Positions 1 through 32,883 of a stretch of DNA of 32,883 nt are shown piece after piece. Each line of letters starts with the position of its first letter. Within the stretch, counting starts at the first letter, position 1. The notes beneath the pieces are model-generated. The model was not told the origin of the DNA. It worked only from the letters and a program-made list of their open reading frames with translations, and did no database searches. The stretch spans positions 1 to 32,883 of the IMG/VR virus record IMGVR_UViG_3300035190_000118; one strand, written 5' to 3'. Source of the stretch: a virus. The translations under genes were made by a program, and so were the position numbers.

Positions 1-348
1 AATTTCTTTCTGTAGTTGGACCTGTACTTCTTTAATTTTTTTGATCTTAGTAACTACTTTAGTTTTGATCACTGTGTTTGTTTCTTGGCTTTTAACCACA
101 GCCGCATCTATTTTTGCCTGTAATTCTGCGGCACGTTCTCTCCATTGTGTTTCAACTTCGTAGCCGCCTTTAAAATACACACCTGCTACCAACAGCATGA
201 TACCTACAACCTGTACTATTAGTCGATAGGGTCTAAGATAACTAAAATTGAATACAAAACCTAATAATGAAGTAATGATACCAGCATAGAATACTAAATT
301 AACAAACGCATGCAAGATGCTATCTGGAATAAATGTCAACATCCACAT
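1..348 (-). CDS. Membrane-anchored coiled-coil protein, spanin-like (3' end cut by window)
   Basis: Hand translation gives 116 open codons from an ATG and no stop before the window edge, so the C-terminus is missing. The N-terminal half has two hydrophobic stretches (around residues 10-30 and 43-60). After them comes a charged, probably coiled-coil segment rich in E, K, Q and V (around 64-116). The start has a good Shine-Dalgarno (AGGAGA) inside the last codons of the endolysin gene, so the two are translationally coupled. Position right after an endolysin plus membrane anchor and coiled coil suggests an Rz-like inner-membrane spanin or a holin-associated lysis protein. That role is inferred from context; no family motif is recognised. 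Confidence 0.6.
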   Translation of the reverse strand, partial: MWMLTFIPDSILHAFVNLVFYAGIITSLLGFVFNFSYLRPYRLIVQVVGIMLLVAGVYFKGGYEVETQWRERAAELQAKIDAAVVKSQETNTVIKTKVVTKIKKIKEVQVQLQKEI

Positions 349-349
349 A

Positions 350-1195
350 TTATTCTCCTAACATTTTTTTGATAGTTGCTGGACCAACAATACCATCTGC
401 TGTCAAACCATGTGCTGTTTGCCACGCTTTAACTGCTTTCTCTGTACCTGGACCAAACTTACCATCTGCTGTTTGTCCTAATGCTTTTTGTACCGCTTTG
501 ACTGTGTCGTTATTGCTGCCTACACGCACTGTTACGTACTCTGTAGCAGACGCAGGCGCCGCATGTGACTCTGCTACATGCCCACCACCTAACAAGTGTT
601 TAGCTTCTTTGTAGTGCTTTGTACGATCTTCTAGGCCAATTGTACCACCGTTAATACGTTTGGTCATTTTAACTATATCATCTGCATCACATATAGCATT
701 TAAGCCATTTGTTTTCCAGAACCAACAAGCTGATTCAATGGCACCATCTAAGGTTTCTAAGTCAGCCACTGCTTCTTCTACTGTCATGCCTACTGATTTA
801 GCAAACTTAGTATAGTTATCACGACCAGTTAGTTGGATAGCACCGCGACCACAGAACTTAAATCCATCACCACTGGACTCTGGGCCATTGCCCATACGTC
901 CACCGTAGACTTTGTTAGCAATCTTTTCTGGTTGACGATTGTATGGTTGCGCACTTGCTAGTGTAGGGAAGTATTTTTTAAAGATCTTACTTAACCCCTC
1001 TGCTGAGTAGTTTAAGTTTTCTTTAAGAATTGTAAAGCCTGCTGACTCATGCCCGCATTGTGCTAGGAAACCTGCAGCACGATTAACTGTGTTAATCTCG
1101 TACTTTTCAAATTGCTCTGTAAGTACTTCTGCCAGGTCTTCTGGATGCTTGTACTTTGGAAATATTGCTTTGATTATACCTGCTGTAATTTGCAT
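350..1195 (-). CDS. Endolysin: GH19 chitinase-like domain plus peptidoglycan-binding domain
   Basis: 281 residues. Residues about 1-200 form a glycoside hydrolase family 19 (chitinase/lysozyme-like) domain. The segment QCGHESAGF holds the likely catalytic acid Glu50, and the family's FCGRGAIQLTGRDNY block follows near residues 112-127. The last ~60 residues (VKAVQKALG... DGKFGPGTEKAV... GIVGPATIKKML) are a PG_binding_1 repeat domain that tethers the enzyme to peptidoglycan. Phage GH19 enzymes cleave the glycan backbone to lyse the host. There is no signal peptide, so a holin or similar is needed for export. Start has Shine-Dalgarno AAGGA. It lies just upstream of a membrane coiled-coil gene, forming a lysis cassette. 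Confidence 0.9.
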   Translation of the reverse strand: MQITAGIIKAIFPKYKHPEDLAEVLTEQFEKYEINTVNRAAGFLAQCGHESAGFTILKENLNYSAEGLSKIFKKYFPTLASAQPYNRQPEKIANKVYGGRMGNGPESSGDGFKFCGRGAIQLTGRDNYTKFAKSVGMTVEEAVADLETLDGAIESACWFWKTNGLNAICDADDIVKMTKRINGGTIGLEDRTKHYKEAKHLLGGGHVAESHAAPASATEYVTVRVGSNNDTVKAVQKALGQTADGKFGPGTEKAVKAWQTAHGLTADGIVGPATIKKMLGE

Positions 1196-1213
1196 AATTG
1201 AAAATCCTTGTTG

Positions 1214-1780
1214 TTATTTTATTCCTGCCGCCCGTCTTAAACTTTCTGTAAATTCATTTATTGGTGCTGTTGTAGTTACATCAACTCCAGCGGCTGTTTT
1301 AAGTTGATCTAATTCTCTATCTGATTCTTTATCTTTTTCATACTTAACACGATATTTTTCTGGAGTCAACGGCACAATCTGCCCTAATGTTTCAACTGTT
1401 AGGTCGTGTTCACTGTTAGATTTAAAATAACGTACACGCCAATCATTAATATCCTGTTCTGTTAAGTTTACAAGATCGGCTATTAATTGATAAATTTGTT
1501 CTGGCAATGATGGAGTACGATCAAGTTCAACAAATACTAGGTAATCGCCACCTTCTTTTTCACCTGAACTAACATCGGCATCAAGTACCCAATCATAACC
1601 TTTTTCAACAAAACTAACTAGATCAATTGCTGGCTCTTTCCCCGAGACTTTAAAACTAACTACGCAGACATCTGCATCTTCACCCATCTTACTTTTATAT
1701 TCATCGATGTGTAGCTCGTCGTGAACAAGACGCTTTAAATCGCCGCCTTCTAAGTTTTCATTAAGCTGGTTGTTGTGCAT
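1214..1780 (-). CDS. Conserved-looking phage protein of unknown function
   Basis: 188 residues if translation starts at MHNNQLNENL, which overlaps the end of the upstream gene by 20 nt and has an AAGG upstream. An in-frame start 20 residues earlier (codon ending at 1840) is possible but would overlap the upstream gene more. The protein is acidic and soluble-looking, with no membrane segment or recognisable motif. The central part (VCVVSFKVSGKEPAIDLVSF and later YLVFVELDRTPSLPEQIYQL) alternates strands and helices. It pairs with the next gene upstream behind a late-type promoter, so a virion or assembly role is plausible but not shown. Confidence 0.6.
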   Translation of the reverse strand: MHNNQLNENLEGGDLKRLVHDELHIDEYKSKMGEDADVCVVSFKVSGKEPAIDLVSFVEKGYDWVLDADVSSGEKEGGDYLVFVELDRTPSLPEQIYQLIADLVNLTEQDINDWRVRYFKSNSEHDLTVETLGQIVPLTPEKYRVKYEKDKESDRELDQLKTAAGVDVTTTAPINEFTESLRRAAGIK

Positions 1781-2312
1781 TTTGTGCGATACCTTGTTCA
1801 TTGTCTTGCTCGCCTGATATATTTTCTGCTGCGTCATCACCTTCTTCGTATGCTTGATTTACATCTTCGAGGTCTAGTGTTTCGCTTTCTAATTCTAAGC
1901 TACCTTGTTGTATTTCTTGCATTAGCTTTTTAGGCATAACAATTTTAACTAGCCAGACTGGAACTTTTTTCATCTTAGGCATTTTGCCACCCGGTTCAAA
2001 GTCATCTGGTTCTTTAACTTTAACTGGATATTCTAACATATCTTTACTGTAGTATACTTCACAGTCGTAACTTAGTAAACGTTCACCGCCACGTGGGTCT
2101 GGCATGCGTTTATGTGGCCACATAAAGGTACAGGTTACAAAGTATTTTTCGTATTGTGGACCTTGTACTAGTTCACCCTCTTTCCAATGTTTAAACACAT
2201 ACAGGTCAAGTTCGTCTAATACTCGTTCAAAGTCTAGTAAAGTATTCAGACTGCTGTCAGTCATGAATATTTCTTTAGTATTTTGTATAACGTCTGTAAT
2301 TGCTTGGGTCAT
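1761..2312 (-). CDS. Unknown phage protein, acidic C-terminal tail
   Basis: 183 residues. No family recognised. The core (about 20-130) has aromatic-rich patches such as LDLYVFKHWKEGELVQGPQY and a basic PKMKKVPVWLVKIVMPKKL stretch. The last 45 residues are acidic and low-complexity (E, D, Q, N). The first ATG lies 19 nt after a late-type box AATAAATAA, which favours it over the in-frame Met17, although the Shine-Dalgarno (AAAGAA) is weak for both. It overlaps the following gene by 20 nt. Late expression would suit a structural or assembly protein; that is inference only. Confidence 0.6.
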   Translation of the reverse strand: MTQAITDVIQNTKEIFMTDSSLNTLLDFERVLDELDLYVFKHWKEGELVQGPQYEKYFVTCTFMWPHKRMPDPRGGERLLSYDCEVYYSKDMLEYPVKVKEPDDFEPGGKMPKMKKVPVWLVKIVMPKKLMQEIQQGSLELESETLDLEDVNQAYEEGDDAAENISGEQDNEQGIAQNAQQPA

Positions 2313-2330
2313 AATATTAGGTTCTTTATG

Positions 2331-2339
2331 TTATTTATT
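2331..2339 (-). promoter_or_regulatory. T4-type late promoter box
   Basis: Reads AATAAATAA on the minus strand, one base away from the T4 late consensus TATAAATA over its eight-base core. It is 18 nt before the ATG at 2312. T4-like phages use such -10-only boxes with gp55/gp33/gp45 for late transcription. It lies in the gap after the last sulfotransferase-like gene. Confidence 0.5.
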
Positions 2340-2985
2340 CAATTCCGCGAGCTTTCTTTGATTGTATACCCACCCACACTTCTTCATCTAACCAATATTC
2401 ATTTACGTGCCTGACATATTTGGCATTAGGATCTTCTGATATGAATTTAAATATTTCAGGATTGGTGTAATCAATAGGAAAACTTATTAATTTACTGATA
2501 TATTTAAGGTAATGCTCGCGATGCAAAAATAATGATTCATTTGACAGGAAATGTACAGGAAAATCGCTGGTTAACAGTTGATTATAGTAGTATTCCTGCG
2601 CAATCGGAGTGGTTATTTCCTTACGTACACGTAACTGTTGTTCTGCGTTAATATTCATATCGCGGGTTATGATAGCAATCTTAACATCTATTCCAACGCC
2701 TCGTGCCTGTTGGGCCACTTCGAGTATCTTGGGTATGTATCGCTGGCCATCGTAAAAGAATGGACAGCTAACATTGGCTAACCAATAGTCGTGTCCTATA
2801 AACTGTGTTTCAGTAAGACGTTCGGGATAGACCCAATATTCAGCAAAGGGTTCTAAATCGCTAGGTACCCAATACTGCTCGAGCAAACTTTTCCATCCGC
2901 CCACATCAGGGTGTGTGCTTAGGATACGACTGAATAAATGATTGCCACTGCCCTGTGGCCCAGTAATGATTAATAATTTTTTCAT
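2335..2985 (-). CDS. Sulfotransferase-like P-loop protein (copy 1)
   Basis: 216 residues. The N-terminus LLIITGPQGSGNHLFSRIL looks like the 5'-phosphosulfate (PAPS) binding loop of sulfotransferases. A later IITRDMNINAEQQLRVR (around 105-121) resembles the RDxxxxxxSxxxR-type 3'-phosphate loop. Such enzymes move sulfate from PAPS to sugars, lipids or small molecules. The substrate cannot be inferred. It is a close paralogue of the gene upstream, which shares GPQGxGNHLxSxI and the xGWKxLLxxYW segment after it. Its ATG overlaps that gene's stop (ATGA), so they are co-translated. A plain P-loop kinase is less likely because GKS/T is replaced by GNH. Confidence 0.6.
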   Translation of the reverse strand: MKKLLIITGPQGSGNHLFSRILSTHPDVGGWKSLLEQYWVPSDLEPFAEYWVYPERLTETQFIGHDYWLANVSCPFFYDGQRYIPKILEVAQQARGVGIDVKIAIITRDMNINAEQQLRVRKEITTPIAQEYYYNQLLTSDFPVHFLSNESLFLHREHYLKYISKLISFPIDYTNPEIFKFISEDPNAKYVRHVNEYWLDEEVWVGIQSKKARGIE

Positions 2986-3617
2986 GGTTTAGTTTTAAAT
3001 GTTGTTCCAAATTTGTTGCCGTTGTCTAATTCGTTATAGTCTATGCTGTGTACGTATTTTGTATTAGCATCATCTGCTAGTATTTCACCTAGTCTAGGAC
3101 TATCATATGCCACTGGTATGTTAAGTTTTAAACTTCTTAGATAATCCTGTTTATATAGATACAATAATTCGTAGCTTAAAAATATTGGATTTGATAATGT
3201 AGGTAGTTGTTCTAAGAACAGTGGTAAGGTACTTTGTGTTCTAATTCGAGTCTGTTGATTTGCAAGTATAGTTTGATCACGCCCAACTACTGCTATTTCA
3301 ACTTCAACACCCTGTGCCAAGACTCCAGCCGCAAATCCTTGTACATCAGCAGTCCATATAGGATTAATGTCACTGCCAATAATACCCAATGGTAAACTAA
3401 TACTAGTAAAATAATAGTCACTTTGAGTCCAGTCAAATGTAGATAATAAACTATGATTCTTCCAATGCCGGGCAAATGGTTCTGCAAAACGATGGGCTTC
3501 CCAGTAGTTGTCTAATAGAGTTTTCCATCCATATACTTCTGGATGCAGACTAAAAATTTTACTCCACAGATGATTACCTGCTCCCTGTGGCCCGGTTAAA
3601 ATTAACATTTTTTTCAT
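2982..3617 (-). CDS. Sulfotransferase-like P-loop protein (copy 2)
   Basis: 211 residues and paralogous to the next gene downstream. It has LILTGPQGAGNHLWSKIF at the N-terminus, followed by HPEVYGWKTLLDNYW, and then VVGRDQTILANQQTRIR near 115-131 as the putative 3'-phosphate loop. The shared pattern (GPQGxGNHL, GWKxLL, RDxxxxAxQQxRxR) supports a recent tandem duplication followed by divergence. It starts within the stop of the preceding gene (ATGA overlap). The assignment to the sulfotransferase superfamily rests on these motifs; substrate and activity are unknown. Confidence 0.6.
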   Translation of the reverse strand: MKKMLILTGPQGAGNHLWSKIFSLHPEVYGWKTLLDNYWEAHRFAEPFARHWKNHSLLSTFDWTQSDYYFTSISLPLGIIGSDINPIWTADVQGFAAGVLAQGVEVEIAVVGRDQTILANQQTRIRTQSTLPLFLEQLPTLSNPIFLSYELLYLYKQDYLRSLKLNIPVAYDSPRLGEILADDANTKYVHSIDYNELDNGNKFGTTFKTKP

Positions 3618-4246
3618 ATAGAGTTATTTAACGCCTTCCACCAGACATCGTGCATTTCTCTACAGATTTGTTGTTCCTCTGCAGAATATGATATTGAAAA
3701 TTCGTCTAATAAGAATACAAATAAATCATCTAAATTAGATGTAAACAATAGATTAGAGTTCATTGATGCAATATCGTGAGTTAGTGTATTAGTTAATTTA
3801 GATACAGAATCTAAATTGTATAAGGTTTTTGTTTCATTATAACAATACAAATTATTTAAACTCGGGTTAACAGATGCAATGCGTTGAAATTGTATACTTG
3901 ATCTTTCTGGTGTATTCATAATTAAATATATTTTTTTATCAAGTTGTGATAAAAGATCTTGCGCCCAAATACATTCACCCAAATGACCGCACATTACATT
4001 GATAGTTGGTGCTGATTGTAATGCTGGTAAATTTAGTATTAATGACTCACGTCTCAAATTGAGAATACTACCGTAATGTGCTACCTTGTGTGATGGAGTC
4101 GATTCTTGATACAGTGTAACAATATTATTGTTATTCCTATTAGTAAATGCAGAATTAACTGATAAGATGTTAGCCAAGTGGTTGCCTCCTAGCCAGGGCT
4201 GAAATATAATTATAAAATTTTTATAATCGTGTATATTAAAGTTCAT
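3614..4246 (-). CDS. Divergent sulfotransferase-like protein
   Basis: 210 residues, base composition visibly AT-rich. IIIFQPWLGGNHLANIL at residues 13-29 matches the GNHL loop of the two following genes. IYLIMNTPERSSIQFQRI (near 104-121) sits where the 3'-phosphate loop is expected but lacks the RD pair. It may therefore be a diverged or inactive member of the same family. Overlaps the amidotransferase gene by 11 nt and the following gene by 4 nt, so it belongs to the same translationally coupled set. Confidence 0.5.
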   Translation of the reverse strand: MNFNIHDYKNFIIIFQPWLGGNHLANILSVNSAFTNRNNNNIVTLYQESTPSHKVAHYGSILNLRRESLILNLPALQSAPTINVMCGHLGECIWAQDLLSQLDKKIYLIMNTPERSSIQFQRIASVNPSLNNLYCYNETKTLYNLDSVSKLTNTLTHDIASMNSNLLFTSNLDDLFVFLLDEFSISYSAEEQQICREMHDVWWKALNNSI

Positions 4247-4778
4247 TATAAATTAACTCCCTGAGGTCACTGGGCAGCACTGGATCAATCATACGTTCTG
4301 GGTGCCACGAAAGCCCCCAAATTGGTAAATGCCTATGTTTAAATGCTTCGATACAAACATCAGCAGTGGCTATAATTTCTATGTCGTCACCGACAAGATA
4401 CATGGATGCACTGTGAAAACTATTAACAGTAAATAGTTGATCTTCCATTTCTATTACGTGTTCTGTTTTACTGTGCCCTTGGATTAATCTATTCATACCA
4501 TTGTAATACTCATTTAAAACAAATGCACCCCTGCATATACCAAGTATAGGTATATTTTTTTCTAATGCTATGTTAAATAAAGCCGATTCTGTTGCTAATC
4601 TATCTGTAGTATTTTCACCGCCAGTTAATATTAACATATCTGCATTAAAATCTACATCTATAATATTAGGGATAGGAATTAAATTATGAGTGTATAAGAA
4701 ATTGTACCACTGTGGATCTAAACAATCGTAAACCACACCATTTATATTAGTTTGTGTTTGAGATATAGCTATATTCAT
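4236..4778 (-). CDS. Class-I glutamine amidotransferase-like hydrolase
   Basis: 180 residues with the full class-I GATase signature. The nucleophile elbow is ILGICRGAF with Cys82. The pair His159/Glu161 lies in WGLSWHPERM. Near residues 49-55 the LILTGGEN segment forms the oxyanion-side loop. The family frees ammonia from glutamine or hydrolyses gamma-glutamyl bonds (PuuD/peptidase C26 type). The protein is a stand-alone domain about the length of the amidotransferase module. Sitting inside a sulfotransferase-like operon, it may supply ammonia for, or process, the same modified product; this is inference from context. Confidence 0.8.
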   Translation of the reverse strand: MNIAISQTQTNINGVVYDCLDPQWYNFLYTHNLIPIPNIIDVDFNADMLILTGGENTTDRLATESALFNIALEKNIPILGICRGAFVLNEYYNGMNRLIQGHSKTEHVIEMEDQLFTVNSFHSASMYLVGDDIEIIATADVCIEAFKHRHLPIWGLSWHPERMIDPVLPSDLRELIYNEL

Positions 4779-5005
4779 TTGTAATAGGCAAAGTAGATTA
4801 ATCCAGCAATGATCATAAAGATCTGTGGAAGGAAATTAGTAATTAAACTCTTTTCATTCCATTTAAATCCTACATAGACCCAACCGCAGGCACCAATGAT
4901 TTGTAAGATACTGTTCCACGGAGTAATACCTAATATATGCAAAGGCATAGCACATAAAATCATTGTTGCTGAAAACCACTTGACAATTACTGTATAATCT
5001 TTCAT
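4775..5005 (-). CDS. Small membrane protein, three hydrophobic segments
   Basis: 76 residues. Hydrophobic stretches at about 10-27, 32-47 and 57-74 suggest two or three membrane spans, separated by a KWNEKSLITN loop. Similar small proteins with a KWNEKxL loop occur in marine phages (possibly the DUF6552 group, from memory). Shine-Dalgarno AGGA precedes the ATG. Its stop overlaps the amidotransferase start by 4 nt. It is the first gene after a terminator, so it depends on read-through or an unseen promoter. Function unknown. Confidence 0.65.
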   Translation of the reverse strand: MKDYTVIVKWFSATMILCAMPLHILGITPWNSILQIIGACGWVYVGFKWNEKSLITNFLPQIFMIIAGLIYFAYYK

Positions 5006-5020
5006 TAAAATCCTGGAGGT

Positions 5021-5044
5021 AAAAAAAGGGACCTAAGTCCCTTT
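5021..5044 (-). terminator. Intrinsic terminator after ferritin-like gene
   Basis: On the minus strand an 8-bp perfect stem (AAAGGGAC/GTCCCTTT, 4-nt loop) is followed by a run of seven T. It lies 20 nt past the stop of the ferritin-like gene and just before the small membrane protein gene. It should separate the two operons or set their ratio. Confidence 0.85.
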
Positions 5045-5064
5045 TGTGAAACTTATACTATTAA

Positions 5065-5760
5065 TTATGCGCTGTAAGCGTCAGCAATTAATTTTGCAGC
5101 TTCGGGTAATGCTGTTGTGTTCATGCATGATACAGCAAACAAATCCATACGCATTGTACGTGCAATTTCTTCAACACGTGCTTGTGTAGCAGCATCTGTT
5201 GCTAATAATTCTAATGAACGTGCACCAATGTTACTGTGGAAACCTTCATCTTTAGCAATCTTAGCGTATGTTGTGCTAATAAATTCGTCTTGAATACAGT
5301 CAGCCATTTTGTTCCATACACGTTCTGCACGACCTTCAGCAATAAATTGATAAGCAGCAAGTGCTAATGGATCATTTTGTGCTTCATATTTTTGTAATAA
5401 TGCAGCACCTTTAGCAGTTGGATTAGCTTCTTCGTTAGCAATTGCAGCCGCAACGTCTAATTTCTCACCTGTCATGTGTTCAATAACATCACGCACCATA
5501 CGGAAGTGATTGGCTTCGTCTAATGCTTGTTTGCTGATTAATGCGCAATATTCTGCTGTTGCATCTGCAGGCATATTAGCAATTTTATTAGCAATTTCTA
5601 CCATGTTCATTCTTTCATTAACCATACGACCAACAAAGTGTGTTACTAATTGTTCTTGTGTTGGGTTACTGTTGAAATATGCTTCAACTTGCATTTCACT
5701 TGCTTGAAATAGTGCTTCATTATCTTGTGCCATTTTGGCAACAAATTGTTTTGAGTTCAT
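5065..5760 (-). CDS. Ferritin-like diiron four-helix protein
   Basis: 231 residues, nearly all helical. Candidate diiron ligands are spaced as in ferritin-like enzymes: Glu49 in helix 1 (VNERMNM), Glu82 and His85 (DEANHF, an ExxH), Glu142/Glu146 (AEGRAER) and Glu172/His175 (DEGFH, a second ExxH). The two ExxH motifs argue for an oxidase or oxygenase fold (ribonucleotide-reductase-R2, MiaE or rubrerythrin relatives) rather than plain storage ferritin. Codon use looks more host-like and GC-richer than in the flanking AT-rich genes. It has its own terminator. Substrate unknown. Confidence 0.7.
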   Translation of the reverse strand: MNSKQFVAKMAQDNEALFQASEMQVEAYFNSNPTQEQLVTHFVGRMVNERMNMVEIANKIANMPADATAEYCALISKQALDEANHFRMVRDVIEHMTGEKLDVAAAIANEEANPTAKGAALLQKYEAQNDPLALAAYQFIAEGRAERVWNKMADCIQDEFISTTYAKIAKDEGFHSNIGARSLELLATDAATQARVEEIARTMRMDLFAVSCMNTTALPEAAKLIADAYSA

Positions 5761-5781
5761 TATATTTTCCTTTTAATAACG

Positions 5782-6366
5782 TTATTTTTTAATCAATGTA
5801 ACTAGTATATCTGGCCAGACGTTAGTTACCTTGACATCTGCGTCGAAGTTTTCTTTAACCCACCCGGATGTAAAGTACTCCCACTTACAGTTATTTATCA
5901 TTGCAAATTCTAATATAGCCTTATTCTGTGCCATAATTTCATTCATCATGCCCACGCTATCTTTGTAAGCATCGTAGCAAGGGTACTTAATCTGAAATCC
6001 ACCAGCTTCGTGCCACCAGGCATAACTTGACATATCCGGGCGATATACTAACATAATCCACGCATCTGAAAATGTATCTTTAATTTCTTGTAACTTGTAT
6101 GCCCAATCGTGACTCTTAACTAACTTAGTGCCCTCTTCTGCGGTCCATGCACTGTTTATGTGCGCAGCATCTAACGTAGTTTCAAACTCCATACTGCGAC
6201 CAAAGTATGCACCAACATGCCCTGTATAACTGTGGTGGCTGTATGTACGTGCAGGAGTACGATCACTAGTATTCATATCGGGCATCGACTCTAATACTTG
6301 CGCAATGCCACTCCATCGTGATCCAGGTACTCCAGTAAAGAATATATGATTGGGTAAATTAGACAT
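5782..6366 (-). CDS. Sulfotransferase-like protein (marine phage type)
   Basis: 194 residues. The N-terminal HIFFTGVPGSRWSGIAQVLE resembles the PAPS-binding loop (GxPGSxxW), and IMLVYRPDMSSYAWWHEAGG (around 104-123) resembles the arginine/serine 3'-phosphate loop. KLVKSHDWAY between them fits the family's His/Lys region. Overlaps the preceding gene by 8 nt and is followed 21 nt later by the ferritin-like gene. A role in modifying a glycan or small molecule is likely; the target is unknown. Confidence 0.65.
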   Translation of the reverse strand: MSNLPNHIFFTGVPGSRWSGIAQVLESMPDMNTSDRTPARTYSHHSYTGHVGAYFGRSMEFETTLDAAHINSAWTAEEGTKLVKSHDWAYKLQEIKDTFSDAWIMLVYRPDMSSYAWWHEAGGFQIKYPCYDAYKDSVGMMNEIMAQNKAILEFAMINNCKWEYFTSGWVKENFDADVKVTNVWPDILVTLIKK

Positions 6367-7240
6367 GATATAAATATTCCCTTAATTCTGTTGTGTTCGT
6401 TGGAAATATATTTAAATTATAACATTTAATTTCTATATGTTGTTTTCTGAGAAAATATTGTATTAGTGCCTCGTCGACTAATGTTAGCTTATATGTCGAC
6501 CAATCGTGATAATTATTATCTATTATAGAGTTGACAATTATTTTAATTAGTTGATCCTTGTTGCAATGATGTTGACATTTTATCCAATGATCATAAACAT
6601 ACTGCATTTTATCAATACGCACCGCAGTAAGTTGACAATACTCTAATAATGAAAGTATTGTCTCTTTGAAATTATCTCTTAATTCTGATATATCAATGAA
6701 ATGAAATTTATTAAATTCTTCTTGAATTTGTGGATATTTTTCTAATTCGGATTCTGACAGATGTTGCAGATAACTATATAATGATATAAATTCGCGCTTT
6801 TCCCATAATTGCATCTGATCTAATGTAGTACCTTGCCATTTTGATAAATTTTCCAAATATTCTGTTTTATTATGCTGAAGCCAGCCTTCGGGCCATATTT
6901 TTTCAAATTTATTATTTATATTCCATGCTACAGTATCAACTCCGGGCATTAAATATATAATTTTATTAAAATGAGTATTAATGTATGATAAGTTATACAT
7001 TATGTCTTCACTGATTTGAGTTTTTGGATGAAATCTAACAATAGGTATATTATTGTCCGATTCAACAAAATTTATAATTCCTTGAAAATTTAGTTTATGC
7101 ACTCCATTAAAATTGTGAGAATTTCCGGTATCAGTGAATGGCAGTGATTCGGCAAAAGTTAAATCACTGAAATAATTTAAACACCATTCAATAAATGTGC
7201 CGTAGCTGCCACCATTAAATACTATACAGACATTTTTCAT
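6359..7240 (-). CDS. Unknown protein with sulfotransferase-like N-terminal loop
   Basis: 293 residues from MKNVCIVFNGGSYG. The longer reading frame (start at 7315) was rejected because it would run through the divergent plus-strand gene that starts at 7256. The N-terminal CIVFNGGSYGTFIEWCL is a strand, glycine loop and helix like the neighbouring PAPS-loop proteins, but no second loop is clear. A helical C-terminal half follows (around 150-293). The gene is very AT-rich. Its start codon lies only 15 bp from the divergent methyltransferase start. Best guess is a distant member of the same superfamily; unsure. Confidence 0.5.
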   Translation of the reverse strand: MKNVCIVFNGGSYGTFIEWCLNYFSDLTFAESLPFTDTGNSHNFNGVHKLNFQGIINFVESDNNIPIVRFHPKTQISEDIMYNLSYINTHFNKIIYLMPGVDTVAWNINNKFEKIWPEGWLQHNKTEYLENLSKWQGTTLDQMQLWEKREFISLYSYLQHLSESELEKYPQIQEEFNKFHFIDISELRDNFKETILSLLEYCQLTAVRIDKMQYVYDHWIKCQHHCNKDQLIKIIVNSIIDNNYHDWSTYKLTLVDEALIQYFLRKQHIEIKCYNLNIFPTNTTELREYLYHV

Positions 7241-7255
7241 ATAACTATATATATC

Positions 7256-7771
7256 ATGAATCAAATAACGCTCAATAATTATTTTAGTACCACATGGAAA
7301 AGCAATATAAATCAATACAAATATTCCGGATGGGCATTAGTAGATAAAGTTAGCCATAGAGAATTAGTATTAGATGTGGGCTGTGGATTTAACGAATTTA
7401 AACAACGTATTCCTTTTCTAGTCGGAATTGACCCAGCAAACGATAATGCAGATTTTAAAGTATCCATAGAACATTTTAGAAATGATATTAAATTTGATGT
7501 AGCATTTTGTTTAGGCAGTATTAACTTTGGCTCGGAAGAAACTATATTGAATCAAATTGCCTGTGTAATTAAATGTCTTAAACCTAAGAGTAGAATATAC
7601 TGGCGTTGCAATCCCGGGCTAGCAGATCACAATAACGATGAATGTAATAACATAGACTTTTACCCATGGACTATAGAAAAACATGTAGAGTTTTCTGCAC
7701 TATTTGGATATAAGTTGGCTGTGGCTAGATGGGATACTGCTAATAGAATTTATGCAGAGTGGATCTCTTAG
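7256..7771 (+). CDS. Class-I SAM-dependent methyltransferase-like protein
   Basis: 171 residues, on the opposite strand to its left neighbours. LVLDVGCGFNEFK (around 37-49) is the glycine-rich SAM-binding motif I, and FLVGIDPAN (54-62) carries the acidic residue at the end of strand 2. FDVAFCLGSINF (80-91) is the motif IV region. The fold is short but complete, about 170 residues. The substrate is unknown. The divergent layout with the sulfotransferase-like operon suggests both act on the same surface or small-molecule target, which is inference. Confidence 0.75.
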   Translation: MNQITLNNYFSTTWKSNINQYKYSGWALVDKVSHRELVLDVGCGFNEFKQRIPFLVGIDPANDNADFKVSIEHFRNDIKFDVAFCLGSINFGSEETILNQIACVIKCLKPKSRIYWRCNPGLADHNNDECNNIDFYPWTIEKHVEFSALFGYKLAVARWDTANRIYAEWIS

Positions 7772-8079
7772 CTCAGTATTTAGTAATTAAATCTCTGATA
7801 TAACTGAGCACTTTCAGCTATTTTCTTATAGTTAAATAAATTTAACATAGGAGGACAAAGCGATACAGAGATCGGCATAAGTTTAATAAATTGTACACTC
7901 AGACGACAACGGTTTTAATACACTGACACTACAAGAAGGCATATTCGGACAGTCTCAATTAAACTCTGCACTACTGTATTCACAAATACAATTATAAATT
8001 CAACCAACCTTTAATTAACAGTGGCGCGACATTTACCACACCGCACGATTAATAACTAATTAACTAACAATGGTGAACT
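7772..8079 (+). other. Gap before phoH; possible decayed gene
   Basis: No intact gene on either strand. A 7-bp inverted repeat (GCTCAGT/ACTGAGC) follows the methyltransferase stop. A strong Shine-Dalgarno, AGGAGG at 7849-7854, has no start codon in range. Two plus-strand open frames lie end to end in different phases: 7832-7918 (reads NIGGQSDTEIGISLINCTL) and 7890-7997 (reads SDDNGFNTLTLQEGIFGQ). Neither has ATG, GTG or TTG near the Shine-Dalgarno. Together they look like a frameshifted remnant of one protein. The remainder up to phoH is AT-rich leader. Confidence 0.35.
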
Positions 8080-8859
8080 ATGACAAAACGCAGAAGCAGT
8101 ACCAGCACAAAAGCACGTGAATTCGTAAGATTTATAGATAGCAACCCAATACCAATACCAACCGCATATAACCAAAAGAAATTTTCAAGTCATGATTTAG
8201 TAAATGTAAGTCCCAAAACAACAAACCAAGAACGAGTTTTTGATATGTGGAATGATGACTATTCCATGATATTAGCCGGATCGGCTGGGTCAGGTAAAAG
8301 TTTTATTGCATTATATCTTTCATTGTGTGATGTACTAGATAAAGTCAACGGATATGAGAAAATAATTATTGTACGTAGTGCAGTTCAAGCTCGAGAGCAA
8401 GGATATGTACCTGGCACACAAGAAGAAAAGAATGCAATTTACGAATTGCCTTATACACAACTGTTTAATGATTTATTCAGAAAAACAAACCAGTATAAAT
8501 TCTTAAAAGAAGCGGGCATTGTGGAATTTCACACTACCGGTAACATTCGCGGTGTAACATGGGATAATAGTATTGTTATCTTTGATGAATTCCAAAATGC
8601 AAACTACGAAGAACTATCAACAGTGGCAACACGTGTTGGTCAACACTCTAAACTTATCTACTGTGGTGATATTGCACAAAATGATTTACATCGTAAAAAG
8701 AATGATTTAAGTGGCTTTGCTAAGTTTGTGAAGATTGCGGCAATGATACCGTCATTCCGTAGTGTTTACTTTAATCACGATGATATTGTACGTAGTGGTT
8801 TTGTTCGTGAATTTATTATTGCCGAAGAAATGTGGAACGAAGCTAATCCGAATGGGTAA
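8080..8859 (+). CDS. phoH: PhoH-like P-loop ATPase
   Basis: 259 residues. Walker A is GSAGSGKS at residues 67-74, after a Q-motif-like NQERVFDMW. Walker B is IVIFDEFQNA with Asp169/Glu170. The SxLIYCGDIAQ segment near 206-216 is the family's sensor motif. PhoH-like proteins are ATPases common in marine T4-like phages; an RNA or phosphate-stress role is proposed for the family but unproven. The first ~50 residues are a basic, low-complexity extension. The Shine-Dalgarno is weak (GGTGA). A symmetric hairpin follows the stop. Confidence 0.9.
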   Translation: MTKRRSSTSTKAREFVRFIDSNPIPIPTAYNQKKFSSHDLVNVSPKTTNQERVFDMWNDDYSMILAGSAGSGKSFIALYLSLCDVLDKVNGYEKIIIVRSAVQAREQGYVPGTQEEKNAIYELPYTQLFNDLFRKTNQYKFLKEAGIVEFHTTGNIRGVTWDNSIVIFDEFQNANYEELSTVATRVGQHSKLIYCGDIAQNDLHRKKNDLSGFAKFVKIAAMIPSFRSVYFNHDDIVRSGFVREFIIAEEMWNEANPNG

Positions 8860-8869
8860 TTAACTCAAA

Positions 8870-8901
8870 GATAAACCAGAATAAACGTTTTCTGGTTTAT
8901 C
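8870..8901 (+). terminator. Hairpin after phoH, possible weak terminator
   Basis: An 11-bp perfect inverted repeat (GATAAACCAGA/TCTGGTTTATC) with a 10-nt loop begins 10 nt after the phoH stop. The stem is AT-rich and no long T tract follows on the plus strand, so termination may be weak. It also isolates phoH from the homing endonuclease gene. Confidence 0.5.
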
Positions 8902-8903
8902 TT

Positions 8904-8911
8904 CATAAATA
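8904..8911 (+). promoter_or_regulatory. T4-type late promoter for homing endonuclease
   Basis: CATAAATA matches seven of eight bases of the T4 late box. By T4 spacing, transcription would begin about 6 nt downstream, on the A of the endonuclease ATG, giving a leaderless message. Confidence 0.5.
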
Positions 8912-8916
8912 AGTAT

Positions 8917-9555
8917 ATGATATACTTATATTTAAAAACACACAATATAACTGGCTTAAAATATTTAGGTAAAACAATACAAGATCCATACATATACAAA
9001 GGCTCTGGTAAACGTTGGTCCAGACATATAAATTTGCATGGCAATGATGTAACTACTACAATTATATTTGAATCGAACAACAAAGATGAAATAAAACAGC
9101 AAGGATTATATTATTCTTCGTTATGGAATATAGTTGCAGATCAGAGTTTTGCCAATCTTAAACCAGAAGAGGGTGATGGTGGTGATATGTCGATGTGTCA
9201 GGCATATCACGATGGAATTAAAAAGAGAAATACGTCGGGTTCAAAAAATTCTATGTATGGTCGATCTGCAATTACCGAACAAACTATTCGATGGTATAAT
9301 AATGGTGTTGATAATATATATGTGCCAGAAAATACACAGCCCAACAATTTTGTGTTGGGCAGACTAATAAATTATAAAAAGCCGCATTCTGCTGAAACAA
9401 AAGAAAAATTAAGTAGATATGGCAGGAAGAAATGCATATCTCCTACTGGTGAGATATTTGATAGCAGGAAGGATGCGGCAGCAACATATAACATAACCCC
9501 TGAAGCAATTGGGGGTTTAATTAAGCGTGGCGTTAGTGGCTGGCGCTGGTTATAA
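8917..9555 (+). CDS. GIY-YIG homing endonuclease with NUMOD-type C-terminus
   Basis: 212 residues. The N-terminus IYLYLKTHNITGLKYLGKT is the GIY-YIG nuclease core (here IYL...YLG), followed by YKGSGKRW, which supplies a catalytic-site Arg/Lys block. The middle has HSAETKEKLSRYGRK (NUMOD3-like). The end, SPTGEIFDSRKDAAATYNIT and then GVSGWRWL, is a NUMOD1/helix-turn-helix-like DNA-binding repeat. It is a free-standing selfish nuclease that nicks a site in related phages. A perfect 8-bp stem hairpin lies inside the gene (9339-9360). Its 3' end overlaps the convergent HAD gene by 23 nt. Confidence 0.9.
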   Translation: MIYLYLKTHNITGLKYLGKTIQDPYIYKGSGKRWSRHINLHGNDVTTTIIFESNNKDEIKQQGLYYSSLWNIVADQSFANLKPEEGDGGDMSMCQAYHDGIKKRNTSGSKNSMYGRSAITEQTIRWYNNGVDNIYVPENTQPNNFVLGRLINYKKPHSAETKEKLSRYGRKKCISPTGEIFDSRKDAAATYNITPEAIGGLIKRGVSGWRWL

Positions 9556-10135
9556 TATTAAAGATTTCTTTCCAATTCTTAACTATTGGATAATCGCATT
9601 CGTGATGCATATTATGTCCATGTTCAAATAGTATTGATTTCAATCCAATTGCATGACCTAAGTCTGCATTTGAAATTTTGTCTTCAATCCAAAAGAGACC
9701 GCTATCTCTATACTTCTCAAGTGCTTCGTCTTTATCTGCACCTGTATCTAAACAAACAATCTCTTCGAATGCACTAACACCAAACAACTTATTAAGATTC
9801 ATTGAACGTAACTTCTGCGCATTAACATCCTTGCTTATACTAGTGATACAGTGAAACACATATCCGTATTCTTCATGTAAACGTTTAACATAGTATACAG
9901 CGTCACGCAGTGCTGGTACAAAGCCCATAGCCGCACTTTCATTGAACAAGCGTACTAACTTCTTACTTTCGTCGTGTTCTAGATCATTATACATTAAGTG
10001 AATGTAGTATGTGAGCTTTGCATCTTCTTTCATTACATACCCACGTTCTTGCATCCATACTGCAAACGCATACTCCCAATCAAGCAAGACGCCATCTACG
10101 TCAGTTAATATTATTTTCTTATTTTTATAACTCAT
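9533..10135 (-). CDS. HAD-superfamily phosphatase, deoxyribonucleotidase-like
   Basis: 200 residues from MSYKNKKIIL. This start has Shine-Dalgarno GAAAGG and directly precedes the motif-I strand, while an upstream extension to 10264 would lie over another gene. Motif I is LTDVDGVLLDW with nucleophile Asp12 and acid Asp14. Motif II is CITSIS, and motif IV is WIEDKISNA. The size and the DVDGVLLDW motif resemble 5'(3')-deoxyribonucleotidases and other small phage HAD enzymes, so dNMP or similar dephosphorylation is likely. It overlaps the small gene upstream by 11 nt and the convergent homing endonuclease by 23 nt. Confidence 0.8.
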   Translation of the reverse strand: MSYKNKKIILTDVDGVLLDWEYAFAVWMQERGYVMKEDAKLTYYIHLMYNDLEHDESKKLVRLFNESAAMGFVPALRDAVYYVKRLHEEYGYVFHCITSISKDVNAQKLRSMNLNKLFGVSAFEEIVCLDTGADKDEALEKYRDSGLFWIEDKISNADLGHAIGLKSILFEHGHNMHHECDYPIVKNWKEIFNIITSASH

Positions 10136-10298
10136 CTTTACCTTTCTTGATGATTGATACACTACCACGTCTACCGACGTATATGTGATGTGTTTTTTCG
10201 AGTTTTTTGATACTTTCGAGAGCTCGCTCTTTTTCTTGTTTTTCATACTCTGTTCTAGTATCAAACAAGTTGCGAATCCATGCTATTAATTTTTTCAT
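10125..10298 (-). CDS. Small basic, helical protein (57 aa)
   Basis: Found by hand translation. It starts MKKLIAWIRNLFDT, then a charged helix YEKQEKERALESIKKLEK, and ends SVSIIKKGKDEL. Its ATG overlaps the stop of the upstream gene (ATGA), and its 3' end overlaps the HAD start by 11 nt, so it lies neatly in the operon. The N-terminus resembles that of the upstream 57-residue protein (MK(K/T)LxxWxxxLF), possibly an amphipathic membrane-surface helix. Function unknown. Confidence 0.7.
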   Translation of the reverse strand: MKKLIAWIRNLFDTRTEYEKQEKERALESIKKLEKTHHIYVGRRGSVSIIKKGKDEL

Positions 10299-10468
10299 AC
10301 CCCCATCTCATCGAGCTGATTTAAATATGCTAACTGTTCTGCACGTGATTCAAAAGTTAATGTTCTTGCAAGTGAGCCATTTGTGTTATAGATATGCACA
10401 TTAAATTCAATGCCTTCGTCTGGATTGGGTTCTTTCTTTTTAAACAACCAATTTAATAATGTTTTCAT
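10295..10468 (-). CDS. Small unknown protein, first gene of an early operon (57 aa)
   Basis: Starts MKTLLNWLFKKKEPNPDEG. This start has a strong Shine-Dalgarno AAGGAG 6 nt upstream and lies downstream of a consensus promoter. The longer frame to 10522 was rejected because it would run through the -10 and -35 boxes. An amphipathic N-terminal helix is followed by a strand-rich part (IEFNVHIYNTNGSLARTLTF) and a helix. No known family. The next gene begins in its stop codon. Confidence 0.7.
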   Translation of the reverse strand: MKTLLNWLFKKKEPNPDEGIEFNVHIYNTNGSLARTLTFESRAEQLAYLNQLDEMGV

Positions 10469-10493
10469 ATCACTCTCCTTATTAATTAAGTGT

Positions 10494-10522
10494 ATTATAC
10501 ATTCATTATTGATATTTGTCAA
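10494..10522 (-). promoter_or_regulatory. Consensus sigma-70 early promoter
   Basis: Minus strand: TTGACA (10517-10522), 17-nt spacer, TATAAT (10494-10499). Both boxes are perfect. It lies 4 nt after the cupin gene and about 25 nt before the 57-residue gene, and should drive the small genes and the HAD gene early in infection using host RNA polymerase. Confidence 0.92.
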
Positions 10523-10525
10523 GTT

Positions 10526-10846
10526 CTATAAGAGATGTTTGTCAGTAGGTATACTCGGAGTTTTAATGGTTATTAATGTTGTTTCTTCAAGATATTCTAA
10601 TTGGCTGATTTCTGTAGGGTATAATATATAACCCTCGCCAGCACCGTATAATTTACCATTAGTTAATACTTTACCGGATACAATTAAGGTAATTTCTATT
10701 ATATCACTGTGATAATGGCTAGGGCAATGACTACGAGGATTAGTTTGTAATCCAACTTCAAAATCCTTAGTGCGAAATACAGCTTCTGCAAAGTCACCTA
10801 CAAACCAGCCTCGTGCTCCACTTTCGGATAGTTTAAAGTCCTTCAT
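10526..10846 (-). CDS. Cupin-fold protein
   Basis: 106 residues. SHYHSDIIEITLIVSGKVLTNG (around 43-64) matches cupin motif 1 (HxH, then E, then G). LYGAGEGYILYPTEISQLEY (66-85) covers the second strand block, with a proline but without the usual motif-2 histidine. Single-domain cupins bind a metal and can be sugar epimerases/isomerases, dioxygenases or sensors; here no substrate can be named. It overlaps the preceding gene by 14 nt and ends just before an early promoter. Confidence 0.75.
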   Translation of the reverse strand: MKDFKLSESGARGWFVGDFAEAVFRTKDFEVGLQTNPRSHCPSHYHSDIIEITLIVSGKVLTNGKLYGAGEGYILYPTEISQLEYLEETTLITIKTPSIPTDKHLL

Positions 10847-11138
10847 TTAATTTATTAACACTATCATCAATATATTCAGCATAACCTTGATAGTAATGCT
10901 CGAATAGCTCTTCAAAAATATTGGCATTTTTGAAGGTATTTTTAACGATTTTGGCTTCGGTTAGGTTCAAAATCACTTGGTTTACAAGCTGTTTGTTATG
11001 CAATCCACGGGTGATGTACACTTGCTCTTCGTACTCAATGTTAGCAGGATCTTTCATATAACCTGCTATTTTTGTCTGTGCAGGATCTTTAGGTTGTCCT
11101 GTGTACTTTGCAATTAAGTAGATGCTTTTATCTGCCAT
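10833..11138 (-). CDS. Unknown protein after clamp-loader gene
   Basis: 101 residues. N-terminal half YLIAKYTGQPKD... EEQVYITRGLHNKQLVNQVILNL; C-terminal half helical and acidic (NIFEELFEHYYQGYAEYIDDSVNKL). Its start is fused to the clamp-loader stop (TAATG). In T4 the small clamp-loader subunit gp62 follows gp44, so position suggests a replication partner, but this protein is about half the gp62 length and no gp62 motif is recognised. Left as unknown. Confidence 0.65.
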   Translation of the reverse strand: MADKSIYLIAKYTGQPKDPAQTKIAGYMKDPANIEYEEQVYITRGLHNKQLVNQVILNLTEAKIVKNTFKNANIFEELFEHYYQGYAEYIDDSVNKLNEGL

Positions 11139-12061
11139 TATTGTGCTACCTGACTTAGTTCAATCATCATTGCGCTGAGGTTAATTTCATGATCTGCAAC
11201 AAGCGGTGCATTAACTGCGGCCTTACGAATAATTAAAATTGCTTCGTCTTGCCCTTCGTCAGTTTTGCTCCATAAACTTAAATTGTTATATGCCCAAGAA
11301 ATAATTTCTTCCATTTCTTCTGGACGAGCTTGTTCACATAACAGTTTACGTGCTTCACGTATCTTACCATTCTTAAACAAATCAATCATAGCAAGTTTGT
11401 AATCACTTGTGCCTGTACCTGTTTCGCTTGGCGCTTTGAGTTTGCTATCGGTACTATTCATCTGTAGTAAATTCAAACACTTGCGTAGGTCTGGATAGGT
11501 TGCTTTGACGTAGCTATCAAGTGTATCTAAGTCAAAGTCTACACCTTCTGTTACTAACACAGTTGCTGCACGTGCTGTAAACTCAGTATGATCAACTTTC
11601 TCGATATGAAAACCCTGACAACGTGAATGCAGTGCTGGGATAATTTTGTGCGGATAGTTACAGGTCATAATAAAACGTGCTGTATCACTGTATGTTTCCA
11701 TAAGTCCACGCAACACTGCCTGCGCACCCGGTGACAAGTAATCAGCTTCATCTAACAACACAATTTTAAACTTACCAAATGGCATTGTACTAACAAATCC
11801 CTCGATACGGGTTCTAATAAAGTCCACACCATTATCACGTGACGCATTGATTTGTAAAATATCATACTCGTCAATGTTTAACGCTGTAATAAGAATCTTT
11901 GCTAAGGTTGTTTTACCAATGCCTGCTGAACCACTGAACAGTAAGTGAGGTATTGCACCTTCCTTAATCCATTGCTTAACTTGTTCACGTTGTGTTTCAT
12001 CACGAAATACATAACCGTCTACGTCTTTAGGACGGTATGCTTCTACCCATAATTGTTTCAT
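11138..12061 (-). CDS. 44: Sliding-clamp loader large subunit (T4 gp44-like AAA+ ATPase)
   Basis: 307 residues, close to T4 gp44 (319). Starts with the RFC-type LWVEAYRPKDVDGYVF (RFC box). Walker A GSAGIGKT is at 44-51 and Walker B LLDEAD at 102-107. Sensor-1 TCN is at 133-135 and the arginine-finger SRC motif at 146-148. The C-terminal helical collar follows from ~200. It loads the phage sliding clamp on DNA for replication and, in T4, for late transcription. Overlaps the gene upstream (ATGA) and downstream (TAATG). Confidence 0.95.
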   Translation of the reverse strand: MKQLWVEAYRPKDVDGYVFRDETQREQVKQWIKEGAIPHLLFSGSAGIGKTTLAKILITALNIDEYDILQINASRDNGVDFIRTRIEGFVSTMPFGKFKIVLLDEADYLSPGAQAVLRGLMETYSDTARFIMTCNYPHKIIPALHSRCQGFHIEKVDHTEFTARAATVLVTEGVDFDLDTLDSYVKATYPDLRKCLNLLQMNSTDSKLKAPSETGTGTSDYKLAMIDLFKNGKIREARKLLCEQARPEEMEEIISWAYNNLSLWSKTDEGQDEAILIIRKAAVNAPLVADHEINLSAMMIELSQVAQ

Positions 12062-12222
12062 TGTTCGCCTTTGGCTGTTGATGGTTTAAAGGGACTATTG
12101 AGAGTTGAAAGTGTGTCAGCAATTCTACGCATTTCTATACTAAGTTTGCATTGTCCGAATGCTTCTTCAACTTGACGTGCTAGGTTATGCTGGTCAATTA
12201 CTACTTGATCTAAGTCGTTCAC
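12058..12222 (-). CDS. Small protein with GTG start before clamp loader (54 aa)
   Basis: Found by hand translation. Reads MNDLDQVVIDQHNLARQVEE, continues as a helical stretch to about residue 42 and ends in a short flexible tail. The GTG start lies within the stop region of the upstream membrane gene and has Shine-Dalgarno GAGGAA 7 nt before. Its TGA overlaps the clamp-loader ATG (ATGA). Exact packing on both sides supports a real gene. Function unknown; expression is coupled to the clamp loader. Confidence 0.7.
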   Translation of the reverse strand: MNDLDQVVIDQHNLARQVEEAFGQCKLSIEMRRIADTLSTLNSPFKPSTAKGEQ

Positions 12223-12377
12223 ACTAATTCCTCTACGATTCCTAATATTTCTGCTAGGATAAACAACACCCCAGCACTTACTAATATATTAGCACATAAA
12301 AAGCCGCCTGCCAAGATACGCAAGCCACTTTTGGCAAAACTTACTACTTGATGTTTCCATGGATCTGGGTGTTGCAT
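12219..12377 (-). CDS. Small single-span membrane protein (52 aa)
   Basis: Found by hand translation. MQHPDPWKHQVVSFAKSGLR is followed by one hydrophobic segment (about 21-48, ILAGGFLCANILVSAGVLFI and onward). The ATG overlaps the GroES-like gene's stop (TAATG) and the stop overlaps the next gene's GTG. No family recognised. A membrane role within the replication/chaperone operon is unknown. Confidence 0.7.
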   Translation of the reverse strand: MQHPDPWKHQVVSFAKSGLRILAGGFLCANILVSAGVLFILAEILGIVEELV

Positions 12378-12733
12378 TATGATAATCCTCTTCCAATAAT
12401 TTCATCTACGGTTGGTGTGTCTCTAACTAACAAAATATCATTGTGATCAATTCTGCGCAGTGTATGTTCGCCATCAGCATCTTCAATCTCAATACCACGT
12501 GTCCAACGACCATGTTTAACTAAAACGTATTGCCCAACTCGAACATCTTTTTGACGATTGCCAATGGCATATACTCGACCCCACCGTGCATGTATACCTT
12601 CTAACTTGCCGTCTGTGTTTTGTATAATAATACCACTAGTAGTAACCCGTTGATCAAAGTTCATATCAGTTACCAAGACGTGATCTTGCAGTGCCCTAAT
12701 CTTGTTTATTTTGTGTGCTTCAAATGCGGCCAT
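12377..12733 (-). CDS. 31: GroES-like co-chaperonin (T4 gp31 type)
   Basis: 118 residues, compared with 111 in T4 gp31 and about 97 in GroES. IRALQDHVLVTDM is the typical first GroES strand. The segment NFDQRVTTSGIIIQN takes the place of the mobile loop that docks on GroEL. The barrel continues (WGRVYAIGNRQKDVRVGQYVLVKHGRWTRG as separate strands) to NDILLVRD. Phage co-chaperonins let host GroEL fold the large capsid protein. A C-terminal ~10-residue extension is present. Shine-Dalgarno AAGGAA. Confidence 0.82.
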   Translation of the reverse strand: MAAFEAHKINKIRALQDHVLVTDMNFDQRVTTSGIIIQNTDGKLEGIHARWGRVYAIGNRQKDVRVGQYVLVKHGRWTRGIEIEDADGEHTLRRIDHNDILLVRDTPTVDEIIGRGLS

Positions 12734-12742
12734 AATATTCCT

Positions 12743-13159
12743 TTAAATTCGTTTAACACCCGGTGCAGTAGTTGATGTTGTTAGCGGAGTTAGTAGTTCT
12801 TGTTTAACTTCAGTTTCACTAGCAACTGCACCAGCAAAACTACCACGCGGTTTAGTGTATTCAGTCGATGATGAAACTACAGGGGTATCAACTGCGGTGG
12901 GAGTAGCAAGTTTAGTTACTGGCCTAGGTGGAGTATCAATTGATGTCGCAACAACATCGTCGTGAGATGCAGTTGGAGTGTTTAATTTATGATATTCCTG
13001 CATTAACTGAGCTCGCGTTTTTAATATTTTGCCACCAGCACCTAACTCGTCTCCACGAGCATTAGTACGCATATTGCCTACTGCAATTACATTTTCATTT
13101 GCTACACGCAGCGAGTCAATATCAACTGCTTTGCCCATTGCTGTTTTATATGTTGCCAT
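12743..13159 (-). CDS. Unknown protein with conserved N-terminal block, Thr/Pro-rich tail
   Basis: 138 residues. The first ~55 (MATYKTAMGKAVDIDSL... VGNMRTNARGDELGAGGKIL) resemble a block I recall from marine T4-like phage proteins of unknown function. The rest is low-complexity T, P, S, A and V with a final GVKRI. It may be a virion or scaffold-associated protein; no domain is assigned. Start with Shine-Dalgarno AGGAG. A late-like box (GTAAATAAG) overlaps the upstream stop about 25 nt away. Confidence 0.6.
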   Translation of the reverse strand: MATYKTAMGKAVDIDSLRVANENVIAVGNMRTNARGDELGAGGKILKTRAQLMQEYHKLNTPTASHDDVVATSIDTPPRPVTKLATPTAVDTPVVSSSTEYTKPRGSFAGAVASETEVKQELLTPLTTSTTAPGVKRI

Positions 13160-13187
13160 ATCTTTCTCCTATTATATGTGTACTTAT

Positions 13188-13700
13188 TTACTTTAAGAAT
13201 TCAGTGATGTCAAGTTGATAGTGCAGTGAGTCAATTTTATGCACGCCTAATAAGAACAATACATAACTTGCTACGCTAGATCCACGTCCTACACCCCAAA
13301 CTAGATTGTTTTTACGCAGTGTGTCTACTAGATATTTCAAGTAACGTAATAGGTTAAACAAATCACGTTCTTGGTATAATAATAACTCTTGTGCTACACG
13401 TTGTAGTTCGTAATCTTCCTTGCACAAACTTAGAATGTAATCTGCAATATCTAATTCTTTATATTCATCGGGCATGCGCCATTTTGCTTGGAAGCGTTGA
13501 TCGAAATTTTCAACACTATCAGCTAAAGTTACGTAGCCTTTTAAATTAGGCATATCTGCATGTAATTCAGCTCGACTTTTGTTAAACTCTTGTGGATTTT
13601 CAACCAAAAACAGGCTTAAATCCAATTCTGGATTCTTATACAGTAAGTCGCACAGTTCATTGCTGTCTGCGAAACTCCTTCCATAAGCATCATATTTCAT
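13188..13700 (-). CDS. DNA polymerase III alpha-subunit-like fragment
   Basis: 170 residues. The C-terminal part, VWGVGRGSSVASYVLFLLGV followed by HKIDSLHYQLDITEFLK, matches the DnaE/PolC palm signature (GxGRGSSxxS, then a LLGIxxIDPLxYxLxFERFLN-like line). The N-terminal ~120 residues are helical with acidic stretches. The catalytic aspartates of the polymerase palm lie beyond this block in DnaE and are absent here, so it cannot be a polymerase by itself. It may bind nucleotide or DNA, or mimic a host polymerase part. It overlaps the preceding stop (TAATG). Confidence 0.7.
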   Translation of the reverse strand: MKYDAYGRSFADSNELCDLLYKNPELDLSLFLVENPQEFNKSRAELHADMPNLKGYVTLADSVENFDQRFQAKWRMPDEYKELDIADYILSLCKEDYELQRVAQELLLYQERDLFNLLRYLKYLVDTLRKNNLVWGVGRGSSVASYVLFLLGVHKIDSLHYQLDITEFLK

Positions 13701-13936
13701 TATCTGATATCAATTTTATCTTTGAATGTTTTGCTATTCTTTTCTAAATCGTCTAGCATTTTTTGATTACGTCGTTGTACTTCCATATCGTAATCGCCCA
13801 TGACCATCTGTATCTGCCCAATCATGTCGCCATGTCCCATGCGATATGCAAACTGCATCCGACTACTTAACTCGGCACGTTTTTTGTGTAATTCATCATC
13901 TGATAAACCCGAAAGGTCTGGTGTAAGTGGATGCAT
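13700..13936 (-). CDS. Conserved small phage protein (MHPLTPDL type)
   Basis: 78 residues. MHPLTPDLSGLSDDELHKKR is followed by a long helix (to ~66) and a KTFKDKIDIR end. I recognise the MHPLTPDL start and the (F)KDxIDI(R/K) end as shared by small proteins of many marine T4-like phages, where function is unknown. Probably a coiled-coil dimer. Start and stop are overlapped with both neighbours (TAATG). Confidence 0.75.
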   Translation of the reverse strand: MHPLTPDLSGLSDDELHKKRAELSSRMQFAYRMGHGDMIGQIQMVMGDYDMEVQRRNQKMLDDLEKNSKTFKDKIDIR

Positions 13937-14370
13937 TATAGGTCTCCGTCTTGTCTATTCTCACTATAGTAGGCATCAAAATTTCCGCCTGGATAGCGTG
14001 ATTGTAGTTTATTTACATTTTCTTGTATTACATCGTTGGGATCTAGGCGCAATGCACGGCATGCATTGACCCAATACCACATGATATCACCTAGTTCGCG
14101 CTTCATATGGAATACGTTTTCATCACTAAGTGGTTTGCCTTGGAATAACATTTTCTTTGGAATTTCACAGAACTCGCCTGACTCTGCCGCTAGCCCTAGA
14201 CACGCTGTAATTAGTAATGGAACGTTGACATCTGGACCGTGTGTTTGTGTTTCGGAGTCATAATTACCATCTAAATCATCTAAACGATTCATAAAAGTAG
14301 TTAAGTCGTTGCTGGGTTTGCTGGTTACTTCTTTTACGAAGTCTGAGTATTTGTTTAAATCGATATGCAT
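13936..14370 (-). CDS. mazG: MazG-like nucleotide pyrophosphohydrolase
   Basis: 144 residues. The all-alpha NTP-PPase signature is visible: CLGLAAESGEFCEIPKK with Glu63/Glu66, and MKRELGDIMWYW with Glu92/Asp95 (the ExxE...ExxD metal-binding set). The family then continues with NVNKLQSRYPGGNF. The enzyme hydrolyses (d)NTPs to monophosphates, and for phages a role in altering host nucleotide or alarmone pools has been proposed. Its Shine-Dalgarno AAGGAG is inside the 3' arm of a 20-bp hairpin, which suggests translational control. Confidence 0.87.
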   Translation of the reverse strand: MHIDLNKYSDFVKEVTSKPSNDLTTFMNRLDDLDGNYDSETQTHGPDVNVPLLITACLGLAAESGEFCEIPKKMLFQGKPLSDENVFHMKRELGDIMWYWVNACRALRLDPNDVIQENVNKLQSRYPGGNFDAYYSENRQDGDL

Positions 14371-14378
14371 AAATGATA

Positions 14379-14423
14379 ACTCCTTGGTAATACTACTAGT
14401 TTATAGTAATATTGCCAAGGAGT
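14379..14423 (-). promoter_or_regulatory. Hairpin sequestering the mazG Shine-Dalgarno
   Basis: Two 20-nt arms (14379-14398 and 14404-14423) pair with a 5-nt loop. Eighteen positions are Watson-Crick, and the other two can be G-U or mismatched depending on strand. On the minus strand the 3' arm ends ACCAAGGAGT, so the AAGGAG of the mazG gene is fully paired. No T tract follows, so a terminator is less likely. The loop region contains TATAAACT, a poor late-promoter-like box. T4 controls genes such as e and I-TevI with this kind of structure. Confidence 0.65.
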
Positions 14424-14440
14424 CAATGGGTTTGGTAGAA

Positions 14441-15373
14441 TTAAGCTATTTTATACCATTTAGTTTCTGCTAAATGATAAAAGTATGACACACTGGTGCC
14501 AGCACTTAACGTAACGTTAGCACTTGGTACTAAAGTTGTACCAACACTTGGATTAACTTTAAATGCTGTAATGGTCTGGGTTGAACTAACTGTAACAACT
14601 TTAGCTTCAACATTGCCTGCTGGTAGAGTTAATGTACCGGTAGCTAATGTACCAGCCGGATTATAAATTACACGCGATACACTAGCACCAACCGTATCAT
14701 TAAAATTAGCAGTAGCAGCACTGTATTGATACCCTGTATCAATTCTTGCACCACCCACTGTTAAATTGCCAGTAATAGCAAAATTACCAGCAATATTATC
14801 ATGACTACGAGTGAAATCATCAATGGTAATTGTAGTACCTGCATTGTATGTTGTAAATTCAAAGACATATGAACCAGCTGTTGGGAATGTAATAGTTTGT
14901 CCCACTGCTCCTATGATATTTGTAAGCCCTACTGAAACAGCACTTGGTAATGTTACAGTATCCGTTGACGGAGTACTAATAACAATTTCAAGTCTTAATT
15001 TAGCATACAATCCGCTAGTAGGCCAATTAGTGAATGCACTAATAGTGAATGGTCCGCCTGTAGTTACTTTTTGATAATGGCCATCTGCAAAACTAATTTC
15101 AACTGAAGTTTGTGTTGCCCAATCTTTGATTGTTTCAACTGTCTTAATTAATTGTGCACCTTTAAGTTGTGCATAATTCATTTCATTATTTAATGTAGTA
15201 CCTGCTAGTCCAGTTTTCAAAATAGCATTGTTTTGTATATCTTCTATCTCTGTCTTAGCAAAGGTTAGGTTGTTTTTAACGTTGGTGAAATTATCACGAA
15301 ATCCCTGCGAGTCATTATCTTGACCGGCAATTGGATAGCTTCCGTTAATGTTATTTGGGTTAATTGATGACAT
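14441..15373 (-). CDS. Tail-fibre/virion structural protein
   Basis: 310 residues. The N-terminus INPNNINGSYPIAGQDNDSQ then GFRDNFTNVKNNL is a block typical of marine T4-like phage fibre or structural proteins. From ~100 onward it is strand-rich with T, G, V and I repeats (for example ITGNLTVGG), and it ends with AGTSVSYFYHLAETKWYKIA. It lies downstream of the two longer fibre genes and has its own late-type box 33 nt before the ATG. Likely a distal fibre or adhesin part. Confidence 0.8.
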   Translation of the reverse strand: MSSINPNNINGSYPIAGQDNDSQGFRDNFTNVKNNLTFAKTEIEDIQNNAILKTGLAGTTLNNEMNYAQLKGAQLIKTVETIKDWATQTSVEISFADGHYQKVTTGGPFTISAFTNWPTSGLYAKLRLEIVISTPSTDTVTLPSAVSVGLTNIIGAVGQTITFPTAGSYVFEFTTYNAGTTITIDDFTRSHDNIAGNFAITGNLTVGGARIDTGYQYSAATANFNDTVGASVSRVIYNPAGTLATGTLTLPAGNVEAKVVTVSSTQTITAFKVNPSVGTTLVPSANVTLSAGTSVSYFYHLAETKWYKIA

Positions 15374-18300
15374 TTAATTAAATACTCCGAGTTTACTAAA
15401 TTTAATGTATTTATCTCCGGCTTCAGGTATAGTATAACTATCTCGATAGCTATAGAAACGTGTACCATTTCCGTCAAATTGCGTAGATAATACTTTTACT
15501 TCTTCTGGTATAATACTGTAATTTGGTATTAAATTACCAGGTTTGATGACCGGATCATAATAGATATTAGTTGCGCCGTAGGTGTAGCCATTTCTTACGT
15601 ATAATTTATTATAGAATGATACTTCTTGTATGAAAGTTAATGTAACCATACCATCAGTAGCGATGTTAATGCGCCATATACCAATACGCTCATTATCTAC
15701 TAATGGGTCGAGATTATTTTCTCTATATCCAGGGACTGCGCTAGCGGCATCCCACCCCAGATCATCTATTAAGGTAGCTGTGGAATTATCATAATCCCAG
15801 GAATCACCGCCCCATACTGTAGCAACATCATTCCAACCCTGGTCGTAATCACCGATATCGTTTTGATCTTGTCTAAATTCTTGACGAGCAAACACTAATG
15901 TTTCACCATCTTTGAACGAATTTATACCATCTAATCCACCAAGACTGATAATAGATGATTTAGCACGATTATTAATACTTTCGTAAGATATAGTCACTGC
16001 ATAATCAACTGTGCCAGTGGCCGCAAACACACTAGATAATCCAGGGTAGCGATCAAAAGTTGTTTCTCTACTAGTAATATATGCGCCAGCAGTAATATCG
16101 TAATTAGCCGTGTATATATTATCAACTTGGTATCTATCAACGGTAAAGTCAATTTCGTTGACATTAAAGTCTTGTTGCGCAAATCTATATGCAATTAAAC
16201 TACTTGCGCCTGGTACAGTATATGCAAGTACCACTGCCCGAGTAAACCCTAGTATAAAACCGTTGGCCTGTCTGCTGGTCATCCAGTCTGGCAGTGCACC
16301 TTTATTCGCATATCCTAATGCTGCCACTGTAACATCTTTCATATTACTAAAAGAATTTGGATATGCAGTAGTATAAGCATTTCCTTCGTAATCATAGTAC
16401 GGCGTGACAATAGCAGGAAATTGTATATCTGCCGGCCCTTGGCCAAATGCATTTGTGTTATCATCGGTTACTTCCAAATACACAACTTCGTATTTGATAT
16501 TAAAATTACTATCTCGAGCAACTGCGGTTTTTACATTACCTAAGGTAATTCGTTTTTCGTAATGATTGGTTGCAACTGCCGCTGCATATTCAGACAGCAA
16601 ACTTGGATTTAATCCTGGCAAAAATAATGTTTTAATATTATTTGCTAGACCAAAAAATGGATCATCGTTACGATATATTAGATTTGGCGGAAATATAGAT
16701 GTGTTGTGCATAATTGTTGTAAATTGCGCACGTTGTTCTTTCGATGGCAGAGCTTTAAGATATAAATCTTCGTAGGGGGTATTATTTCTATTAAGTACAC
16801 GAATAGTAAATGTACGATCCGAAGTGATGCTATTATCATAATCACGAGCAGTAACAGTGAAAGTATATGTAGCATCGAACGTTGTAGTTGCTTCGCCAAG
16901 TATAGTTCCATCCAAGAATGTAGTACCTTGATCTAAACTAAACAATTCAAAACTAACTCTGCCAGATATTAATCCACTAGGAATAAGTTTTAGTCCCTGT
17001 GGTAATCGATGTGCAGATTCTGGTGTCAATGAATATTGTATATTCTTGCCTTTTGTCGATACTGCACTGATAGACAAATCGCTTACACGACCATTTTCAA
17101 TAGTACCTAAATCACCAGGAGTAATCCAATTAATTTTATTATTTAAATCGCCTAAAATAGTTAAGGTGAACAATGCACTAGTTTGATATGCTGGATAATC
17201 TCGTTTGTATACTAGCACTTCAAATAGATAATTAGTTTCATTGGCAGTCAAACTAGGTAAACGACCAGTCAACCATCCAGAATCTATATCCATTGTTATA
17301 CCTTCTGCAATAGCCAACGGACTTTGATCAAATTTTGATTCATCAAATCCAACAGTACCCTCAGTTGATATCAAGCCCAATGTTACTCCGACACTGATTA
17401 CAGATGTAGGTGTTGCTCCAGTACTAACAGAATTAATATATACAATCGCCGTTGCGGCTGCTGAGTCCAATGTAAACACATTTGCACTATTATATACCAT
17501 ACCAACATCGGCTTCGGCTGTGATGTTTGTTGGATGTGCTGGTACACTGGTTGCACCAACTGTGATATTACCAGATCCTGTAGTAAATACGCCCGAAGTA
17601 AATGTAACCGGAATGACCAGTGCCGACGCAACGTTGGCAGTTACAGTAGCAGTTGCGCCACTACTTGTCTGAGTAATTACATCACCCACATTGGCAGTTA
17701 CTCCGACCGGAATTACAGTTCCTGTAAATGAACGAGGATAAACATCTATGCTGGTAGCATTAATTTGTATATTACCCGAGTTAAAAGTAAATGTTCCACC
17801 TGTATAAACTATAGGTATGTCAACTGCTGATACAACATTAGCAGTTACAGTAGCAGTTGCACCACTACTTGTTTGAGTAATTACATCACCTACGTTAGCA
17901 GTAACTAGTCTATCATCGAATGCAGAAGATATAGGGTACGCAGTAATAAAAGTACCATTAATTTTTATATTTCCGACGCCATTAGTAAATATACCTGCGG
18001 TTAATTCAATCGGTACAGTAGATGAGCTTACAACATTTGCACGAACAGTGGCATTTGCGGCACTACCGAATTGTGTAATGAAATCGCCCACGTTTGCTGT
18101 AATAAGTTCATCCGAAACAGCAAGTGTACCTATATTGGTATTACCGCGTATTTCTAAACTACCAACAATAACATTGCCTGCAACTTCTATACTACCTGTT
18201 GTAGTACTAATACTAGATATTGTGGCGTTAGCAGAACTTATTGCCTGTGTGATAAAATTACCAACAGAACCGGTGATTACTGCATTACCAGTTAATCTTA

Positions 18301-19387
18301 ATTTAATATAATTATTTACAGCGGCATCGTACCAGTTTAATTCATCGGGGCTAGTTAAACTTAGTACCTTAATATCATCGCCTGGAGATAACGCAGGTTC
18401 GGTGTTATTAACAGTTGAATTAACACCTACAAATAAATTGCCACCAGTCAAAGTTGAATTAATATAAGGACTCTCCGAGCCAACTATTAATTCTTCATCA
18501 AATTTTCCAGTTTCAGTAGCAGGTAATATGTATTGTAATACATCGCCGTTTCGATCCAATCCAACAATTTGGAATGAAAAATAACTACCTTGACGCTGTG
18601 GTTCTAGTTCAACTTGGGTAGTTACTATAATCGGTTCATGTCGCGCACCAGTATCAATAGTAAGATCATCTCCACCGCTTTCTGTGGTATCTGTTGTGAT
18701 TGTAGTAGCATCTGCCTGAAGTGCATCTTGTGGCACTATTAATATTCTATACGGAGTTGCATCATAGTTAACTCCGTCGAATACTTCTATTGTGAATGTA
18801 AATGCTTTACTAATTGCTATTAGTGAAAAGTCCCATCCAAGTTGGTTCCATGGAGTTTGATCCCATCCTGGATTGCTTCCTGGTCCGGGCCCAACGATTG
18901 GTTCAATATATCCGTAAATTAATCCAGCTGCAGAAATAGTTAAACCAGGCGGCAACTCACCATTACTTTTCCGCCAAATTAAATTCGCACCAGGTGTAGA
19001 TTCGATTGCTTCTAATTGTATATTAACTATAGTACCATCGAAATATATGCCAAGATCAACATCACGAGGTATAATAATCGGCGGAGCAACATTAGATACT
19101 GTAATATTAAATGTTCTATCCGATACTCCATTTGTGGTAGAATTTTTTACTCTAATAGTAAATGTATATGTGACATTTTGATCAGGGCTTCCTAACTCAC
19201 TTATTGGAATACCTTGTAGTTTACCAGTAGGTATAAGTTGTATGCCTAAGGGTAATTTACCCGAAATGTGACTATAAACTAATGTACCACCAGACGCATC
19301 GTATGCATCCAGGTCAAATTCATAGTACTCAGTTTCTGGTACGATTCCTAATTGTCCTGCCGGAGTAATCCACTTTGGTAATGCCAT
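15374..19387 (-). CDS. Giant tail-fibre protein with Ig-like and tandem repeats (1337 aa)
   Basis: At least four putative-Ig (He_PIG/cadherin-like) modules are visible by their G(K/E)LPxGL... G.I.G pattern: near residues 30-100, 120-190, 700-760 and 780-880, each ending in YTFT(I/V)xxxD-like strands. Between them (about 420-620) lie tandem repeats of about 66-68 residues built on ANVGDVITQTSSGATATVTA. The C-terminal ~400 residues are unique, with aromatic and acidic residues (DQGWNDVATVWGGDSWDYDN), and may be the receptor-binding tip. No signal peptide. Flanked by other fibre genes in one late block; Shine-Dalgarno AAGG. Confidence 0.85.
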   Translation of the reverse strand: MALPKWITPAGQLGIVPETEYYEFDLDAYDASGGTLVYSHISGKLPLGIQLIPTGKLQGIPISELGSPDQNVTYTFTIRVKNSTTNGVSDRTFNITVSNVAPPIIIPRDVDLGIYFDGTIVNIQLEAIESTPGANLIWRKSNGELPPGLTISAAGLIYGYIEPIVGPGPGSNPGWDQTPWNQLGWDFSLIAISKAFTFTIEVFDGVNYDATPYRILIVPQDALQADATTITTDTTESGGDDLTIDTGARHEPIIVTTQVELEPQRQGSYFSFQIVGLDRNGDVLQYILPATETGKFDEELIVGSESPYINSTLTGGNLFVGVNSTVNNTEPALSPGDDIKVLSLTSPDELNWYDAAVNNYIKLRLTGNAVITGSVGNFITQAISSANATISSISTTTGSIEVAGNVIVGSLEIRGNTNIGTLAVSDELITANVGDFITQFGSAANATVRANVVSSSTVPIELTAGIFTNGVGNIKINGTFITAYPISSAFDDRLVTANVGDVITQTSSGATATVTANVVSAVDIPIVYTGGTFTFNSGNIQINATSIDVYPRSFTGTVIPVGVTANVGDVITQTSSGATATVTANVASALVIPVTFTSGVFTTGSGNITVGATSVPAHPTNITAEADVGMVYNSANVFTLDSAAATAIVYINSVSTGATPTSVISVGVTLGLISTEGTVGFDESKFDQSPLAIAEGITMDIDSGWLTGRLPSLTANETNYLFEVLVYKRDYPAYQTSALFTLTILGDLNNKINWITPGDLGTIENGRVSDLSISAVSTKGKNIQYSLTPESAHRLPQGLKLIPSGLISGRVSFELFSLDQGTTFLDGTILGEATTTFDATYTFTVTARDYDNSITSDRTFTIRVLNRNNTPYEDLYLKALPSKEQRAQFTTIMHNTSIFPPNLIYRNDDPFFGLANNIKTLFLPGLNPSLLSEYAAAVATNHYEKRITLGNVKTAVARDSNFNIKYEVVYLEVTDDNTNAFGQGPADIQFPAIVTPYYDYEGNAYTTAYPNSFSNMKDVTVAALGYANKGALPDWMTSRQANGFILGFTRAVVLAYTVPGASSLIAYRFAQQDFNVNEIDFTVDRYQVDNIYTANYDITAGAYITSRETTFDRYPGLSSVFAATGTVDYAVTISYESINNRAKSSIISLGGLDGINSFKDGETLVFARQEFRQDQNDIGDYDQGWNDVATVWGGDSWDYDNSTATLIDDLGWDAASAVPGYRENNLDPLVDNERIGIWRINIATDGMVTLTFIQEVSFYNKLYVRNGYTYGATNIYYDPVIKPGNLIPNYSIIPEEVKVLSTQFDGNGTRFYSYRDSYTIPEAGDKYIKFSKLGVFN
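15407..15414 (-). promoter_or_regulatory. T4-type late promoter box
   Basis: ATAAATAC (preceded by G) on the minus strand inside the last codons of the giant fibre gene, 33 nt before the ATG of the 310-residue structural gene. It would give that gene extra late expression. Confidence 0.5.
17631..18103 (-). repeat. Tandem coding repeats in the giant fibre gene
   Basis: A ~71-nt block at 17631-17701 recurs at 17835-17905 (offset 204 nt) with few changes, and again more diverged from 18033 (offset 198 nt). A fourth, weaker copy lies near 18224. Each encodes ANVGDVITQTSSGATATVTA-like sequence, so the period is 66-68 residues. Unequal exchange between copies 1 and 2 could change fibre length. Confidence 0.8.
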
Positions 19388-19395
19388 AATATACC

Positions 19396-21288
19396 TTAAA
19401 TAATCACTGCTTCAATAATACCAACATCCGTTGTGGTCTTATTTTCTAATGCTTTGGCAAATACAGCTTGCCCGTATTTGCCGTCGCGGCCGACGCTCAC
19501 TGCAACGCCTGGAATATTACCTGTGACTAACAAATCACCCTTTCTTGTATATCCTTGTACTTTTACCGGAACACGACCGCGTAATGCCACTGGTTGCCCA
19601 TCTAATGCATCATTCATTAAGTATGCAGGGTTAGTTGATATAACTCCTGCCACCGCAGTATCGGCAAATAATTGAGTAGTTGTAATTTCTTTGTTACCAC
19701 CAAACACTACTACAGTACCGGCTTCGTATTCGGTATCACTTAGATAATTTTCTGCTAAGTCGGCATATTTTGCTGTGGTTGATACACCACTAAATGTAGT
19801 AGCAAATACTGTGGCAAATGTTGTTCCAGCGGCACCTATGTTAATAGTATTGTTTATACTAGCTGCAATTGTACCACTTACTGTTAATCCTGTTAGTGTT
19901 CCTAGTGATGTAATTGCTGATTGCGCCGCTTGTGTTACTGTTAACGCCGACCCACTTACATTACCAGTTACATTACCAGTTACATTACCAATGAATGTCG
20001 GAGCAACTACGTTGCCACCGGCATAGATATTTCCACTTACTCCTGCGCCGCCTGTTACCAGTAATGCTCCAGTTGTAGTTGATGTGCTCACTGACCCACT
20101 AGTAGCAATTAAATTACTACTTGTTCTAATATTACCAGTCACTGCCAATGATACAAGGGTACCAACTGTGGTTAAACTTGATCCAGTTACTGTTGTTGGT
20201 AGTGTTGTGCCTGTAATAGCACTAGCCGCTACTGATCCGGCACTACCGTCGATACTTATACCACTTAATGATTGTACAGCACTTGCACGATTTAATGCAA
20301 TTGCAGTTGTACCAATGTATACAGTTGAATTGCCCATCACTGTACTTGATATAGTACCTATTAAATTGCCTGCTGTTAATACTGTTAAGTTTGCACCACT
20401 TACGTTACCAAAAGTAGCGGACCACCTACCTGTGGTAATTGTACCAACTGTAGCCAATGCACTTGCCGATGTAATGTTATTTTGTGCCGCTGTCTGTAAT
20501 GTACCAGTTAAATTTGTAAAATAACCATGGTTAAATGTTGCGCCACTAGCACCGATATTACCAGTGCCACTAGTGCCGCCGTTGGTAATTGCAGTTGGTG
20601 TAGGTGATTTAATTTCGATATTACCCAGCACCAACGTATCATATTTGGCATTAGTCAATGACATTTGTGTGGTAATTGTAGCATTTGCTACATTACTAAA
20701 TAAATTCCATTTACCGTCAGCATCATCGCGCACAAAGCCAGTTAACTGAGTTAAATTTCCAACGCCACCGGTAAATCTTCCAAAAAAGCCAATGTCAAAG
20801 TTATACGGGAATGATGGAATAGTATCAAAAAATACTAGTGGGCTTGTTGTTACTAATGTATCTACAAATGTTTGAAGTGTGTTGGCTACATATAAATTAC
20901 CCTGTATATATACATCTTTAGCAATACCAACACCACCATCAATTACTAATGCACCGCTGTTAAATTGTAATGATTGAGTAGTATTTGTAATACGTGTGAT
21001 ACCACTAATATTTGCACCAGTTAATGTGCCAAGTGATGTAATTTGTGATTGTGTTGGAGTTTGAATAAGACCGTATAGATTTGTAGTATTAATATTACCA
21101 GCAGTTACATTTCCTGTTACTTCGATAGCACCGCTAGCACTAATATTTCCAGCACTAAATCCAACATCTGCAATATTAGCAAACGCATCATTTACTTTAG
21201 TAAATGCTGTACGTAAATCATCCCCAGTACCGTCATTGGCTACTGTTCCGGTATTAATTGCAATAAATTGTGATGTAGTTATGGTCAT
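19396..21288 (-). CDS. Tail-fibre protein with repeat shaft and conserved C-terminal domain (630 aa)
   Basis: N-terminus FIAINTGTVANDGTGDDLRT then AFTKVNDAFANI is typical of marine T4-like fibre proteins. The shaft (~40-500) is strand-rich with recurring SLGTLTGxxxSG and VTGN units. The C-terminal ~120 residues begin KYADLAENYLSDTEYEAGTV, with FGGNKEIT and GRVPVKVQG after it. This is a domain often found at the end of phage fibres, perhaps a trimerisation or self-processing module (known family pattern, activity not shown). Shine-Dalgarno is weak, but a late-type box lies 27 nt upstream of the ATG. Confidence 0.85.
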   Translation of the reverse strand: MTITTSQFIAINTGTVANDGTGDDLRTAFTKVNDAFANIADVGFSAGNISASGAIEVTGNVTAGNINTTNLYGLIQTPTQSQITSLGTLTGANISGITRITNTTQSLQFNSGALVIDGGVGIAKDVYIQGNLYVANTLQTFVDTLVTTSPLVFFDTIPSFPYNFDIGFFGRFTGGVGNLTQLTGFVRDDADGKWNLFSNVANATITTQMSLTNAKYDTLVLGNIEIKSPTPTAITNGGTSGTGNIGASGATFNHGYFTNLTGTLQTAAQNNITSASALATVGTITTGRWSATFGNVSGANLTVLTAGNLIGTISSTVMGNSTVYIGTTAIALNRASAVQSLSGISIDGSAGSVAASAITGTTLPTTVTGSSLTTVGTLVSLAVTGNIRTSSNLIATSGSVSTSTTTGALLVTGGAGVSGNIYAGGNVVAPTFIGNVTGNVTGNVSGSALTVTQAAQSAITSLGTLTGLTVSGTIAASINNTINIGAAGTTFATVFATTFSGVSTTAKYADLAENYLSDTEYEAGTVVVFGGNKEITTTQLFADTAVAGVISTNPAYLMNDALDGQPVALRGRVPVKVQGYTRKGDLLVTGNIPGVAVSVGRDGKYGQAVFAKALENKTTTDVGIIEAVII

Positions 21289-21314
21289 AGTTTCACTCTA
21301 ATATACTTGTTTAA

Positions 21315-21322
21315 GTATTTAT
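21315..21322 (-). promoter_or_regulatory. T4-type late promoter for the fibre block
   Basis: ATAAATAC preceded by C on the minus strand (CATAAATA core), 27 nt before the ATG at 21288 and after the terminator of the iscA gene. The position is ideal for late transcription of the three fibre genes. Confidence 0.6.
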
Positions 21323-21357
21323 GTTAAAACTATTATTGTTTAATTTGTCTAGCCAAT

Positions 21358-21378
21358 AAAAAACCCGCACTTGGCGGG
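21358..21378 (-). terminator. Intrinsic terminator after iscA-like gene
   Basis: Minus strand: CCCGC, 5-nt loop CAAGT, GCGGG, then six T. It is 19 nt after the iscA-like stop and separates the IF-1/iscA operon from the late fibre block. Confidence 0.9.
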
Positions 21379-21396
21379 CTTGTTAGGTAAACTTAG

Positions 21397-21720
21397 TTAG
21401 ACTGAAAAACTACTGCCACATCCACATGTTGTTTGAGCCTGTGGGTTTTTAATACTGAATGAACTGCCATTTAAACTTTCAACGTATTCAATTTCTGCAC
21501 CTTGTAGATAACTTGAACTCATGCTGTCTACTAATAAACGCACACCATCAAATTCTAAATCAAAGTCGTCTTCGTTTTGTTCTTCATCAAATGTAAAGCC
21601 GTATTGAAATCCTGAACAGCCGCCACCTTGAACAAACACACGTAGTTTTATGTTTGGATTGTCTTCTTCAGCAAATAATTCTTTAAGTTTTGCAATTGCA
21701 TTTGGTTGTAATGTAATCAT
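21397..21720 (-). CDS. iscA: A-type Fe-S cluster carrier (IscA/ErpA/HesB-like)
   Basis: 107 residues, the family's usual length. The three conserved cysteines are present: Cys35 in [12 protein letters not shown] and Cys99/Cys101 in TTCGCGSSF. The [18 protein letters not shown] segment before the last pair is also typical. These proteins receive and deliver iron-sulfur clusters to target enzymes. In marine T4-like phages such genes are considered host-derived auxiliary genes. Shine-Dalgarno GGAGA; starts 1 nt after the IF-1 stop, so the two are co-transcribed. Confidence 0.93.
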
Positions 21721-21721
21721 G

Positions 21722-21937
21722 TTATCTCCGATATACGATCCGTGCTTTGGTTAAGTCATAAGGTGACATTTCAACGTCGACCTTATCACCGAGAATAATT
21801 TTAATAGTAAACTTGCGCAATTTTCCACCGATATATGCTATTACAGTGTGATTGTTTTCTAATTTAACTCTGAACATGGAATTGCCTAGTACTTCTTCGA
21901 CTACTCCACTGAATTTTAAGACTTCTTCTTTTGCCAA
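21722..21937 (-). CDS. infA: Translation initiation factor IF-1, TTG start
   Basis: 71 residues, aligning along nearly the whole bacterial IF-1 (72 in E. coli). It has [17 protein letters not shown], then [20 protein letters not shown], then [20 protein letters not shown]. The S1-like OB fold blocks the ribosomal A site and helps IF-2/IF-3 select the start. The initiation codon is TTG, with AAGGA upstream; no ATG lies near. The loop that is usually MRKNYIRI(L/I) is LRKFTIKII here. Phage-encoded IF-1 would help redirect host translation. Confidence 0.93.
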
Positions 21938-21961
21938 TGTGGCTTTTTCCTTATTGTACTA

Positions 21962-22195
21962 CTATTTAACCGTTTCGGCTGTTAATTGATGCCAAGTAAA
22001 CTCTTCTGGTGTCATATACTGATATAAGATAACCGGAGTGCCCGGGCCATGAATTACTCTAACCCCGTGATAATATTTCCTCAACCAAATCCACCGACCA
22101 CTGTCTAAGCTACAGGGAAGCCAAGCAAATTTTAAACTCCATTCCCAACTGCTATCCCACATACTGCCCCAATAATTAGTATATCCAGTACCCAT
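21962..22195 (-). CDS. Unknown Trp/Tyr-rich protein (77 aa)
   Basis: Reads MGTGYTNYWGSMWDSSWEWS..., very rich in W and Y in its first half. The second half has VIHGPGTPVILYQYMTPEEF. The ATG at 22195 forms a TGATG overlap with the upstream stop, like other junctions here; an in-frame GTG one codon earlier is the alternative. No motif recognised. It ends 24 nt before the IF-1 start. Confidence 0.6.
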   Translation of the reverse strand: MGTGYTNYWGSMWDSSWEWSLKFAWLPCSLDSGRWIWLRKYYHGVRVIHGPGTPVILYQYMTPEEFTWHQLTAETVK

Positions 22196-22377
22196 CACTT
22201 ATTTTTACACCACGGTGAGGTATTCTTTGTCCGATCTTGTACTAGTAAACTACTAATCATTAACCGATTGTATAGAGGGTATAACCACGCCCAATCAAGC
22301 CTATCCATTGGTTTACTTACTAAATCACCTAACCAGTACAATACTCGGCTTAGTATGCACCCAATAAACTTTCTCAT
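22195..22377 (-). CDS. Conserved small phage protein, YPLYNRLM motif (60 aa)
   Basis: LYWLGDLVSKPMDRLDWAWL followed by YPLYNRLMISS matches a small protein I know from many marine T4-like phages (xGDLxSxxMxRxDWxWLYPxYNRLM). Function is not known. The hydrophobic, amphipathic N-terminal half suggests membrane contact. Shine-Dalgarno AAGGAT. Confidence 0.7.
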   Translation of the reverse strand: MRKFIGCILSRVLYWLGDLVSKPMDRLDWAWLYPLYNRLMISSLLVQDRTKNTSPWCKNK

Positions 22378-22391
22378 TTATGCTTCATCCT

Positions 22392-22535
22392 TTAACAAAA
22401 TTTAACAATTTTAACTGTGTAAAACAATTCATTAAGGACTTGCTCTACTCGATAATATTCAGTGTTACCAATTCTTGTTGCATCAATGAACGGTGCTGAC
22501 TGAGACTTTGCCCATTTTAATTCAATATTACCCAT
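22392..22535 (-). CDS. Small unknown protein (47 aa)
   Basis: Found by hand translation. Reads MGNIELKWAKSQSAPFIDAT, then RIGNTEYYRVEQVLNELFYT and a short VKIVKFC end. The ATG overlaps the upstream stop (TGATG), and the stop lies 14 nt before the next ATG. Soluble, alpha/beta-looking; no family recognised. Confidence 0.6.
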   Translation of the reverse strand: MGNIELKWAKSQSAPFIDATRIGNTEYYRVEQVLNELFYTVKIVKFC

Positions 22536-22930
22536 CACCCTCTCCGCATCTTGCTAATATCAATGGCATCTTCTTGACGGAATACAGGAATACCATTGGA
22601 CTTGTGTAGGACACTAACGCCTAGCATAGCATCGCCTGTATAGACTTTGTCTGCTGGACGAGCCGCTAGACCTTGCCCAGTATCCAAGCTAGGAATATGA
22701 CGGGTACTACGCTTAGGATCATGTGCAGGACTATAACCACTAGTTGTAGCCACTCGGGCAGTTGGTCGTATTTTGGTAGCCGCATCTTTTATCTCGTATT
22801 TGTCTAGTAGTGCCTGCCACGATTCGGCATTCTTACGTGCCTTATTAGCTGCAGCGGCACTACGATGTTTCTGTTTACCTTTACGTGTGCCTGTTGTAGT
22901 AAGATAAGGGCCAACCATATGCATTGTCAT
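22535..22930 (-). CDS. Conserved phage protein, YTGDAMLG motif (131 aa)
   Basis: Starts MTMHMVGPYLTTTGTRKGKQ; this start has Shine-Dalgarno AAGGAA and removes an arginine-rich upstream stretch that overlaps another gene. The C-terminal part (HIPSLDTGQG... VYTGDAMLGVSVLHKSNGIP... EDAIDISKMRR) matches a widespread phage protein of unknown function that I recall from many marine phages. A basic N-terminal half and a lysine/alanine helix (RSAAAANKARKNAESWQALL) suggest nucleic-acid contact, by inference. Confidence 0.7.
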   Translation of the reverse strand: MTMHMVGPYLTTTGTRKGKQKHRSAAAANKARKNAESWQALLDKYEIKDAATKIRPTARVATTSGYSPAHDPKRSTRHIPSLDTGQGLAARPADKVYTGDAMLGVSVLHKSNGIPVFRQEDAIDISKMRRG

Positions 22931-22947
22931 ATATTTTTCCTTGCTAG

Positions 22948-23139
22948 CTATTCTTCTTCTATATCTTCGTCGTCGGTTAATTGCTCGACCATATCGCACA
23001 TTGAACTAAAACACCATGGACAAAACGCAACAGGCAACATACCAAAGTGACCTAATACTCCGCCCTCGTCATCTGTGAATTCGCTTGAACAAACATTACA
23101 CTTATGTTCTTCACCAACATGATCAAATCCGACTATCAT
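22948..23139 (-). CDS. Small zinc-ribbon-like protein (63 aa)
   Basis: HKCNVCSSEFTDDEGG and VAFCPWCFSSMCDM give two CxxC pairs (Cys14/17 and Cys40/43) about 22 residues apart, a typical zinc-ribbon or rubredoxin-like knuckle. The tail is highly acidic (DDEDIEEE). Start overlaps the upstream stop (ATGA). Likely a small metal-binding adaptor. Confidence 0.7.
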   Translation of the reverse strand: MIVGFDHVGEEHKCNVCSSEFTDDEGGVLGHFGMLPVAFCPWCFSSMCDMVEQLTDDEDIEEE

Positions 23140-23333
23140 ACGTTAGTACCCGCGGTTGCAATTAAGTCTCGCTTAATCATGTTATAAGCAGTGCGCTCTT
23201 GTTTGTCCAGGTCGTCCCAATTCTCTTCCATGCTTTTTAAAGCACCCCAAAGATTGCGATGTCCGTATGCTTCGCCTGCCCACTGTACAATGCTATATGC
23301 TTGTTCAATATCCATATACACAGGTGTGCTCAT
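23136..23333 (-). CDS. Small unknown helical protein (65 aa), promoter-proximal
   Basis: Reads MSTPVYMDIEQAYSIVQWAG..., mostly helical, with LDKQERTAYNMIKRDLIATA in the second half. It is the first gene behind a perfect early promoter and has Shine-Dalgarno AAAGG. First genes of phage early operons are often host-takeover factors; no family recognised. Confidence 0.65.
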   Translation of the reverse strand: MSTPVYMDIEQAYSIVQWAGEAYGHRNLWGALKSMEENWDDLDKQERTAYNMIKRDLIATAGTNV

Positions 23334-23365
23334 AATTAGTACCTTTCTTAATTATCAATACAAGT

Positions 23366-23394
23366 ATTATACAGTCAATCGAAGTAGTTGTCAA
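23366..23394 (-). promoter_or_regulatory. Consensus sigma-70 early promoter
   Basis: TTGACA (23389-23394), 17-nt spacer, TATAAT (23366-23371), minus strand. The TGA stop of the upstream 103-residue gene is inside the -35 box. Drives the block from 23333 down towards IF-1 and iscA. Confidence 0.92.
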
Positions 23395-23702
23395 GTGTTA
23401 TTATAGCGCAGCAATGACTTGCCTGGAAACATTGCTTCGGCAGTGGCCCACAGTGCTTCTTCTGTGTCGGCCTGACAGATGAATGCGTTGGTTACCGCGT
23501 CATACATCATCACTCGATCTGCTATTACTTCGACGCTGACTAATTTAACGGTTGAAATATCAGGTTGGGTCGAAGGTTTAATTTTAGCAATTTCTTTTCG
23601 ATAGTTAGAATAAAATTTAACAATAAAGAATGTTGTAAACAATACACAAAATGTAATATATCCTGTTATTATTATATTAAGTATTGATATTATTAAGTCC
23701 AT
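23391..23702 (-). CDS. Membrane-anchored unknown protein (103 aa)
   Basis: Residues 1-32 form one hydrophobic N-terminal span (MDLIISILNIIITGYITFCV and onward), followed by a basic stop-transfer (KFYSNYRKEIAKIK). The soluble part (about 50-103) has an alternating-strand pattern with DAVTNAFICQADTEEALWAT. Overlaps the upstream gene by 10 nt. Its stop codon is part of the downstream -35 box. Confidence 0.65.
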   Translation of the reverse strand: MDLIISILNIIITGYITFCVLFTTFFIVKFYSNYRKEIAKIKPSTQPDISTVKLVSVEVIADRVMMYDAVTNAFICQADTEEALWATAEAMFPGKSLLRYNNT

Positions 23703-24520
23703 AACGATTTCCTTAATTTAACTAACCGAATTAACATAGCTTCATCTTCTGCGTCATACTGTTTTTCAAGACGATCCATTGCATCTAAGATAGCTCTACT
23801 ACGCTTTTTATCTTTCTTGCTTTCCGTACCAAAGATCCACTCATCACCATCTTTGACTCTAGTATCTTCGCAGTACTGTGTCCACCCACAGTAATCATAG
23901 GCATCAGCACGTTGTGGACGAACATGTTTCCACCAGTAGTATAATTCCCATTTTTCTTTAGCGGCTTCTGCTTGCGGTGTGGGTTTACCGTATAATGGAT
24001 CTTTCTTCTTTGTCCATTCGTCGTTGTACTTAAGAGTCATTTCCCACTCTAAGTGCGCAATAGATGCTTCTGGACAGCGCCACTCTGCAAACCAACGAGT
24101 GTACCATTGTCTCCTCCACCAAGGCATACGATATTTTGCACGTTCTTCTTTACTGGCCCAACACACATGACTCCATGCTGTTTCAATTTCAATAAAGTCA
24201 ACAAAGCTATCAAAAGATGAATGTAGTAAGCGTTCTTCAAACTCGTGCCATTGCCCACGTTTAAGTCTGCTGGTAAGTGCGTGTGTTCGAGTAGTGTAGC
24301 GATTGTTTAGGTAGTAGCGTACATCGTTAATACGTTCTGGAATATAGCACCAAACATCTTGCGCCCGGCTCAATGCTGTTTCTACTAACCAATAGCGAAA
24401 TGGATGGGTAGTTTTAGCCGACTTTGTCCAAGCATTCCATTCTTCACTGGTACCACTATCGATACTTTTTGTACCACGTAGCCAATCAGCAAACTTACTG
24501 CATGTCCAATAATTTCTCAT
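23693..24520 (-). CDS. Tryptophan-rich phage protein of unknown function (275 aa)
   Basis: Very rich in Trp, Arg and Glu (for example MPWWRRQWYTRWFAEWR near 150). Starts MRNYWTCSKFADWLRGT; the middle carries AWSHVCWASKEERAKYRMPW; the end has a charged helix (RSRAILDAMDRLEKQYDAED). No membrane segment. I recall similar W-rich proteins in cyanophages, without function. Possibly a nucleic-acid or virion protein; unsure. Confidence 0.65.
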   Translation of the reverse strand: MRNYWTCSKFADWLRGTKSIDSGTSEEWNAWTKSAKTTHPFRYWLVETALSRAQDVWCYIPERINDVRYYLNNRYTTRTHALTSRLKRGQWHEFEERLLHSSFDSFVDFIEIETAWSHVCWASKEERAKYRMPWWRRQWYTRWFAEWRCPEASIAHLEWEMTLKYNDEWTKKKDPLYGKPTPQAEAAKEKWELYYWWKHVRPQRADAYDYCGWTQYCEDTRVKDGDEWIFGTESKKDKKRSRAILDAMDRLEKQYDAEDEAMLIRLVKLRKSLWT

Positions 24521-24527
24521 AATATCC

Positions 24528-24704
24528 CTAGTGTGCTAGTACTGCCATTAAATGTATCTTTGGATCTTTAAATTCAAATTTGTAATGTAGTGGATTCATT
24601 GATAACAATTTTAAATCCCACTCATTGTTATTTAAGTTTTTTTGACACCACTTTGACATTCTTATAGTGCGTGTGTAATTGTGTATATCAATCTTATGAG
24701 TCAT
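24528..24704 (-). CDS. Small unknown protein (58 aa)
   Basis: Starts MTHKIDIHNYTRTIRMSKWC; a longer frame from 24770 would lie entirely over the neighbouring gene. Reads KIDIHNYTRTIRMSKW, KNLNNNEWDLKLLS, YKFEFKDPKIHLMAVLAH. Overlaps the upstream gene by 11 nt with a poor Shine-Dalgarno. Plausible but the least certain of the small genes here. Confidence 0.5.
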   Translation of the reverse strand: MTHKIDIHNYTRTIRMSKWCQKNLNNNEWDLKLLSMNPLHYKFEFKDPKIHLMAVLAH

Positions 24705-25080
24705 TTTCAGTACCGTGCAGTAATGCTTCAAGTGTTTTGTAGTGGTCAAATGCCTGCTGTAATGCTTCATACTTGGCTAACAATTCAGGTTTAGGTTCAA
24801 GTATGCTAAGACGTTGCTCTACTTTCTGCATCCATGTTACCATGCTCTTGCCGCCGATCATAATATCCGGATTAGCACCTTCTAAGGTTAGTTGCCCCTG
24901 CATTGATGTTTTAGAACTAGTGCTAGCCCAACTAGCACCGGTGCCACCAGACATTAATACACTATTACTTCCGGCACCAGCGCCGGCTACACTAACAGTA
25001 CTAGTACCAGCGCCACCACTACCTAAGGTGATATTGCTTGTAGCAGGCGTTGAACGATAACCCGGGTATACTATTGCCAC
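24694..25080 (-). CDS. Conserved phage protein with Gly/Ser-rich N-terminus (128 aa), GTG start
   Basis: The initiation codon is GTG fused to the upstream TAG, with AAGGAT upstream. The first 60 residues are glycine/serine/alanine-rich (SGGAGTSTVSVAGAGAGSNS); the rest (EGANPDIMIGGKSMVTWMQK, then VEQRLSILEPKPELLAKYEA) is a helical block known from marine T4-like phages, where it is annotated as hypothetical. Possibly a virion-associated chaperone-like or assembly protein; this is inference. Confidence 0.65.
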   Translation of the reverse strand: MAIVYPGYRSTPATSNITLGSGGAGTSTVSVAGAGAGSNSVLMSGGTGASWASTSSKTSMQGQLTLEGANPDIMIGGKSMVTWMQKVEQRLSILEPKPELLAKYEALQQAFDHYKTLEALLHGTENDS

Positions 25081-25220
25081 TAGTTTTTATCCTTGCAATC
25101 ACATGTGCGACCTTGATTACAGTTACCCGAACAACGACTGCTAATACTAGTGCCTACTGTACAAACCAATCCCCAACCAATTGCCACAACTACAACTACT
25201 GCTAGTATCAAGTATAACAT
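25080..25220 (-). CDS. Small membrane protein with Cys-rich tail, CxGNCxQGRxCxC (46 aa)
   Basis: Found by hand translation. One N-terminal hydrophobic helix (MLYLILAVVVVVAIGWGLV), then SSRCSGNCNQGRTCDCKDKN. The four-cysteine motif C-x3-C-x5-C-x-C with QGR is a pattern I recall from many small phage and prophage membrane proteins. Start overlaps the upstream stop (TAATG), with a perfect AGGAGG nearby. Metal or disulfide binding is likely; function unknown. Confidence 0.75.
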   Translation of the reverse strand: MLYLILAVVVVVAIGWGLVCTVGTSISSRCSGNCNQGRTCDCKDKN

Positions 25221-25927
25221 TAGTTTTCCTCCTCGTCTTCATCTTCATAATCATCTTCGTCACGTTCTTCGCCTTGATAGACTGGTTCTCCACCTACGAT
25301 AATCCATTTGTTCTCACTCCACTTACCGTTGGTATCGTAGTCATTACCATCAATGTCTTCACCATCATATTGCACACCACTAGTAAGTTCCCAGCCATCC
25401 ATGTCTTCATAGAGTACACGTAGTTTGCTAGGATCAAATGGAGATTTAAGCTCAAATTCATTACCAAAGAATGTGCCTTTTTCGCCTTGCGCACCCCAAA
25501 ATACTACTGTACCTGTTGGATAGTCATTAATATACTTTTCATCAATACAATCACATTCGGCTCCGTTGTCACTTAATGCACTGCCTAGTGGACTAGTCCA
25601 AACCTCAGCACCAGTTTCATCATAGACTGTAATGTTGCTAGAGTCATCGAATGTAGCACCAGCCGTGTGCCCATCGCGATCACATTCATCCGGACTACCC
25701 GGAGGGAATGGCTGTAGGTCAAATGGAACATCATCCCACATACGTTCTTCCCAACTGCCAGCATACTGCTCAATATCAATCTCTTTATCTTTAAAGAAAT
25801 CGTAGATCTTGCGGTCAACTTTGCCCCAATAAACCTCGCCACCCCGTCCCCAAATTTCCACACGATAGTTGCGTGGTGTAAATTTAAGTGTCTGCAATAA
25901 CTCTTCTTTTTCTTGCTCAGTTGCCAT
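25220..25927 (-). CDS. Conserved acidic phage protein (235 aa)
   Basis: FTPRNYRVEIWGRGGEVYWG, then KIYDFFKDKEIDIEQYA, DLQPFPPGSPDECDRDGHTA and SNITVYDETGAEVW form a block known from marine T4-like phages (unknown function). Strand-rich, very acidic, with an E/D-only tail (ERDEDDYEDEDEEEN). Shine-Dalgarno AAGGAG is strong, so a well-expressed protein is expected. The acidic tail could be DNA-mimicking or calcium-binding, by inference only. Confidence 0.7.
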   Translation of the reverse strand: MATEQEKEELLQTLKFTPRNYRVEIWGRGGEVYWGKVDRKIYDFFKDKEIDIEQYAGSWEERMWDDVPFDLQPFPPGSPDECDRDGHTAGATFDDSSNITVYDETGAEVWTSPLGSALSDNGAECDCIDEKYINDYPTGTVVFWGAQGEKGTFFGNEFELKSPFDPSKLRVLYEDMDGWELTSGVQYDGEDIDGNDYDTNGKWSENKWIIVGGEPVYQGEERDEDDYEDEDEEEN

Positions 25928-25938
25928 AGTCGTGCTCC

Positions 25939-26103
25939 TTATTCGAAATGAATGTGTGCTTGTTGATCTAAGATAGCACGTTCTGTTAGTGATTCAATTG
26001 TGAAGTTGTTAACTAAGTATTCTTTTGCAAGTGGAGTATATTCGGGTAATAAATTAAACACATCAACCGACTTCATACCAATAAATTTTGTGTTATCAAT
26101 CAT
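25939..26103 (-). CDS. Small unknown protein behind an early promoter (54 aa)
   Basis: Found by hand translation. Reads MIDNTKFIGMKSVDVFNLLP, EYTPLAKEYLVNNFTIESLT, ERAILDQQAHIHFE. It starts 33 nt after a perfect -10 box, has Shine-Dalgarno AAAGGAAA, and its stop is followed by the AAGGAG of the next gene. Acidic and helical. No family recognised; early-operon leader position. Confidence 0.65.
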   Translation of the reverse strand: MIDNTKFIGMKSVDVFNLLPEYTPLAKEYLVNNFTIESLTERAILDQQAHIHFE

Positions 26104-26135
26104 TTTATTTCCTTTTGCGCTAGTATATGTATTAC

Positions 26136-26164
26136 ATTATACACTAAAAAGCCTCTGCTGTCAA
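26136..26164 (-). promoter_or_regulatory. Consensus sigma-70 early promoter
   Basis: TTGACA (26159-26164), 17-nt spacer, TATAAT (26136-26141), minus strand. The TGA stop of the gamma-glutamylcyclotransferase gene is inside the -35 box. Confidence 0.92.
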
Positions 26165-26604
26165 CTGCAATATGCCGCACCATACATCATATGAACACGG
26201 TCAACAGCATCTTCAAGTTGGACCAAACTAATGCCGTGGTCCTCATAACCATCTGCTACCATGTTATAATAACTGTTACTTGGTAGGCTAAGTTGCTCAT
26301 CTGGATACATTAAGTAAGTCATTGCAGTATGTAAGGTACCGTCGATAAGCACAGTGACTATTTGTTTGGTATAATATACTGGGAACCCTTCTAATATATC
26401 TAAGGCATCTTCGCAGTCATCTGATATTTCCCAAACTACACCAACTGTATCACTAGTATAATCAGCCACTACAGTAGCAAATGATTTGAACTCAAAGCGG
26501 AAGCCTGGCAATACCGCGGCACCCAAACTTACTGCCTGCGGGCAACGTCGAGCCATCTGTGCTAGATTAGTATTCATGCCATACGAAAAGTAGAGTTGTT
26601 TCAT
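26161..26604 (-). CDS. Gamma-glutamylcyclotransferase-like (GGCT/AIG2 fold)
   Basis: 147 residues. YFSYGMNTNLAQM is the substrate loop (YGSN-like), and DALDILEGFPVYYTKQ carries the likely catalytic Glu72 in the LDxxEGxP motif. ADYTSDTVGVVWEIS is the central strand. The family cyclises gamma-glutamyl amines or peptides to 5-oxoproline, affecting glutathione or polyamine conjugates. Starts in the stop region of the wall-hydrolase gene (ATGA overlap). Confidence 0.88.
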   Translation of the reverse strand: MKQLYFSYGMNTNLAQMARRCPQAVSLGAAVLPGFRFEFKSFATVVADYTSDTVGVVWEISDDCEDALDILEGFPVYYTKQIVTVLIDGTLHTAMTYLMYPDEQLSLPSNSYYNMVADGYEDHGISLVQLEDAVDRVHMMYGAAYCS

Positions 26605-27170
26605 ATCTTGTAAGTGCTTCCTTTTGCTTGTGTGTAAAAAATGTGTTGCCCTATCTTTGCCACTCGTTTACCTTTGTCACGCCAGTCTGGTTTAACATAG
26701 TCTGCGTGGTAGAACAATGCTTTCTTCAATGGCTTAACTCTAACTCCATTGTTTAATACTTGACTAGCGATTTCTCTACTGCGAGTCCAAGTTGCGTCTG
26801 TGGGTCTAGACCAAGCACGTTCTTTAACCTTAGTCCACGAAAACTGTGCTTTTGAGTATACAACATTGCATATATTCTTACCCCAATAACCAGATTTCTT
26901 ACGATTAAGTGTTACCTGCGCTACTGCATATTTACCCAAGTCATTTTCGACACCTGCTTCATAGTATATATTACGCACCAAACATTCAAACTCTCGAGGA
27001 GTATAGTTGACTCTACCTGCACTGCGTTCTAACACTGCTTCTTTAATTATTTCAACATCATCATGTATTTCAAATACATGTTCTTCTATTTGATCCATGC
27101 GTTGGTCCTGCACAAATAATATGTATAAAAACCCTGCAATAATAAAATAAATTAGGCCACGTTTAATCAT
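26601..27170 (-). CDS. Signal-anchored cell-wall hydrolase (SleB/CwlJ type)
   Basis: 189 residues. One N-terminal membrane segment (GLIYFIIAGFLYILFV) with a charged linker, then the hydrolase_2 domain. It has LVRNIYYEAGVENDLGKYAV with the catalytic Glu in YEAG, TLNRKKSGYW, NVVYSKAQFSW, and FYHADYVKPDW near the end. SleB-like enzymes are lytic transglycosylases on peptidoglycan. The anchor suggests periplasmic action, like a signal-arrest-release endolysin. It follows an early promoter and is unlinked to the GH19 lysis cassette. Confidence 0.87.
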   Translation of the reverse strand: MIKRGLIYFIIAGFLYILFVQDQRMDQIEEHVFEIHDDVEIIKEAVLERSAGRVNYTPREFECLVRNIYYEAGVENDLGKYAVAQVTLNRKKSGYWGKNICNVVYSKAQFSWTKVKERAWSRPTDATWTRSREIASQVLNNGVRVKPLKKALFYHADYVKPDWRDKGKRVAKIGQHIFYTQAKGSTYKI

Positions 27171-27202
27171 AATGTGCTTTCTCTAATGTTTAAAACAAGT
27201 GT

Positions 27203-27231
27203 ATTATACTATAAATTTGGGTAGAAGTCAA
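27203..27231 (-). promoter_or_regulatory. Near-consensus sigma-70 early promoter
   Basis: TTGACT (27226-27231), 17-nt spacer, TATAAT (27203-27208), minus strand; one mismatch in the -35. It lies 33 nt before the wall-hydrolase ATG, and directly beside an outward-facing late box on the other strand. Confidence 0.9.
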
Positions 27232-27237
27232 GCAAAA

Positions 27238-27245
27238 GATAAATA
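27238..27245 (+). promoter_or_regulatory. T4-type late promoter for the lone plus-strand gene
   Basis: GATAAATA matches seven of eight late-box bases and is 19 nt before the ATG at 27265. Transcription would begin near 27251, giving a short leader containing AGGAA. Confidence 0.6.
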
Positions 27246-27264
27246 ATTAAAATAGGAATTTAAT

Positions 27265-27651
27265 ATGGCAACATACATTTATTATGAATCAACTACTCCG
27301 CCTGGGGTTACCCAATGGGAACTATTTGATAAAAATGCAGAGACAATTTTATCGCTAATTGAAGCTACAGATAATATTATTTCCGATGAATTAATTGAAG
27401 TTGCTGGCAGAAGTAATTCAGTTACAACGAAACTCATCATTTATTTTGAAAATAAACAAACAGCAGATGCATACCTAAGCAACACACCAAATGTAGTATC
27501 ATTCTGTTCAGATCCTGAAATGGTAAAATATTGCAATGATAATAATATCGTATATAGTGTATCAGTTAATGATACTAGTAATACATTGACAGAAATTATA
27601 GATTCTGTAGATAGTGATAATTTTTCTAGTTGGTCTATTAGATCTATCTAA
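27265..27651 (+). CDS. Lone plus-strand gene, unknown (128 aa)
   Basis: MATYIYYESTTPPGVTQWEL, then a helix/strand pattern with RSNSVTTKLIIYFENKQTAD in the middle and SVDSDNFSSWSIRSI at the end. Soluble and acidic, no known motif. The only plus-strand gene right of 9555. It has its own late-type promoter and a symmetric terminator, so it is a self-contained cassette (moron-like). Late timing suggests a virion or lysis-phase role. Confidence 0.7.
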   Translation: MATYIYYESTTPPGVTQWELFDKNAETILSLIEATDNIISDELIEVAGRSNSVTTKLIIYFENKQTADAYLSNTPNVVSFCSDPEMVKYCNDNNIVYSVSVNDTSNTLTEIIDSVDSDNFSSWSIRSI

Positions 27652-27668
27652 TAGATTAATATAATACA

Positions 27669-27692
27669 AAAAAGCCCGTATACGGGCTTTTT
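27669..27692. terminator. Bidirectional intrinsic terminator
   Basis: A perfect 24-nt palindrome (AAAAAGCCCGTA/TACGGGCTTTTT) lies between convergent genes, with A/T runs on both sides, so it can stop transcription from the lone plus-strand gene and from the winged-helix gene. Confidence 0.92.
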
Positions 27693-27716
27693 ATGGTTAC
27701 AACTTCTGTCGCTTAA

Positions 27717-27965
27717 TTAAGCAATAAAAGCACGAGCACGTGAACCTTTAACATCACGAGCAGACACAGCATAGGCTGTTTTACCTGTAGTGTTTACTTC
27801 TGTTTTAACTACTAAACCGCATTTACGGAACTCTGACATACGAGCTGGTAAGTTTTTGATACCATAGTTAGCTGCCGCTTGAGCCGCTGTTAAAGTTTTA
27901 CCTGTACCACGTAGGTATTTTTCTAAGAATGCTACTTGATTTGTTACTTTAGCTAAATTTGCCAT
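27717..27965 (-). CDS. Small winged-helix DNA-binding-like protein (82 aa)
   Basis: LTAAQAAANYGIKNLPARMSEFRKCGLVVKTE is a helix-turn-helix with a wing (GKTAYAVSA). The N-terminus (KVTNQVAFLEKYLRG) is helix 1. Basic C-terminus (DVKGSRARAFIA). Similar short wHTH proteins occur in many marine phages. It is the only gene between a perfect early promoter and a terminator, so it is a monocistronic, strongly expressed early gene; a regulator or DNA-coating role is plausible. Confidence 0.75.
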   Translation of the reverse strand: MANLAKVTNQVAFLEKYLRGTGKTLTAAQAAANYGIKNLPARMSEFRKCGLVVKTEVNTTGKTAYAVSARDVKGSRARAFIA

Positions 27966-28022
27966 TAGTTACTTCTCCATAAAGATTAATAAAAGTTTTG
28001 CTTAATTCCTAAGCATGTGTAT

Positions 28023-28051
28023 ATTATATACTCAGTTAATGATGTTGTCAA
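28023..28051 (-). promoter_or_regulatory. Consensus sigma-70 early promoter
   Basis: TTGACA (28046-28051), 17-nt spacer, TATAAT (28023-28028), minus strand. It drives the winged-helix gene alone, with a ~60-nt leader. Confidence 0.92.
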
Positions 28052-28058
28052 CCTATTT

Positions 28059-29045
28059 TTAATCAAAATTTAATTTAAATTGTGATCTAAATTCAGGTGA
28101 TCTATAATACACTGAATTTTTAATTAATCGTATACGAAGTTGATCATATAACTTAGTTAAATCCAACTTAACTAATCGGTCAACTTCTTCTACGGCACGT
28201 TGAATTCTTATTTTAGTATCTTCAATTTGATCATAACTATGGTCAATAATATCGTCAAATGTATCTATGCCTATATCTCTTAAAAACTGTATTGCTCCTG
28301 GGCTAGCAATTAATACAAACAATTGTCCAGCTATAATTGGCTTAAACGTTTTTTCACTTAGCATAGGAGTTAAATTATTAACCGTAGTTTCGGTTACTAA
28401 ATTGATATAGGCTTCTTGGTATGCAGGGTGATTGATTGAAAGATCTATACCAATTACATTATCAGTATTAACAAATGCTACTTCAGGGGGTAATCTTTGA
28501 AATTTATCAGTTTCTTCTATAGTTAATGATAATTCCTCAGTTAGGATGCCATGGTGCGGGCGTTGATTAAATGTAAATACCATATCATTAAAATAATCTC
28601 GCTCACTAAGCAGCAAATACGTTAATTTCCTATGTTCCCATTGTGTTCCGTTTAAACAACTAACCTTATATTTTTTTGGAACATTTGAAAATGTGTTAGT
28701 CAGATCGGCAATAGCTGGCGCATACGGGCTACTTGCCCAAAGTACCCAAAATGGAAAAAATTGAATTTTGGAATTTTCAGGTATACTTTTATGATATTTG
28801 TATAATCCCGACAATACATAATAAGGTTTAGAAAGATAAATTTCTCGACTAAGCATTTGCTCTACGTTAACTGGATTTGTGCAATCGATTATTACATATA
28901 ATATGTAAGCTGGTAATTCTATATTTTTTAATCGTGCAAAATCGTGTACTATTAAACAGTTGGTTGGAATGAAATAACTATAGAAATATTCTACATATTG
29001 GTCATTAAATTCAACTATCTGATCATCTTCTAATCGATAAATCAT
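28059..29045 (-). CDS. Glycosyltransferase-like protein (328 aa)
   Basis: The C-terminal half has LVTETTVNNLTPMLSEKTFKP, then IIAGQLFVLIASPGAIQFLRDIGIDTF and IIDHSYD. This motif line (ExTFKPI...F..GxPG...LR..GF.TF) occurs in a group of phage and bacterial proteins thought to be GT-B-type or fucosyltransferase-like. The N-terminal half is strand-rich without a clear motif. AT-rich with a weak Shine-Dalgarno. If active it would glycosylate DNA, virion or host surface; the substrate is unknown. Confidence 0.6.
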   Translation of the reverse strand: MIYRLEDDQIVEFNDQYVEYFYSYFIPTNCLIVHDFARLKNIELPAYILYVIIDCTNPVNVEQMLSREIYLSKPYYVLSGLYKYHKSIPENSKIQFFPFWVLWASSPYAPAIADLTNTFSNVPKKYKVSCLNGTQWEHRKLTYLLLSERDYFNDMVFTFNQRPHHGILTEELSLTIEETDKFQRLPPEVAFVNTDNVIGIDLSINHPAYQEAYINLVTETTVNNLTPMLSEKTFKPIIAGQLFVLIASPGAIQFLRDIGIDTFDDIIDHSYDQIEDTKIRIQRAVEEVDRLVKLDLTKLYDQLRIRLIKNSVYYRSPEFRSQFKLNFD

Positions 29046-29055
29046 ATTACTCTAA

Positions 29056-29328
29056 TTAGAATCCATGTAATTCAAGGTGAATTTTAACGTCAGTTACTGA
29101 ATCTACACGGAAACTGCGCCAAGCCTGTTTGTCTATACACCATACACTAAGTGTAGCAGATTCCTTTTCAGTAGCTTCTTTAACCGGTGTTTTACGCTCA
29201 TACGCAGGCACAAGGTCTGCCCTGAGGGTACAGGGCATAGTACGCACCTCACCGTTTACTTTGGTAAACGTTACTTCACACACACGGTCTCTTAATTTTG
29301 CTAACAATTCTTCTTTAGTCAGTTTCAT
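29056..29328 (-). CDS. WYL_2/SH3-like phage protein (DUF2693 type, 90 aa)
   Basis: VCEVTFTKVNGEVRTMPCTL then LSVWCIDKQAWRSFRVDSVT is the pattern of a small SH3/Sm-like barrel found across T4-like phages (VxFTKxxGxxRxMxCTL, then VxxxxxxxWRSFRxDSV). Likely a nucleic-acid or protein adaptor; the exact role is unknown. Shine-Dalgarno AAAGGG. Overlaps the preceding gene by 14 nt. Confidence 0.8.
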   Translation of the reverse strand: MKLTKEELLAKLRDRVCEVTFTKVNGEVRTMPCTLRADLVPAYERKTPVKEATEKESATLSVWCIDKQAWRSFRVDSVTDVKIHLELHGF

Positions 29329-29623
29329 GTTTTCCCTTTAATATATCAATTGTAATTTCTTTAGCACGTTGATCTACAGCTTTACGTTCCAATACAGCTA
29401 CAGTACGTAATAGATCCTGCATCAGGTCTACGATAACCTCACGTCCTTCTTCTGTAAAATGGCAATACTCACGTCCCACGGGACTATTGCGCCACAAGCG
29501 TGGGTTCTTAGTAATTTCTACCATAGCACCGTAGACAGTACCCCTGTTAGCTTCTTGCGCTAGTTTATAATTTTTAGTCAACGGTAGTATCCTCGATAGC
29601 CAGTTTATTAATTTTACTATCAT
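29315..29623 (-). CDS. Unknown protein after ligase (102 aa)
   Basis: Reads MIVKLINWLSRILPLTKNYK..., then AMVEITKNPRLWRNSPVGRE and a helical C-terminus (IVDLMQDLLRTVAVLERKAV). An amphipathic start helix, then a soluble part. Starts in the ligase stop (ATGA overlap), so it is co-translated with ligase. No family recognised. Confidence 0.65.
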   Translation of the reverse strand: MIVKLINWLSRILPLTKNYKLAQEANRGTVYGAMVEITKNPRLWRNSPVGREYCHFTEEGREVIVDLMQDLLRTVAVLERKAVDQRAKEITIDILKGKHETD

Positions 29624-30954
29624 TTAATGGCATTGTCAAACTGTTCGATAACCTTAGCTAGGTCATCTGCTACTTGCTTGTCTGTTCTAAATTCAGCAAA
29701 TCGTGGAAGGAACAATGAGTATTTTGTGTTATTACCCGTCGGCGGCATAATGCTGTTGCCTTTAACTGTAACAATTGTACCAAGTAGTCGATCACGATTA
29801 TTATGCACTTCTAAACGTACTTCATCTGTAAAGCCACTAATGTTTACTTCAAGTAACCCATCGCTTGATTGACAAACAATAGAACCAAACGTTGCTTCGT
29901 TTTTACCATTGCCAGCATTAAAACCCATTATAACTAAGTCCACATCAATATCAAGTTTCATCTTAACTTGGTGTTTACTTGTACCATCTTTCCATTCACC
30001 ATTACCATGTTTAATAATAGTGCCTTCTAACCCTTCTGCAAGCATTTCACGGTAGTGTACCAATGCTTCTTCCATGTTATGTATGATGACAGTTGGGATT
30101 AATTTAATAAAGTTTGAACCAAATACTTGTGATTTGAGTGTTTCAAAACGTGTTTTGTATGGTACAGCGTAAACACCTTTAGCAACTACTGCTGATAATG
30201 CAATTTGATCCCACACTAAGTAAACTGGTTTGCAATTTGCTAAAAATGCGCCACCCTGTGCTACTTTGTTTAGCATACCATTGCCAATTTGGCGTGGTAA
30301 TACAACACCATCTTGTTCAACTAATAGCTCACCGTGTGATTGTGTACCTAGTGGAAATGTATCTTTTACATCCATTACTAAGTATTCAAATTGCTCTAAT
30401 GGAAACTGTGTACCAGATCGGCTTAAGATAGTAACATTACCATCTGCATCGTGATTTACGTTAGCATACATGCCATCTGCTTTAAGTTGACTGTAAACAC
30501 CCTCTGCCCAGCTAAATTGATCTAACTTAACTGCTTTTGGAAGTGAACAGCGCATATATGGAAATTCTGGAATTAAATTCTTCCATACTTTGTTTGCTGT
30601 TGACTCGCCGAAGCCAGCACGTAGATCTCGATCCACTACTTTAGCAATTACTTTTGCATCGTCTGCTGATACACATTCGAGTATAAGTTTAAGCTGGGTA
30701 ATACCAGCAGTACCAGTAACCTGGCGTGTGCTTAACATTTCTAATAACGAAAATGCTTCAGACATGGTCATGAAGTCAATGCGCATTTTAGTTTCGTATT
30801 GGGGGATTTTTTTAATAAAGAAGTTTACAGTTGGGTCATAGGCAAGACGAACAACTTCTTGTAGTTCTTTATTGTCTTTGTGCTGGGTAAGAATAGCAAT
30901 TTTTGCATTCTTGCTAGGTTCGTTAGCAACTTCTTCTAAAATAGCGTTTATCAT
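29620..30954 (-). CDS. 30: ATP-dependent DNA ligase (T4 gp30-like)
   Basis: 444 residues from MINAILEEVANEPSKN. This start aligns with the T4 gp30 N-terminus (ILxEIA...KxAIL...DNxxL...VxRLxY); the Met four codons earlier lacks a Shine-Dalgarno. The adenylated lysine lies in motif I, QLKADGMY. LLSRSG-like ILSRSGTQFP is motif Ia-III, EGTIIKHG is motif IV, and VKMKLDIDVDLVIMGF is motif V. Seals nicks in replication, repair and recombination. Preceded by an early promoter. Confidence 0.95.
   Translation of the reverse strand: MINAILEEVANEPSKNAKIAILTQHKDNKELQEVVRLAYDPTVNFFIKKIPQYETKMRIDFMTMSEAFSLLEMLSTRQVTGTAGITQLKLILECVSADDAKVIAKVVDRDLRAGFGESTANKVWKNLIPEFPYMRCSLPKAVKLDQFSWAEGVYSQLKADGMYANVNHDADGNVTILSRSGTQFPLEQFEYLVMDVKDTFPLGTQSHGELLVEQDGVVLPRQIGNGMLNKVAQGGAFLANCKPVYLVWDQIALSAVVAKGVYAVPYKTRFETLKSQVFGSNFIKLIPTVIIHNMEEALVHYREMLAEGLEGTIIKHGNGEWKDGTSKHQVKMKLDIDVDLVIMGFNAGNGKNEATFGSIVCQSSDGLLEVNISGFTDEVRLEVHNNRDRLLGTIVTVKGNSIMPPTGNNTKYSLFLPRFAEFRTDKQVADDLAKVIEQFDNAIK
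30933..30954. repeat. 22-nt direct repeat, copy 1 (first 22 nt of ligase gene)
   Basis: Exactly the ligase initiation region from its ATG. The identical 22 nt occur at 31136-31157, 203 nt away in the same orientation, where they overlap the halogenase stop codon. Confidence 0.9.
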
Positions 30955-30984
30955 GTATACACTCATTTATTAATTTATAAGTGT

Positions 30985-31013
30985 ATTATACAGCCATTTA
31001 CCTAGGTTGTCAA
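30985..31013 (-). promoter_or_regulatory. Consensus sigma-70 early promoter for ligase
   Basis: TTGACA (31008-31013), 17-nt spacer, TATAAT (30985-30990), minus strand. 30 nt before the ligase ATG. It lies inside the segment bracketed by the 22-nt direct repeats. Confidence 0.92.
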
Positions 31014-31014
31014 T

Positions 31015-31161
31015 CTAAATTATGACAGTTTTGGCTCTGAGAAAGTGTATAGGCGGTACTGGTACACTAGAACTTAAATAAACGGATAGCGTATGTTCTA
31101 TATCTTCTGGACTGGTTTTATCTTCGAATATATCACTTCTAAAATAGCGTTTATCATTTAT
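31015..31161 (-). pseudogene. Open frame without a start codon between halogenase and ligase
   Basis: A 48-codon frame (NDKRYFRSDIFEDKTSPEDI, EHTLSVYLSSSVPVPPIHFL, RAKTVII) runs from the halogenase stop to just before the ligase promoter. It has no ATG, GTG or TTG. The only overlapping ATG (31157) is in another phase and stops after 19 codons. The composition looks protein-like. It may be the tail of a lost gene or use a rare ATA start. Confidence 0.4.
31136..31157. repeat. 22-nt direct repeat, copy 2 (at halogenase stop)
   Basis: Identical to the ligase start region at 30933-30954. Its first bases ATGA overlap the halogenase TGA, exactly as a coupled downstream gene would. Confidence 0.9.
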
Positions 31162-32758
31162 ATATTGTGCTTTTTAGAAATGCATAATGTGTAGGTAATG
31201 CATCAACAACTTTAACAGTTTGTGCTCTGTGTTCGCGCCATGTGTTCCACGTATTAGTAGCCATGTCTGCAGATTCGCTGTACTGATTATTATTAAAATC
31301 TACTCTACTATTATCAATAACGTTATGACCCATGCCTGCAATGATATATGCTATTCCGCCCATGTCGTTACCTACTACACGTGACCTATGAAGTCTATAT
31401 GCAATGTCATTGTATGAACCCAATACACCAGCTTTAAAATCATACATCTGTTGTGAGTACGTAGTTTCTTCACTAACATGATTCCAGTATGCACTATCAT
31501 TACGCATAGACAGCGCATAATGCTGACTAATAAAATCTTTAAATCCTGTAATTTGTTCACGGAATGCAAAATTAAATGCATCAACATCAAACCGCGTAAC
31601 TCTGCCATTGCGCATTTTAAGTAGATTTACCATCTTAATGATACATTCATGTGTAAGCATCAAACCAGTTGATTCAAGTGGCTCGATGAATCCATTTGAT
31701 AGACCTATGCCGATAACATTCTTTTCCCAGGTGCGTTCATGTACACCATGTTTAATCGCAATGTGTCGCACTTCCATTGCATCAACCCGTGCAATATCTT
31801 GTACTGTCATTCTATTAGATTTTAAATGATTTCTAAATTGTTCTTCTGCTTGTTCTTTTGTTGCAAACTTACTCGAGTAAACATAACCTGTGCCAAGTCT
31901 ATCCCACAAAGGAATATTCCAGACCCATCCTGCTTCAATTGCTGTACAACTTGTAACACATTCCATTTCTTTATCTTTATCGATATATGGAATAACACCT
32001 GCTACTGCGCTATCATTTAATAATGTATCGTGGAATGATATAAATGGAACTTTTAATGTTTGTTCGAGTAACAATGATCTAAAACCCGTACAGTCAATAA
32101 ACAAATCTGCTGTTAGCTCGCCACTCTTTTCAGTAACGATTGTGTCAATATGTCCTTTTGCATCTAAGTTTGCAGTTAATACGTTATCTAAAATATGTGT
32201 CATGCCCGCTGGCAAACATAAATGGTCACGTAGATAATTACCAAATAGAGTTGCATCCATATGATATGCAGTGTCGGATTTAAAATCAAATCCACGTATT
32301 AAATGATCCTCATTCTTTGTCATTTTATTTGCATCAGTCATTATAACCTGATCGTGATAAAATTCTGCAAATGAATATGGATTAATGTTTGGCAAAGTTG
32401 CGGCCCCAATAAACCATTCCATTAGACCTCTAGGCTTATCAGTAAAGTCATATCTACCAAACGGATAATGAAACACTTGTGGCTTTTCTGTTGGGTTTTC
32501 TCTAAAGTCGATAAACTTAATTGATGTCTTGTATGTTGCGTTACAATGCTTCATCCAATCTTCATCTTTAAGACCAAGATAGTGAAGGAATTCGTTTATC
32601 TGTCCGATTGTACTTTCGCCTACTCCGATTGTTGGGATATTAGGCGACTCGATTAGTGTAAGTTTAACGTGTGGTAATTGTTTTGATATAGCAGCCGCTG
32701 TCATCCATCCCGAACTGCCACCACCTACAATAGTTATACGCTCGATTTTGTTTCTCAT
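31154..32758 (-). CDS. Flavin-dependent halogenase (tryptophan halogenase family)
   Basis: 534 residues, the usual length. FAD-binding GGGSSGWMTAA at 12-22, then PTIGVGEST (42-50). The catalytic lysine is probably Lys77 in CNATYKTSIKF. The halogenase hallmark WxWxIP is present as WVWNIP (278-283). The conserved glutamate segment GFIEPLESTGL is at 356-366. It would chlorinate or brominate tryptophan or another aromatic using FADH2 from a reductase that is not seen here. Marine T4-like phages carry related genes, role unknown. Start overlaps the upstream gene's stop (ATGA). Confidence 0.9.
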   Translation of the reverse strand: MRNKIERITIVGGGSSGWMTAAAISKQLPHVKLTLIESPNIPTIGVGESTIGQINEFLHYLGLKDEDWMKHCNATYKTSIKFIDFRENPTEKPQVFHYPFGRYDFTDKPRGLMEWFIGAATLPNINPYSFAEFYHDQVIMTDANKMTKNEDHLIRGFDFKSDTAYHMDATLFGNYLRDHLCLPAGMTHILDNVLTANLDAKGHIDTIVTEKSGELTADLFIDCTGFRSLLLEQTLKVPFISFHDTLLNDSAVAGVIPYIDKDKEMECVTSCTAIEAGWVWNIPLWDRLGTGYVYSSKFATKEQAEEQFRNHLKSNRMTVQDIARVDAMEVRHIAIKHGVHERTWEKNVIGIGLSNGFIEPLESTGLMLTHECIIKMVNLLKMRNGRVTRFDVDAFNFAFREQITGFKDFISQHYALSMRNDSAYWNHVSEETTYSQQMYDFKAGVLGSYNDIAYRLHRSRVVGNDMGGIAYIIAGMGHNVIDNSRVDFNNNQYSESADMATNTWNTWREHRAQTVKVVDALPTHYAFLKSTIYK

Positions 32759-32883
32759 ACTACTTTCCTTAGTTGCAATGCAGAATCGATATCATCTGTA
32801 CCAAATGTACGTTCGCATTGATGACAATCCCAACACTGATTTCTACACGTTGTTAATAGTTTCTCTAACTTCTTACCCGGAGC
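32755..32883 (-). CDS. C-terminal end of a cysteine-rich protein (5' part outside window)
   Basis: 42 residues before the stop: APGKKLEKLLTTCRNQCWDC, HQCERTFGTDDIDSALQLRK, VV. The C-x3-C-x2-C-x2-C cluster could ligate iron-sulfur or zinc, like the auxiliary-cluster tails of some radical-SAM proteins; that identity is a guess. Its TGA overlaps the halogenase ATG, so the two are translationally coupled and may act on the same substrate. Confidence 0.65.
   Translation of the reverse strand, partial: APGKKLEKLLTTCRNQCWDCHQCERTFGTDDIDSALQLRKVV

Follow-up and report, generated by a model that had tools for sequence, protein, structure and literature searches.

The junction between a tail-fibre operon and mazG in the viral record IMGVR_UViG_3300035190_000118 raises the question of why the ribosome-binding site of mazG should lie buried in a stable hairpin directly ahead of the start codon. 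The whole stretch of DNA analysed, 32,883 nucleotides, is referred to here as the window, and the features discussed are collected in Table 1. In the reading that we favour, to which we assign a probability of roughly 0.7, a sigma70-type early promoter and a hairpin sequestering the Shine-Dalgarno sequence (SD) share about 55 bp at the boundary where a late tail-fibre operon gives way to an early replication operon whose first gene is mazG. The likely function of such an element would be to insulate the early replication operon against late transcription running on from the tail-fibre genes.

Table 1. Position of the hairpin, the embedded promoter and the neighbouring genes in the window
Feature	Position	Strand	Remarks
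mazG, 144 aa	13936..14370	-	First gene of replication-type operon; Pfam PF03819 4e-9, phrog_229 4e-47
Remainder of operon: 78-aa ORF, DNA polymerase III alpha-like (170 aa), 138-aa ORF, GroES-like, gp44-like clamp loader	11138..13936	-	
mazG Shine-Dalgarno AAGGAG	14380..14385	-	Sequence; GGAG invariant in relatives
Hairpin 3' arm	14379..14398	-	Contains the SD
Predicted transcription start	14389..14393	-	Inside the 3' arm; placed from the -10 position and the sigma70 spacing rule
-10 hexamer TAAACT	14398..14403	-	17-nt spacer; TATAAT, TATACT or TATAGT in relatives
Hairpin 5' arm	14404..14423	-	Carries anti-SD CTCCTT; predicted to be missing from the short transcript
-35 hexamer TTGACT	14421..14426	-	Shares bases with the anti-SD (GACTCC, pairing with GGAGTT); TTGAC kept in all 23 relatives
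Three tail-fibre/adhesin-like genes	14441-15373, 15374-19387, 19396-21288 (span 14441..21288)	-	Would read through into mazG
T4-type late promoter CATAAATA	21316..21323	-	Before the tail operon; same place in two related genomes

The inverted repeat consists of two arms of 20 nt each, 90% complementary and separated by a 5-nt loop; it is a single-copy element in the 32,883-base record, and the genes flanking it are all encoded on the minus strand. On the mRNA (minus) strand, the 121-nt region was predicted to fold with an energy of -29.2 kcal/mol (z = -5.33), and none of 200 shuffled sequences was equally stable, which confirms the nearly perfect 20-nt hairpin with a 5-nt loop described in the initial annotation. 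The same annotation placed AAGGAG in the stem, 9 nt ahead of the mazG start, and this also holds, as the motif is separated from the ATG at 14370 by the 9-nt spacer TTATCATTT and has a predicted accessibility of 0.00 in the long RNA. The predicted accessibility of the SD rises to 0.68-0.83, varying with the assumed 5' end, when the RNA begins within the 3' arm. Nearly all junction members likewise show an accessibility of 0.00 in the long RNA according to the folding predictions, and the values for the short RNA of the members other than the window are just 0.1-0.7, which counts against the favoured reading. An Rfam search of the window gave no match above the gathering score.

The order tail genes, mazG, 78-aa ORF, polymerase III alpha-like gene, 138-aa ORF, GroES-like gene and gp44 recurs in relatives. 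At the loci with a hairpin, mazG is found 54-78 nt downstream of a tail-fibre-like gene ('NPNNIDGTYPVAGQDNDSQGFRDNFTN', of which a 505-aa version matches tail fibre PHROGs); at L073 the upstream gene is another structural gene, and at L026 and L070 the contig ends before it. Where the hairpin is absent, mazG is coupled to other genes at distances of -11 to +28 nt. At two loci (L135 and L185) the junction has no mazG, and the element is followed instead by the next gene, the 78-aa ORF, so that the element tracks the junction and not the gene. The tail gene gave no match against phage records. Among the cyanophage mazG matches listed, identity reached at most 55-56% and, where the neighbour was annotated, mazG overlaps gp41; the phage records and these listed matches yielded no laboratory phage in which the junction occurs.

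Conservation of the element was investigated in 80 mazG loci retrieved by protein similarity, that is, independently of the hairpin (81 loci including the window). A promoter of the form TTGAC-N18-TAnnnT was present upstream of mazG at 28 of the 81 loci, and 26 of these 28 also harbour a strong hairpin that absorbs the SD, with energies of about -20 to -27 kcal/mol. The other two (L024 and L076) have kept the promoter with only a weak hairpin, which again counts against the favoured reading. The mazG alignment comprises 23 distinct but related sequences, eight of which came from the listed matches of a pattern scan whose pattern fixes TTGACTCC and GGAGT and leaves the inner pairs free. In all 23, TTGAC, TAnAnT at exactly 17-nt spacing, GGAG and one C pairing with the SD are invariant.

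The compensatory changes between the arms that the initial annotation had named as a check were found. In the mazG alignment 89.4% of the cells pair (79.9 in shuffled alignments), and 22 cells carry double changes against 8.3 in the shuffles, a value reached in none of 500. Pairing falls to 34-55% when the register of the partner is slid, and the cells of the outer stem left unpaired derive mostly from the register-shifted L070 and L073. Compensatory changes were observed at three inner pairs, in 4, 7 and 6 sequences respectively, and the closest relatives (94-95% MazG identity) differ from the window by a G-C to A-U swap. Covariation and folding prediction both point to sequestration of the SD in the helix of the long transcript. 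Judged by these alignments, the hairpin structure is under selection, with arms that drift between three fixed boxes yet stay complementary. The hairpin, the position of the SD, the fixed-spacing promoter, the covariation and the junction context can all be read from the sequences themselves.

The promoter of the window, TTGACT-17-TAAACT, is a modest match (9 of 12 positions) and would be unremarkable if taken alone; the case for it rests on the relatives, which present TTGACT-17-TATAAT, TATACT or TATAGT. Given the invariant TTGAC and the 17-nt spacing to TAnAnT, the putative embedded promoter is of the sigma70 type. With the -35 and -10 boxes fixed inside the hairpin in 23 elements, its placement would give a short transcript without the 5' arm, which supports, at the level of prediction, the earlier proposal that a promoter sits inside the hairpin and that the short transcript loses this arm. 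The pairing of the final ACT of the -35 box with the SD region suggests why this box reads TTGACT instead of TTGACA. Strong TTGACA-17-TATAAT promoters precede other genes of the window, and most of the sigma70 promoters with GGAG elsewhere in the window and in two related genomes lack a comparable hairpin. One further strong hairpin lies at 141660 in a related phage (G001:C1, L209), a second hidden-SD promoter (TTGACTTCTAC...GTAGGAGTT) that precedes a 175-aa ORF and follows a small secreted protein and not a tail gene.

With regard to timing, NATAAATA represents the late promoter class in this group and is strongly enriched ahead of genes in a related 219-kb record, in which ten of the 13 TATAAATA sites lie before genes against 0.35 expected. 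That record encodes homologues of gp55 (the late sigma factor), gp43, gp44, gp47 and gp20 of a T4-like cyanophage. In S-PM2, mazG has been described under a putative early promoter (PMC2297514). The presence of CATAAATA before the tail operon, the gp55 homologue in the related record and the S-PM2 arrangement lead us to infer that the tail genes are late and mazG early.

Under the favoured reading, polymerases arriving from the tail genes would copy the whole element, and the resulting RNA would fold and lock the SD of mazG. Polymerases initiating at the embedded promoter would start inside the 3' arm, about 7 nt past the -10 box, and because of this predicted start the mRNA proper to mazG would carry a leader of about 21 nt without the 5' arm and with the SD open. 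MazG, and probably also what is coupled to it, would consequently be produced only from transcripts that begin at the early promoter, late read-through mRNA yielding none. Promoter use, start site, early timing and the translational block are the inferred parts of this scheme. The stop codon of the tail gene lies 14 nt before the -35 box, so terminating ribosomes should not open the stem. Just 5' of the -35 box, a conserved ACCAAA (window 14426-14440; present in many junction elements) is able to base-pair with a TGGT close to where the tail gene ends. The exonuclease family described below and one G001 element follow genes that are not obviously late, which counts against the favoured reading.

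An unlikely alternative, although the strongest of those considered, is that the hairpin is primarily an intrinsic terminator, ending the late transcript of the tail genes and enclosing the early promoter, and that the hiding of the SD is a by-product of compactness. Like such a terminator, the element has a stable stem, followed in many relatives by a U-tract: TTTT follows the stem in 13 of 20 junction elements, T makes up 82% of the spacers between SD and start in these 20 elements against 28% in 109 ordinary SD spacers from these phages, and the exonuclease members carry TTTTCTTTT. The transcript from the embedded promoter would escape termination as well, since it lacks the 5' arm. Unlike a terminator, the element harbours a promoter and an SD inside its stem, and no U-tract is present in the window, whose stem is followed by the spacer given above, or in its closest relatives (TTCTCATTT). 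Neither is there a U-tract in L070, L073 or the dNMP-kinase element L330, in which the stem on the SD is kept; the hidden SD is thus the more widely kept feature. A terminator scan of the region did not list the hairpin. Termination, which the initial annotation had regarded as fatal to its proposal, accordingly lacks support as the sole function in the window and is retained as a co-function in relatives, many of whose U-tracts may add termination of the read-through RNA.

It is very unlikely that the stem serves as an RNase III processing site separating tail mRNA from mazG mRNA: the stem of the window is long and nearly perfect, as such a site would be, but those of L026, L046 and L105 are shorter and interrupted, and the embedded promoter makes processing unnecessary. 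The initial annotation had raised the possibility that TATAAACT, found at 14405..14398 on the minus strand, acts as a T4-type late promoter from which mazG would be released late. This sequence resembles TATAAATA and is located in the loop, but the object conserved there is the -10 hexamer (14403..14398); the loops of relatives read TATATACT, TATAATTG, TATAGTTA or TATACTGA and none reads TATAAATA, TTGAC and its spacing are invariant instead, and the late promoters of the group belong to the class described above, one of them preceding the upstream tail operon. A late promoter in the loop was therefore rejected on conservation, and late release of mazG seems scarcely credible. Equally hard to credit is an operator role for the inverted repeat, with a repressor or activator binding the DNA to control the mazG promoter, and this was rejected on covariation. 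A palindrome over a promoter is the usual operator shape, but the arms of relatives have diverged in sequence and still pair, a pattern incompatible with recognition by a sequence-specific protein, and the symmetry always includes the SD.

Hidden-SD leader hairpins have been described for T4 e, soc, 49 and I-TevI, which are late genes on early or middle transcripts (PMC2988022, PMC3014915), and one review reports that in T4 every gene controlled through a hidden ribosome site is a late gene present on early and middle transcripts (PMC2988022). The mazG element resembles these leaders in that the long RNA is predicted to fold and hide the SD and that a promoter at the hairpin would give a short mRNA without the 5' arm. 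The leaders of T4 use late promoters (TATAAATA) and in this way delay the late genes concerned, whereas the promoter of the mazG element is of the sigma70 type and not of the late type. In T4 a late gene is carried on an early or middle transcript, whereas here an early-type gene would be carried on a late transcript behind CATAAATA, a comparison drawn from sequence only. Timing is thus probably reversed relative to T4 gene e, with late read-through silenced and the early transcript translated. The known T4 lysozyme trick would then operate with its timing reversed, and the mechanism of the initial annotation would be right in principle with the promoter class and the timing wrong. In the IS10/Tn10 transposase gene, a sigma70 promoter lies in the inverted-repeat region and read-through RNA hides the SD, while the gene's own RNA does not; that arrangement belongs to the terminus of a mobile element, whereas the mazG element occupies a junction between phage operons. 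A search of the literature on SD-hiding read-through transcripts and on overlapping terminators and promoters returned the same arrangement in no title or abstract. The element appears to do the opposite of its T4 counterparts, stopping an early gene from being remade from late read-through RNA. It would offer a compact, testable design for the temporal insulation of neighbouring phage operons, one that sequence searches can locate in other phages, and a ready-made part for promoter insulation in synthetic constructs.

The same design also precedes, among the pattern-scan matches listed, at least a phrog_255-type exonuclease, a 53-aa membrane protein, a DsbA-like regulator and a dNMP kinase, the kinase gene (L330) lying immediately downstream of a head-tail adaptor gene. 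For the exonuclease and small-membrane-protein elements, all of which come from the pattern scan and whose aligned sequences are related to each other, 280 of the 320 possible inner pairs are formed; swapping the 3' arms among sequences leaves 194 +/- 10. Most exonuclease genes of the close relatives are either preceded by the element or come immediately after the small membrane-protein gene, which carries the element itself in other contigs. This 53-aa protein (MKITPQTAGLGTTGLTGIALM...GIGQENRKG) has no PHROG match, and in many contigs (L128, L136 and others) its gene is the immediate upstream neighbour of the exonuclease gene. Of the hairpin-bearing exonuclease genes (L223-L295), most have TTG as start codon, preceded by a TTTTCTTTT or TTTTATTTT tract, and those coupled to the small membrane-protein gene have ATG; the U-tract has perhaps been extended into the start codon, or a weak start adds repression. 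Two further pattern groups ('LKSGE' and clamp loader) were not counted, as they showed little pairing beyond the GGAG/CTCC required by the pattern.

We tentatively extend the reading, at somewhat less than even odds, to a general insulated early promoter of aquatic T4-like and other phages, in which the -35 box, the -10 box and the SD are nested in one hairpin of about 55 bp. Read-through RNA would be terminated (in the U-tract forms) and untranslatable, and the embedded promoter would escape both. Such an element would mark late-to-early operon boundaries and would have arisen or spread before several unrelated genes, namely mazG and those for the exonuclease, the small membrane protein and the dNMP kinase.

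Three other features of the window were observed. A perfect palindrome at 27669-27692 (AAAAAGCCCGTATACGGGCTTTTT) is likely a bidirectional terminator between convergent genes, and a 14-bp perfect inverted repeat with 8-nt spacing at 8868-8903, just after phoH, is probably a terminator. Finally, the 534-aa ORF at 31154-32758 has, by eye, the look of a tryptophan-halogenase-type flavoprotein, which would be unusual cargo for a T4-like phage.
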